In this document: one piece after another, positions 1 to 64,000 of the stretch
Layout: each line of letters starts with the position of its first letter
Numbering within the stretch: the first letter of the stretch is position 1
Assembly: GCF_020342435.1 (NCBI RefSeq)
Contig: NZ_CP080504.1
Coordinates: forward strand, 759,081-823,080
DNA length: 64,000 nucleotides
Origin: Candidatus Vallotiella sp. (ex Adelges kitamiensis)
GTDB lineage: Bacteria; Pseudomonadota; Gammaproteobacteria; Burkholderiales; Burkholderiaceae
Direction: 5' to 3'
Notes under the pieces: model-generated
The model's input: the letters and a program-made list of their open reading frames with translations, nothing else
The model's database searches: none
What the model was told of the DNA's origin: nothing
Program-made: the position numbers and the translations under genes

Positions 1-65
1 GCAGCACTCCAGCCTAGCCCGAAGACTACCGAGATAATAAACAACCAGCAGAAATCAAAATCCAT
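1..65 (-). CDS. lapB: LapB (YciM) N-terminus, partial at window edge
   Basis: Only the first 21 codons lie in the window; the gene continues beyond position 1. The peptide begins MDFDFCWLFIISVVFGLGW, a single N-terminal membrane helix. This closely resembles the start of the TPR/rubredoxin protein LapB, which adapts FtsH to degrade LpxC and so balances LPS synthesis in the inner membrane (family knowledge). The position fits: in Burkholderia the order is ihfB-lapA-lapB on one strand, as here. The start ATG is at 65-63. Whether the rest is intact cannot be judged from this window. Confidence 0.72.
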   Translation of the reverse strand, partial: MDFDFCWLFIISVVFGLGWSA

Positions 66-349
66 GAATGTGCTTTATTAAGCATACATATGCTAGAAGT
101 CGATTAGATCGATTGTTGGCATCTAAGACTTATCTATTAATTATCGGCACTAACTATTCGTTTTTTAATCTAAGCTTAAACTATCGATTTCATAGCTCAA
201 CACCGTTAGTAGTATTGATATTTGCCTAAGCAAAAATGCCAAACATTAAGTATACGAGCCTAATCACGATCAGCAACGTATGCCATATGCAGCTAGCTAG
301 GAAGTTTAGTGTTATATAATGACATAATGAGCCATATAATGCGCTTCAT
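66..349 (-). pseudogene. lapA: lapA remnant (LPS assembly protein A, DUF1049)
   Basis: This sits between ihfB and lapB, where Burkholderia carries lapA. Reading the minus strand from an ATG at 349 gives MKRIIWLIMSLYNTK. After a frame change, about 70 bases on, comes a second hydrophobic run, WHTLLIVIRLVYLMFGIF, ending in a stop. Two membrane helices of this kind, separated by a short polar stretch, are the LapA plan (about 100 residues). At least one frameshift and several stops interrupt the frame. Identity rests on position and weak similarity, so it is tentative. Confidence 0.45.
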
Positions 350-595
350 CAATAAGCTTAATAGCAGCGGTAACTAGATAGTAAATCGCTATAAATTGAT
401 ATCAATGACTTAAACTCATATTTTATCTGGATAAGCTGCAGGCGAGAGAAGAACGCACTTACGCATTGATGCGCTTGAAGCGGCATATATTTTGTTATAC
501 ACAGTTACGTAGGTTATTAGTATATTAATTTCAGAAAAAGTGAAGAATAATATTTCTACAGCACTAAATAGTAGGCTTTGTCTAGATTATTGCTT
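350..595. other. non-coding stretch between ihfB and lapA remnant
   Basis: AT-rich with stops in all frames. It would contain the end of the ihfB transcript and perhaps the original lapA upstream region. I see no recognisable gene, RNA or strong hairpin. Confidence 0.5.
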
Positions 596-925
596 TTATA
601 CATTACCCGATAAATCGCCTATATTAGACTTTGTCAGTTGGTTCACTTTGCTATTAACCCGCTCGCGTAATTCTTTACCCGGCTTAAAATGAGGCACCCA
701 TTTTTCTAAGACCCGGACACTTTGACCAGACTTTGGATTGCGTCCGATCCGGGCTGGACGACAATTTAGCACAAAACTACCAAAGCCGCGTATCTCGATA
801 CGATGATTAGTAGCAAGCGCGTCAGACATCGTATCCAGCATTGTCTTAACTGCCAGATCTGTATCTTTTAAGACAAGCTTTGGAAATCGCAGCGCTAGTT
901 GAGCGACCAACTCGGATTTGGTCAT
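596..925 (-). CDS. ihfB: integration host factor beta subunit
   Basis: A 109-residue DNA-bending protein of the HU/IHF family. The N-terminal dimerisation helices start [11 protein letters not shown]. The beta-arm region contains [24 protein letters not shown], split here by the family signature GFGSF and the tip motif RNPKSG with its intercalating proline. The C-terminal helix includes [11 protein letters not shown]. It would pair with IhfA in the nucleoid to bend DNA at promoters and recombination sites. It lies 6 bp downstream of rpsA on the same strand, the usual beta-proteobacterial cmk-rpsA-ihfB order, so it is probably co-transcribed. The roughly 15-residue tail beyond the E. coli length is typical of Burkholderia. 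No defect seen. Confidence 0.96.
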
Positions 926-931
926 ACTGCT

Positions 932-2647
932 TTACTGATTTTGTTGCCCGTCCAGCTTTGCTTTGAGCAACGCGCCAAAGTTGGTCGTGCCGCTAGTCGC
1001 CACGCTGTTGTCAGCTTGCGAGCCACGTATCACCTGCTGTTGTTCTGCAGAATCTTTGACCTTAATCGATAGTTGAATACTGCGTGACTTGCGGTCAACA
1101 TTAATAATTATTGCATTGACTTTTTCGCCCTCTCTTAGAATATTGCGCGCATCCTCCACGCGGTCTTGCATAATTTCTGATGCCCGCAGATAGCCCTCTA
1201 CTTCAGTGCTTAACTGAATTACAACCCCTTTTGCATCAACAGCTTTGACAGTACCGTTAACAACAGAGCCTTTATCATTTAAGGCTATAAAATTACTAAA
1301 TGGATCGCCCTCCAACTGCTTGATACCTAGCGAAATACGTTCTTTCTCGACGTCGATACCAAGTACTGTGGACTCAACTTCGTCCCCCTTTTTATATTTT
1401 CGGACCGCCTCTTCACCAGATTCATTCCATGATAAGTCTGATAAATGCACAAGACCATCAATCCCGCCTGGTAAGCCAACAAACACGCCGAAATCGGTAA
1501 TAGATCTAATTGCGCCGGTAATCTTATCACCTTTCTTAAAATTGCGACTGAAGTCATCCCAGGGGTTCGGCTTACACTGCTTCATACCAAGGCTGATACG
1601 TCTGCGAGCTTCGTCAATTTCAAGTACCATAACTTCAACTTCGTCACCAAGCTGTACTACTTTATTCGGCGCGACGTTTTTGTTAGTCCAATCCATCTCT
1701 GACACGTGCACGAGACCCTCGATGCCAGATTCAACCTCAACAAATGCACCATAGTCAGTAATATTCGTAACCTTACCAAATAGCCGTGTGCCTGACGGAT
1801 AGCGCCGGGAAATGCCTTCCCACGGATCATCACCAAGCTGCTTTATACCAAGCGACACTCGATTCTTCTCCTGGTCAAACTTTAAGATTTTTGCAGTCAC
1901 TTCTTGGCCTACAGACAGTACTTCGCTCGGGTGACGCACTCGCCGCCACGCAATGTCGGTAATATGTAACAAGCCATCAATACCGCCAAGATCGACGAAT
2001 GCACCATAGTCAGTGATATTTTTTACGACACCATTGAGGACAGCGCCCTCCATTAGCGTCTCGAGGAGCTTTGCACGCTCTTCGCCCTGCGTAGCTTCAA
2101 TCACTGCGCGGCGCGACAGCACAACATTATTGCGTTTACGATCTAACTTGATTACGCGAAACTCGAGCGTCTTACCTTCGTACGGCGTTGTATCCTTGAC
2201 CGGGCGAGTATCAACTAAAGATCCGGGTAAAAAGGCGCGAATGCTGTTAACCATCACAGTCATGCCACCTTTGACTTTACTTGTGATTGTACCAATTACA
2301 AGTTCATTATTATCTAGTGCTTTTTCAAGTGCAAGCCACGAAGCAAGACGCTTAGCCTTATCGCGTGATAGGACCGTATCGCCATAACCGTTCTCAAGAG
2401 CATCGATCGCGACCGACACAAAATCACCTTCTCGTACCTCAACCTCACCCTGATCGTTTAGAAACTCTTCAATCGGAATGTAAGCTTCAGACTTTAAACC
2501 AGCGTTAACAACCACAAAATTATGGTCAACACGCACAACTTCGGCGGAAATGACTTCGCCTGTACGCATGTCTTGGCGGGTTAGCGACTCCTCGAAGAGA
2601 GCCGCAAAAGATTCGATATTCGGATTAGAAGTTTGCAGGTCAGACAT
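932..2647 (-). CDS. rpsA: 30S ribosomal protein S1
   Basis: 571 residues, full length for the family (E. coli 557, Burkholderia about 570). Six S1 OB-fold repeats can be followed, centred near residues 70, 150, 240, 325, 412 and 500. The clearest are those with [37 protein letters not shown] and [19 protein letters not shown]. The first two bind the ribosome and the rest unwind and bind mRNA leaders during initiation. The N-terminus begins [20 protein letters not shown]. It lies between cmk (212 bp upstream) and ihfB (6 bp downstream), the conserved operon. Highly expressed and essential, which agrees with complete preservation amid decayed DNA. Confidence 0.98.
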
Positions 2648-2859
2648 AAAATCGAATAGCGCATATAGTCAGACTCGGCTTTATAAGCGCCGGCGGCTAC
2701 ATGCGAAGTTAAGGTTGAAAACACGTCCCACGTTATCGAGGAACACTTACATACAATACTATTTTACTATGGTCATATCAGGCGCCGCAAAGCTGTTAAG
2801 GCATTATTTCCTGCGCTACATACAACATCTCGCTCGAGAGCGGAGCTTTTTGTCTATAT

Positions 2860-3564
2860 TCACTTCTTCTCGATACTGGCATACGGCTTGATCTGCTGAT
2901 ACCAGACCACTACATGATTAACTGCTTCGCTAATCGACATCGTCGATGTATCAAGCAGGCGGGCGTCTAGTGCTGGTTTTAACGGGGCGCTAGCGCGATT
3001 CGCATCTCTGACGTCACGCTCAAGTAAGTCGTACAAAATTTTCTCTATTTTAGCAGGAAACCCTTTATGTATCAATTGCTTATAACGTCTCTGCGCACGG
3101 TTCTGAACACTTGCTGTCAAAAATACTTTTAATACTGCATCAGTAAAAATTACTGTACCCATATCGCGCCCATCCGCAACTAAGCCAGGCGGCTTTCGGA
3201 ACGCATGCTGTCGGGCTAGAAGCGCGACGCGCACTGGCGCATGAACTGCAATCGACGAAGCTAGTTTGCTAATAGCTTCATGCCGCATTTCAGTCGAGAC
3301 ATCTACCCCATCTAATTGCACGCAGCTTTTTCTAAAGGAGATATGGATGCTATCAATCAACCATACAAGCGCAGTAACGTCGTCTTTATCCACGTGGTAA
3401 CGTTGTGCTGCTAGACCCGCTAGACGGTACAAAGCGCCACTATCTAGGAAATGAAAGCCAAGATGCGCTGCCACGAGTTGTGCAACTGTGCCTTTACCTG
3501 ATGCTGTGGGTCCGTCAATTGTAATAACTGGAACGCATCTGTGAAATAAATGATTAAACTCCAT
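2860..3564 (-). CDS. cmk: cytidylate kinase
   Basis: 234 residues, normal size. It phosphorylates CMP and dCMP with ATP, recycling pyrimidine nucleotides in the cytosol. The P-loop is near residues 16-28 ([19 protein letters not shown]), followed by the CMP-binding DSGALYRL segment and the [12 protein letters not shown] motif that positions phosphate and substrate. The lid region has RAQRRYKQL. It heads the cmk-rpsA-ihfB cluster. In Burkholderia aroA lies immediately upstream; here that space is empty. No truncation or frameshift. Confidence 0.97.
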
Positions 3565-5245
3565 TACTCTATTCAGAGGGTGAATACTTCAAACGGCTCG
3601 CAGCTGGCTACATAGCTTCGTACTAAAAATACAAAATTTTGAAAAATTTATCGAAATAATATGAAAATGTCTCACTCCCATAATTCATTTGAATTCTTAA
3701 GAGCTCCCGCGGAGATTCTGGATAAGGTATTTTCAGTGAGAGCTTTTCTATTTCGGAAACAATGAAATTGTTCTTGATGCTCATAACTGATTACGCAGAA
3801 GTTAATGGGCGCCTAGCAGTTTTAGAAATGAAAAATAATACCGCTCGCTTTTATTAAAAAAAGATTTTTAGCGTCCTGTCACATTGTAACGCAATTATGC
3901 TGCAGTGTATTGCAGAATAATACCCAGCTGTTCGAATAGCTGTTCCGTATAATGGAATATTATCCGAATTGAATACATCTTCAATCATCTTAATCTCATC
4001 AAGCACATAGTCAGGTAGGCATCGATGTAATCTAGCGCATATTATAGTTATCCGCGGGAGATTTTATGTGCATCTCTGCTATACCTCAATCTGCAATGTA
4101 GTAGTTGTATAAGCCTCTCTATCATGTAATTAGCGCTCATAAAACATTTTATGAAACACAAACGACTACGTATGTAACAAAATAGCTAAAGTGAAAGGGA
4201 ATTCTATCAAACTATTTTTATAGTTATTGCGTATAGTTAGCTACTAACATCTTTGGGATCGTGGCTAACTCAATTCCCCAATTATATTGGGTTACTAATT
4301 AGTAGACATAACATTATTTCCTGTCCTACACATAAATTCTTGAGTAATACCTGACCGATACTAGCTAATGACACTAGTATCAATATACTGTTTGAAACCC
4401 TTTTAGGGAATTTAAAATATCAGGGAATTTTATAATAGACGTTTTTTATTTCAATATTATATTAGACTTAAATACCAATGTTACATAGACGACCTAAGGC
4501 ACACGAGAGACACATCCATTAAGATTCACAACTAGAGATCGAAGCGAAGGCTAGTCTAAAAACTATGGAAACTTTATGCCAGTAATGCTTATTTGAGTAG
4601 CCTAATTCACAGGGAATAGCAATAGGTATTTGTGCGATAAGTCCATAAATACAAGAATATTCTTAATAGACGACGTGCTAACTAGCTCAAAGTTTATCGT
4701 CAACGATGATCATTGTGCGAACCGAGCTGTTATAAAACTGACACACTTTTACGCTTGTAGAGCAATACTAAGGAGCTATACTAGCGCTAACCAATGCGTT
4801 ACCAGTTAGCTCAACACTACCGAGCCAGTTTATTAAAAGAGAAAAAGCTCCCTTGCGAGAACGTAATAAATTGCTTGCAAGATTAAGTAAACAATAACAC
4901 CTTTATTCTGGACATTGAAAGACACTGCGTATAGCTTAAGCGCGGTTGCACTAAGTTTAATTATTTACAGGAGTAGTATGCAGTATCTAGCAGATAAAAT
5001 GACACTTTTCGAAATTAATGATGACTATTATGCAATTTATTTTTAATCTTACTCATGTTATTAAATCTAATTATTAGGTTGTTAAGTATGTTGTCAGGTA
5101 GTATTTCGCGTGCGGAGGGAGTGTCCAAAAATTAAACTTTCTCATTCAAAAAATATGATAGGTATATTTAGGCATCGAACAGGCCATGATCGCATCGCTA
5201 TCGCAGTACCACTAAAAATGATATGCTGTGCATACACAGCGCATA
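3565..5245. other. 1.7-kb gene-free gap at the expected aro/tyr/phe locus
   Basis: No intact frame and no remnant that I can name on either strand. In free-living Burkholderia the genes serC-pheA-hisC-tyrA-aroA lie between gyrA and cmk on this strand and would need about 6 kb. Only 1.7 kb of AT-rich, stop-filled sequence remains, so most of that operon must have been deleted or eroded beyond reading. The expectation comes from known gene order, not from visible homology. Confidence 0.5.
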
Positions 5246-5845
5246 TTACTTCATCTTAAGCGAAGCTACTTCTTTATCAGCCTGATTACGCGTCTCTTTG
5301 ATCGATGTAGGCATGCACTTCTGCATCAGATTGCCAACTATATCACGACTAATCTGATCCTGTACCTCAATAAACTTATGGCCAGCTGGACTCTTATAAA
5401 ACTTTAGTAGATCTTTTATTTCTGACACTGAATAGTACTTTGCATATGCATCATACTGCGCTTGCATCGCTGCTTGTCGGAATTGTTCACTTTTGAATAC
5501 AGTGCCAGCAGATTCTAAGAGTTTTGGTATAGCGCTCTTTTGCAGAGTGGGCACAGCAGCTTGCTTTTGTTTATCGTTCAGCAACTTGCTTTCAGTTAAT
5601 GCATTGGATAGAATCGCTGGCACTAGTTGCTTAGCCTGCATTTGTGCTCCATTAGCAATGGCACTAATTATTTTAGGAGCATCGATCGCGTCGAGCAGAT
5701 CTTGAATAGCAGCCTGTTTGACTAGATCAACTGGTGCTATAGCGGATGTAGAAGTTGCACTGTTTTGGGAAGGCAATGCCTGTGCTATCGCTAGCGTCGG
5801 CACGATAGTAGCTACTAGTATCCATTGCTTAAATTGTCTTTTCAT
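5246..5845 (-). CDS. exported DUF2059 protein
   Basis: 199 residues from the chosen ATG at 5845, which has a GGGA ribosome site 5-6 bases upstream; an earlier ATG at 5857 has none. A signal peptide is clear: MKRQFKQW, then a hydrophobic core ILVATIVPTLAIA and a small-residue cleavage site near AQA. The remaining part is helical and charged, with QAMYDAYAKYYS-like sequence (QAQYDAYAKYYSVSEIKDLL) and FYKSPAGHKFIEVQ, the hallmark of DUF2059. Function is unknown; members are periplasmic. It lies 100 bp downstream of gyrA on the same strand, the position I recall for it in Burkholderia. Retention in a reduced genome suggests an envelope role, which is inference. Confidence 0.8.
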   Translation of the reverse strand: MKRQFKQWILVATIVPTLAIAQALPSQNSATSTSAIAPVDLVKQAAIQDLLDAIDAPKIISAIANGAQMQAKQLVPAILSNALTESKLLNDKQKQAAVPTLQKSAIPKLLESAGTVFKSEQFRQAAMQAQYDAYAKYYSVSEIKDLLKFYKSPAGHKFIEVQDQISRDIVGNLMQKCMPTSIKETRNQADKEVASLKMK

Positions 5846-5945
5846 TACGATTCCCATTAAAAAATTGTTCCGTCAACTTAACGCCGACTTAGTAGTTAAA
5901 CTTGGGCAACACGCATCTATTATCCAGCAGTCATTAGTAGTTCCA

Positions 5946-8552
5946 TTAAGTATCTGAGCCTGACTCTACCTCAGGGATGGACCCGATGCTATCTTCTATA
6001 TCAGTCTCAGCAATTTGCTGCAAGCCTGATAGCTTAGTACCTTTGTCTAGAGCAATTAGTGTAACACCTTGCGTTGCTCGGCTCATCTCGCGAATTTCGG
6101 TAACGCGAGTACGAATGAGAACACCAGCAGTTGTAATTAGCATAATCTCGCTATCTGGTTCGACTAACGTCGCGGCGACTACTCTGCCATTGCGCTCTGA
6201 AGTCTGAATCGCAATCATACCCTTTGTACCACGTCCATGCCGAGTGTATTCAGCAATCGGTGTACGCTTGCCATAGCCGTTCTCGGTCGCGGTTAGAACC
6301 GATTGCGACTCACTTCCGGCCACTAGTAATGCGATAACCTGCTGACCATTCTCTAGCTGCATGCCACGCACGCCGCGTGCTTCTCGCCCCATCGGGCGAA
6401 CATCGTTCTCTTCGAACCGCACTGCCTTACCAGCGTCCGAAAACAGCATCACGTCATGATGCCCATTAGTAATCTTCGCACCCACTAGAAAATCTTTATC
6501 ATCAAGCCCTACTGCGATGATACCTTTCTTGAGCGGTCTGGAAAATGCTTCAAGCGGTGTCTTCTTTACCGTTCCAAGGGAGGTAGCAAGAAATACGAAC
6601 TTATCGTCTGAAAATTCTTTAACTGGTAGCACCACGTTGATTTTCTCTCTTTCTCGCAGCGGGAACATATTTATAATGGGCCGTCCCCTTGAGTTTCGAG
6701 AGCCTTGCGGTACCTCATAGACCTTTATCCAATACACACGTCCGCGATTTGAGAAGCATAAGATATGGTCGTGCGTATTTGCGATAAATAACGTTTCGAC
6801 CCAATCATCGTCCTTTATTAGGATAGCCTGCTTACCGCGGCCACCTCGCTTTTGCGCATAGTACTCGGACAGCGGCTGTGATTTAATGTAGCCGGCGTGT
6901 GACATCGTAACAACCATATCCTGCGGCGTGATCAGGTCCTCAGTGCCAAGCTCGATAGCGTTTAACTCAATCTGAGAGCGCCTTGAGTTTCCAAATTCTG
7001 CTTTAATCGAAACTAGCTCGTCAGTAATAATCGTTCGGATTCGTTCGGGCTTAGCTAGAATATTTAAGAAATCTGTAATCTGTGCCGTCACCGCTCGATA
7101 TTCGGTAGTAATCCGATTTTTTTCTAGACCGGTTAACTTTTGTAGGCGCATCTGTAAAGTTTCCTGCGCTTGCGTGTCCGAGAGCTTATAGAGTCCTTTA
7201 GATTGCATACCAAAAGCAGGTGCTAACCCATCAGGGCGGAACGCCTTATGCCCGCCCTGATTTTCGCTGTGTGTATGCGATAGCATATCGCGTACTAGTC
7301 CCGAGTTCCATCCTCGTGTCATTAAATTCTGCTTTGCGATTGGTGGCGTCTGGGCTGCCTGGATGATCTCAATAAACTTATCGATGTTTGAGAGCGCGAC
7401 TGCAAGGCCCTCTAGAACATGGCATCGTTCTCGCGCGCGCCGTAACTCATAAAATGTACGGCGTGTAACGACCTCACGCCGGTGCGATAAGAAGCACTCT
7501 AGCAACTCGCGTAAGTTTAATAGCTTTGGTTGCCCGTCAACCAGCGAAACCATATTCATGCCAAACGTATCCTGCAGCTGCGTGTTTTTATACAAATTAT
7601 TAAGCACAACTTCTGGAACTTCAGCTCGCTTAAGCTCAATTACTACGCGCATACCACTCTTATCAGACTCATCACGGATATCGGATATGCCCTCTATCTT
7701 CTTCTCATTGACCAGCTCAGCGATGCGCTCAAGTAGGGAACGTTTATTTACCTGGTACGGCAATTCATCAACGATGATTGCCGTGCGCTGTGTATGGTCG
7801 ATATCCTCAAAATGAACCCTGGCGCGCATCACAATGCGTCCTCGGCCAGTGCGATAGCCGTCACGCACACCCTGCACGCCGTATATAATTCCTGCCGTCG
7901 GGAAATCTGGTGCGGGAAGGAGTTCAATTAACTCATCGATTGACGCTTGTGGATGGTTTAGAAGATGCTGACACGCGTTGACAACTTCATCCAAATTATG
8001 TGGAGGAATATTTGTTGCCATGCCGACTGCAATACCCGATGAGCCATTGATCAACAGATTCGGGATTCTCGCTGGCAGTACCCGTGGTTGGGTCTCACTA
8101 CCATCGTAGTTTAATTCAAAATCAACGGTTTCCTTATCAATATCAGTTAGTAATTCATGGCCAATTTTCGAGAGCCGGATCTCAGTGTAGCGCATCGCCG
8201 CTGCATTATCGCCATCAACTGAACCAAAGTTGCCCTGCCCGTCTACTAACATATAGCGAAGCGAGAAATCCTGCGCCATGCGCACGATTGTCTCGTAGAC
8301 TGCACTATCGCCGTGTGGATGGTATTTACCAATTACGTCTCCAACAATGCGTGCGGACTTCTTGTATGCTCTATTCCAGGTGTTGCCGAGCTCATGCATC
8401 GCATAGAGTACACGGCGATGCACTGGTTTAAGTCCATCTCGAGCGTCGGGCAACGCACGACCCACTATTACGCTCATTGCGTAGTCAAGGTAGGATCGGC
8501 GCATTTCCTCTTCAAGGGAGATAGGTAGAGTCTCTTTGGCGAATTGATCCAT
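5946..8552 (-). CDS. gyrA: DNA gyrase subunit A
   Basis: 868 residues, full length. It breaks and rejoins DNA in the GyrA2GyrB2 complex that introduces negative supercoils. The N-terminal winged-helix domain holds the catalytic tyrosine in [11 protein letters not shown]. The quinolone pocket reads [16 protein letters not shown], with Ser at the position of E. coli S83 and Glu at that of D87. The coiled-coil tower follows, and the C-terminal beta-pinwheel carries the GyrA box as [11 protein letters not shown], which marks it as gyrase rather than topoisomerase IV. A separate ParC is encoded at 21276-23594. gyrB is not in the window. Confidence 0.98.
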
Positions 8553-8978
8553 TTATTAACGTCTTTGATACACTCTAGTAGTCCAGGGCTGATCTTCAGG
8601 CATGGTGTATACGGCATACATCATACCTAGCAATAGTGGATGATTTACATCACCCCATTTTAGCACGCCCCTAGATATAGCACTGGGAGCATCTGTTGCC
8701 ATAACTCATGCAAGCCTGACAACGGTGTTACAAACTCCCATATTAATTCCGTAAGTATGAGCTAGAAAATTCTCAATGGTAACTATTGATATCTAATTTC
8801 AATAGTCTGACCGAGATTTAGCAAAGAGTAAAATTTATTATTAGTAATCATGATAGAGCAACAAAGTTTTGTAGTAAATCTAGTCATGCCATCGTGCTAA
8901 ACGCCACATAATCTCTAACTTGTCTTTATTAAAGGATGCATAGTAAGACTGCGGCGGTTTTAATTTAAAGAGAAAAAT
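8553..8978. other. gap between divergent gyrA and ompA pseudogene
   Basis: This must contain the gyrA promoter on the minus strand and formerly the ompA promoter on the plus strand. I see no coding remnant and no promoter that stands out. Confidence 0.45.
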
Positions 8979-9660
8979 ATGAATAAGCTTTAAAAAAGCT
9001 AGCGTTCATTGAATCTACTTCGGTTATATCTGTGCTGATATCAGTACACTCGTTTCTTGCTTCGCAATAAGTTACTACGACAAACGGGCAAATATCACTG
9101 AAGAATTCATATGGATAGACGGCCCAGGCGATCTTTGCCAGTATGATGCTTTTTTTGGACTCCTGCCACCGTAGTATATGAAGTTAACGGCCTGTTTAGT
9201 GGATTAAACACACGCGCCGCTGTAATCACCACCTGTCGGTGGTCGTAGCGACTCCGATCATAAGAAGTCAGAAAGTCATCTATAAGACAAATATACCATT
9301 TGTCCTCAATAAGACTGTGCTATCTTCCTGGATAAGAAAAGATTGACAATTTAGCCATAAAGACTTGGGGTTCAAACCCTTTTAGCCATAAAGACTTGGG
9401 GTTCAAACCCTTAAAAGATTGTAGCTAAAGGCTGTATAGTAAATCTATCTTAGATAAGTACGGTAATCATCTAGCACTGCACCAGGCACAAGCCGTAAAA
9501 ATGTACCTAATTAGCAAGGGTATCCTTAACAACTACACTTGTACAGATTATAGGAATAGCTGTAATCCCTTAACAATAATCTGCCACCATAAAGATGGTA
9601 AGGTGTTGATCCTGTGTCTAATATCCAGCCTCCGTGTAGAAGTGCAAGTTATTGCAACTA
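8979..9660 (+). pseudogene. ompA: OmpA-family outer membrane protein, decayed
   Basis: Starts at ATG 8979 (MNKL, then a stop). Following the plus strand across frameshifts recovers, in the right order, segments typical of Burkholderia OmpA-like proteins: EEFIWIDGPGDLCQYDAFF (compare E-Y-V-W-K-N-G..LCWRDAFW), VATPIIRSQKVIYKTNIPF (compare SQKITYQAD), then LALHQAQAVKMYLISKGIL (compare LSLRRAQAVKSYLVSKGVE), and finally SLRVEVQVIA. The last parts include the OmpA peptidoglycan-binding region. At least three frame changes, internal stops and a 31-bp tandem duplication (9350-9411) make it non-functional. It is divergent from gyrA. Family calls rest on remembered homologues; order and spacing make chance unlikely. 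Confidence 0.85.
9350..9411 (+). repeat. perfect 31-bp tandem duplication
   Basis: Two identical 31-bp units, 9350-9380 and 9381-9411, each beginning TTTAGCCATAAAGACTTGGG and ending TTCAAACCCT. It lies within the ompA pseudogene and shifts its frame (31 is not a multiple of 3). With no divergence between units, it is probably a recent slippage duplication. Confidence 0.97.
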
Positions 9661-10329
9661 CAATCTATCCTGGGGATGGATTATCTCGCCTACAGTCGAG
9701 ATAACTAAGCGAGATGGGTACAGCTTTCAAGCTATAATAAGTAGCTGCCGTATATCGCGTTTTACGTCAGTCGAGGAAAAGCCCTATGGCTTGACGCTTT
9801 ATTGGCGTGACGTGTGCTTTTCTAGCCCACAGCATATTATGCATGACTAACGTTGATTTACATGAGCTTAAGAAAAATTGACTTTACGCGTTCATGTACT
9901 TAATAAACGAGTACTTGATATTGGCTGAGGCGGGGACATTTTGTCCAAATTGATCGAACGGCTAGGCACTGTCTAAGTTAAGGGAACTTATTTATGTGAG
10001 AAAACACCCCGTATCGCCGATCTGCATAGGTTAAAGAATAATGTTATAAACGTCGAGTATAAAAAATTCTGCAGAGGCGCTTGATGCTCGCGAGCCGACG
10101 TCATAGACGTAGTCACCTAAATAGAAGTGCTAGAGCATGTTCTGCAGCCACCAGGTATCGTTCGTGCATATGCACAACTAGTCAACGCTTCGTGTTAACT
10201 AATAATACCTATATCAATTATATGACTACATGTCGACACGTTATGTAAACTACTAATTTACCGGCTAACTAGAAAACTGACCGATCGACTGTGCCCATGT
10301 TTTGTGAGATAATAAATACGTACCTTACA
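9661..10329. other. gap before tmRNA
   Basis: No intact gene. A weak open frame continues to about 9850 on the plus strand (peptide includes TVEITKRDGYSFQA) but matches nothing I recognise and has no ribosome site. In Burkholderia other genes such as ubiG follow ompA; I could not align any here. Confidence 0.4.
10285..10313 (+). promoter_or_regulatory. candidate sigma-70 promoter of ssrA
   Basis: A TCGACT hexamer at 10285-10290 (4 of 6 matches to TTGACA) and GATAAT at 10308-10313 (5 of 6 to TATAAT) are separated by exactly 17 bases and end 16 bases before the mature tmRNA 5' end. Plausible but found by eye. Confidence 0.4.
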
Positions 10330-10685
10330 GGGGCCGACCTGGTTTCGACGTGGGTAGCGAAGTAATTTAGGGCATACCGAGGACCCGTTATCTCGTAAAT
10401 CAATGGGACTTTAAGTAACTGCGAACGACGAAACGTACGCACTAGCCGCTTAACACCGGCTAGCCTCGCGCTAGATCGCTGATGGACTAGGGTTAAACCA
10501 TGCGAGGTCATTACATCAGCTAATCCACAGCAGAGTCACGGTGCTGTGGCCAAAAATTTAGTGGCTCGCCATAGCGAGGCGTGTTCGTCCGCATCGATAC
10601 GGTTAAATTAAAAGACTGGACTAAGTATGTAGAACTAATTGCAAAGTGCTTGCGGACGCGGGTTCGATTCCCGCCGGCTCCACCA
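10330..10685 (+). ncRNA. ssrA: transfer-messenger RNA (tmRNA)
   Basis: 356-nt tmRNA that rescues stalled ribosomes and tags the nascent peptide for proteolysis. The 5' end GGGGCCG pairs with the 3' CGGCTCC preceding ACCA. The 3' half has the tRNA-like T-arm GGGTTCGATTCCCG. The tag reading frame at 10421-10453 encodes ANDETYALAA and a TAA stop, close to the E. coli tag ANDENYALAA. The D-like region after the 5' strand (ACCTGGTTTCGACG) is also conserved. It needs SmpB, which is not in the window. No sign of decay. Confidence 0.97.
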
Positions 10686-12359
10686 ATATTTAATCTAACC
10701 AGGCATACTTAGTTAGATCTAATGTGCTTCCACTGAACTCCGCTCAAGCTCACGCTATGGCACTCTAGTAGCATTTCTGGCGCATGTTGGGGGACACAAT
10801 ACAATTCGAAACAGGTACTCCCATAGGGAGTCCTACGCGCACACTATTACATGAAAATGCATCGTAGTAGCATATAATCAGCACTATGTAATTATAGTTT
10901 AATGGCTACATCTCGATAATCTGTCGTGATTTATTTATAGATTAGGTGAATTGAATTGCTGGTGTTGATTCGACTATAGTCGAAGCTAAGCTTCAATAAA
11001 GTAAAAACTCGCAATATGGATGCCGAATAACATCACTTTTGTTAAGCTAACTGACTACCATTACACTGTTGTAGCATATGTATATAAACGCAAGGCAAAG
11101 CTACATCCTAGAAATCGTTTGATTGAAAGGTGTATTTGATTAAAAGATGCACAACTAACTATCGCGTTATCGGATATGTTATTACTAATACGATCAACTT
11201 AAATACAACTGGGACCAGACGACGCCTGATCGGGTTTGACAGTGCGCCACTATTTAGCAACTAAATTAATGGGCAAGTAAAAATTGTTACCAGGAGCGAT
11301 ACGCAGCCAATAAATTAATCACTTTCGTGCCAAAAGTAGGCATATATATTAGAGACACTATAATGATAATGACTAAGTCTATGCTAGAAATAACCGGCGC
11401 TCTAGCTCACGACTATTGAGATGAAACCTTGCTCATTGTCGGGCGCTACTCATGCTAAAAACTCGGCGGTCTCTCTCAATAATTTCTAGATTAAGCACAG
11501 AAATAGAACGTTAAGCAGCCAACTAAGCAGGGTATCTGCGCCTTATACCCATTATTTATCTGGCCTTTAGCCTATAAACTGATGCGCTACTAACTTTACC
11601 CTTATCAAAAATATTGTAACAGGTGACCGGATAAAATCCGTGCTAGCTCTATAAGACCCATCGCCTCATACTGGATACAAGTGCTATCACTGTGATCCCA
11701 ACTATTGTTGGGGACAAAGGCCAAGAGGAGACCCGGTCAACGCCCACGATAGCTGCTATGTCCATAATATACTCGAACCTGAGTAAGGCGCATTAGGAGT
11801 ACAGCGTCGATAAAATTGTACACCTCTAGAAATTACGGCTAGCACACATAATACATCACTTATCTTTGATTCTGATACGGTTGTGTCGGTTATCTCTATC
11901 CCGCAAAAACGCAGACATTTAAAAATCGGATCTCTAGCATTGATCGCGCAATACAATGCTAGAATTTTACTTAACCCTGTATGCGAATAGTGATAGAGCG
12001 ATCCATGTTGGGTTAATGTAGGTTATGATTGTCTTTATATTTAGACTATACTTAAGGCATAAGTCGGTATAAATTCAAAGCGCAACACTTCCGAGTTGGT
12101 CAAAGTAATGCTATATCTGAGTCTACCAGACGGCTACGCGTTGCCGACTCCCCATAGATAATGGGCGAAATCAGGTCTACAGAAACCCAATCTCCAATTA
12201 GATTTTTATAGAAAGAGGTTGTTACCAAAGCGCTATACCGCCCCTGTAAAATTATGGCATGTAATAAATCACGGCGCGGTACTAGAAAGCGGGCTGATAA
12301 AACAATAATCGTACCTCTCGAACAGTATTTTCAGACTTATTATGGAAGCGACTCAGCTT
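10686..12359. other. 1.7-kb gap between tmRNA and fbp
   Basis: No gene is supported. In Burkholderia pepN precedes fbp. A short plus-strand segment near 11940 (ALIAQYNARILLNPVCE) could be the C-terminal end of a decayed aminopeptidase N, but the match is too weak to call. Confidence 0.4.
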
Positions 12360-13364
12360 ATGTCTCACTACATAACTCTTACCCAACACCTAATCGAAGA
12401 ACAGCGCAAACACAACAGCATCACGGCTGATCTTTGTCTATTGATTGAGGCTATCTCACACGCCTGTAAGCTCATTGGTTATCATGTTAGCAGAGGTGCG
12501 TTAGGCGAAGCCTACGGCAGTACAGATAGAGAGAATATCCATGGAGAAATACAGAAGAAACTAGATATCCTATCTAATAATATTTTTCTTACAGCTAACG
12601 AATGGGGTGGTAACCTTGCTGCAATGGCATCGGAGGAAATGGAAGGAATTTATCTGATCCCCGACTCTTTTCCAAGGGGAAACTATTTATTGCTATTTGA
12701 TCCGCTTGATGGCTCGTCTAATATCGATGTAAACGTATCGATCGGTACAATATTTTCGGTTCTTCGATGCTCAGATAGTCGCACTCCAACCGAACAATCA
12801 TTCCTACAACAAGGTTCTCATCAGGTAGTGGCCGGTTATGCCGTATACGGGCCGCAAACATCGCTCGTTCTAACTACAGGATACGGCGTCAACTGTTTCA
12901 CCCTTGATCGAGAGCTGGGTTCATGGATATTGACGCATCGCGATCTGCGCATCCCGCTTGAAACACGCGAGTATGCGATTAATTCTTCGAACCAGCGACA
13001 CTGGTACACACCGGTTCAGCGTTATGTTAGTGAAATGATAGATGGTGCGGACGGCACTAGAAAAGCAGATTTCAATATGCGCTGGATTGCATCAATGGTC
13101 TCGGACGTGCATCGCATCCTACATCGCGGTGGTATATTTATGTATCCAGCTGATAAGCGAATGCCCAGAAGACCCGGTAAGCTTCGTCTTATGTATGAGG
13201 CAAATCCGATAGCGTTTATTATTGAACAAGCGGGTGGCGCTGCGACTAACGGGAAAAATAGAATTTTAGATATTTACCCCCAAAGTCTCCATGAGCGCGT
13301 TGCTGTATTCCTTGGCTCTAAGAATGAAGTTGACCGTGTGACGCGATATCATCTTAAGGGCTAG
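12360..13364 (+). CDS. fbp: class I fructose-1,6-bisphosphatase
   Basis: 334 residues from ATG 12360, chosen because GGAAG lies 11 bases upstream and the peptide then starts [15 protein letters not shown], the usual family start; an ATG six codons earlier (12342) lacks a ribosome site. It hydrolyses fructose-1,6-bisphosphate to fructose-6-phosphate in gluconeogenesis. The metal and phosphate motifs are present: MASEEMEG and [19 protein letters not shown] near residues 110-130. The substrate region includes [19 protein letters not shown]. It stands alone between the tmRNA and a tRNA. Some family positions look divergent, but no stop or frameshift occurs. Confidence 0.95.
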
Positions 13365-13377
13365 AGTATTAGACACT

Positions 13378-13410
13378 CAGTTTCTGAAACTAAACAGTAC
13401 TCAGAAACTG
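13378..13410 (+). terminator. 10-bp hairpin after fbp
   Basis: CAGTTTCTGA (13378-13387) and TCAGAAACTG (13401-13410) are perfect inverted repeats with a 13-base loop, starting 13 bases after the fbp stop. No T-tract follows, so it may act as an mRNA 3'-end stabiliser or a weak terminator rather than a classical intrinsic one. Confidence 0.4.
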
Positions 13411-13481
13411 GCAGCCGGTAAAATTACATAAATATAAAAGTTGCCACCTTTCTTATCCATTCTTATAATTTCGTCTCTCTT

Positions 13482-13557
13482 GCCGGTGTAGCTCAGTTGG
13501 TAGAGCAGCGCATTCGTAATGCGAAGGTCAGAAGTTCGAGTCTTCTCTCCGGCACCA
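13482..13557 (+). tRNA. tRNA-Thr (anticodon CGT)
   Basis: A 76-nt cloverleaf with encoded CCA at 13555-13557. D-arm GCTC/GAGC, anticodon loop TTCGTAA with CGT at 13515-13517 and T-arm AGAAG-TTCGAGT-CTTCT are intact. It reads ACG codons. The acceptor stem GCCGGTG/CTCCGGC has a U-U mismatch at pair 6-67 (13487 and 13548). The G27-A43 mismatch also occurs in E. coli tRNA-Thr(CGT) and is not unusual. Confidence 0.96.
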
Positions 13558-15002
13558 CAAATTTAATTCGATAAACTCTGTATTTTATAATTTTTTTGTT
13601 TTAATTTTTCTTTTTATATAGCTGATTCTCAATAGTAATATTGGCATTCTCTTATCCGAAGCATCTATATAGTGCCAGTACACGATAAGATATACTATAA
13701 ATAATTCGAATAATATAAAAAATTACCATGGAAGCTTAACACTCTCTGCCGAGAAGAAGCTCTTGGTGCGTTAGTGTAACTTAGAACCCGCACGTAACGT
13801 TATTTCTACTTATTATTCGAGTAGAAGTTATTTTGACGCCTGTGTCAGGCAATTTTGCTTTACAGTTAACAATAATTACAGTATCTATATTTAAGCTACT
13901 TCTCTAAGACTTTCTTTATTTGCAATGTAATTTCTTTTCTCAGAAGAGATTCTGGAAGACTTATATTTAGGGCGTGCGTACTATGTATTAATACATCAAT
14001 ATTAGATTTATTCGATAGTTTTTAGGAGATTGTAGCTGCAAAATTAAGCTAAACTACCATAGCTTATGCATATAAGCAATATCTGCTAAGCGTGTTATAG
14101 CCTTAAGCACTGTTCTCACTAAATAACTGCTTGTGCGGGCGTTATAAATTCCACGGTTTTTTACTTTAAAATGATAGTACATAATTACTATTTATCAAAG
14201 CATTAAGGCTATCCTTTGAATCTAGATAGCAGATTTAGCTAATTAATATTAGCTAGTATCTCTGATACGGACGACTGTATCTATATTTAGTCGCTGATCA
14301 AATCTATTAAGCTCGTATAACTTTATACTTAAGCAACACGTATATAGCTATACTATGCACAGCATTTCAGAGATGAAAAGTATTCTAATTTAATAAAACT
14401 TTTTCTTTAGAAGATATTAATTCATAAGTGTGTTAATGTTGGTCTGAAAATATCAGCAGGGCGAATCATCATGCCTAACACTGGTCAATCTACGGCATAT
14501 ACACTAGTATAAACTAGTGTTAATTCTTCTTACTTCGATGATAAAGCTGATCTATAGTATTTATTAGTATTTGGATTGGCGCTGTAAATTAAGATCGGCA
14601 AGGTCGATTTTAAAAAAATACTATATAAAAGTATGAATTTTGACTATAACGAATTGCGTGCCGCTCGATTTTTTTATTTATTCCGATATATTTTAGGATT
14701 AAATCCTAGATTAGGTATAGCTAAACAAGCACTGCATCTTCCTTACTTACATACTTTTCAAGCTAGCCTTTACTTTAAAACTATACATGCTAGATTTATT
14801 TTGGAAATTTCAAATTTAGCTACATTGTACTATTTAATTATTTATACGCTATTTTTATAGTATATAAAAATAACCTAGGAGTAGTTCTTAATATCGAGAC
14901 CTATTCCCTGTTGATAAGCAGCTTAATACCCACCCGGTTACAGTATAATATATTGCTTATCTAAAAATAAATCTAGAATTTTTAGATAAGGGTAATCCGC
15001 AT
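13558..15002. other. 1.4-kb AT-rich gap
   Basis: Very AT-rich with short frames only. A 75-codon open frame at 14633-14860 (plus) is rich in Leu, Tyr, Phe and Ile, as random AT-rich DNA would be, and has no ribosome site; I do not accept it as a gene. No remnant recognised. Confidence 0.5.
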
Positions 15003-15980
15003 TCAGATCATAAAGCGCTGCCCGATAAGGCTATTAGGTAAAGTCCTATGATGTGGAGCATTAGTTGTCATTTGTAACGCATCAATCCAATTACTAGCGC
15101 TTAATCTATAAGTTTTCTCTATCACTTGCGCACGATTAACAAGAAAGCTCCAGTCAATAGATAACGCAGGTCCCGAGAAAGCCAGAACAACGCGATTCCC
15201 TTCATATAACTTAGGCAACGCAATAACTCGCGTACCAAATACTACGCGTAAATGATGCATATTTCGCGCAAAGTTTAGATGTTCTCCAAACAGGTTGACT
15301 GTTAATATAGCGGGGTTTCTGAGGCACGCTAAGCACCTCCGATAAAATGCGATAGAATCAAGCGTCGGACCATATCCGTTCTGATCATACAGATCAATCT
15401 GCATCACACCGATGGTGCCGTGGTTTGTGCAATCATTTACAAAATCCCATGCATTAATCTGAAGTACATGCAAACGCTGATCATCAGGCGGTAATTCAAA
15501 CATACTTCGCGCAGCAACGATTACTTCTGGATTTAATTCTACCGCATCAATATGCGAGTGCGGAAAATATTTGTAGCAGAACTTGGTCAAAGCCGCTACC
15601 CCGAGGCCTAATTGTACAATGCGCCTGGGTGGTCTAAGAAAGAGTAGCCACGCCATCATCTGCCGGACATATTCAAACTCAATATCAAATGGGTTTTTCA
15701 AGCGCATCGCGCCTTGAATCCATTCAGTCCCGAAATGCAAATAGCGAACTCCAAATTTCTCAGAAAATGTCACTGGCATAAAACAGGCTTTATTCAGCCC
15801 GCTATTATGCTGAATTTTAGTATCTTGCTTATTAAATACTGGTCGGCGCTCTTCTGTAAGCGACTGCTGCGTAATCCGTCTAGCTCGCTGGAGCGCTAGT
15901 GCTTGTACCGGCATGCGCTTATTAAAAAGTGTCATAACAGAAAATCTGATGTATTTATCGTACTCGCTGTTAGCTAACAA
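15003..15980 (-). CDS. spermidine-synthase-like protein
   Basis: Up to 325 residues; homologues I recall are about 280, so the true start may be an internal codon, since the first 65 or so residues look unconserved. The core starts MPVTFSEKFGVRYLHFGTEWIQGAM. A Rossmann fold is visible: VQLGLGVAALTKFCY (glycine loop), DAVELNPEVIVAAR (acidic residue that would bind adenosine) and MQIDLYDQNGYGP where spermidine synthases have the catalytic Asp loop. This belongs to the SpeE-like branch in which aminopropyltransferase activity is unproven, so the substrate is uncertain. It stands alone between long gaps. Confidence 0.78.
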   Translation of the reverse strand: MLANSEYDKYIRFSVMTLFNKRMPVQALALQRARRITQQSLTEERRPVFNKQDTKIQHNSGLNKACFMPVTFSEKFGVRYLHFGTEWIQGAMRLKNPFDIEFEYVRQMMAWLLFLRPPRRIVQLGLGVAALTKFCYKYFPHSHIDAVELNPEVIVAARSMFELPPDDQRLHVLQINAWDFVNDCTNHGTIGVMQIDLYDQNGYGPTLDSIAFYRRCLACLRNPAILTVNLFGEHLNFARNMHHLRVVFGTRVIALPKLYEGNRVVLAFSGPALSIDWSFLVNRAQVIEKTYRLSASNWIDALQMTTNAPHHRTLPNSLIGQRFMI

Positions 15981-16724
15981 TTTCTTTACCCACTCTATAT
16001 TTTAAGTGGTTTGACTGTTTCTACAGAAAACCTTTGCTAAAACAATAGTATTACATTTTTTTAATAAAAATGAGAATAGCTTTTTTAGGCTTATTAGCAC
16101 TAATTACCCTAGCTATAAATAACTTGTCATTTTTTGGTAATCTAATAATGACTATTTTTACAATGAAATGCTACAGGTATATCCTGTATATTGACTCCAT
16201 GGTAAGTGAAAATGTGTTCGCTACATAGCCTATATAAGACTATATAACTCAGGCCTGTTTAGTACTGAGTGATAGAACAAATTCTGTGGATTTTTTAATG
16301 TTACTAAGCGATATCCTGCTAAAAATCTACTTAGTACTGGAACAGCTGCATTAAACTCATTTGCCGTTAGAAAACATTAAAGATTACTTGGTTAAATAGC
16401 CTACAGAGAATACTTAGCTGTTATTATTGGAAGCCACTAAGATAGGTAAACATTAAAATAACTGCTTGAGCTGTATCTTAGTGGATCCGATCTTAATTAA
16501 ATAAGCGCTATCTCGACACATTATCTATTGCGACTATCATAGTGTAAATATACGTCAGCATTTAACACTAACTTTATTACAAACAGGCCCCTATAGTTAC
16601 TTGATCGAATGTGATAAATAATTTGTGAATATGCTGACGCGTATTACCACATCTTATAATCTGGAGCAGAAAGCCGAACGTGCCTGTATACTTATTCATT
16701 AGGATAGCCGCTTAAACATACTGT
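15981..16724. other. gap between spermidine-synthase-like gene and htpG
   Basis: AT-rich, no open frame worth calling, no remnant recognised. It holds the upstream region of the spermidine-synthase-like gene and the 3' side of htpG; no terminator hairpin stands out. Confidence 0.45.
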
Positions 16725-18617
16725 TTAATGTTTACTAGATATTAATAACATATTAATGCGCTTGACGAAACTCGCTGGGTCGTCGAGTACCCCTCCCTCT
16801 GCTAATAGCGCTTGATCAAATAGTAAATGACACCAATCGACAAAATTTGTCATAGTCGGCGATAGTCGGTTGACTAGTGCATGCTCCGGATTTACTTCAA
16901 GTATCGGATGAAAATCTGGTGCTTTCTGCCCGGCCGCTTTTAATAAGCGTTGTAGATAGCCGCTCATCTCTCCTTCATCAGCTACAAGGCAACTTGGCGA
17001 CTCAGTTAAGCGGGAAGTAAGGCGAACATCTTTGGCTTTTTCCTTAAGCACATCTTTTATCTGATCGACTAGAGGTTTTAGGTCTTCACGAACCTTTTCC
17101 TGCACATTTTTTTCTTCGTTATATGAAGCACCCAGATCTAGATCGCCACGAGCAACGCTCGCCAGCGGTTTACCGTTAAATTCACGCAAAAATGACATCA
17201 TCCATTCGTCAACGCGATCAATCAACAAAAGCACTTCGATATTTTTTTTGATGAATACTTCCAAGTGTGGACTATTACGCGCTCCTTGCCAACTATCAGC
17301 TGTCACATAATAAATTTTTGTTTGCTCAGGCTGCATCCGCTCGACGTAATCACTAAGAGACACATTCTGTTCTGGGCTATTGCTTCGTGTCGACGCGAAG
17401 CGAAGTAACTTAGCGATACGCTCCTGGTTCGAGAAGTCTTCACCTAGACCCTCCTTAAATACCTGCCCGAATTCGCACCAGAACTTCGTGTATTTTTGCT
17501 TGTCAGCGCTGGTATCAGCCAGCTCTTCGAGCATTGACAGCACTCGCTTAGTCACACCATCTCGGATTGCCTTGACATCACGGCTCTCCTGCAGAATCTC
17601 ACGTGATACGTTCAGGGGTAGATCATTTGAGTCGACCACACCTTTGATAAAGCGCAGGTAGTTAGGCAACAACTGCTCTGCTTCATCCATGATAAAGATG
17701 CGCTTTACATATAGTTTTAGACCGCCACGATGGCTGCGGTTCCACATATCGAATGGAGCGTGACTAGGAACATATAGCAACTGTATATATTCACTACGCC
17801 CTTCAACGCGATTATGCGTCCAGGTAAGTGGAGCCTCATGATCGTGAGATAAATGCTCGTAGAAGCTTTTATATTGCTCATCGCTAATCTGGTTCTTTGC
17901 GCGTGTCCAGATTGCGCAGGCTTGGTTGATAGTTTCATCTTCATCTTTAGTAACTATCTCACTCTTTTCGGCGTTCCACTCCTCTTTTTTCATTAGGATT
18001 GGTAGATCAATATGGTCTGAGTACTTCTGTATGATAGACTTTATTCTATGTGAGGATAAAAGTTCATCCTCACTATCGCGCAAATATAGCGTAATAGATG
18101 TGCCACGCTGGGTTCGTTCAATTTTCTCAACGCTAAATTCGCCGTCGCCAGTGCTTTCCCAGCGTACTCCATGCTCAGCAAGCAAGCCAGCGCGACGCGA
18201 TTCTACGACAATTCGATCCGCGACAATAAAGCCTGAATAGAAGCCGACACCGAACTGGCCAATTAATGTCGCATCTTTTTGCTGATCCCCGGATAGCTTA
18301 GCAAAAAACTCTTTAGTTCCTGATCGTGCGATGGTGCCTAAGTGTGAGACCGCCTCGTCACGACTCATGCCAATTCCGTTATCGCTGATAATGATCGTGC
18401 GTGCAGCTTTATCGTACGCAATTCGGATATGTAAGTCCGGGTCGTCTTCGTATAATCTAGTATCGACAATTGCCTCGAAACGCAGCTTGTCTGCTGCGTC
18501 GGATGCATTTGAAATCAGCTCACGTAGGAAAATCTCTTTGTTACTGTACAATGAGTGAATCATGAGTTGCAGGAGCTGCTTGACTTCTGCCTGGAAGCTC
18601 ATAGTTTCTTGTGCCAT
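16725..18617 (-). CDS. htpG: chaperone HtpG (Hsp90)
   Basis: 630 residues, full length. The N-terminal GHKL ATPase domain shows [21 protein letters not shown], the DNGIGM motif and [11 protein letters not shown]. The middle domain contains [16 protein letters not shown] and the C-terminal dimerisation domain is complete. It assists folding of cytosolic clients, together with DnaK. Start ATG 18617 has AAAGGA 9 bases upstream. A heat-shock promoter lies about 65-90 bp upstream (separate entry). No neighbours are close enough for an operon. Confidence 0.97.
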
Positions 18618-18681
18618 ATTCTGAATCCTTTCAGCGAGTTGAAGTCAACAGACGCAATGCCAGCCTATTTGTTATCTCCGA

Positions 18682-18709
18682 TAATGGGGATAACCCGCGA
18701 GGAATCAAG
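18682..18709 (-). promoter_or_regulatory. sigma-32 (RpoH) heat-shock promoter of htpG
   Basis: On the minus strand CTTGATT (18709-18703), a 13-base spacer, and CCCCATTA (18689-18682). The RpoH consensus is CTTGAAA-N13..14-CCCCATnT, so both boxes and the spacing agree. It points at htpG, whose start is 65 bases downstream of the -10 box. This implies that heat-shock control of Hsp90 is retained. Confidence 0.8.
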
Positions 18710-19257
18710 ACTTGACTAGGAACTTGCATGTAGAAACATGTAATATCTAAGTATCACTGTAGTTTGCTTGTTATATAAAATTAGAGCTACCCTATAAGTT
18801 CTGGTAATTCTAGGCTAATATCACTCCAGTATTGGAGAATATTCTCCAGAATAGAGATTATTAGGCGAGGGTTAGACACACCGCATTACTCATGCCTTAC
18901 GATTATACCGTCGTTACGGTAATATTAATTCGGTAATAACAGAAAGCGCGATATGCCAATATGCAGTTTTCTAGGTGTCAATCAGGCAAAAATATGCGAA
19001 GTGTATAGCGTTGGTGCTAAATTAGTCAGTGTAATATACTCAGCATAACACTAATAATAATTAGATTCTCATGCATAATATGCATTCAGGATAAGTCTCG
19101 TACTGAAAATAGTTTATTCTATATAGGTGACGCCTCGGTGTAACTTATGCATCTGCTGCCCGTCTAAATAGATAAAAATCGCGCTCATAGCTAGAATTCT
19201 CTAAGCTGAATTTGTCGGATCTGACTTCTTATTATCTGCTATCCCCTTGGAGGTTTC
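18710..19257. other. gap upstream of htpG promoter
   Basis: No frame or remnant recognised. Ends with the ribosome site of the ridA pseudogene (GGAGG at 19249-19253). Confidence 0.45.
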
Positions 19258-19694
19258 ATGTCAAATATATATGTCTAACCGAAAAGGCTTAATACACACC
19301 AGTATCTTTTTATATTATGAGTGTGCAAGCAGGAAAATAGTATTCTTATCCAGCCATATCGCTAAAAACGGAAGAGTTTAGACCGGTAAGCTAGGTAATA
19401 CTATAGGTATAGAAGAAAAGCAATAAGCGGCCCGCAGTATTGCCATTGACTTGCCTGCAACATTGTATGAACACTTGGGTGATCTAAACCATGTCGAGCG
19501 TATCGTCAAGATTATGAGCCCAATTAATTCGACACCAGACTTCTTCGAACAGTACTTGGTAATGAACAAGGCATCGGAGTTGTTCATAGCGATATTTAGT
19601 AAGCGCGGCAAGCATGCCCTGTTCAGCGTTCGGCGTTGTGCAAATTCCGTTAGGTGCTTGCATGGAAATCGCATTTATTGCTACAGTCGGATAA
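19258..19694 (+). pseudogene. ridA: RidA/YjgF-family protein, decayed
   Basis: A GGAGG site and ATG 19258 (MSNIY) are preserved. Reading on through frame changes gives TPVSFYIMSVQAGK, then IVFLSSHIAKNGRV-stop-TGKLG, then AARSIAIDLPATLYEHLGDL, NHVERIVKIMSPINSTPDFF and KASELFIAIFSKRGKHA, and last AFGVVQIPLGACMEIAFIAT with stop at 19692. These align in order with RidA-type imine/enamine deaminases (V-x-T-G-K-L-G, V-x-R-V-V-K..N-x-T-P-D-F, G-K-H-A, L-P-x-G-A..E-I-E-A). At least three frameshifts and in-frame stops (19379, where Trp is expected, and 19424) inactivate it. The length of 437 bp matches a whole gene. Confidence 0.9.
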
Positions 19695-21275
19695 ATGTTT
19701 CTGCTAGAACGAGTTATTTTATTATTAGTACTTCAAGCCGACTACAGTATACTAATCATTAGATTTATTTCGATCTAGCTTATCTTAAGGTGTGCTCTTT
19801 TAGAGCTGATTATTATCCACTTTTTACTTCTATCTTTTACTATTGATACACGCAACATAGGCTCTTCGCACGCTCGAGATATTCTTATGAATTGAGATAT
19901 CTGAGTCACAGTAGACTAAGTGTGACAACGCCTTCTAAGCGTTGATATCTGTCATTGAGTATCTGTAAATTAGATAGTGTGCTATCCAGGACTGAATAGC
20001 ATTAGGGGAGCCAAGTTTTTGATTTTCATTCTTTATTTACCTCTAACAGATGCGTGTACTGCTCAAGCGCTTTGGCGTTTTTGCCTTATAAAGGCTCAGT
20101 GACTTAGACTATATAGTTATCGGTATTTGCTAGTGCTCTCGTTTTTATTGGAGTTAATAGGAAACTACCCTGGGTTGTGATAGTAAGGCGAAATGTACTA
20201 AAACGATAAAATTTCTATGGATCTCTACCGCTCTTCATCGTGGGAGAGACCTTGTCTACTTCGTAAAGGTAGGTTTTATCACTGATTTTCAACTAGAAAA
20301 GTGCTCCATTTAACATAAGCAACTCTTCAATTTTCTTAATTACCTGAATATCGGATACTACACTGATATAGTTACCTGTCTGTCTAGGGTCAGATACAAT
20401 ATCGGCGGCGGGACTTAATATAGATGTGGATATCCGTCTTTCTGGCGCACTAGTCTATAAATTGTTATGGCTAGAATCGCAATATCTTATTGCACATTAA
20501 GATTGTAGCTGCGCTACTTCAGTAGGATTGAACCATAATTAATTACCACAGTCTAGACTGGCGAACGCACATACTAATATAAGACCTATCCGCTTTAGCC
20601 GTGGCTATCGTAAGTAACACGTACCATCTCTAAATAAGCTAGAAGCTTATGTTTTCCTGGTCAGCGAGCTAACTTTATATTAGACTAGTTTGTAAGACTA
20701 GTACTGATTGGTAGATGAAATGTGCGCAGTACCATTTCTACACAAATAAACTTTTGCCTAGCCTAACTTGCTAGGCTATTCGGATTTCAATTTAAAATAT
20801 TGTCTTTCGAAAACTTCGTATATTTCTGATAACAAATAAAATATATAGTTATTTTGCACTGTTTCCGGTTGTATCGCCGCCTATTTAAGCATAAAGCATT
20901 CAGGCTGTCGATCGCTGATTATATTTATACCCATTACTCCAACAATGATGTAGAGTAGGCTAGAAAAACTTATATAGTACCCGTGCTTAAAGTCTATGAT
21001 ACAAGTTTTGCGTACGGTAGTAATAGTTTATCTGAGATATAGACGGGATCACTGAGTAAGCATCAATAGAATAAAGTCATAAAATCTAGACAAAGATTAA
21101 ATTAAGTAATGGTAACAAAGATTAAGACGATATATTAAAATAGCTAAGCGCATAAAATTTATAGGGTAGCATGTAGATAACCTATAATACCGATTACGGT
21201 AATGTGCAAAACAGCATAGGCCGATACTCTTTTGATACATTTATTCTCCCCTAATCTTCAGACCATCTCCTCAGA
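19695..21275. other. 1.6-kb gap between ridA remnant and parC
   Basis: No open frame of note and no remnant that I could name on either strand. AT-rich with many stops. Confidence 0.45.
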
Positions 21276-23594
21276 CTATACTGAAAACATGCTCAACACC
21301 TTAAATTTGACCGCTGGTACCTTACCATAGTGCGCGCGCGCCCTAATATAAGGGGTAAGTGTATTACCAACTAGCTTCTTCTGTTTCGGCTTTCCGCTTC
21401 GCCCAATGCCGTTAAGCATTAACCCGGTTTGGCTAATCCCCAGTGCTTGGATCAACTGATCATCGCTATCTAGCCTAATTAATATTAGGCCACGTCCACC
21501 GTTTGATAACGTTTTCATCTCATTCAACCCGAACACTAAAAGCCGCGTCTCACCCTTTAGCCCACGTGCTAAACATGCAATCTGCAAAGCATTCGGGTAC
21601 ACGGGCATTGGAGCTAATAGCTTCGTGCCGTCGTTAATCGTCATGAATAACTTTCCAGCTTTCACGCGGCTGAACATATCGGCTATTCGTGCGATAAAAC
21701 CAAAGCCATTACTTGATGTGAGCAGCAATAACTGTTCGTGCGGCGCAGCAAAATAGTGTATTAGATGAGTCCCAGACTCTAACCTAATTAACGCAGTGAC
21801 CGGAACTCCATCGCTACGACCGCCGGGAAGCAATGTAACTGGCACTGAATAGACGCGTCCATTACTGCCCAATACTATTAGTGTATCAGTCGTTCGGCAC
21901 TGGAAAGCTGCATATAAACTATCGCTGGCCTTAAATATAAAACCTGATGCATCTAGCCCATGTCCTTTCAGGATACGGACCCAACCACTCTGCAAGACAA
22001 TAACAGTCACCGGTTCATCAACAATATTCGACTCGAACGCTGTGCGCTTATCTTGCTGTATTAGCGTTCGCCGAGCATCGCCGAACCGCTTCGCATCTGT
22101 CTGAATTTCCTTGATAATCAGCTGCTTCATGGTTATGTCACTACCTAGTAACTCTTCAAGCCGTGTCTTTTCTGCATGAAGCTTGCCCAACTCCTTATCA
22201 ATTTTATTCTTTTCTAGTCCCGCCACTTGACGAAAACGAAGATCGAGAATGTCGTTCACTTGCTGCTTTGATAATCCGAAGGATGTGATAAGTGTTGCTT
22301 GTGGTTTGTCCGACGCACGAATGATATGAATCACCGAATCTAGGTTAAGAAAGACAGTCATCCGGCCCTCGAGGATATATATCCGATCCTGTACTTTGGA
22401 TAGCTCAAACTGCGTTCTCCGCGTTACAGTCGTGAAACGGTAGCTAATCCATTCTCGGAGAATCTCGATCAGCCCTTTCTGTTGCGGCCGACTATCAGAG
22501 CCGACCATCACTAGGTTAATTGGCACACTAGATTCTAGGCTGGTGTACGCGAGCAATGTATGAATAAAGTCAGTCTGATCGATACGACTAGATTTTGGTT
22601 CGAATATAAGTCGTACTGGTAAATCCTTGCCAGATTCATCACGTACTGTGTCAAGCAGAGCAAGCAGATTCTGCTTGCTCTGAAGTTGTTCGAGCGTCAA
22701 TGTTTTTTTGCGAAGTTTAAGTTTTGGATTAGTTAACTCCTCAATTTCTTCCAGGAGCTTCTGCGATGACGTACCAGGTGGTAGCTCCGTGATTACTAGT
22801 TGCCATTGCCTGCGCGCTAACCTTTCAATCGTCCAACGCGCGCGTACCCTTAAACTACCACGCCCGCTTTCGTATACAGAGAAAATTTCTGATGGACTTG
22901 AGATGATTTGCCCCCCCCCCGAGAAGTCCGGACCCGGTATTTGCTCTATTAAGTCTCCGCGATTTAGATATGGATTGTGGATTAATTTGATAACAGCCCG
23001 CGCAACTTCGCGCAAGTTATGCGAGGGAATCTCAGTAGCCATACCGACTGCAATTCCAGATGCGCCATTAAGCAATACGAATGGCAAGCGTACCGGCAAT
23101 GACTTAGGCTCCTTAAATGAGTTATCATAATTGGGAATGAAGTCAACCGTGCCCTGGTTTATCTCATTAAGCAGTAAGTGTGCAATTGGCGTGAGTCTCG
23201 CTTCGGTATAGCGCATTGCCGCGGCGCGGTCACCATCGCGCGAGCCGAAATTTCCTTGTCCGTCGATTAACGGGTAGCGCATCGAAAAATCTTGGGCTAG
23301 CCGTACTAAGGCGTCATACGAAGATGAATCTCCATGCGGATGATACTTTCCAAGAACGTCGCCAATTACACGCGCTGACTTAACCGGCTTCGCATCTGCT
23401 ACTAGCCCCATCTCATACATTGCATACAAGATACGACGCTGCACTGGCTTCTGACCATCAGTTATATTAGGCAGGGCACGACTCTTGACAACTGATACTG
23501 CATAGTTAAGATAGGCGTGCTCAGCATAATCACCTAGCGTCAGGTATTCGCCATCGGAGGACGGTGAAAAATCTAGCTTTAATTCTTTACTCAT
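21276..23594 (-). CDS. parC: DNA topoisomerase IV subunit A
   Basis: 772 residues, full length. With ParE it decatenates daughter chromosomes. The catalytic Tyr is in [11 protein letters not shown] and the quinolone pocket reads [16 protein letters not shown]. The C-terminal pinwheel is shorter than in GyrA and lacks a GyrA box, which separates it from gyrA in this window. It lies 79 bp downstream of parE on the same strand, an operon. A run of ten Cs at 22911-22920 (ten Gs in the message) encodes the Gly-Gly-Gly of DFSGGGQII, a slippage-prone site inside an essential gene. Confidence 0.97.
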
Positions 23595-23673
23595 CGGGTG
23601 GCAGTCTCAGATCCAAGTCCGCTGAATAGCATGCTGCGGTAGCACCCTATAACGTCGTATGTTGCACTATTCG

Positions 23674-25662
23674 CTAAATAGTGCCCTGCACCTCATTGCT
23701 CTTGTCTTCGAGCCACGCACGCCGCGCGGCAACTTCCCCCTTGCCTACTAACATCGTCATACGCTCGATAGTCGCATCGAAATCTAGGCAGCCCAGTTGC
23801 ACAGGAATTAGACGTCGAATATCCGGGTTCATCGTCGTGTCCCACAATTGATTAGAATTCATTTCACCCAGTCCCTTAAAGCGCGAAATTGTCCAGGCAG
23901 CTCCAGGTACGCTATCCTTTCGGAGTTTATCTACTATCGCCTTAAGCTCGCTTTCGTCTAGCGCATAGAGTTTCTTCGATGGATTCTTACCACGTGCTGG
24001 CGTATCTACACGAAACAATGGCGGGCGTGCTACATATACATGCCCACGCTTAATAAGCTGGGGGAAATGACGAAAGAATAGCGTAAGCAGAAGTACTTGG
24101 ATATGTAAGCCATCTACGTCTGCATCTGCAAGAATGCAAATCTTGCCGTAACGCATATTCGATAAGTCAAGTACATCATTGTTTGCATGCGGATTAACGC
24201 CAATTGCTACTGCAATATTGTACACTTCATTATTTTCGAAAAGGCGGTCACGTGTAGTTTCCCAAGTGTTAAGGATCTTGCCACGCAGCGGCAGAATCGC
24301 CTGAAACTCTTTATCGCGCCCCATTTTCGCGGATCCTCCCGCAGAATCGCCCTCAACTAGGAACAACTCATTCCGAGTTACATCACGTGATTCGCAGTCA
24401 ACTAACTTACCTGGCAAGATTGCTACACTACAACTTTTGCGTTTCCCAACCTTCTGGACGACACAAGTGCGTGCTTGTGCCCGCTGGATTACTAACTCGG
24501 CTAATTTTCGTCCATGCTCAACGTTCCTATTAAGCCATAGCTCGAGGCTCAATCGCACCAATGAAGATATTAACCGAACGACATCCCGATTATTAAGTTG
24601 CTCTTTAATCTGACCCTGGAATTGCGGATCAAGAACTTTCGCTGATAATACAAATGAAACTCTTGCAAACACGTCCTCTGCAAGGACTTTAACGCCCTTA
24701 AGGCGCAAGTTATGAATCTCAATAAAGCTCTTGAGTGCTCTGAAAAGACCATCGCGTAGCCCGAACTCATGGGTTCCGCCTGCTGGTGTTGGAATAAGGT
24801 TAACATATGACTCTCGCAAGAGCGGACCCTCCTCAACCCATGCGACAACCCAGGATGCGCCTTCGCCTTTAGCAAACATAGTATTAGTTATACATGACGA
24901 TTCAGCGTATCGCTCATCCTCAAATAGCGGGATCAACATGTCGTATCCGGCCAGACCCTCGAGCAAATAGCTGCGCAGTCCATTTCCATATTTCCATGAC
25001 TGCTGCTCGCCAGTTTCTTCAATGATCAACACCACCTCAATACCAGGTAGTAGCACTGCTTTAGAACGCAATAAACGCCTTAATTCAGATTGTGGTACGT
25101 TAATAGAGTCAAAGTATTTCGAGTCAGGCCATGTAGTGATACGAGTTCCCGATTTTTTATCTACGCGGCTATTAGCCTCTCGTATGGTAGGGGCTCGTAT
25201 CACATCGCCATGTGAGAAGCTAATGTCAGCTACTTTGCCGTCCCGCCATACGATAACGTCGAATCGCTTTGACAATGCATTAGTTACAGATGCACCCACA
25301 CCATGCAAACCTCCGGAGAAGGTATAAGCGCTACCCTTATCTTTACTAAACTTACCCCCCGCGTGCAAGCGGGTGAAGACAATCTCTAATACTAGCTCCC
25401 CTTCTTCAGGGTGGGCACCAAATGGAATACCACGCCCATCATCCTCAACACTGACCGAATCGTCAGTATGCAATGTTACAATAATTTTCGAGCCAAATCC
25501 GACAAGCGCTTCATCCGCCGCATTGTCGATAATTTCTTGCACGATCTGCAGCGGATTCTGAGTGCGCGTATACATTCCTGGCCTTTGTTTTACCGGCTCA
25601 AGTCCTGTTAGCACTTGGATAGATGCTTCACCGTATGAAGAACTAGATTTTCTAGTAGCCAT
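23674..25662 (-). CDS. parE: DNA topoisomerase IV subunit B
   Basis: 662 residues from ATG 25662 (MATRKSSSSYGEASIQVL); an in-frame ATG 11 codons earlier gives an extension unlike the family. ATPase domain: IDNAADEALVGF, DDGRGIPFG and the GGLHGVGASV lid. TOPRIM domain: LVEGDSAGGSAKMGRD, PLRGKILN and the DADVDGLHIQ metal site. It drives strand passage by ParC. Its neighbour upstream is uup; downstream is parC. Complete. Confidence 0.96.
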   Translation of the reverse strand: MATRKSSSSYGEASIQVLTGLEPVKQRPGMYTRTQNPLQIVQEIIDNAADEALVGFGSKIIVTLHTDDSVSVEDDGRGIPFGAHPEEGELVLEIVFTRLHAGGKFSKDKGSAYTFSGGLHGVGASVTNALSKRFDVIVWRDGKVADISFSHGDVIRAPTIREANSRVDKKSGTRITTWPDSKYFDSINVPQSELRRLLRSKAVLLPGIEVVLIIEETGEQQSWKYGNGLRSYLLEGLAGYDMLIPLFEDERYAESSCITNTMFAKGEGASWVVAWVEEGPLLRESYVNLIPTPAGGTHEFGLRDGLFRALKSFIEIHNLRLKGVKVLAEDVFARVSFVLSAKVLDPQFQGQIKEQLNNRDVVRLISSLVRLSLELWLNRNVEHGRKLAELVIQRAQARTCVVQKVGKRKSCSVAILPGKLVDCESRDVTRNELFLVEGDSAGGSAKMGRDKEFQAILPLRGKILNTWETTRDRLFENNEVYNIAVAIGVNPHANNDVLDLSNMRYGKICILADADVDGLHIQVLLLTLFFRHFPQLIKRGHVYVARPPLFRVDTPARGKNPSKKLYALDESELKAIVDKLRKDSVPGAAWTISRFKGLGEMNSNQLWDTTMNPDIRRLIPVQLGCLDFDATIERMTMLVGKGEVAARRAWLEDKSNEVQGTI

Positions 25663-25786
25663 ATTTCGAATAAATGTCGCTATTGTTATAAACAAACATT
25701 AAATAATTCGTTTACCTAGCCCCTGAAAATAATCGACTCTTATAAGAAAGCAGAGCTGTCGAGGTACGATATGGTCTCCGGCCGCA

Positions 25787-27736
25787 CTATTTTACCGGCT
25801 TGCGCTTAGCCTCTAGAATCTGCCAGCGCTCAAGCGCATCTAACAGATTAGTATCAATCTCTGAATATTGCTCGGTCAGCCGAATGCTCTCAGCTAGATC
25901 CGTAATGAAAATTGACCCATCTCTTAGACGGGCGCTGATGGACTGCTGCTCTGCTTCGAGCCATGTAATCTGATCGGGCAATGAATCTAGTTCACGTTGT
26001 TCATTAAAAGTTAACTTGCTGCTGCGCCTCTGGTTGCGTCCTGCGACAGCACTAGGATTAGCGTCTAATATAAAGTTTTCGTTCTGTTTAGGCTGAATAT
26101 TTACACTGCCCTTTAATAGAAAATTAGCGCGCGTCCTCTGTATCTGCCAATCGCTAAAATTGCCAATATACTTGCACCACCGACCGCTTCCTTCTGCTGC
26201 TATCACCGACGTAACAACGTTATCTAGGAATGCGCGATCATGGCTTACTAGTAGCACTGTGCCAGTATAAGCAATTAATAATTCTTCAAGGAGTTCCAGA
26301 GTTGGGATATCGAGATCGTTCGTCGGCTCATCTAAGACCAGAACGTTTGAAGGCTGTGCAAAAAGGCGCGCTAGCAATAGCCGGTTGCGCTCACCGCCGG
26401 ATAGTGATTTAACCATCGAAACAGCACGTTCCGCAGGAAATAGGAAATCACGTAGGTAGCTTATTACATGCTTACGAGCGCCATTGATCTGTATCCAGTC
26501 TCCGCCCGGACTAATCGTATCTATCAGGCTACGTTCAGGGTCTAACTGTGTGCGCATCTGGTCGAAATATCTAATATGCAGCTTCGTACCGATGTGTACC
26601 TGGCCTTCGTCTGGCATAATCTTACCGAGAAGCAGCTTAAGTAACGTAGTCTTACCTGCTCCATTTGCGCCGACAAAGCCAGTTTTATCACCGCGCATTA
26701 CCGTAGTCGAGAAGCACGTAACAATCGGATGCTCACCGTAATACTTGCTTACATTAATGAGTTCGGCAACGGTCTTACCGGACCTGTCAGCTTGCTTAAG
26801 GTTAAAGCATGCATTATCTTGCACTGTGCGTCGTTTTGCGAGCTTGTTGCGCATCTGCACGAGACGTGCGATACGCCCGATGCTGCGAGTACGACGTGCC
26901 TCAATACTCTTACGTATCCAGATCTCCTCTTGGGCAAGCAACTTATCAAACTTTTCATTCTCAACAGACTCCTCTTTGAGATGCTTTTCCTTGCGTGCTT
27001 GATAGAATGAAAAGTTACCCATATACGATAATAAGCGCCCGCGGTCGAGTTCGACAATGCGGGTAGCAACGCGGTCGAGGAATACACGATCATGAGTAAC
27101 AAACAATATACTACTTCTTAGTGACAATAACAGCGTCTCAAGCCAGCGTATCGAATCAAAATCAAGATGATTAGTAGGTTCATCTAATAATAAGATATCG
27201 CTTTGCATCACTAGTGCGCGCGCTAAGGCAACACGTTTATGCATACCGCCAGAGAGCTGGTCCACCAACGTATTGCTCTTTAGACCCAATTGCGCAATCG
27301 TAGTCTCAACCTGAGTGCGCCAGGTCCATCCGTCGTTCGCATCCAGCTCAGATTGGAGCATATTCATACGCACTAATAATGGATATTGTGATGGCCCTTC
27401 GGGCATATCAGCTAGAGAACATAAAACGCTATTATATTCATCAAGAAGCATACGGGTACGCTCAAGCCCTGAGGCAACTATATCAAATACGCACATGCCA
27501 GGGCAAAAGACTGGCTCTTGAGGCACGTAAACAGTAGTGAGTGCCCGTGCACGATTAATTAAACCATCGTCAGGTTGAATTAGGCCGGAGACGATCTTTA
27601 GCAAGGAAGACTTACCCACACCGTTGTAGCCAATTAGACCTACTCGTTCACCTGGGTCGATTAAAAAATTCGTGTGGTCGAGCAATGCGACATGGCCGAA
27701 CGCGAGTTGCGCGTCTGTAATAGAAAACAGCGACAT
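25787..27736 (-). CDS. uup: ABC-F ATPase Uup
   Basis: 649 residues from ATG 27736 (MSLFSITDAQLAFGH); the frame is open for 32 more codons upstream, but those are not family-like. Two ABC cassettes: Walker A GYNGVGKSS and GANGAGKTT, signatures LSGGMHKRVALAR and LSGGERNRLLLAR, Walker B LLLDEPTNHLDF and LVLDEPTNDLDI. There is no membrane domain, as expected for ABC-F proteins, which act on ribosomes. The C-terminal coiled coil (ITWLEAEQQSISARL, ILEAKRK) is the Uup-specific domain also linked to DNA repair phenotypes. It lies 124 bp upstream of parE on the same strand. Confidence 0.92.
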   Translation of the reverse strand: MSLFSITDAQLAFGHVALLDHTNFLIDPGERVGLIGYNGVGKSSLLKIVSGLIQPDDGLINRARALTTVYVPQEPVFCPGMCVFDIVASGLERTRMLLDEYNSVLCSLADMPEGPSQYPLLVRMNMLQSELDANDGWTWRTQVETTIAQLGLKSNTLVDQLSGGMHKRVALARALVMQSDILLLDEPTNHLDFDSIRWLETLLLSLRSSILFVTHDRVFLDRVATRIVELDRGRLLSYMGNFSFYQARKEKHLKEESVENEKFDKLLAQEEIWIRKSIEARRTRSIGRIARLVQMRNKLAKRRTVQDNACFNLKQADRSGKTVAELINVSKYYGEHPIVTCFSTTVMRGDKTGFVGANGAGKTTLLKLLLGKIMPDEGQVHIGTKLHIRYFDQMRTQLDPERSLIDTISPGGDWIQINGARKHVISYLRDFLFPAERAVSMVKSLSGGERNRLLLARLFAQPSNVLVLDEPTNDLDIPTLELLEELLIAYTGTVLLVSHDRAFLDNVVTSVIAAEGSGRWCKYIGNFSDWQIQRTRANFLLKGSVNIQPKQNENFILDANPSAVAGRNQRRSSKLTFNEQRELDSLPDQITWLEAEQQSISARLRDGSIFITDLAESIRLTEQYSEIDTNLLDALERWQILEAKRKPVK

Positions 27737-28224
27737 TAAGGCAGAAAAGAATACATAATACCCATTATACTCTCTTCGAGACAAACCCTGGATTATGAGC
27801 CCGCATTCAGCGGTTAGGCGATACGGATACACTATGCTTATAGTGTAAAGAATATGTTTTGCTGAGTAAAAAGTTAACGGTTTTAGCCGCGTTTGAGATG
27901 ATTAGATACACGATTTATATCCGTCTAATTATCCGGTAGATCTATCACAAATTTTATAATAAATAATACTCTCTATTGGGTGTTTTATAGCTCAGCGGAT
28001 GGGTTTTAGGAAATCCAAGCCCATTAGTGCTATTGGTTAGAAATCTTATAAAACCAACGTTATAGTGATCTTGAGTGAGGAATCGGTGCGTCCCTAGATC
28101 GTACTCATGCTATCATGATGGCCACTAAATCTTGAAGTTTCTGCATATACCGCCATACTGCTGGTGCATTAATTTTATGCCGGTCTCTAGATCATATGCT
28201 ATTAACAATAAATAGAAGAACCTG
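27737..28224. other. gap between uup and tRNA-Arg
   Basis: Contains the divergent upstream regions of uup (minus) and tRNA-Arg (plus). No gene or remnant recognised. Confidence 0.45.
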
Positions 28225-28299
28225 CTCGCTGTAGCACAATGGATAGTGCACGCGCCTCCTAAGCGTGAGATTCAGGTTCGAATCCTGACGGCGGGACCA
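28225..28299 (+). tRNA. tRNA-Arg (anticodon CCT)
   Basis: A 75-nt cloverleaf with encoded CCA (28297-28299). D-arm GCAC/GTGC, anticodon stem CGCGC/GCGTG with one G-U pair, loop CTCCTAA with CCT at 28258-28260, and T-arm TCAGG-TTCGAAT-CCTGA. It reads AGG codons. The acceptor stem CTCGCTG/CGGCGGG starts with C1-G72 and contains two G-U pairs (2-71 and 6-67), weaker than usual but fully paired. Confidence 0.93.
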
Positions 28300-28926
28300 T
28301 ACTACATACTAGTGCAGTAAGATGAAGATGACTGTCATCTTTCATAAACCTGTGATCTTAGATATTCTCATTCAAAGAGCTATTGTAGAGCTGCATTAAA
28401 GATACGTTATGTATCTGTCATACTAAACTAAAGCGAAAGAGCTAGTAGATTAATATACGCTTAAGCGCGTGATAAGTCTGGATCAACAACCTGGAGTTGG
28501 CAAAAACATTATTTCAGTGCTAGTGTTAACTCGATATATTCACTCTATAGCGCATACGACACTAAGATGGCTAAAAAACGTACAGCGCGCTTTACGTCAG
28601 TAGGGTCGGCTTTAGAGAACGGGGGACGGGAAAGTCAGACAGTAGTGCTATCTTTCATCTAGATGGTTTAAGTACGCTGCCGTACGCTGTTCTAAGGATA
28701 GCGTGATTATCTTTCTCGCCACAGTAGTTACTATAATTTACTAGCTTTTCTGCATTAGTGATACTCGTCCATATTGCGCTAATATCACCTTCTTCACAAA
28801 AGTAATGTCGTTAAAACTAGATTATTAAGTAAGTAAATTAATGATAAGTATTGCTAAATAAACCAATATAGATCCGTGTTATACCTATAGTCGTGCGATG
28901 TTACCTTCTACAGTTAGATCATTATT
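28300..28926. other. gap upstream of fused glycosyltransferase gene
   Basis: One plus-strand open stretch from 28567 (MAKKRTARFTSVGSALENGG) stops after 31 codons and matches nothing I know. No other remnant recognised. Confidence 0.4.
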
Positions 28927-30801
28927 ATGACTGCGTATCGCGAAGCGCTCACTGTGATCATTATTACACTCAATGAGGCTCACGACATCGAAGCATGTCT
29001 TTCAGTTGTGAGTAGCTTGGCCGATGAGATTATCGTCGTCGACGCTGGCAGCACCGATTCGACGGTGAAAATCTGCAAGTCTTTCGGTGCACTAGTTGTC
29101 ACAGCAAATTGGCCAGGTTTTGGCCCCCAGAAAAATCGGGCGCTAGCGCTCGCGAGCCGCCCATGGGTCCTATCTCTAGATGCAGACGAGCGTGTGACAC
29201 TACGATTAAGGAAATCTATCGAAAAGGTACTATCTGGGCAAGGCCAATCTAGCCGCATAGCCTATGCAATGTCTCGCCGCTCACAATTCTGCGGCTGCTG
29301 GGCTAATTACTCTGGCTGGTCACCAGATTGGGTAGTCCGGTTATTCCGCCGTGGAACAGCTAGATTCTCGGATGATATTGTACACGAGCGGCTAATCTTT
29401 GATGGCCCTATTGGGCGCCTTGATGGTCAGTTATTGCACTATAGCTATCGATCTAAAAAAGAAGTAGCAGAGAAGACGATAGCTTATGCTCGTGCTGCTG
29501 CTCAAAAGTTACATACTCATCGCATTAGTGTATTAACCCCCTTTATACATGGGGGCTTTGCTTTCGTACGTACGCTTATATTACGAGCTGGATTTCTTGA
29601 TGGATTAACAGGTTTGGAAATTGCGCGGATGAATGCGAGAGCAACGTTTCTAAAATACTACTATGCGCGGTGCGCTGATCCTTCAGCGCATAGTAATGAT
29701 AATACTAGTGAGATGCATGAAACTTGGCGGGGGCTACGCATTGGGTTGTCATGCCAAGTTTTAGGTCATTCAGGTGGCTTTGAGCGCTATGCACGCGACG
29801 TCATTGGTGCAATGGCGGAGAGACATATATACCCTATTGTATTCGCCCGAAAATTTGATAAAACGCTACCTGAGTATAAACTTGTCGACGCACAGGCTAT
29901 CCAGGTTAACTGGCTGCCGCGTGCGCTGCGTGATACAGTGTTTTCATGGAGGCTACAGACGCGCCGTATACGTAGCCTAGCAGATATTGTGATCGCCTGT
30001 AACCGGGTCGACTCAGGCGATATCGTTATATGCGGTGGAACTCATCCGGGCGCATTGCGCTATGGGCGAAACAAGCCAAAGTGGAACGACGGCTTGCAAA
30101 TCGCACTGGAGCGTCGAATATATCAAAACGCAGGTGTAATCGTTGCTCACTCTAAGATGATGGAGCAAGAAATTCGTCAGTATTTTGGCATCGCACCAAA
30201 TAAGATTCGTATTATTTACCCCCCGGTACGTAGCGACCGCTTCTCGCCGATGATACCAGTACATCGTGACACGATGCGGGCGAAGCTCGGCATTCCGGAA
30301 GGATATGCTGCATTTGTGTTCGTGGCCAATACCGGAAAAGGATTTGAGTTGTTACGAACATACTTTGAAAAGACCTCAGAACCAGTTTATCTCTTAGTTA
30401 CGGGTCGCCCTGTTACTAGTCTATCGCCGCGGATCTGTTCGCTTGGCTATCGCACGGATATGCAACATGTGTTCGGTGCAGCTGATTTCACGATCGTGCC
30501 ATCGCCCTATGAGCCGTTTGGGCTAGTGGGTATCGAATCGATCTTATGTGGAACGCCAGTGCTTACTGCTGAAAACGTCGGATGTGCGGAAGTCATACGC
30601 AAGGACGCGCAGTGGCGCTTTTCGCACCTAAATGCCGGAAGCTTCTCAGCAGCAATCGAACAAGCACTTTCGAGATGGCGCTCTAGCACTGTACGGCTTA
30701 CTCAGCCCGATCAGTATATTCTATACGACTACAATGTAGCTTCACATACTAGGCATTTGTTAGAATTAGCCTCAGAACTCGCAGGCTGTCGTCGTTCGTA
30801 G
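28927..30801 (+). CDS. fused GT2 (WaaE-like) and GT4 glycosyltransferase
   Basis: 624 residues with two glycosyltransferase modules. Residues 1-245: GT-A fold GT2 of the WaaE/KdtX LPS-core type, with DAGSTDST, LSLDADERV and the GWSPDWVVRLFRRG segment typical of core beta-1,4-glucosyltransferases. Residues 270-620: GT-B fold GT4, with GLSCQVLGHSGGFERYARDV at its start and the C-terminal EPFGLVGIESILCGTPVL motif. Such proteins are normally separate genes. Here they are joined by a short linker (residues 248-262). Both modules look complete, so both may act in LPS core or outer-core assembly at the inner membrane. See the finding on the junction. Confidence 0.85.
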   Translation: MTAYREALTVIIITLNEAHDIEACLSVVSSLADEIIVVDAGSTDSTVKICKSFGALVVTANWPGFGPQKNRALALASRPWVLSLDADERVTLRLRKSIEKVLSGQGQSSRIAYAMSRRSQFCGCWANYSGWSPDWVVRLFRRGTARFSDDIVHERLIFDGPIGRLDGQLLHYSYRSKKEVAEKTIAYARAAAQKLHTHRISVLTPFIHGGFAFVRTLILRAGFLDGLTGLEIARMNARATFLKYYYARCADPSAHSNDNTSEMHETWRGLRIGLSCQVLGHSGGFERYARDVIGAMAERHIYPIVFARKFDKTLPEYKLVDAQAIQVNWLPRALRDTVFSWRLQTRRIRSLADIVIACNRVDSGDIVICGGTHPGALRYGRNKPKWNDGLQIALERRIYQNAGVIVAHSKMMEQEIRQYFGIAPNKIRIIYPPVRSDRFSPMIPVHRDTMRAKLGIPEGYAAFVFVANTGKGFELLRTYFEKTSEPVYLLVTGRPVTSLSPRICSLGYRTDMQHVFGAADFTIVPSPYEPFGLVGIESILCGTPVLTAENVGCAEVIRKDAQWRFSHLNAGSFSAAIEQALSRWRSSTVRLTQPDQYILYDYNVASHTRHLLELASELAGCRRS

Positions 30802-31590
30802 CAGGTAGCTCTGCCCTGGGTGGAAAGGTCAGCCTAACAATAATGTAGCAACACAGATCATCTAAATTAGAATATTTAAACAGGCCAACAATTCCTTCCT
30901 CTGAAGACTGATAGTATTGATTTATATGCTTGTTTTTAGTGTAAACATACATCGGACACCTTAACAAGAGATTAAGAATGTGTTGAATAGCAATACGCCC
31001 TAATACTGAGAATAATTTAAGAGAATCGATATCTATAGTTATTTTCGTATCTTAGGCACAGAGCCCGAAATGTGAATACACTATATCGCTCCTATGAACC
31101 ACCCGGGATACAAGTCTTGCTTCTATAAACCGACAAAACGGTGATTGTCTCTGTTATCTTATGGTATGAGAATACCTGTCAAGATTTCCAGATGCTATCA
31201 TTATTAACTATAAATACAAAAGTTGGCTATAGCTCCCTTAAAATCATTAGGATATGCACTAGTGCTAACTTTTAGTTTGATAAGATATACTACTAAGTAT
31301 CAAATATTATCGGTGGGGAAAGATAGATATCCGAGTTTATCTTGAAACACATGATTAAAACATGGAGACTATGAATAACAGGCTAGGAACTCGGCTAGAA
31401 ACTAAATATATATTTATGAATCTTAATACGATACTCAGCAATACTATTATTATAACTTTGTTACTTATTTAACTCATCAATCTAGCTTAATTTATTAGTT
31501 AGGTCTAACTAAGTACCTTTGCGACGAACGCCTGGTCCAGTGACTGTTAACCGTTATCATGGTGGGCTTTTAATAAATGCAGGAGGCCGC
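30802..31590. other. gap after fused glycosyltransferase gene
   Basis: AT-rich and stop-filled, no remnant recognised. The reading frame of the next gene is open back to about 31519, but the ribosome site at 31581-31586 decides the later start. Confidence 0.45.
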
Positions 31591-31857
31591 ATGAAGGGAA
31601 ATCTTGTTATTATTTGCCGTGACCAAGACGCTCATGAGTTCGATACGCTAATGAGTGAATATGGCGTTTTTCAGACTAGATTATCGTCAACCGCGTGGTA
31701 TTTGAAGATTGATGAGTCGCTTGAGGTAATACGGGAAGAGATCCTAGGACGACTAGGCAAATATACTACGTACTACATCTTTGAAGCTAATAGCGTGACA
31801 TATAACACAATCGATAGCGAAGCCGCTGCCGCATTAAATACGCTATTCAGTAATTAA
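31591..31857 (+). CDS. small conserved-looking protein of unknown function
   Basis: 88 residues starting MKGNLVIICRDQDAHEFDTL, chosen because AGGAGG lies 4 bases before the ATG. The sequence has regular alternating secondary structure: a hydrophobic strand (LVIICRD), a helix, then RLSSTAWYLKIDES, IREEILGRLGKYTTYYIFEA and a C-terminal helix. The strand-W-helix-D/T-strand pattern recalls small ferredoxin-fold proteins of the SinR/Cas2-like group, but I cannot assign a family with confidence. It has no cas neighbours, so no CRISPR role is implied. It survives intact in heavily decayed surroundings, which argues that it is functional. Confidence 0.75.
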   Translation: MKGNLVIICRDQDAHEFDTLMSEYGVFQTRLSSTAWYLKIDESLEVIREEILGRLGKYTTYYIFEANSVTYNTIDSEAAAALNTLFSN

Positions 31858-32656
31858 GAATAGGCTATTCTAATGTAATAATATACACGCTACAAGTCAG
31901 GCCCCGTGCAAGAATTCCACTTGCCTAGAAACATCTATACATTCAATGCACAGGCCTCTATCTTTATGATTATCAATCTCTGAGGTATTCAACGCTCAGC
32001 TGATTCGTCAGCTGAGCGTTGAATACTAACTCGAACTCACTATAACTCTTTACTAACAACTGTAGAAAACAGTACATATATATCGACCATCTTGCTGTCG
32101 TATCACTATCTAGATTGCATTACTCAATATATCTTAAGACCACAAAAGATTGTGGTACATCGCGTTAGGATACAGTACAAGCCCGTAGATTTTAAAAAAT
32201 TAAAAGATAGATACTATAACAAAGCGTCGTCTTATTTTGACATCAGCCTAACTAATGCATGGTAGAAAGCCAGTCTCTAGAACGTTTTTTAGTCTATTAA
32301 TTTAACTCTCTGGGCACGGTTTAATATCAGCTATAGTATAGCCCTGTTTGGTAAAAACTATTTCTTTATAACATTCTATAAACGTTCAGCATTTTAATTA
32401 ATTCTACCAAAGCGGTTATTATTAATGTTCCCCCACAGATACTATAGGCTATATTTAGGTGATAAATTTTATATCAGTTTGACTTGAGCGCTAACTTATA
32501 TTTTCGTTTTTAGAATGTCAGGTAGCTCTGCATCCCTCCAAATTTAGATACGGCAAACAATACACACCTTTGCCTAGATAGCTAAAGACGTTATGTAAAT
32601 ATACACGACATCGCTTGAAGCAATAGTTTCACACTGCATAAGAAGATGCTCCCAGT
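31858..32656. other. gap with strong hairpin
   Basis: No coding remnant recognised except the hairpin at 31985-32026 (separate entry). AT-rich. Confidence 0.45.
31985..32026 (+). terminator. 19-bp perfect inverted repeat with TTCG loop
   Basis: GTATTCAACGCTCAGCTGA (31985-32003), loop TTCG, then the exact reverse complement at 32008-32026. It lies 128 bp after the stop of the small gene. It is the strongest hairpin I see in the window. There is no T-tract on either side, so it may be an RNA-end stabiliser, a former bidirectional terminator, or a protein-binding palindrome. Confidence 0.55.
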
Positions 32657-32940
32657 ATGAATCCTGCGCAATAACCCTTAAATTATGCGAGATATATGCG
32701 GCGGCAAGCTTTTTAGGGAGTATATGGCGCAACTCAAGGTTGTTGAGGTTTAAACACTTTTTGTTACAATTGGCTTCGATTCACCTAAAAACTTAGCTAT
32801 AGAAGCTCTATCTATTAATTAGCTAATCCTATAGTTACCAAGCGCGCGACAGAAGAGATTTATGAGTTAGCTAACCGACTTCAGCTTAGCCGAGAAGCAA
32901 CGATTGGATTGATAACCGATTGATAACCGATTGAGAACGG
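32657..32940 (+). pseudogene. phaP: phasin-like (PhaP) remnant
   Basis: From ATG 32657 the plus strand gives MNPAQ (compare M-x-P-E-Q), then QAF-stop-GVY (compare KAFEGVE), AQLKVVEV (compare ELNLQVVK), SPKNLAIEALSIN (compare SQxNAxRALSVK) and EEIYELANRLQ (compare RxVYExAxxTQ). These are landmarks of the phasin helical domain in the right order, across frameshifts and with an internal deletion (284 bp versus about 560). Phasins coat polyhydroxyalkanoate granules. Similarity is from memory and short, so confidence is moderate. Confidence 0.5.
32907..32939 (+). repeat. three 11-bp tandem units
   Basis: GATTGATAACC occurs at 32907 and 32918 exactly, and a third diverged unit (GATTGAGAACG) starts at 32929. 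It lies at the end of the phasin-like remnant, 22 bp from the glk stop. Confidence 0.85.
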
Positions 32941-32960
32941 GTAATGCAACACCAGATTGG

Positions 32961-34049
32961 CTACATGCTATCAGCTGGTGTGAGTACATCGCGCGGCTGC
33001 CAGATACGCCCGAACACAGCTGATTCTCCACTAGCACGATGCCAGAGTTGCTCCGCTAAAATCGCAGACACGCCTAGGAAAGCTGGATATTGCGCAGTAA
33101 TTACGAAGGTCGGTATATTTGATAGATACGTCTTGGAACGGCCTTTCTCTTGGAAACGTGTACGAAACGGAGAAGTTGAAAATAACTCTCCCAGATGAGA
33201 GATGACACCTCCCCCGATATAAATTCCACCTAAGGCGCCGAGTGTCACTGCAATATTGCCAGTAAATGTACCAAGAACCGCACAGAAACACTCTACAGCT
33301 TCTAGTGCGAATGGCTCAGACGCCTGAGCACGCCGCACTACATCGGCTGGCTCAAGTTGTAGACCAGGCGACCTCTGATCATATGCAGCTAGGGCGCTGT
33401 ATATAAGCGCCAATCCTGGTCCTGCACAAATCCGCTCGAATGACACATGCCGCCATTTCTTGCGCGCATAGTGTAGTACTTGATCCTCACGCTCATCCTG
33501 AGGAGAAAATGTGGCATGCCCGCCCTCACTACTCAATGCAATCCAGCGGTCGTTTGCAGGAATCAAACCTGACACACCCAAACCTGTACCTGGCCCGACT
33601 AACCCAATTATACTATTCTGCCGTCGCACGCCGCCGCCAATCTGCCTACGTTGTGCATCAAATAGGCATGGCAAAGCCATTGCCAATGCAGTAAAGTCGT
33701 TAACCACTAACAGTGTATCAAAACCTAATGCGCAACGCGTAGCCTCGATCGAAAAACTCCAGTTGCGATTAGTCATCTGCACCTGGTCGCCATCTACGGG
33801 GTTGGCAATTGCAATGGCTGCATGACTTACACGTATGATCTTACTATCTTTCAGAAATTTTTGGATCGCAGCAGCAATACAAGGATAGTCCGAGCAAGGA
33901 TATACACGTATATCGTCAATTTTTCCCGGTCTAAATTCTAACGCAAAACGCGCATTGGTTCCGCCTATGTCAGCAAGCAGACGCGGCCCATCTGGATGTG
34001 GACTCTCACAAGCCACTACTGCTTTAGGCGCACCAGTAAGCATCGACAT
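32961..34049 (-). CDS. glk: glucokinase, truncated relative to Glk-RpiR fusion
   Basis: 362 residues. It phosphorylates glucose to glucose-6-phosphate with ATP. Motifs: [16 protein letters not shown] (phosphate loop), [14 protein letters not shown] with the catalytic Asp, [14 protein letters not shown], and a glucose-contacting [11 protein letters not shown]. In Burkholderia the homologous protein is a fusion of about 640 residues with a C-terminal RpiR/HexR-type regulator. Here the frame ends LTPADSM, exactly where the RpiR helix-turn-helix (LTPAERRVA-like) should begin, so the kinase is kept and the regulator lost. It overlaps pgl by 26 bp, third gene of the zwf-pgl-glk operon. Confidence 0.93.
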
Positions 34050-34710
34050 TAACTCCTATATCATTAGCCAGCTTGGAGATGGCATTATGTTGTGGATACT
34101 GGATCGCAGCACGTAGAACGTCTAGCTTTGGTTGCCCGGAGATCAATAGAAACAAACGACTAATTTGCTTCAGTGCCGACAATGATAAGCTGATCCGTAG
34201 ATGTGGCGCTTTCCGTGGTTGGACTAGAATATAGCGCTCGCTAGTTAGCGTAGCTAAATCCCATTGTGGCGCGTCAGAAAAAATTGATGCAATATGACCA
34301 TCTTCGCCCATACCAAGCACGGCTACATCTGGAAGCGTGCGAGAGGTATTCTCATTCAGCCCCACAACATAGGCGTTAGGAGCCTGATCAACATTGACTA
34401 ACGGCTGGAATGTCGCCTCTCGCGCTGCGTTCTGTAGCAGTGTATTCTGGACAAGTCTTGCATTACTATCTGGATGTATAAGGGGAACCCAACGATCATC
34501 GACTAGAGTGACGTTAACATGTGCCCAGTCAAGTGCTCGGCGCGATAGAGCCTGAAAAAATAAGCATGGACTCGTTCCACCTGATACTGCGAACGTAACG
34601 TGAGCAGCGTCTGTGCGTGTAGTTAGGGACGACTGCAATGCATCGCTAACCGCCTGTACGAGCGCGTCCTGTTGGGCGCGCATATTGTCAAAAGCGTGAA
34701 GTCTGATCAC
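34024..34710 (-). CDS. pgl: 6-phosphogluconolactonase
   Basis: 228 residues, family length (DevB type). It hydrolyses 6-phosphogluconolactone in the oxidative pentose-phosphate pathway. Motifs: [37 protein letters not shown] and [20 protein letters not shown], which hold the phosphate and the catalytic histidine. The start MIRLHAFDN fits the family. It lies 88 bp downstream of zwf and overlaps glk, so the three are co-transcribed. Confidence 0.95.
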
Positions 34711-34798
34711 CTCTCCTCCATACTTCCCTCAACTACTACCCGCTAACATTTCATGCAGACGGGTCCTGTTCAAATAAGCTGGTACGACGACGTGCTTT

Positions 34799-36256
34799 CT
34801 AGTTTTCTTCTTCAAGCCAGCATGTACCATGCCGGGCTAGTAATGCACTAGCCGCAGCTGGTCCCCACGTCCCTGCCGCGTATCTTCTAGGAGGGGTGCC
34901 AAGTCGAGCCCACTCGGACAGAATCGGCTCGACCCATTTCCACGCTGCCTCCTGTTCATCTCGATGTACAAATAACGCTAGTCGGCCGTTGATCACATCC
35001 AATAATAAGCGCTGGTATGCTTCCATACGATCTTCTTTAAAGAACTCATCAAAAGCTAGATCCAGGTGTACGCTTTGTAAGTTCATCCCCTCACCAGGCT
35101 GTTTAGCAAGGCAATATAACCGGATCGATTCGTTAGGCTGTAGACGAATCACTAAACGATTAGAGCTATTACGTAGCGTCATTGAACCGAAAACTGAGTG
35201 CGGAACTGCGCGGAAGTTAACAACGATCTCCGCAACTCGATCAGAAAGACGCTTGCCAGTACGTAGGAAAAACGGCACGCCGGCCCAACGCCAATTCTCG
35301 ATCTCGACTTTTAAGGCAACAAAAGTCTCAGTTGTACTAGATGCACTCACGCCATGCTCAGTCACATAAGCGGGCACAGCAACACCTTTAAGCACACCAG
35401 TATAGTACTGCCCCCGTACAGCGACGCGACTAATATTGCAGAGCTCAATAGGCTTGAGTGCACGTAGTACACGCAGTTTTTCATCGCGTAACGCGTCAGT
35501 ATGCATCGAATGAGGCGGCTCCATTGCTACGATAGACAGCAGCTGCAACAGGTGGTTCTGCACCATATCACGCAACGCGCCAGTATTGTCATAGAAATCG
35601 CCTCGTCCTTCGACCCCTAATTCTTCAGCGATTGTTATTTGAATGCTATCGACCCACTCGCGGCGCCATAGTGGCTCAAAGAGTGCGTTTCCAAAACGTA
35701 ACGCTAGTAGGTTTTGAACCGGCTCTTTGCCTAGGTAATGATCGATCCGGTATATATGACCTTCTTCAAAGATCTCTCCGACCGCGTCATTAATCGCGCT
35801 AGATGACTTTAGATCATAGCCAAGCGGCTTTTCTAACACGATTCGTGCACCATTACTTAATCCCATGCACGCTAATGCACGGCAGATTGGAACGAACAGA
35901 GATGGCCTAGTAGCCAGATAAAATACTCGAATACCAGGCAGCGGTGAGATTGTATCGCGCAGCACCGTATAATCCTCTGGCTGTCCGAGATCGATCCTCA
36001 CAAATAAGATTCGCTCGAGAAAATCGTTCCACGAGACATCATCGCTAGCTGGCTTCACATGATGTCGTACATGCGTATGCATCCACTGTATATACGCCTC
36101 ACGGTTACAAAAGCCTCGCGCGACTGCAGCGATCCGGCCTGCTGCGGGCAGCAATCCGCTACGGTGAGCTTGGTACAACCCTGGCAAAATCTTGCGCATC
36201 GCCAGATCGCCGGTGCCGCCAAAAAGGACAAATGTAAAGCCTGTATCAACTTGCAT
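34799..36256 (-). CDS. zwf: glucose-6-phosphate 1-dehydrogenase
   Basis: 485 residues, full length. It oxidises glucose-6-phosphate and yields NADPH, the first step of the oxidative pentose-phosphate and Entner-Doudoroff routes. The N-terminal dinucleotide site is FVLFGGTGDLAMRKILP. The active-site signature RIDHYLGKEPVQNLLALRF holds the catalytic His and substrate-binding Lys, and the second structural motif is PFFLRTGKRL. It is first gene of zwf-pgl-glk. No ribosome site is obvious upstream of the ATG, as with several genes here. Confidence 0.97.
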   Translation of the reverse strand: MQVDTGFTFVLFGGTGDLAMRKILPGLYQAHRSGLLPAAGRIAAVARGFCNREAYIQWMHTHVRHHVKPASDDVSWNDFLERILFVRIDLGQPEDYTVLRDTISPLPGIRVFYLATRPSLFVPICRALACMGLSNGARIVLEKPLGYDLKSSSAINDAVGEIFEEGHIYRIDHYLGKEPVQNLLALRFGNALFEPLWRREWVDSIQITIAEELGVEGRGDFYDNTGALRDMVQNHLLQLLSIVAMEPPHSMHTDALRDEKLRVLRALKPIELCNISRVAVRGQYYTGVLKGVAVPAYVTEHGVSASSTTETFVALKVEIENWRWAGVPFFLRTGKRLSDRVAEIVVNFRAVPHSVFGSMTLRNSSNRLVIRLQPNESIRLYCLAKQPGEGMNLQSVHLDLAFDEFFKEDRMEAYQRLLLDVINGRLALFVHRDEQEAAWKWVEPILSEWARLGTPPRRYAAGTWGPAAASALLARHGTCWLEEEN

Positions 36257-39200
36257 TGTATGCTAATGGTGACGTTGTGATGTATAGCTCTAGTAGGCCA
36301 TCGCGCAAAGTGCGCAATTATCCTAGTCCGATACAAATATTTTTGACACTGTGTAGTTTAACTACAATCCGAATAAAACGGTACATTTAGTGTGAAGAGA
36401 AACTGCTTTGTATCAATAAGTTGTAATGTAATCTTCCGGATTATCAAGAGTAAGCAAGCTCCATCTACATCTTCTTCATAATTATATGATAGACACTATG
36501 CAGAAACACCTTCATATTCAAGAGAGAGATATACATATGTATCTACGCGTTGCCTGGGATTGGCACTAATTAATTATTTTATGGTCTATACACTTGACAC
36601 TTATATCTGATGAATCCAGTTCTCTACAGGGAATAAACATAAGATTTCTAGCGATTATCGCCGCACTGTATACTGCTAGTTTAATGTGCAATACCATGGC
36701 GGATAAGACGTTCCAATTTTGTCTAAACATGCTAGGTATCCAATTAAGCTGCCGGCGATTAGAAATAGAACCTGCCACTATAAATCAATAAGACTGTCTA
36801 TCCAAAGAGCTATTATCTCACTAGGCTTTTCTCTACATACTAAGAAAACTAGCTATAGGTGAATAAGGTAAAGCAGGCAGTAGTTGGCTAAAAACTAGAC
36901 TGACTGCTGTATACCAGCGATTAGATTAAAGACAAGTTTTAAAACTTGAAGAATCTAACAGATCAAGTCATATATTTCACATCTATTCTCTCTATCCCTC
37001 TAGAACAAAGTTAGAGCGATACAATGTCTAGTCAGTTGTTAGCGAACCTAAAAATTAGAAAATTGTCTGAATATGGTTGCACTAATACCCAAATTAGACG
37101 GCTCTATAAGAGATGCCCGAAATAAAACTTTAATTAAAGTGAAAGTTATATGTCTTTTTTATTGTATGATGCAGTGCGGCCTAACCTCATCGTAAGTATA
37201 ATTATCGATAATATTGCTATATTTATCCAATCTAATCTGAAACTCTAAAGGCGTAGAATAGGTGCAATACTCGAAGTAGGTAGCTCTCTCTCTTTTTCAA
37301 ACTCCCCTGTTATATGTTATCGAGACCATCATATGTTTTCCTAGCCTTAGATAGTGCAGGTTTAAGCTATTCGCACTGACAAGCTTTGTGCAGAGAATTC
37401 TCTTGATAGAGGGGTTAGACAATTAATTAATTCCGAGACTATGCCAGCAAGTAATGTAATAAATTCTGTGTAGAATTTGTCTACATCCATCATATGGTGA
37501 TAAGTTACCCTTTTTTAATCTAATACCCTAGCTACTAGCTCAAATGCCTCAATCCGCTAAAAGTACTATTCGCTAGTAACTTATTCTTAGATCTAGCCGA
37601 AGAGTAATAGCAGCAGTTTAGTTAGGTACCCCGCTAATCATGTTTATCTCGCTCTAGAACTATTTACGATGATTTTTCTAGATTGGCTTATTTATGATAA
37701 AAAGACGTTGCATACTGTATTTTTATATCTGATAACAATTTTATTTATCGTCATTAGCCTCGCCCTAATACATTCGAGTTGTTAATGAATAGCGCACTGT
37801 ATTTTTGATGTTTTACTATTTACTTAGTAATGGGCTAAATTTTAGGGAGATAAATTTCTTTCGTCGATCTAAACATCCGTAAAATCCATCTCAACGCAAC
37901 GCCGGTGTGTATGCCGTATAGGGGTAATAATTAAGAACGGCTAGAATGCCGACCTTAATCAATGGATCTATCTTCATCAGATTCACTCTGTCGAATGTGT
38001 TTGCTAGTGCAAACTATAATTTGCGGCGAGATTGTTGATTATTACTAGAGTAATCAATCAATTTTTAACGAAAGATATCGGCTGCTTAAGAGAGATTTCT
38101 CTTATGCACTATATTTTTTTAAACAGCCTTAGAACATTTTTTATGCCAATCATCTAAAACAGGTGTCTAATCAGAAGAAGTTATATCGGAACATTAGAAA
38201 TGCTCAGATTTCGCACCCGCTCTATTGGGGGTCTTCATGCATTCTCGGGGAGACGCTAGAAGCAACATGATGGGGTATCTTGTACGTGCCCGCTTGACAC
38301 TTTTGTTCAACGAATCACTACTCAGAACTTAATACCAAATTATTTATTGGGAAACGCTAGAAAAGCAGGATGATAACCTTCTTATAAGCAAGACAATCAC
38401 TTGCGTGAAGACATCTAAAATTTGACGCTGCACTTATTCGTAGACGCATCATTGCAATAGCAAGTCACTAAACTACTATCTTCCTCTTTAAAAAAATGAA
38501 CTGCAGTGGTATTTATTAGTATAACGATACTCATATGCACGTAAGAATTGCTCGTGTCGATAATAAGTAACGTCTAATCCGCGGGATTCTCTCAACGTAC
38601 TATTGTAACTCAGGTCACGCTATGAAAATATATAACGAATTGATATAGGAATGTGTCATCTGACTCCCGCGCCTGCAAGAGTCAATATCTATTCTGCCCA
38701 GAATCTTAAAAAGAGACCTCGTTACAAACGAAGAGCAAGCAAGATATTATGCGAAAACTAGTTGGATAACAACACAAGCATGCCTCTCTGCACGCATTTT
38801 TTGTAGAGCATTACTTTCGAACGCTCAGTAGTAGATTACGTATTGTTCACGTGCATCGCGTGTAATGAGTATAACATATATTTCATCACATGCCCGTCTC
38901 TATAGATGATGATTAGTCAATTATGATGCTCTTACTCTAGGTTCACGCAAACATTATAGGCATGCTTCTACCTGCGCTTAAAAATTTTTGCCTCTTGAGC
39001 AGCAGTGAAAAATTTACGTGCTCTAAATGAGAATACGTGTCAAGAAATAGCAACTGGGCGATGGCATAAGTATGCTCCATCCTTAGTCTGAGTCTCGCGG
39101 GAATGCTTGAACGGGTCAGCCGGTATGAGTTGATCCACCATTCAAGTATCGCGTCAGATCAGTGTAAAGTGATCTGAATCTAACGCTGCATAGTCGGGCA

Positions 39201-40270
39201 CAGATTAAGTAGATTATCCCACTAATTAACTAACACAACCTCTCATTAGAAAGTAAGGTTGACATACGTATACTTTCCTAAGCCTCTTACCTTATGAGTC
39301 TCTCCAATCGAGACGCTTCCTACAATGCGTCTGCTGCCAGCGGTAGCATCTCGCCGAATCGGTGGGCTAGCAATCGCCCAAATAAGCGATCCCTCGACCG
39401 AGGGTTTACCGAGATACGGTAATATGGAATAAACGCTGCTATTAACAATAAGTCAAGTAATAAGACGTTGAATAATGCGCTACAGGTATCAAAAAATAGG
39501 GAATTATTTACCATATAGAATGCATAAGATATTCCAAGCATTCAAAGCTGACTCTCTTACTTCTGAGTAGCGTCAACCTATTAGTGCGCCTTCGCCTCGA
39601 GTTTTTATTTAGTGCAACGACAAACGCTAAGATTCCAACTACCCAAAAGATTTTCCGCATAATACCGTTGACCAATCGATCTGTATTATCTCGAGCGGTA
39701 CTAAGACTCGATAAATGCGTTCTGGGCTCACTCATAGGTTTTCCAGCCCTATTTCATTGTTCAGACCTAAGATTATGATTGCAGTCATATCAGTAGCCTT
39801 TTTATAAAAACCGGATCCAGACTGTTAACTCTTAGTTGTTTTTTCTAAGCTGGTCTGATGATCGACATCACACATTACATAGCGTATGTGCATATTAACG
39901 TTCATCAATTAAACGAAATATTTAGCGTATCCGGCACTAAAACCGCGTCGGTTATCGTCGACTTAGTCTTAAAGAGACATGCATCTCACGCAATGTGAGC
40001 TAACTTTTCCCCACATTGTACAGCCAGTTGGTCTAGGTGTCAGAACGTTCAACGTAGATTCTCTAGACTCTATGCCTGGTCTATGTTCGTATCTGAAGTA
40101 CTGCGTAGGCTTTACCTACATCATATGCCATGATATGTCTTGCTTAATACGTATTTCTAATACATGCCCTGATACATACTTGGTACTAGCATGCATTTTA
40201 TACAAATCTGGTTTCATGTTGATTACACCTAACACTGCACTGCAACACTAAACACTAACTTAACTCTACC
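36257..40270. other. 4-kb region without an intact gene
   Basis: The longest empty stretch. In Burkholderia sugar ABC transporter genes often lie divergent from zwf. A plus-strand segment at 36639-36710 reads INIRFLAIIAALYTASLMCN followed by TMADK, shaped like a decayed signal peptide whose start would be ATA instead of ATG, but no more of the protein is readable. It contains one copy of the 128-bp repeat (38466-38593) and an unrecognised minus-strand open stretch near 39237-39735. No RNA gene seen. Confidence 0.5.
38466..38593 (+). repeat. 128-bp dispersed repeat, copy 1
   Basis: Identical over 128 bp to 52867-52994 in the same orientation, 14,401 bp apart. It starts CACTAAACTACTATCTTCCT and ends CCGCGGGATTCTCTC. 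It has no terminal inverted repeats and no target-site duplication. On the minus strand an open stretch reads RESRGLDVTYYRHEQFLRAY and ends in a stop inside the repeat. Confidence 0.97.
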
Positions 40271-41419
40271 ATGTTCTCAGACTTTGATTGCTTACAGATG
40301 CGGCACGCGCTTGCGCTTGCGGAGCGCGGATTATATACAACATCGCCCAACCCGCGTGTCGGATGTGTACTTGTCAAGGATGGCAAAATTATTGGAGAAG
40401 GCTTTACTCAGCCTGCTGGGCAAGCCCATGCAGAAATTTGCGCACTAAAAGATGCTCTGTTACATGGACACACTCCTATAGGCTCTACTGCCTATATAAC
40501 GCTGGAACCTTGCAGCCATTTCGGATATACGCCTCCCTGCGCTAATATGTTAATCGAGGCTGGAATTGTCCGGGTAATAGCTGCGATGGAAGATCCAAAC
40601 CCACAGATCAGCGGGCGTGGATTAGACATGCTGTGCGACGCAGGCATAGAGGTACACTGTGGATTACTTTTGAAAGAAGCACAGGAGCTGAACATCGGCT
40701 TCGTATCCAGGATGACTCAGGGTGTGCCATGGGTGCGCCTTAAGATCGCCGCTACATTAGACGGTTGCATCGCATTACCAAATGGCCAAAGCCAGTGGAT
40801 CACATCTAACGCGTCTCGCATAGACGGACATGCATGGCGAGCCCGTGCGTGCGCGGTGTGCACTGGCATTGGTACAGTGCGAGTGGATAATCCACGGATG
40901 AACGTGCGCGCAGTGTCAACGTCTCGTCAACCGCTACGCGTGCTAGTGGATAGTCGTCTAAACGTGCCGTTAGATTCGAAAATCTTATCCGGAGTACCGC
41001 CGCTTATTATATGCGAGCGCGACGATAGAGAATGCAGACAGCGGGCGCATATGTTACGAGATGCCGGTGCTGAAGTGATTGCCTTACCGAATCTGTCCGG
41101 AAAGGTTGATCTGAAGGCGACACTACGGATGCTTGCAGCGCGCGGCGTTAACGAGTTGCATGTTGAAGCTGGCTATAGACTGAACAGCTCATTATTACGT
41201 GAGGGCTGCGTTAATGAGCTGTTACTCTATATTAACCCGTCTTTTATCGGCAATGCGATAAGCATGTTTAACTTTGATTCGCCTTCAGTACTCGATCAGC
41301 GGGTACGACTAAGCTATCATTCAGTTAAACTGATTGGTGAAGATCTAAGGGTCCTAGCTAGGATTATATCAGCAGCTGAGTTTAATAACGCACCGCAAAT
41401 AGGTGATGTGCGCTCATAA
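40271..41419 (+). CDS. ribD: riboflavin biosynthesis protein RibD (deaminase/reductase)
   Basis: 382 residues with both domains. The N-terminal pyrimidine deaminase (residues 1-145) has the zinc site HAEICALKDA and TLEPCSHFGYTPPCANML. The C-terminal reductase (150-370) has GVPWVRLKIAATLDGCIAL and the NADPH loop GIGTVRVDNPRM. It catalyses the second and third steps from GTP toward riboflavin. It starts the cluster ribD-ribE, followed after a gap by ribBA-ribH-nusB. It ends at 41419, only 17 bp before the ribE start. Confidence 0.96.
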   Translation: MFSDFDCLQMRHALALAERGLYTTSPNPRVGCVLVKDGKIIGEGFTQPAGQAHAEICALKDALLHGHTPIGSTAYITLEPCSHFGYTPPCANMLIEAGIVRVIAAMEDPNPQISGRGLDMLCDAGIEVHCGLLLKEAQELNIGFVSRMTQGVPWVRLKIAATLDGCIALPNGQSQWITSNASRIDGHAWRARACAVCTGIGTVRVDNPRMNVRAVSTSRQPLRVLVDSRLNVPLDSKILSGVPPLIICERDDRECRQRAHMLRDAGAEVIALPNLSGKVDLKATLRMLAARGVNELHVEAGYRLNSSLLREGCVNELLLYINPSFIGNAISMFNFDSPSVLDQRVRLSYHSVKLIGEDLRVLARIISAAEFNNAPQIGDVRS

Positions 41420-41436
41420 TGAAGGGGTTCTATCGT

Positions 41437-42066
41437 ATGTTCACGGGCATTGTTACAACGATAGGCTGGATTGAATTAGTCACTCCAATAGGCTCTTCTA
41501 TTGAAGAGGGTTTGCGTCTGTCCATCGCCGCTGACATGCTTGATCTATCTGATGTTGGTTTAGGTGATAGCATTGCAGTGCAAGGTGCTTGCTTGACAGT
41601 CGTCGAAAAAAGAGAAACCCAGTTCGATGTCAACGTCTCGCGAGAAACACTGAACTGCGCGGCCGGGCTCACCCAGCCGGGCGAAGTGAACTTAGAAAAA
41701 GCACTGCGTGCGGATAAGCGTTTGAGCGGCCATGTAGTGAGTGGGCATATCGATGGTCTGGGGCAAGTTAGTCGTTTCGATCCGATAGGCGAATCGCATG
41801 AATTACGCATCATCGCCCCCCCCTTGCTTGCGAAATATTTCGCAAGCAAGGGGTCGGTCACACTCAATGGTGTTAGCTTAACAGTTAATTCTATACAAGA
41901 TCGGATCGATGGATGCGAATTCTCAATTAACCTAATCCCGTATACGATAGAGATGACTACACTGCGGCATTTACGGGTAGGTGATAAACTTAATATCGAA
42001 GTTGATATTATCGCGCGTTATGTTGAGCGGATGCTTAGTGCATATTGGGACCGCTATAAATCATGA
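41437..42066 (+). CDS. ribE: riboflavin synthase alpha chain
   Basis: 209 residues from ATG 41437 (MFTGIVTTIGWIELV), the family start; an ATG six codons earlier only overlaps ribD. It dismutates two lumazines to riboflavin. Two lumazine-binding beta-barrels are present: first with GACLTVVE and FDVNVSRETL, second with SGHIDGLGQV and LNGVSLTVNSI. The codons for APPLLAKYFASKGS form a 34-bp perfect palindrome (separate entry). Sometimes named ribC or ribE in different species. Confidence 0.95.
   Translation: MFTGIVTTIGWIELVTPIGSSIEEGLRLSIAADMLDLSDVGLGDSIAVQGACLTVVEKRETQFDVNVSRETLNCAAGLTQPGEVNLEKALRADKRLSGHVVSGHIDGLGQVSRFDPIGESHELRIIAPPLLAKYFASKGSVTLNGVSLTVNSIQDRIDGCEFSINLIPYTIEMTTLRHLRVGDKLNIEVDIIARYVERMLSAYWDRYKS
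41820..41853 (+). repeat. 34-bp perfect palindrome inside ribE
   Basis: Left arm CCCCTTGCTTGCGAAAT at 41820-41836 is followed directly by its reverse complement ATTTCGCAAGCAAGGGG at 41837-41853, with no spacer. It lies within coding sequence and overlaps a run of eight Cs (41816-41823). Confidence 0.95.
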
Positions 42067-43662
42067 AGTAAATCTACTATTTAAGAATTTATAAAATTTA
42101 TGGGCAGTATACTAAAACCGCCCCAAAAGATAATAAGATTACTGAATAGCTTCGAGTCGTAATAGGAGCTGGTGCCCTATTCTATATTACTGTGCTGCTC
42201 TACGGTTACATTATATAGGTTCACTCTATGAGTCGCTTCTTAGCCTGACAGGCTCAAGACGTTACATATATGTCGCATACAACTTAGAATTAAGTAAATA
42301 TTTACCGTTTAATAGTGAGTATTATTTTAAGGTGATTCAAGATGCAATAGACGGCTTCTAATCTTTATACTTAGCGCTCTATCTATCCCCGCGGATATGC
42401 GTTTAATTCATATTTGAATATGCATTTTGCAAAAAGCGCAGCACAAAATAGACTCAGGTTTGTCAGACCCTGAAAGAAGAATCCTGTAGGCTGATATCAT
42501 ACTCTGATTTGGTATTTCTTTCAATGATACAACACACATACTTAATTTATTAGCATGTCTAGTAAAATAGACTTTCGTATTATTTATGTGCGTTGTAACT
42601 GATCTCCTCGATATCTAGCGATTAGCATTAGCGTTTGATTGACGGCTCCTGCAAGTTGAGCTAGAAGAACAGACATCGCATCTTCCGGGATACGAGAACT
42701 AGTTAAAATGCTAACTACTTAACATACGGTTAGCGTCTATCGACGTTTTTCTATAAAAATATTATATAACAGCATTTCAGACTGTGCATCAGCTACTTTA
42801 TATTCTTAATATCATCCATGCTTGTGAGCTTTTATCGCTCACCGCGCTTATCGGGGCACTAAATTCATAGAGATGAATTCTGGTAAAAACGTGTTCTCGC
42901 TATTTTTAGCGTAGCGCTAGTACAAAATTATTGCTGAACTCCGACTAATTTTTAGTAGAATAATTAAGATGTTTATATTTTAAACTTATTTAGGATTTTA
43001 AAACGTGCGCCGCTTCTGTTGTCTAACGTGTTTGCTTTATTAGCAAGTTGTTGCTCCCAATCATACCAACTCAGGAAATATCGTGTTTTTAGCTTCTTGG
43101 CTAATCGATCGCTGAAAACGACTATAGTCTGATAACTAGATACGCCTAGATTAAATATTTGACATCTCATCCGATTTTACAGCACTAATCTTTGCTAATT
43201 GTTATATAAGCTGATCTTGCAGCTGGTTTTCTACTACTGGATAGCTATCTAGTAGGTTTTTGAGTCACTAATCATTCTTGCCTTATTCTGACTCAGAAGC
43301 TCCACTAAATTACGTTAGAAAAAAAATCCTATATGCGCTAGCCACACCAATACCTTTTTAAGGATGGTCTGTATAAACGCATATTCACACTAGAATCGCA
43401 ATCATAATCCGCGTGGATAGAATATTCAAAAAACAATATAAGAGATTATATCTACACCTCTCCACCATCATTTGCGCCTGTTCTGTACAATATGTATCCC
43501 AGCGCTGGGTGACGTTACCAATCCTCGTGGAACTCTATGAGTTTTATACCAATGTACGAGCACAAACTAACATAAAATCGGTGCATCACCGGCAAGAAAT
43601 TAACCCTTGAGACCAGGCTGACGTAAAATAGTAGTTTTATTATTGTGCCATCATTGCCCATC
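42067..43662. other. 1.6-kb gap between ribE and ribBA
   Basis: No gene or readable remnant. I looked for an FMN riboswitch ahead of ribBA and did not see its conserved core. A 65-codon open frame at 42973-43170 (minus) is not convincing. Confidence 0.45.
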
Positions 43663-44814
43663 ATGACACTCGCTTCCACGCAAGAGATCATTACCGAACT
43701 CAAGGCCGGTAGAATGGTCATCCTTTTTGATGAAGAAGACCGCGAGAACGAGGGCGACTTAGTGCTGGCCGCTGATTTTGTTACGCCAGCAGCAATCAAC
43801 TTCATGGCTCGTTATGGTCGCGGTTTGATCTGCTTAACGCTAACGCAAGAACGCTGCCGCAGATTGAATTTGCCGCTAATGACGTATCGAAATGGTACGC
43901 GATACGGCACAGCATTCACGGTTAGTATAGAAGCCGCGGAAGGTGTAACTACTGGCATTTCTGCCGCTGACCGTGCTCGTACGGTCCAGGCGGCCGTCGC
44001 ACGTGATGCCCGAGCCGAGGATATCGTTCAACCTGGGCACGTGTTTCCGATTATGGCGCAGCCTGGCGGGGTTCTTTTTCGCGCCGGACATACCGAGGCA
44101 GGTTGCGACCTCACAGAGCTAGCCGGACTCACGCCGGCGTCAGTGATCTGCGAAATAATCAAAGATGATGGCACGATGGCACGATGGAATGACCTCATTG
44201 GGTTTGCTGCACAGCATGGATTAAAGGTCGGTACGATTGCAGACCTGATTGAGTACCGAAGTCGTACCGAATCGATCATCGATCGCGTAACACAGCGCAC
44301 GATGCATACTGCGCACGGACTATTCAATGTAGTGCTGTTCCACGATAAGTCAAACGGCGCACCGCATCTAGCGCTAGTACGTGGTAAACCGTCACCCGAA
44401 GTCGAGACACTAGTACGCATACATGAGCCCCTATCCATCCTAGACCTGATTGAAACAGGTATAAACACACACTCCTGGACATTAGATGCAGCGCTGCGTG
44501 AAATTGCTCAGCGTGAAATAGGAGTTGTAGTATTACTAAACGTTCACGAGTCCGGCGAGCGGTTGCTGAGCAAGTTTGAAACATTCGAGCATAAAAATAA
44601 TGGAACTGTACTCAAGTGCCGCCCACTTGACTTTAAGACGTACAGTGTCGGTGCGCAAATTTTGCATGAATTACATGTTGGAAAAATTCGGCTGTTGTCG
44701 AACCCACACCATATAGGTGGCATGTCGAGATATGGTCTTGAGATAACTGGTTTTGAGCCTATGCTAACAGCTGAACACGGATTCTTGGGCAGCGGAACTA
44801 ACTCATATAAATAA
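43663..44814 (+). CDS. ribB: 3,4-dihydroxy-2-butanone 4-phosphate synthase with degenerate RibA domain
   Basis: 383 residues from ATG 43663 (MTLASTQEIITELKAGRM), the family start; a codon six earlier is possible. The RibB half (1-205) is complete: DEEDRENEGDLVLAADF for metal and substrate, and GHVFPIMAQPGGVLFRAGHTEA with the catalytic residues. The RibA-like half (210-375) keeps the fold outline but lacks the three zinc cysteines of GTP cyclohydrolase II: where C-x10-C-x-C is expected it reads IHEPLSILDLIETGINTHSW. Such RibBX proteins are common in beta-proteobacteria and supply only the RibB activity, so another gene must supply GTP cyclohydrolase II. Confidence 0.93.
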   Translation: MTLASTQEIITELKAGRMVILFDEEDRENEGDLVLAADFVTPAAINFMARYGRGLICLTLTQERCRRLNLPLMTYRNGTRYGTAFTVSIEAAEGVTTGISAADRARTVQAAVARDARAEDIVQPGHVFPIMAQPGGVLFRAGHTEAGCDLTELAGLTPASVICEIIKDDGTMARWNDLIGFAAQHGLKVGTIADLIEYRSRTESIIDRVTQRTMHTAHGLFNVVLFHDKSNGAPHLALVRGKPSPEVETLVRIHEPLSILDLIETGINTHSWTLDAALREIAQREIGVVVLLNVHESGERLLSKFETFEHKNNGTVLKCRPLDFKTYSVGAQILHELHVGKIRLLSNPHHIGGMSRYGLEITGFEPMLTAEHGFLGSGTNSYK

Positions 44815-44898
44815 AGCAATACATATGATATCCCTCTATTCTGGATCTTTACCCGCCGACTAGCGGATCGCTTTACTAAACGCATTAATGGAGCATTT

Positions 44899-45411
44899 AT
44901 GGAAATTGGACAATATAAACCGAATCACGATGGTAATGGACTACGTATCGGCATCGTCCAATCTCGCTTTAACAAGACCATTTGTAATGGGCTGATCGAC
45001 ATCTGCCTTGCAGAACTCGAGCATCTTGGCGTCACAGGCGAAGATGTCCTACTTGTCACAGTGCCCGGTGCACTAGAGATTCCACTTGCACTACAAAAGC
45101 TTGCTGAGACTGGTCAGTTCGACGCACTGATTGCTCTTGGCGCAGTGATTCGCGGTGAAACTTATCATTTCGAACTTGTATCTAATGAGAGTAGCTCATG
45201 CATTAGTCGAATTGCACTGGACTTTGGTCTACCAATCGCAAATGCAGTCTTAACTGCCGAGAATGACGAGCAAGCACTCGTACGAGTAAACGAGAAGGGC
45301 CGTAGTGCAGCACGTGTTGCGGTAGAAATGGGAAATCTATCATCCGCTCTTGATCATCTTAATCAGGATGGAAACGAGGAAAACGAGATAATAGCAGAGG
45401 GTCAAATATGA
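44899..45411 (+). CDS. ribH: 6,7-dimethyl-8-ribityllumazine synthase
   Basis: 170 residues. It condenses the RibB product with the RibD-route pyrimidine to lumazine, substrate of RibE. Motifs: [30 protein letters not shown] and [21 protein letters not shown] with the catalytic His. The start ATG 44899 is 84 bp after ribBA. The stop overlaps the nusB start by four bases (ATGA), so translation is coupled. The tail ([16 protein letters not shown]) is slightly longer than average. Confidence 0.96.
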
Positions 45412-45842
45412 CAACGCGGAATGCTCGTCGCCGCTCGCGCGAGTTGGCTACACAAGGTGTGTATCAGTGGTTGTTGTCAGGTTCAGCAGAGAGTGAAATT
45501 AATGCCTCCATGCGTGAGCAACCCGGCTTTAATAAAGCGGACTTTGATCATTTTAATGCGTTGCTACATGGTGTGATTAAGCAAACCAAAACGCTAACTA
45601 AAGCACTTATACTGTTCCTGGATCGCCCGTTCAAACAGCTATCTCCGGTTGAACAAGCAGTGCTACTAATAGCAGTATACGAATTTCAGTATCATCTCGA
45701 AATCCCGTACCGGGTTGTGATCAATGAAGCCGTAGAATTGGCTAAAACATTTGGCAGTGACGACGGTTATAAATATGTAAACGGCGTCCTAGACAAAATT
45801 GCAGTCACCGTGCGCCATAACGAAGTTAAAGCTTGCACTTAA
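45408..45842 (+). CDS. nusB: transcription antitermination factor NusB
   Basis: 144 residues, all-helical RNA-binding protein that with NusE (S10) binds boxA in rRNA operon leaders. It starts [21 protein letters not shown], the basic RNA-binding N-terminal helix. The C-terminal part has [24 protein letters not shown] and [11 protein letters not shown], the family signature. Overlaps ribH by four bases, the standard ribH-nusB pair. Complete. Confidence 0.96.
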
Positions 45843-46069
45843 ACGTGCGGTGCCATATCCAGCAATATTAAGCGATACACTACTTTTAGTGACAAGAGTC
45901 TCATAAATGGCAGCATTGAATGTTTTTAGAGGAGTCTTACAAACTATCAATACTAAAATCTAATGGAAATGCATATATTAGTTATTAAGTAACGGTCTAC
46001 GGACCCCGAAAATCAGGGCATGCGCGTACAAGAAAAAATATTAGCTCTTATGCTCGTCATAAGCTGGCA

Positions 46070-47609
46070 AAAGTTTGTATATTACGATAATTTATAAAAA
46101 TCTTTGTAACCTTTCAAACCAGATTAAAGCATTAAGAGAGCCGCCAATGACCGAGCTACGCAACCCCGTGCGCTTAATATGGTCGGAGCACGCTACTGCT
46201 TAAGAGTCCAGTTGGGCATAGAATCCCGATGCCTGGAAATTTATTTAGCACGATAGGTCGTGCCGTGTTCGGCTAGGTATAGGGGTCAATGCGGATGACG
46301 CAGCCTTAACATCACTGTTCGATAGCAATCACCTATTAACATCCCTCAAAAGCCGGAGCTACTTAAAATCTTAAGGATGTGACACATCTGATTTTTTAGG
46401 CTAAGGCCGTCTGAGATATGGCACCCCGTACAGTTACGCCCCGCTTTATCAAGGTAATTGAAGTTAGCAATATCGACCTAGCGCAGCTGCCCATTGAAAC
46501 CTACTGGCCATAGGACAATCACCTCTAATCACCTAAGGCCTCGCTGTCATGAGTGGCCGAAATAAGCCGCGTTAGAACCTCAGCATCTATCGATAACAAG
46601 TGATCTGGCACAACAAGCTTATAATGCGCTGGCTCATACATCTCGGTAGTACACTGGGCTTCCGAAAATGCGCACTAGCTCCTTCCGGCAGCCTTATTTA
46701 ATCTCTGTTATGCTTAGCTTAGCTCTGATCCAGCAACGATTCTCGGTGCTGTTATGCCAGCTCCCTATCATTATCAACATATCAATTTTCTAGCCTACCG
46801 CGTGGCGGAAAAACTAAGCTAGCTAAATGTTTGACACCTGGATTAGCATATTTACAGGTGCTAGCCTGCGTAGAAATTATATTAGAGGGATCTATTTATT
46901 CCGATAAGCAAAGCACAAAGGTCTTAGCATAGCCGGGCACTTCGACGTCACGGCGCGCTTATATCAACCGAAACAAGCTGCTATGAGTACGTATTAGAAG
47001 GTCCGCATGACGTCATACCAGTTATTACAAAGAGCGGGGGTAGTTTCTAGTATTTACTGTTGAATGCATTACGATATGTCGTGCCGCGATTTACTATTCA
47101 ACATATACTGAAAGGCTATCAGACAAATCAGCTGTTCTAGGAGTTGCTCTAAATAAGGTATTCGTTCCCCTGCTGCAAAAACAGTTTCTAGAAATCACTA
47201 ATTTCTATCTACCTCTGGTAGGAGTGCAGCTATAGAATAACTGTCGTGCAGACAACAAAAAATTACTAGCCACGCTAAGCGTGTAGTGTTTAGCATCTGG
47301 AACTTTTCAGTAATTTACGTATACAAAATCCATTATCATGGTAGATAATGACATAAATATACGCAACTTGAAAGACAATTTCAGACCCTAACGACATGTG
47401 CAGATCCAGCCCGTAACATACTATTAATTAATAATAGACTAATTAACTATCTTTATTTTGCACTACTAGTGGCAGGACTAGGTTATAAGATAAGAATTGA
47501 TACGATAAATAAGTGGCCCGGATAAACTTCTCGTGAATGAGGCTATGCAATTGTAATGGACCCAGCCATACAGGAGCGCATCGATGTACTGGGAGCGGAA
47601 ACAGTCTAG
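46070..47609 (+). pseudogene. ubiD: UbiD-family decarboxylase, full-length pseudogene
   Basis: Reading the plus strand through frameshifts recovers UbiD almost end to end. In order: MTEL then YGRSTLLLKSPVGHRIPMPG and NLFS; LGIGVNADDAALTSLF; NIDLAQLPIETYWP; NLSIYR-stop then [52 protein letters not shown] and [60 protein letters not shown], stop at 47607-47609. These match the prenylated-FMN-dependent 4-hydroxy-3-polyprenylbenzoate decarboxylase of ubiquinone synthesis. The total length of about 1540 bp equals a functional gene, so decay is by point changes and small indels, and many stops exclude function. Confidence 0.93.
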
Positions 47610-48839
47610 GGTAGTAAGCGTGACACCAGGGAATATTATGATAGGCAATCTCCTCCTATTAGGAAGACATACTGGTCCAGTCTAACACCGATAGCAATCG
47701 AAGGATTGGTGTACTGCTGCTGTTAATATCTGTCATAAAAGTTACGCTTAACAGCTGTAAGCATCCTTATAAAATCGCACTGCGAGTCTTGCCCGAAAAT
47801 ATCTCCGGACAGCTCAGCTTAATTGCTAAAATTATAATAAGGTTTACATTAGGTTTATAAAACTCACTAGTTTAATATCAGGATTCAGTGAAGTTAAGAA
47901 AATGCTATTAATAGTGTTAAAAAGCCATATGTTACCTATCTAACACCCCAAAACTTAGATATAATAAAGAACAAACCAAGCATAATACCCATTGTTTTCA
48001 TAGGTAGATATCTAATAGGATAGATTGATTATAGGTGCTACTGATAGCAGTTTAGTCTATCTTAACTTTTATACTGCCCCACTTTATAGGTGACGGCCCT
48101 GTTATCTGAGAATGCTTTGTTTCTTCTAAGTGTTGTCGTTGTGATCTGTGCGCTGGACTTATCCGAATATACGTCGTAGCCTGTAACATCCCGAGGTACT
48201 TTCTAGGTATCTACTGCACACTAGCCTGTCGGGTGTGCGATGTTAATCTACCTGCTTTGTATAGTGAATATTAGCTCATACCTAAATTCTGGGATCGCGC
48301 GCGCGGTGTCAGGCTATTTTTTCTCAATAAAAGCATGCAGATAACCTGCTCTAAGAGATAGCAAGTGTCAAGATAGAGATAGGAGAGTAGCAGGAAGAGA
48401 AAACACGCGGATGCAGTACTGTAGAGTTTAATACAAAGCATTATAAGCTAATTATTAAATGTATTGTAATCGTAGCGTATGTATAAATTAAGATTTTTCT
48501 ATTTTAATTAATCATTGATTTTAGCATTGCTAGACAATACACTTAGCTCCCTACGGAAGTTAAGTTATTAACGTAGTATGAATTTCTGCGCATACAGGTC
48601 CGATCGATATACCAAAAAAATGGAAATGAAGCTAAATCGTGTGGGATCTGAAATATATTTCTAGACTATCCCGCTGATCTTTGTGACGATATTTAAATAA
48701 TGCGTCCGAAAGACTAACTACTTTTCTATGCTACTGCGTTAGATGAGGACTATAGCTTAGGGGCTTGACAGGTATCTTCTGTCTGCTGTATCTATTATTT
48801 TACTCAGACTGGCGTACCTACTATTAAATCTGATACGCG
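47610..48839. other. gap after ubiD pseudogene
   Basis: AT-rich, no open frame and no confident remnant. Further decayed genes are likely here, but I could not name them. Confidence 0.4.
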
Positions 48840-49189
48840 AATGCTCTAGCATGTCAGCATGAGTTTCCTGGTAGCGCTACCATAAAAAAGTCACGAGTGC
48901 AGAAGTATATTAGCTTAGATAAGAACTCTACACGAAGGTCATCTCACCTACCTATACTCAAGCGTTCTTACAGAGTTTGAGCTTAGAGTATAGAACTGGC
49001 TTACTAATATTTGCCGGTGAAACCTGTCTTGAAATTGAGACTATGATTCAGGCAACTTCTGCATCATGGCATAGATACACCAGTTACTGGAGGATACGTG
49101 GTACAGCTACCGGCCGGATACTGTCGTTCCTAACACTGCTTGTTGCTATCTTCCAACTCATCGGCTGTGTTAATCTCATGGAAAATAAA
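48840..49189 (+). pseudogene. proC: possible proC (pyrroline-5-carboxylate reductase) remnant
   Basis: The frame of yggT is open upstream to 48977 and reads LLIFAGETCLEIETMIQATS, ASWHRYTSYWRIRGTATGRI and LSFLTLL. This resembles the end of ProC (TFTGAAQLA...ASVLRERVTSKGGTTAAAL..L), which directly precedes yggT in many proteobacteria. A fragment PGSAT near 48870 may be the SGSGPAY motif. The match is loose and no start exists; it is called from position plus the T-S-x-G-T pattern. Confidence 0.4.
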
Positions 49190-49753
49190 ATGTTCGGAGA
49201 TATTGCTCGTTTTTTACTAAATACGATTTTCACGTTATTCGGCGCTGCTCTGCTGCTGCGTGCGTGGCTTTTTATAGCTAGAATAGCGCCCGACAATCCA
49301 CTTATGGAAGCCATTTTACAGGCTACCAACTGGTTAGTTCTACCGTTACGCCGAATAATTCCAGCCTCACGTTCCATCGACTGGACGAGTCTATTCGCTA
49401 CCTGGCTCGCCGCGATTATATTTATCATTCTAATGGTAGCTGTCTCTGGTGGTAGCCTCGGCTCGCTTTTACCTGCCGGATTTATAATCGCGATATTGAC
49501 GATGATTAAGTGGGCGTTAAATCTGTCAATTTGGTTGACGCTAATTATGGTACTGATCTCGTGGTTTAACCTGCGCTCCCTAGGAGCAGAGATCCTTATG
49601 AAATTGACTGCTCCATTATTGAACCCGCTGCGCCGTATAGTACCCCCGCTAGGCGGGATCGACCTGTCTCCGTTGATACTGCTTACAATTGTCGAGATAT
49701 TATTAATAATAGTCACACATATTACGATGTCGGTAACAATATTTGGACTCTAA
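49190..49753 (+). CDS. yggT: YggT-family membrane protein
   Basis: 187 residues from ATG 49190 (MFGDIARFLLNTIFTLFGAA), the usual family start; the longer in-frame extension looks like another gene's remnant. Two YGGT units, each a pair of hydrophobic helices followed by a conserved loop: NWLVLPLRRIIPASRSIDW in the first and LTAPLLNPLRRIVPPLGGIDLSPL in the second. Inner-membrane protein of uncertain function, linked to osmotic stress tolerance and to cell-division or organelle positioning in homologues. No downstream partner within 1.2 kb. Confidence 0.9.
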   Translation: MFGDIARFLLNTIFTLFGAALLLRAWLFIARIAPDNPLMEAILQATNWLVLPLRRIIPASRSIDWTSLFATWLAAIIFIILMVAVSGGSLGSLLPAGFIIAILTMIKWALNLSIWLTLIMVLISWFNLRSLGAEILMKLTAPLLNPLRRIVPPLGGIDLSPLILLTIVEILLIIVTHITMSVTIFGL

Positions 49754-51005
49754 GTATTTCGTGCTAGTGGCTCTAGCGTGACATTGACGCTTTTGGCTTG
49801 TGTTATATAAATACATGATATAAATCGTTTAGCCGTGCTCTGCGCACTACCTTAGTAGTATGCATGTTATCGGTATGCTTAACCATCTAGCCTATATGGA
49901 GGCTGAGCTTGATACTGTATTATGCAATACGGATAAATATAAAACATTCTAGTTAGTGAAATACCTAGAATAGCTTCGCAAGAAAGATAACTGCTTCGTA
50001 TCTCTGCGTTTGTGAAAAACTTTAATCTAGATTCTTATCAACTATTTTGTGGGTTATTGCTTTCGCAAATTAATCTTTTATTGAAAGACGAGTTCTATAA
50101 TTAGTTAATCACTACATCACTTGCGCCTCGATGTTTACTCTGCTAGTCTCAGTAGACTGTTTAAGCTCTATGAGATTTTCTAAATTTCCATTACTTATAT
50201 ATATGTAATATGTACTTAGCTGTAATATGTACCTAGCTAAGAAGAGGCTTAATCATCAATAAAAGAGCATGTAACATCCTATAAACTCGGAGCATGCAGC
50301 ATGTGCTGTTACTCGCGCTTCTACACTGAAAAAACTCTATTGAATTTAGGTTTTTGTAGGCGCCGTATAAAGCTTTTATTTTAACTTCCTAAACTGAAAA
50401 CGTGGGTTTGACTTCCATCGACTTCTCAATATATCAGCATACTGTAATCTATACTTTAGATGCAGACCTATACTGCTTCGGAAAAACCACTTCTCAGATT
50501 GTTATTTATATATTATCTAAGAAGAGAGAGATTGAAAATCAGAAACAGCTCTCTCTTGTATATGACTAGGATAGTCTTAGGTGCTTTACGTACTACAAGC
50601 TACATGACTTCGTCTAAAATACGGTACACTAACCGCAACATAGTCAGTCTTATGCAGGGTTATTTGCATGCCATCAGATTACTATGTGGATTAAATTAGC
50701 TGGTGTTATCTGTTTCTATTACGCCTCAGAATAAGCGGCTTATATCATGATAAACTAGTTATCTAAAATAAATAAAACTGTTCGGTTAAAAAAGAGTCAA
50801 TCTAAATAAGAAACTCTATTTTTAGAGGAGTTTCGCTTCTATCAGAATAACTGGGGCTAGATATCTAGTTCTATCGGAGACTCAAAGATAATAATGTCGT
50901 TCAACCTCTAAACGAACCACAGTTTACCCGCCGTAGATTATTATGTAGCGGATCGTTGAATTCGGGCAAATGTGCCAACACTGAAGCCTAAACGAATACT
51001 ACAGT
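49754..51005. other. gap between yggT and trmB
   Basis: AT-rich, stop-filled. It contains a 17-bp imperfect tandem duplication at 50204-50237 (TGTAATATGTACTTAGC, one mismatch). The 79-codon frame at 50460-50699 has no ribosome site or recognisable motif and is not called. Confidence 0.45.
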
Positions 51006-51710
51006 ATGACCCACCCCACCTATGTAACCCCACCTCATATTCGAAGCTTTGTAACTCGAGCGAGAAGTTTATCTAACGCCCAGCGTCGGGCACTAGACGA
51101 GCTAGGCCCGAAATTTAAACTACCCTACACCGATGCGCAGCTTGACCATAGGGTAATTTTTGGTCGCGAAGCGCCACTCATTCTCGAGATTGGCTTTGGC
51201 ATAGGTACAACAACTGTCGATATCGCCGAACAGCGTCTAGGTGATAACTTTCTCGGTATTGAGGTGTATGAGCCAGGTATAGTAAGACTTCTAAAGTTAA
51301 TTGAAGAAAAACAATTAAGCAATATACGCATTATTCAACATGATGCTGTTGAGGTTATTGATCATATGCTCACTAAAGATAGCGTAGACGGTGCACATAT
51401 CTTTTTCCCCGACCCATGGCACAAAGCGCGTCACTATAAACGTCGTTTAATACAATTGCCATTCGTTAAGCTACTTGCATCCCGCCTTCGTTTTGGTGGC
51501 TACTTGCATCTAGCAACGGATTGGCAAAACTACGCAGAGCACATGCTCAATGTGCTATACATGGAACCGACGCTCGTCAATGTCGCGAAGCAAGCAAATA
51601 GTTATATACCACGCCCGGCCTATCGTCCGATGACAAAATTTGAGCGGCGCGGACTTTGTCTTGGTCATGGTGTATGGGATTTTCTGTTCATAAAACGTAT
51701 AACATCCTAG
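51006..51710 (+). CDS. trmB: tRNA (guanine-N7-)-methyltransferase
   Basis: 234 residues. It methylates G46 in the variable loop of tRNAs using S-adenosylmethionine. SAM-binding motif I is PLILEIGFGIGTTTVDIA, and the acidic loop NFLGIEVYEPGI and the substrate motif IFFPDPWHKARHYKRRLIQ are typical. The C-terminal TKFERRGLCLGHGVWDFLF is characteristic. Its stop codon ends at 51710, directly abutting the last base of uppP on the other strand. Confidence 0.96.
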   Translation: MTHPTYVTPPHIRSFVTRARSLSNAQRRALDELGPKFKLPYTDAQLDHRVIFGREAPLILEIGFGIGTTTVDIAEQRLGDNFLGIEVYEPGIVRLLKLIEEKQLSNIRIIQHDAVEVIDHMLTKDSVDGAHIFFPDPWHKARHYKRRLIQLPFVKLLASRLRFGGYLHLATDWQNYAEHMLNVLYMEPTLVNVAKQANSYIPRPAYRPMTKFERRGLCLGHGVWDFLFIKRITS

Positions 51711-52553
51711 TTAGCGATTAAACCCGAGTATTTCTAAAGAACTTACAACTAGCACCAGTAAACCAAAACTAATGCGATACCATGCAAACAAAGTAAGGCT
51801 GTGCGTCGAAATATAGTATAGCAGCCAACGCACAGATACGAATGCGCTGGCGAATGCAGTCATGAATCCAACTGCAAATAACCTAGTATCTAATGCACTT
51901 AGCACATCATATACTTTAGTATATTCGCATAGGGTAGCGCCAAAGATTAATGGAATAGCGAGTAAAAAAGAGAATTCGGTCGCAACACGCCGATCTAAAC
52001 CCGTAAGCAATCCCCCAACAATCGCAGCTCCAGAGCGTGACGTGCCAGGGATTAGTGAAAAGCATTGAACGAGACCTATTTTTAATGCATCGATGATGGT
52101 TAGTTCATAGATCGATTGTACCCGGGCACCATGCATATCGCTATCGCAACAATGATATGCTGCCTCTACCCACAGCAGAATAATGCCACCTACGATTAGC
52201 ATAATTGCCACTGAAACCGGCGAAAATAGCAGCGCTTTAATAGGCTTCTCGAACAGTAATCCTATAACAGCGGCGGGCAGAGAAGCAACCATTATATTAA
52301 TAATAAAATACCGGGTTAGCTGCTCGGTAGCTAACCCATGAAAAACTTGGCTAATACGCTTTCGATATTCCCAGCATACCGCAAAAATAGAACCAAGCTG
52401 GATCGAAATATAGAAAACCTTACTGCTATCACTAGTGAAATTAATTAGTGTGCCTATTAGGATCAAATGTCCTGTACTGGATATAGGAAGGAATTCAGTC
52501 AGGCCCTCCACCAAGCCAAGCATTAACGCTTTAAGCAACAAAAGTGGATTCAT
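51711..52553 (-). CDS. uppP: undecaprenyl-diphosphate phosphatase
   Basis: 280 residues, polytopic inner-membrane protein (BacA type) that recycles undecaprenyl pyrophosphate, the lipid carrier for peptidoglycan and O-antigen. Conserved catalytic segments are GLVEGLTEFLPISSTGHLIL (residues 13-32) and SLIPGTSRSGAAIVGGLLTG (about 167-186). About eight hydrophobic helices are visible. Start MNPLLLLKALMLG. Convergent with trmB with no bases between the stops, so no room for a terminator between them. Confidence 0.97.
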   Translation of the reverse strand: MNPLLLLKALMLGLVEGLTEFLPISSTGHLILIGTLINFTSDSSKVFYISIQLGSIFAVCWEYRKRISQVFHGLATEQLTRYFIINIMVASLPAAVIGLLFEKPIKALLFSPVSVAIMLIVGGIILLWVEAAYHCCDSDMHGARVQSIYELTIIDALKIGLVQCFSLIPGTSRSGAAIVGGLLTGLDRRVATEFSFLLAIPLIFGATLCEYTKVYDVLSALDTRLFAVGFMTAFASAFVSVRWLLYYISTHSLTLFAWYRISFGLLVLVVSSLEILGFNR

Positions 52554-52866
52554 CTAAGCATTCCTTGAAAAGGCAACCTAAACACAAGCGGTAGCACCCA
52601 GCTTTACTATTTCTCAACAATCTCTATACTTCATCTCAGTATATAGGTTTCAATCTCTAAAACGTTTATATTTCTGTCCAAAAAATTCTAGTTGTCTAGA
52701 CTGAAATATGTGAAATTGAATTGTGAATGAATACTTCGCTTATAGCAGGGCTAAGGCTATTACTGTGCCAGAAGAATATTGTATGTACAGCGCTCGTGCC
52801 TTAACACACAAGCTGCGTAGTACGCTGCAGCGAAAAAGTATGTTGGATTAGAAGACAGGCTCTCTA

Positions 52867-52994
52867 CACTAAACTACTATCTTCCTCTTTAAAAAAATGA
52901 ACTGCAGTGGTATTTATTAGTATAACGATACTCATATGCACGTAAGAATTGCTCGTGTCGATAATAAGTAACGTCTAATCCGCGGGATTCTCTC
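52867..52994 (+). repeat. 128-bp dispersed repeat, copy 2
   Basis: Exact copy of 38466-38593, same orientation. The flanks differ completely on both sides (ends ...TCTCTA before, CATGTTTG after), so the boundaries are sharp. Confidence 0.97.
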
Positions 52995-53974
52995 CATGTT
53001 TGTCTCACCTCTTTACAAAGGTATGTAATATATGCGCGTTATTCGCATCTTCGATAGGTATCGACAGCTCAACTCAGTAGCATTAAATATATTCCCCCTA
53101 ATAAAAAATACTGGCATAACGATAGATTATCTGCATTTTGTTATCAGGCGATCGTAATGCGAATACGAAGCTTAAAATCTCAGGAACTTTGACAGTATTA
53201 CAACGTAGTTATAGCAACGTTCATCCATCTTTCCGAATCTAGAGATTAACCTATACTAATCTCTAAATGTCTCTATCAAAAGTACATTATGTTTATACCA
53301 TGCCCTCTAATAAAGAGGGGGTACATATTATTACAACACGCCATCTTAAATAGAGACTTATCGCTTTTAAAGTAATAAAAAACGAAAGCCATCGATTGTC
53401 TTAATCACTAAGATTCCGGGTGTTCGTCCTAATACCTAGGACCTAATATAGCCAGAAACACTACTGAGTATTACATCTTTATAGAATGCAACCTATGACA
53501 AAATATTTTTATTATTTCATTTATCCTAGCCTTATACTAGTAGACTTATTCGGTGAACTTAAATTCAGATTTTAAATAGTACTAAACTAACTCCGTTATA
53601 GATAACGTATTATTTAAAGTTTATTGTTTTAGGGGTAAAATGCACGAAGCTGCCTATTAAGGGGCTTACAAGATAGACATAACTCAAGCATCCAGCAAAC
53701 ACGCTTTTGCCTAATATACAGCTTAAAATTACTACAGCAGTATCACCGAGACTTTATAAAAAATTACGATACTACTATCTAAAAAAGTAGAAATAAAATA
53801 TAATAAAAGAATATCACTAACAGATTAAATACTAATAAAAAATATTCGTGCCCTCTACTAAAATTAGTCGAGGTTATTCGATAACTATCTTAAATAATCT
53901 TAGTATAAGTATACTTGCAGACAATACTATATTTATGTGTAAATTAGCGTGTGATTTATAATAAAAAATTATTT

Positions 53975-54018
53975 AAAATATATCTATATACTATAACTAG
54001 TATATAGATATATTTTAT
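53975..54018 (+). repeat. 18-bp AT-rich perfect inverted repeat
   Basis: TAAAATATATCTATATAC (53975-53992), 8-base loop TATAACTA, and its reverse complement at 54001-54018. It sits in the most AT-rich part of the window, far from any gene start. Could be a protein site, a former terminator, or a chance product of AT-biased decay, though 18 perfect pairs is long for chance. Confidence 0.85.
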
Positions 54019-54482
54019 CTATAAATAATAATTAAAAAACATTAATTTTATAATTATTCTTTCCCCTTATCAGGACGATTCTGAGCTCAAAAAAGCGCCT
54101 AAAATTTAATTTTTAATTATCCAGCTATTCTTAATTAGCTATGTTTAATTCTCTAAAATAATAGAATTTGAGTGAATAATCTATTATGTGCTCTAATTTG
54201 CTTATAAAAGCAATATTTTTTAATTAAATTAATGTGATCCTATACTTAGGATTAATAATAAAAGCTATCGCATTAGCAATCTGAAAAGAAAGGGGTGCTA
54301 CCGCACATAGCGGGTAACTAGTAAAAAGTTTATTGATTAGATTAATAGCATACTACATGGGTAATTTTTATAAAATTTAATATGTATGCGATTAATATTA
54401 CTATGAGAATTTTTTATAAAATTGATGAAAACGCAAGTAACTTAAAGCATTAGCTTCTATTTTCTTGAGAAGACTGGCATAG

Positions 54483-55799
54483 TCATGGCTTCATGGGTGG
54501 CAGAAGCGCACTTAGCATATCAACCGTGTGATGTATTGCGCCACGGTGCCGTGCTGCGAATGCAGAACCAGCAGTTCCCATTGCTACGCGGCGTGTGCGA
54601 TCCGTAAGAACTATACGTACAGCCCGCGCTAGCGTAGTTGAGTCTCGTACCCGTAGTGCAGCGCCAGAAGTTATCGCGTCGATGCTTGCCTGTTCAAAAT
54701 TAAATGTATGTGGTCCGATCACAATCGGCACACCGACGGCACAGGCTTCAATCAGATTATGTCCACCGAATGGCAGCAAACTTCCGCCTATAAAAGCTAC
54801 GTCCGATGCAGCGTAGTAGGCTTGCATTTCCCCCATAGAATCACCAAGCAGCACCCGTACGTCGTCCGGAAGAGGCGCAATAGTAGTCGTCTTATGTACG
54901 CTCTGTATAGTTGATGCAGAGGCCCACTCTGAACGACGCGCTAACTTCAGCCCCCTATGCTTGATTAGCTCGGCAACCTCATCAAAGCGCTGAGGATGTC
55001 TAGGTACTATTATCAGAAGGATATTAGTAATACCAAGTTGGTAGTATGCATCTAATACAAAAGCTTCTTCACCCTCTCTCGTACTGCCTGCTATCCACAC
55101 TGGCCGGTGACCAATTGCCATATTCCAAGCTCGGCCCAGCTTAGCTAATTCGGGCAGAGCCTTTATATCAAACTTTAAATTTCCAACCACTGTAACATCA
55201 CGTGCGCCAAGCGCGCCTAAACGCTGTGCATCAACCGAGCTCTGTGCGAGCACATGCGTGAAGCTACCGAATACTTGACGTACTTCTGCTCCAAAACGTA
55301 AAGCGCGATGGTATGAACGTTCTGACATTCTTGCATTAGTTAGTACTAACGGCACGCCTGCATAGCGACACTCATTAATTAGCGTTGGCCATACCTCAGT
55401 TTCCATGATAATGCCTAATACAGGGCGCCACGCGCGAAGAAACCGCCGAACTGGCCCGCGCATATCATAGGGCAAATAGCATCGCAATACACGTGAGCCA
55501 AATAGCTGCTCTCCGAGTGCTCGCCCACTCGGTGTCATATGCGTAAGCAGCACCTGCACGTTATAACACTTATCAAGTAGCACCTGCACTAGAGGTTGAG
55601 CTGCCCGTGTCTCTCCAAGCGACACTGCATGAATCCAAATCAAAGGGGCATTATTATGTGCCGAGTAGCTTGCTAGATAACCGAATCGTTCAGGAATATG
55701 CTGAATATAGCCTCGCTCATGCCGCGCACGTGCTAATAAACGTAGTACGGCTAGCGGAGCAGCTATATACCAGAGTATTCGATATAAAATTTTTAGCAT
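54483..55799 (-). CDS. waaA: 3-deoxy-D-manno-octulosonic acid transferase (KDO transferase)
   Basis: 438 residues. A membrane-anchored GT-B enzyme that transfers KDO from CMP-KDO to lipid IVA. N-terminal anchor MLKILYRILWYIAAPLAVLRLL. Acceptor-side motif IWIHAVSLGETRAAQPLV, the catalytic region IMETEVWPTLINECR and LTNARMSERS, and the donor site FIGGSLLPFGGHNLIEACAVG. Fourth in a minus-strand series manB, waaC, Kdo-hydroxylase-like gene, waaA; the last three are almost contiguous. Complete. Confidence 0.96.
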   Translation of the reverse strand: MLKILYRILWYIAAPLAVLRLLARARHERGYIQHIPERFGYLASYSAHNNAPLIWIHAVSLGETRAAQPLVQVLLDKCYNVQVLLTHMTPSGRALGEQLFGSRVLRCYLPYDMRGPVRRFLRAWRPVLGIIMETEVWPTLINECRYAGVPLVLTNARMSERSYHRALRFGAEVRQVFGSFTHVLAQSSVDAQRLGALGARDVTVVGNLKFDIKALPELAKLGRAWNMAIGHRPVWIAGSTREGEEAFVLDAYYQLGITNILLIIVPRHPQRFDEVAELIKHRGLKLARRSEWASASTIQSVHKTTTIAPLPDDVRVLLGDSMGEMQAYYAASDVAFIGGSLLPFGGHNLIEACAVGVPIVIGPHTFNFEQASIDAITSGAALRVRDSTTLARAVRIVLTDRTRRVAMGTAGSAFAARHRGAIHHTVDMLSALLPPMKP

Positions 55800-55819
55800 C
55801 AGTCTATCTGTCTAATAAA

Positions 55820-56707
55820 TCAGACGAGTGTGCTACCTGCAAGGCGTTCTAGGATACTTAACGGGGAACTCTGCGGCTGTACCATTGAGCGTACTGGCAA
55901 GAAAAAGGTCTGTTCAAGCATAAATTGACCAGACATCACAGCATGTGATATCTGGTCTGAAAAGCAAATCCAGGCGCTACCCGGTAAAAACCACACTGCC
56001 TGCTGCCGTGCGTTGCGCTGGTAATCTAGATCCGCTTTCATCGCATCATGAATATGTAGCATAAAATGATCATACTTGCTACGCTTAGTCTTAGTTATAT
56101 TTAGTAGCTTCAATAGCGATGCAACCCCAGGAATTGGTTTCGGGATACGAGAGAAGAACCGATGCGCGACGTCCTCGAATGGCTCGCCAACTCGCCACAC
56201 GCGGGGCTCGCCATATCCGTTAACGTTTGTAAACACACGAAGTATTCGTTCACCATAATTTGGCTGCGATGGAAACGTATCCACGTGCAACCGGCTGTCA
56301 TCTTTATGCCATGATGTTTTACGTGTTTCTACGCGATGCAATCGTAAGCTACTAGATGCGATCCGAAGCTTACTTTTATATTCGGGAATAAGTTGCCCGA
56401 CTAATTTGAGCGCATGAAGTCGGTAGCGCGTCAATAAGATACGTACAGCGGACTGTATAGCTGCATCACCTGATATGCCACGTAACGCACCGGCATTGGC
56501 TTCCAGACTAATATTTTTACGGTTAGGATCAGCTATTTTAGGATCCAGCAGAATTTGTTCACTGTCTTCTATTATAAATTTTAAGCGTGGAAAATACAGC
56601 ACTTTTCCAGACTCTACTGCAGCTAGACATGTCTCACCTGATACGGACCGGTGTTGTCCCCGACAATCTACGAAATGAATCTCAATAATTTGTGATGCTC
56701 TCATCAA
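55820..56707 (-). CDS. Kdo hydroxylase family protein (KdoO-like)
   Basis: 295 residues. Resembles the Fe(II)/2-oxoglutarate-dependent KDO 3-hydroxylase of Burkholderia and Yersinia, which converts outer KDO to Ko after lipid A assembly. The iron site is visible as TSWHKDDSRLHVDTFPSQPN (His-x-Asp type) with a distal histidine in SDQISHAVMSGQFMLEQTFF, within a typical jelly-roll context (LRVFTNVNGYGEPRVWRVGE). Sequence GSAWICFSDQISHA is typical. It lies 7 bp after waaC and 20 bp before waaA, i.e. between the two inner-core transferases, which supports the LPS role. The exact product is inferred from family and context. Confidence 0.82.
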   Translation of the reverse strand: MMRASQIIEIHFVDCRGQHRSVSGETCLAAVESGKVLYFPRLKFIIEDSEQILLDPKIADPNRKNISLEANAGALRGISGDAAIQSAVRILLTRYRLHALKLVGQLIPEYKSKLRIASSSLRLHRVETRKTSWHKDDSRLHVDTFPSQPNYGERILRVFTNVNGYGEPRVWRVGEPFEDVAHRFFSRIPKPIPGVASLLKLLNITKTKRSKYDHFMLHIHDAMKADLDYQRNARQQAVWFLPGSAWICFSDQISHAVMSGQFMLEQTFFLPVRSMVQPQSSPLSILERLAGSTLV

Positions 56708-56714
56708 AATATCG

Positions 56715-57722
56715 CTATAACAATCCGAAGCCAGCTAGCACACTCTTAACTTCAACAAGGTTTGGTGGGGATCCCCCCTTTCCTAGGTTAACAATATTTG
56801 GTGACCAATATCCACCAGTGCGCCATGCCGTTGCAAAATTATATAACTCAATCGTTGGTCGCTTAAGCGCCGCAGCTATATGAACTAGTCCTGTATCCAC
56901 GCCAACAGTCACTGCTGCGCTATCAATCAACCCCGTAACCGCTGGCAGCGACAAGCGTGGTGGCACGAGCGCAGCAACACCAAGTTTCTGTGCCAGGCGC
57001 TTGCTTTTCGCATGCTCAACAGTGCTGCCCCAGGGCAGTATAATCGATATGCCGCGGTGAATAAGCGACTGACCTAACTCAATCCAGCAGCTCTCTGGCC
57101 ATTGCTTGTCCTCACGTGAGGTCGCATGCACGAACACCACGTATAGAACTGGTAAATTTAGCCCTGTGTGCGCCAGTTCTCGAGCCGCTTGGCACCGATC
57201 AATACCGAAATCTATATTCTGTTCATCGGCTCGTGGCAGCGGATCACCAAGCGCACAGGCAGCTAATTGGCGGGAGCGCTCAACGACGTGCGTATGCGGT
57301 TGAATCCATACCTTCGTCTGATAAAACCATCGCACCAGACACTCATAACCAGCTCCCTCAGTGCGATTACTTAATCCGATAAGCTCGCCGCGAGCCCAGC
57401 TTGCAACCCATGCGCTTTTGATTAACCCATGGCAATCGATCACTAGATCATATTCTTCGATTGATAATGAACGTCTGAATTTTCGCACTTCACGCCACGT
57501 CGCTGGCGAAAGCAGCTGCCTTCGCCAGCGACGTAAAGAAAATGGGATAACACTGCGCACACCTCGAACAAGGTTGACAAATTCGACGAAGTTTTCTTCA
57601 ACTAACCAGTCAATAATCGCATCTGGATGAAGCCGATGGATATCGGCAACCAATGGCATATTGTGAACAATATCACCTAGTGATGACAATCGAACGATCA
57701 GAATTTTTTGCACGCGAATCAA
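56715..57722 (-). CDS. waaC: LPS heptosyltransferase I
   Basis: 335 residues, GT9 family. It adds the first L-glycero-D-manno-heptose to KDO2-lipid A. N-terminal start KILIVRLSSLGDIVHNMPLVAD is diagnostic. The acceptor-side DYLVI-like strand is DLVIDCHGLIKSAWVASWARG. The C-terminal donor domain has FVHATSREDKQWPESCW and the GVDTGLVHIAAALKRPTIELY motif. It is in the core-LPS operon between manB and the Kdo-hydroxylase-like gene. Confidence 0.95.
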   Translation of the reverse strand: MIRVQKILIVRLSSLGDIVHNMPLVADIHRLHPDAIIDWLVEENFVEFVNLVRGVRSVIPFSLRRWRRQLLSPATWREVRKFRRSLSIEEYDLVIDCHGLIKSAWVASWARGELIGLSNRTEGAGYECLVRWFYQTKVWIQPHTHVVERSRQLAACALGDPLPRADEQNIDFGIDRCQAARELAHTGLNLPVLYVVFVHATSREDKQWPESCWIELGQSLIHRGISIILPWGSTVEHAKSKRLAQKLGVAALVPPRLSLPAVTGLIDSAAVTVGVDTGLVHIAAALKRPTIELYNFATAWRTGGYWSPNIVNLGKGGSPPNLVEVKSVLAGFGLL

Positions 57723-57863
57723 TAAGTCAGGAAAACTACGGCAGTCTCTTGACTACCTCCTAAATAGAAGGTTGTAGTATGATTAGTAAGTCTATAGCAT
57801 TTAACCTAAATGCCGCAGAGAGTCAATCTCTGAGATTAGTAGCTAGGCGTATAACTAGTTCTC

Positions 57864-59246
57864 TTAAAACGGAAGCTCGATGCCAGGCTTCTGCTCAATG
57901 ATTGCACGCTGAAAGTCTTTTTGGATTCGCTGAAGCGCCGCATTATTATCGGCTTCGAAACGCATCACAACTGCGGGTGTAGTATTAGATGCACGTGCAA
58001 GCCCAAAACCGTCCGAATATTCTACGCGCAGGCCATCGATCGAAATGACTTCGTTAGCACCACAAAATGTCGAAAACTTTTGAAGTTTGCCCATCAAATC
58101 AAAGTTCTCACCCTCATTGAGTCTGAGTTGCAACTCAGGCGTCGAGACTGAATTCGGCAAGCTGTTGAGTAACTGACTGGGGTCAGCTACGCGCGATAGG
58201 ATTTCTAGCAGTCGTGCACCAGTATAGAGACCGTCGTCAAAACCGTACCAGCGATCTTTGAAAAATACGTGGCCGCTCATTTCTCCAGCGAGAAGCGCGC
58301 CAGTTTCGCGTAACTTCGCTTTTACTAAAGAGTGGCCGGTTTTCCACATCACCGGCTCACCACCCTGCTCGTGTATCCATCGAGCTAGGTTGCGTGTGCA
58401 TTTCACGTCATAGATGATCTTCCCACCTGGATTACGTGATAATACATCCTGCGCGAATAACATCAACTGCCTATCCGGATAAATGATTTGACCGTCCTTA
58501 GTTACCACACCAAGCCGATCTCCGTCTCCATCGAATGCAAAGCCAATCTCCGCATCCGTCTCTTTTAGCGCACGAATAACATCTTTTAGATTTTCTGGAT
58601 GGGCTGGATCTGGGTGGTGATTTGGAAAATTGCCATCTATGTCACAGAAGAGTTCAACCAACTTGCATCCGAGCGCTCTAAATAATCTCGGTGCAAGCAA
58701 TCCTGCAGCGCCATTGCCTGCATCGATAACGAGTTTTAGTGGGCGAGCTAACTTGATGTCAGACAAGACCCTCTCGACGTAGGCGTCGAGTATATTATAC
58801 TCTTTATAGCTTCCACTAGCGGCAGCAAACTCTCTATCGACTATACGCTTGTATAATACCTGAATTTGCTCACCATAGATTGCAACACCGCGTAACACCA
58901 TCTTAAAACCATTATAGTCTGGGGGATTATGGCTACCCGTGACGATAATGCACGAATCTACATACCGCCCCGCGAGTGACACACTGGCTGCGAAATAGCC
59001 GAGGGGCGTCGGCACCAGGCCAATATCAATCACATCTATACCTGTAGCGCATAGACCATCTGCTAGAGCAGAAGATAATTGCGGACTTGACAAACGCCCA
59101 TCACGACCAATTATTACCGCATTAGCACCTTGCGCACGTATTTCGCTTCCGAACGCGCGACCAATCTGCCTAGCGATATTATTATCGAGTGTCTTACCGA
59201 TGATACCCCGAATATCGTAGGCCTTGAAAATCGATTTAGAAATCAT
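57864..59246 (-). CDS. manB: phosphomannomutase/phosphoglucomutase
   Basis: 460 residues from ATG 59246 (MISKSIFKAYDIRGIIGKTL), the family start; the frame is open for 30 more codons upstream without similarity. Alpha-D-phosphohexomutase: catalytic phosphoserine loop TGSHNPPDYNGFKMV, metal loop AFDGDGDRLGVV, sugar-binding GEMSGHVFFKDRW and the phosphate-binding C-terminal RASNTTPAVVMRFEA. It interconverts hexose 6- and 1-phosphates for sugar-nucleotide synthesis. It lies 141 bp upstream of waaC on the same strand, so LPS precursor supply is its likely role. Confidence 0.93.
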   Translation of the reverse strand: MISKSIFKAYDIRGIIGKTLDNNIARQIGRAFGSEIRAQGANAVIIGRDGRLSSPQLSSALADGLCATGIDVIDIGLVPTPLGYFAASVSLAGRYVDSCIIVTGSHNPPDYNGFKMVLRGVAIYGEQIQVLYKRIVDREFAAASGSYKEYNILDAYVERVLSDIKLARPLKLVIDAGNGAAGLLAPRLFRALGCKLVELFCDIDGNFPNHHPDPAHPENLKDVIRALKETDAEIGFAFDGDGDRLGVVTKDGQIIYPDRQLMLFAQDVLSRNPGGKIIYDVKCTRNLARWIHEQGGEPVMWKTGHSLVKAKLRETGALLAGEMSGHVFFKDRWYGFDDGLYTGARLLEILSRVADPSQLLNSLPNSVSTPELQLRLNEGENFDLMGKLQKFSTFCGANEVISIDGLRVEYSDGFGLARASNTTPAVVMRFEADNNAALQRIQKDFQRAIIEQKPGIELPF

Positions 59247-60364
59247 AGGTAAAATTTTATTTAGTAGAGTTATAGCCGAAATCGATAAGATGGCTGTCCG
59301 CATTAGATTAGGATTCGTACTTTCCCGCTCCGCCACATTCCGCGTATAATGAGTAAATTAATAGTAATTCGAATATAGACCACATTCTCGCTAATCTGTA
59401 TTCGCTTAGCCTGCAGAGTGGCGTGGCTTTACAATAAGTACTTCTATCATAATCATCGGCTTGCTTGCTGTTTTGGCGCAGAATTAATTAGTAAGCAGTT
59501 AACGTGCATACACCATTGCTACTCGTACTGGCACCGCTGCCTTGCGGTATGCGCTGCTGCTTTCAATCCCAATAATTGGGCATTGTAGAAAGGGGTGGTT
59601 AGGCATAATTCTTTGCAGTGTATTCGCGCTACGCTGACGGCATCGGAGAGCTCGCGCTCGTGCTGATGTAGGCTAGCCTAGCTGAGATCTAACCGTTAGA
59701 ACAATCTAGCTATTTTAGCTATGACAATGCTATCTCGTGAGTACTGATAGAGACGGCTAATCTATAGCTACAAAACATACCTGTGCCAAACTACAGTTGA
59801 TTACAATCATGCCCGCGGCATTAGCTCAATCTAGCAACGTCTAACTGCTAGTGCGAGTGGCTCTGCCAACATTCTTGTAAAGCAAGTCAACTACCTAGGT
59901 AAGCATCACACGTACCTGCAGTGGCCCCTCGCCTGAAAACGAATCACCTTTTTCGCGTTAACCCTGCCAAGTCAACCAATCGATATATGCTGGAGTTTTG
60001 CTTGGATCACTATCCAGCTACAATACCCCGTGTAGATGCAGTTAGGCAGGCAAGAAACTATCGAGTAGCATGCTATGCAACAGAAAATCTAGACTTGTTT
60101 TTTGGTTAAAGTGTGGCTATAGATATGCAAATCTACCTGATATAAAATTAATTTAGGAACTAAACAAACGTAGCATTAGCTCTACAAGGAGGCGCATATA
60201 GATCGTTTCAACACTACGGAACTCAAGTTTGTCTACTCGAACTGGATACTCTTTACTGAGTAGCTCAGACTAAACAAGAATTTAGCATATTATTTAATAA
60301 TGTATCCAATGTTATAACTCATTAAACGTGTGCTGCTTTATACGCATTAAGCATATGAATAACA
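59247..60364. other. gap between divergent manB and galE
   Basis: Contains both upstream regions. A 62-codon plus-strand frame (59921-60109) ends DLFFG and is not recognised; it lacks a ribosome site. Somewhat richer in GC than other gaps, so a decayed gene is likely, but I could not identify it. Confidence 0.4.
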
Positions 60365-61390
60365 ATGATGGCAAATCAACGCATGATTCTAGTTACCGGC
60401 GGTGCCGGCTTTATCGGCTCACATACCTGCGTCGAATTGCTCAACGCGGGCTATGATATTTTAGTAGTCGATAACCTAGTCAATAGCAAAGTCGACGCGA
60501 TTCGGCGCGTCGAGCAGATCACTGGCAAGATAGTTCGATTCTATCAAGTTGATTCTTGTGATGATCAGGCACTTCGAAAAGTGTTTGAACAATGCCCAAT
60601 CCATGCGGCAATTCATATTGCGGCGTTCAAAGCAGTCAGTGAATCGACAAAAAAACCACTAGAGTACTATTCGAACAACTTAAACAGTCTGCTGGCGCTG
60701 CTGCGCGTAATGAATGAGTATAACGTACAATATATCGTGTTTAGTTCATCAGCTACTGTATACGGAAAGCCACAAAGCGTGCCGATTAACGAGTCATTCC
60801 CGTTATCTGCAACTAATCCGTACGGACACACGAAAATAATAGCCGAACAGATTCTACGTGATTTGGTGTGTGCTAATGCTAGCTGGAAAGTCGCTACGCT
60901 ACGCTATTTCAATCCGGTCGGTGCGCATAAAAGCGGGTTAATTGGTGAAGATCCAAACGGCATCCCGAATAACCTGATGCCGTTTGTCGCACAGGTGGCG
61001 GTCGGTAAGTTACCGCGCCTTTTGGTCTTCGGTGGAGACTATGATACGCCAGACGGAACTGGCGTCCGCGATTACATTCATGTGGTTGACATTGCACGGG
61101 GGCATCTTGCTGCACTTGATACCCTGTTCAATCAAGGCATTAGTTTTACTGTAAACTTGGGCACTGGAAAAGGGTATAGTGTACTAGAAGTTGTGAGCGC
61201 TTTTTCGCGAGCCAGCAAACGCGAGGTTCCGTATGAGATCGTTAACCGACGCTTCGGAGACGTTGCTGTTTGTTATGCTAATTCCGAAGCTGCCGAGCGA
61301 ATAATAGGTTGGCGTTCAGCGTATGGCATCGAAAGAATGTGTATAGATCATTGGCGTTGGCAGGAAAAAAACCCAAATGGCTATTCCTAA
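60365..61390 (+). CDS. galE: UDP-glucose 4-epimerase
   Basis: 341 residues, short-chain dehydrogenase fold. It interconverts UDP-glucose and UDP-galactose for cell-surface polysaccharide. NAD site MILVTGGAGFIGSHTCVELL, catalytic Ser in FSSSATVYG and the YxxxK pair in NPYGHTKIIAEQ. C-terminal substrate loop VRDYIHVVDIARGHLAALD is standard. The start may be at the second or seventh codon (both Met); no clear ribosome site helps. It precedes a decayed sugar-phosphate transferase gene and an O-antigen ligase, placing it in a surface-polysaccharide locus. Confidence 0.95.
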   Translation: MMANQRMILVTGGAGFIGSHTCVELLNAGYDILVVDNLVNSKVDAIRRVEQITGKIVRFYQVDSCDDQALRKVFEQCPIHAAIHIAAFKAVSESTKKPLEYYSNNLNSLLALLRVMNEYNVQYIVFSSSATVYGKPQSVPINESFPLSATNPYGHTKIIAEQILRDLVCANASWKVATLRYFNPVGAHKSGLIGEDPNGIPNNLMPFVAQVAVGKLPRLLVFGGDYDTPDGTGVRDYIHVVDIARGHLAALDTLFNQGISFTVNLGTGKGYSVLEVVSAFSRASKREVPYEIVNRRFGDVAVCYANSEAAERIIGWRSAYGIERMCIDHWRWQEKNPNGYS

Positions 61391-61416
61391 GCCCTACGAA
61401 ATATCTATTCAAATTT

Positions 61417-62300
61417 TGATTTTTGCTTAATTTTTTTATTAATCACACTTGTCATTGTCTATTACGCAAACGGGAACTGTCTGTTTCTCGACAGAGACTA
61501 ATTTATAGGGGCGCTAAATTCTATATTTGCCCCGTTCTACATATCAGCATTTTGCCATTGTATCCAGGCTATCCGGAAGAGCTGAGCAGCTTTATAGTGT
61601 ATATCCGTCGGTAGCCGATAGCATTTTACTGCTCGCCGTCGGCGGCCTTCCAGTGTTCACATCTGGGTTGATTAAGATTTGACTAATCGCGCAAGCGCTT
61701 TAATACAGCTCGTTTCAACAATCCTTGCCGCAGCTCTCGTATTTAGCTACTCGGTAGCTATTACTTATATTAGCTTACTGTTTTATATTTTGTATTTGCG
61801 TGTCCGTTTATATTTATGACAATCTAGATACTTGCAGTCTCCAGACTTTCCAATACGATCCATGATTAATAGCTTTAACAGGCTCGACTTAATGATTAGC
61901 TTCATAATGTTTGCTTCCATTGCATATGTCGCTACTAAGTTTATGCCTTAATCGTTCTATGCGGCTCGATAGCTATAATGGGGAAAAATTATTGGCTTTT
62001 TATGGAACTTTCTAGGTAGACTTACTTTTTGGGTAACAGCGGCACGTATTTCTTTAGCTTTATGTGCAAGTGTTCTTCTTAACACACAATCAAAAATCTT
62101 TTACTTGGTACTCTACCTTTCTAATAGACGGCTTATACACTTAGTGAGCGATGTATGTACCACAAGAATTGATCTAGAGAAATTTCTTAATCCCATTATA
62201 TTTATGGTTAGTTATTTTGCCTGATAGCTGTGATCTTAGAAACATTGTGCTGTTAATATATGCTTGCCTATTCTATCAGGTAATTCGTGTTCACTTATAT
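61417..62300 (+). pseudogene. WecA/MraY-family polyprenyl-phosphate sugar transferase, decayed
   Basis: Through frameshifts the plus strand reads ITLVIVYYANGNCLFLDRD, KFYICPVLHISILPL (compare KFHARPVPRIGGVPL), LLAVGGLPVFTSGLIKI then stop at 61680, QLVSTILAAALVFSYS, MINSFNRLDLMISFIMFASI (compare NIIDGFNGLASMV...MFAS), IIGFLWNF (compare LGFFIWNFPAG) and RNFLIPLYLWLVI. This is the order of the multi-helix glycosyl-1-phosphate transferase family, here the Burkholderia type beside galE. The two catalytic Asp motifs (NIIDGFNG and LGDGGA) are both destroyed. Length is near full. It would have started O-antigen synthesis on undecaprenyl phosphate. Confidence 0.88.
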
Positions 62301-63033
62301 ATGGTTATACATGAGTACACACTCATGCGCACCCTAAGCCGATCGCTATGCTGCAATGTGGCCGTTATTTTCTCGTATCTATCTGATGTTTTATAATTCT
62401 TTGAATACACGATCGCAAAGCGATGCGTCTAATACGTATAGTGATTACACTATAGAATGCAACTTATTAGCAGTCTAGCTACAAACACTACCCTGCCCTA
62501 CTATTCTCCAGCGGTTTGTAATTTAAATAAAAAGTTGCTTTTTTAATTTATGCGTAACAATGTTTCCAGCACGGGCTGTTATATCTAGTCTGTATGGTAC
62601 TAATTGCATAATCTGTACTCTATAAAACTTATTACTAATAATAATTAGTATTGCTTTGAGTAAAGTAAGATTTCTTAGCTTAAGAATAATAGATACTAGC
62701 TAATGTATATATTATACATATGTATACATACGAACTTCTTCTAAGAAAAGTGTTACAATCTGCGCGAGCTGTAGTTTTGCGTATTGCATGCGCTAGGTTA
62801 TATCTATCCTTAGCGTAACTTTAAAAACTAAACCTAGTAATGCATGCGTATGCATGTATTACTTAATGCTTAAGGCATTGAAAAATGCTGGAGTATATCA
62901 GCACTTTCAATAAAGAAAACTTGCTACGGGGTATAGATATTAGCCTTAGTTATAATAAGTACTCGAGGAATGCGTAAGTCAGACGTATTTAGTATACGCA
63001 TTCCATGCCGAAAAACACAATTCACTCGTATTA
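62301..63033. other. gap before O-antigen ligase
   Basis: AT-rich with several imperfect palindromes (for example around 62838-62861, TAATGCAT...ATGCATGTATTA). No gene or remnant recognised. Confidence 0.45.
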
Positions 63034-64000
63034 ATGAACCCAAACAGATTTATCATATGGGTTAATACAATTGCGATTATTCTTTCCGCGACCCTGATAC
63101 TATCAATACAAGGCGGAACAGGTTACTGCTTCTTTGCTATTCTTGCAATAGCGCTAACCCATCTAGTCATAGCAGAAAATCGCCGATATGCGCTAACAAT
63201 GCTACAGACATATCGATTTTATGCTGTCGGTATGTCTGCCTTACCAGTAGTTATTACGCTCCAGATACTCCTGCTGCATGAGGGCCGACTTGCTGCTCTC
63301 GATCCGATGCTACGTCTTGTGTTCGTCATCCCCAGCTTTCTATTCCTTACATCCTTGCCGGCGCACTTTCTACGCCGTATTGAATGGGGTTTCGTAGCTG
63401 GTGCGCTGCTCACTGGCGTGTGGGTACTATACATGTTAGTTAATCCCGGCGCATGGCAGCAACCTGGGCGCCTTAGTAATACGTTTACAAACCCAATTCC
63501 ATTTGGTGATACAGCCCTTCTCCTGGGATTCCTAGCATTTGCGTCGATTGACCGGGGTAATTCTGTAGACGGCCTAGAACTAAGTCTGAAGATACTAGCT
63601 CTTTTAGCGGGATGCTTAGCATCGTATTTCTCTGGCTCGCGGGGCGGATGGATCGCGCTGCCGTGGCTAATCTGGGCAACTGTAAGTGGCCGGCGCTGGA
63701 TGTTATCCATACGCTCGCGCATTGTTATTGGAGCTGTTTTGGCTAGCTGCCTTATAGCAACTAGCATGACCCCGTTAATCCGTGAACGATTCAAAGAAAT
63801 TGGTACTGATCTATATAAATTTAAGCAAGGTCAAGTGATGACCTCGACGGGGCAACGTCTCGCACTATGGCGGGCTTCACTGCAGATTTTTGTTGAACAC
63901 CCGATACTTGGAGTCGGAAAAGGCCACCTGAAACCCGCATTGATTATACTAGCTAATCACGGTAAAGCTTCACGTATTATTGCCAATGAACATGCGCATA
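63034..64000 (+). CDS. waaL: O-antigen ligase (WaaL, Wzy_C family), partial at window edge
   Basis: 322 codons from ATG 63034 (MNPNRFIIWVNTIAIILSAT), still open at the window end. About nine hydrophobic helices are visible, then the periplasmic loop with SYFSGSRGGWIALPWLI and STGQRLALWRASLQIFVEHP-ILGVGKGHL, and a following NEHAH with the conserved histidine. This is the WaaL/RfaL pattern: transfer of O-antigen from undecaprenyl pyrophosphate to lipid A-core at the periplasmic face. Family ligases are about 400 residues, so 80 or so remain outside. Intact so far. Its retention beside a dead WecA-like gene is noted under findings. Confidence 0.88.
   Translation, partial: MNPNRFIIWVNTIAIILSATLILSIQGGTGYCFFAILAIALTHLVIAENRRYALTMLQTYRFYAVGMSALPVVITLQILLLHEGRLAALDPMLRLVFVIPSFLFLTSLPAHFLRRIEWGFVAGALLTGVWVLYMLVNPGAWQQPGRLSNTFTNPIPFGDTALLLGFLAFASIDRGNSVDGLELSLKILALLAGCLASYFSGSRGGWIALPWLIWATVSGRRWMLSIRSRIVIGAVLASCLIATSMTPLIRERFKEIGTDLYKFKQGQVMTSTGQRLALWRASLQIFVEHPILGVGKGHLKPALIILANHGKASRIIANEHAH

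Follow-up and report, generated by a model that had tools for sequence, protein, structure and literature searches.

An exact 128-bp repeat in two spacers of a Vallotia-type chromosome: recent functionless copy or assembly seam

The question raised by this locus is how the same 128 bp came to lie, without a single difference, in two gene-free regions of one symbiont chromosome. The original prediction left several origins side by side, among them a recent duplication, a functional element such as a small RNA, and an assembly artefact. Positions given below without a contig name are those of the window, i.e., the whole stretch of 64,000 nucleotides that was analysed. The features concerned are the following:

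38466..38593, plus strand: copy 1 of the exact 128-bp repeat, in the zwf-ribD spacer
52867..52994, plus strand: copy 2 of the exact 128-bp repeat, in the uppP-waaA spacer
36257..40270, no strand: spacer holding copy 1, 4.0 kb, from zwf to ribD
52554..54482, no strand: spacer holding copy 2, 1.9 kb, from uppP/bacA to waaA
34799..36256, minus strand: zwf (glucose-6-phosphate dehydrogenase, G6PD), left neighbour of copy 1, Pfam PF00479/PF02781
40271..41419, plus strand: ribD, right neighbour of copy 1, Pfam PF01872/PF00383
51711..52553, minus strand: uppP/bacA, left neighbour of copy 2, Pfam PF02673
54483..55799, minus strand: waaA (Kdo transferase), right neighbour of copy 2, Pfam PF04413

The two copies and their surroundings

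The perfect repeat that had been reported is confirmed: the two copies are equal at 128/128 bp on the same strand and thus form a direct repeat, with 14,401 bp from start to start. The first bases outside the repeat differ between the copies on both sides, which makes the edges sharp, and gapless identity over the adjoining 100 bp is at chance level (20/100 to the left and 27/100 to the right), so that the surroundings are indeed unrelated. A repeat finder returns 133 bp at 98% identity, the extra length being chance matches beyond the right edge. The genome-wide count that had been proposed gives exactly two loci and no partial copies, whereas the original prediction held that many random partial copies would point to assembly chimeras. 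A chance origin of the identity is out of the question, because the other exact repeats longer than 44 bp in the surrounding 464 kb all belong to one tandem array. A second copy with sharp ends at an unrelated site is the pattern by which an ectopic templated duplication is recognised. Elsewhere in the window, a 31-bp unit forms an exact tandem pair at 9350-9412, about 0.9 kb before the tmRNA gene.

The two settings have little in common. Copy 1 is 2.2 and 1.7 kb away from its nearest genes, while the near edge of copy 2 lies 314 bp from the uppP start codon. The order of zwf, ribD and uppP is the same as in V. tarda (G002) and in G004, a genome taken to be V. cooleyia. Within the copy-1 spacer, decayed matches to congeners occur at 36257-36584, 38925-39390 and 39583-39961 (blastn, syntenic stretches only), and a weak match to V. 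tarda (58%) at 36933-37226; positions 36500-38930 have no match in seven other genomes of the same genus at E <= 0.01. In the copy-2 spacer, the first ~170 bp align to congeners, beyond which there are only weak AT-rich matches (around 53865-54054). The pre-insertion site is unreadable because the relatives do not align at the repeat loci, neither at one insertion point nor at the other. The stretch 36522-38925 measures 2.4 kb here, compared with ~0.4 kb and ~0.5 kb in two congeners of 3.6-3.8 Mb, probably Mycetohabitans (G003 and G007), i.e., about 2 kb of extra spacer. Positions 38085-38146 weakly match a non-syntenic stretch of G004 (E 0.004). The GC content of the repeat is 35.9%, with 36.1% and 38.4% beside copy 1, and 44.4% before and 28.7% after copy 2. 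A compositional seam at copy 2 was considered and rejected, as GC declines gradually there with no step at the repeat.

Search for function, mobility or gene origin

The original prediction saw in the repeat its best candidate for an undescribed functional element. Selection or gene conversion would then keep the copies of a small RNA, regulator site or protein-binding sequence identical, and the perfect identity is what speaks for this, with nothing else beside it. The repeat has no match at E <= 0.001 in any of 40 relatives, three other Vallotia-type genomes included, so that the conservation in sister species for which a check had been suggested is not seen at that threshold; at E <= 1, weak matches appear in 13/40 relatives, the best at E 0.0188. 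An exact search with a 43-base core found nothing in a wider collection of genome contigs, from which this genome's own and near records may be absent. The predicted RNA fold is no better than that of shuffled sequences on either strand (z = 0.85 and -0.26), and neither Rfam nor a promoter and terminator scan gives a match inside the repeat; one miRNA-type Rfam match (E 4.6) falls outside it. The longest reading frame touching the repeat encodes 41 aa. The repeat thus has neither the conservation nor the structure beyond shuffles that would mark a non-coding RNA, and its two copies sit at very different distances from genes. The functional proposal is left without support, and a functional element is very improbable.

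That the repeat is what remains of a mobile element such as an IS or MITE, with two surviving copies, is just as improbable. Inspection of the flanking sequence shows no target duplication at either copy, in agreement with what had been stated, and the further statement that terminal inverted repeats are lacking is right for the ends of the unit itself but needs qualification: an imperfect inverted pair of 14 nt (38452-38465 and 38595-38608, 11/14) encloses copy 1, just beyond its ends. Such a pair occurs with a frequency of 0.004 at 1,500 random spacer placements, which would favour a mobile origin, yet this was one of four tests, the pair is not part of the repeat and has no counterpart at copy 2, and it is treated here as chance. 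The combination expected of an IS or MITE, inverted repeats within the unit plus a target duplication, is not found; there is no third copy, and no match at E <= 0.01 among 72,556 plasmid and 50,697 phage records. A known gene as the source of the copy was also rejected, given that the repeat has no match in relatives at E <= 0.001 and positions 36500-38930 none in seven congeners at E <= 0.01. A literature search on the question posed by this repeat found nothing.

A natural copy weighed against an assembly seam

Among the origins first listed, a recent duplication and an assembly artefact both survive. The best explanation, with about an even chance of being correct, is a recent, functionless ectopic duplication of spacer DNA. 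Template switching, or the templated filling of a break, would have placed a 128-bp piece of one spacer, its orientation unchanged, in a second spacer at a distance of 14.4 kb, with no part played by a mobile element. Copy 1 may be the likelier source, as the GC content of the repeat is closer to that of the copy-1 flanks, a weak indication. The perfect identity is taken as a sign of youth and not of constraint: 0/128 differences bound the divergence of the copies at 2.3% (95%), about 3% of the distance to V. tarda, from which 320/665 fourfold sites differ in four genes (JC 0.77); the corresponding count for V. cooleyia is 229/477 in three genes. An artefact aside, the repeat is young. Since RecA is present in 4/4 Vallotia-type genomes (with an intact-looking recA in the studied one) and Ku in 0/4, a natural copy would more probably stem from template switching in replication or RecA-type repair than from Ku joining. 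The control search for Ku was positive in 1/14 genomes, and Ku-type end joining was rejected as the copying mechanism.

Comparable short copies are found in two sister genomes. In G004, an exact 226-bp piece lying inside an intact hflX-type GTPase gene has been copied in inverted orientation 351 kb away, and in G005 an exact 124-bp piece, which combines the 3′ end of a DUF883 gene with the 51 bp that follow, has an inverted copy about 450 bp away:

G004, C1:646384-646609 and 997515-997740, inverted: copies of the hflX fragment, exact over 226 bp
G005, L114 9567-9690 and 10139-10262, inverted: copies of the DUF883 tail, exact over 124 bp

The extra copies sit where no ORF is listed (at least 80 aa in G004, at least 60 aa in G005), and that of G004 ends 234 bp before the argS start. 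The hflX-type gene occurs in 4/4 Vallotia-type genomes and the second fragment in G004 only (1/4), which reveals the direction of copying. According to PMC8857208, V. cooleyia was assembled with Flye from PacBio reads, which applies to G004 if that genome is V. cooleyia. In 1.2 Mb of sister sequence there are thus two exact events that reach 100 bp, a rate at which one or two would be expected in the studied genome. The latter also holds a decayed inverted pair of 107 bp at 79% identity, its members about 450 bp apart (C1:954679-955343) and located in spacer except for 16 bp overlapping the end of an ORF, which looks like an old case of copying. Pairs with at least 70% identity, E <= 1e-6, centres at least 200 bp apart and no tRNA number 0, 1 and 1 per 400 kb in V. 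tarda, V. cooleyia and G005, and 16 in 941 kb of the studied genome, mostly rRNA flanks and plasmid ends; only one of these is a clear decayed non-coding pair. A further pair in this genome, of 173 bp at 74.6% identity, lies at C1:68977 and 402797.

Perfect palindromes without a loop, 24-48 bp long, are also present in each of the four Vallotia-type genomes, at 5-8 per 400-464 kb compared with 0-1 in each of the first-order Markov controls (five per genome). Examples in the studied genome (G000) are the 34-bp palindrome at 41820-41853 and one of 44 bp at C1:987533. The former lies inside an ORF (41419-42066), and therefore not all palindromes are spacer terminators. Perfect palindromes have been attributed elsewhere to template switching (PMC7202029, PMC8794818).

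The studied genome consists of a chromosome of 1,105,254 bp and a plasmid of 67,397 bp, and was taken to be 'Ca. Vallotia lariciata', a symbiont of adelgids, for which PMC8857208 describes a plasmid of 67 kb together with a triple rRNA repeat that had collapsed. The other two assignments were made on similar grounds: G002 agrees to the base with the 1,123,864 and 72,431 bp given for V. tarda in PMC8692619, and G004 has a plasmid of 61,393 bp, that of V. cooleyia being 61 kb. By the same identification, the assembly conditions of the A. lariciatus symbionts were applied to the studied genome; as set out in PMC8857208, they comprise SPAdes with k up to 127 on 150x150 reads from pooled insects, contigs joined by SSPACE, PCR and synteny, and gap filling with GapPadder and Pilon.

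A scan that covered 81.8% of the chromosome (904,000 bases) and 37,398 bases of the plasmid, 941 kb in total, yielded 46 pairs of exact repeats with a length of 22 bp or more, from which 30 tandem (starts less than 200 bp apart) or hairpin (less than 150 bp) pairs were set aside. The remaining 16 include three pairs of the 5,189-bp rRNA operon, one repeat of 1,227 bp, which we take to be the EF-Tu gene, and one of 22 bp. Six more (156, 129, 129, 127, 105 and 104 bp) lie beside rRNA gaps, the 105- and 104-bp ones also near the start of the chromosome record, and four (114, 105, 60 and 51 bp) at the ends of the plasmid record. The 128-bp repeat is the only dispersed repeat of 23-200 bp in the 941 kb scanned without a copy at a gap or record end. 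In the part scanned, five 100-N gaps (C1:82309-82408, 87598-87697, 629692-629791, 634981-635080 and 1099966-1100065) flank three identical 5,189-bp rRNA operons, and the record itself ends with the third operon; contigs beside these gaps share exact overlaps of 104-156 bp. A 54-bp tandem array spans the ends of the plasmid record (L039 17275-17398 and L130 1-149), whose start equals its end over 105 bp, so that the copy number of the array is uncertain.

An assembly seam is a serious contender, somewhat short of an even chance. A contig end from a k = 127 graph would have been misjoined or left in, and one of the two copies would be absent from the cell. Contigs of such a graph share end overlaps of 127 bases, and the 128th base would match by chance; a length of k+1 is accordingly what a contig-end overlap at or just above k predicts. 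For each of the other dispersed exact repeats of 100-200 bp (156, 129, 129, 127, 114, 105, 105 and 104 bp), at least one copy touches an N-gap edge or lies within 36 bases of a record end. The 127-bp match stops precisely at a gap edge and the 129-bp matches start precisely at one, the pattern to be expected of contigs that end k bases from where repeats diverge. No repeat of 127-129 bp was found in 400-kb samples of V. tarda or of the Flye-assembled V. cooleyia; V. tarda, as reported in PMC8692619, was assembled by Unicycler with k up to 77 and with nanopore reads. Only a few per cent of natural copies, at a guess, would measure 127-129 bp. Against a seam, the overlaps at rRNA flanks are real repeats cut at contig ends and not inventions, and a false copy would require chimeric or variant reads together with a bad join, as de Bruijn nodes need read-supported junctions; such false support or joining is judged uncommon. 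Neither copy has an N-gap beside it, although a join between contigs, once closed, is not visible in a sequence. The local gene order agrees with that of sister genomes, and according to PMC8857208 the authors relied on Pilon to detect misassemblies.

Against the natural copy stand the length of the repeat, equal to the assembler's k+1, and the fact that its dispersed exact counterparts of 100-200 bp in this record lie at the ends of contigs or records. Copying at a steady rate would have left more decayed non-coding pairs than are seen, the copies in the sisters are inverted and derive from a gene whereas this repeat is direct and has no such donor, and no event of this kind is seen in 400 kb of V. 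tarda. On balance, we lean slightly towards the natural copy over the seam, a matter of judgement and not a computed posterior.

Meaning and comparison with known systems

The repeat is ordinary whether it is a natural copy or a seam, and of little importance alone. It serves as a caution that a perfect repeat of 127-129 bp in a k = 127 assembly needs a read check before any biological reading. If real, it would be a further hint, besides those from V. cooleyia and G005, that ectopic copying of short pieces happens repeatedly in Vallotia, and, being a direct repeat 14.4 kb apart in a genome with an intact-looking recA, would put ribD and the other enclosed genes at risk of deletion. A wider proposal is rather doubtful, namely that the spacers of recently reduced symbiont genomes are sometimes refilled by copy-paste of 100-250 bp chromosomal pieces, with roughly one recent event in each genome; part of the 'unrecognisable' spacer DNA would then be native sequence scrambled by template switching.

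Among known systems, the k-mer overlaps that de Bruijn assemblies can leave in duplicate where contigs are joined resemble the repeat in length (128 versus k = 127) and have counterparts in this record, which shows overlaps of 127 and 129 bp at N-gaps; they differ in that the 128-bp copies have no adjoining N-gap and would need false read-level support. The hflX and DUF883 copies of the sister genomes are likewise exact, short, non-mobile and recent, but they are inverted and come from genes, while the 128-bp repeat is direct and involves no gene at either locus. As for templated insertions and template-switch duplications of the FoSTeS or MMBIR type, parent state, breakpoint microhomology and dynamics are not visible at this locus and the mechanism is inferred; the likeness lies in a short stretch of distant DNA reproduced exactly, with abrupt ends and without a mobile element, and the palindrome excess in the four Vallotia-type genomes also fits.
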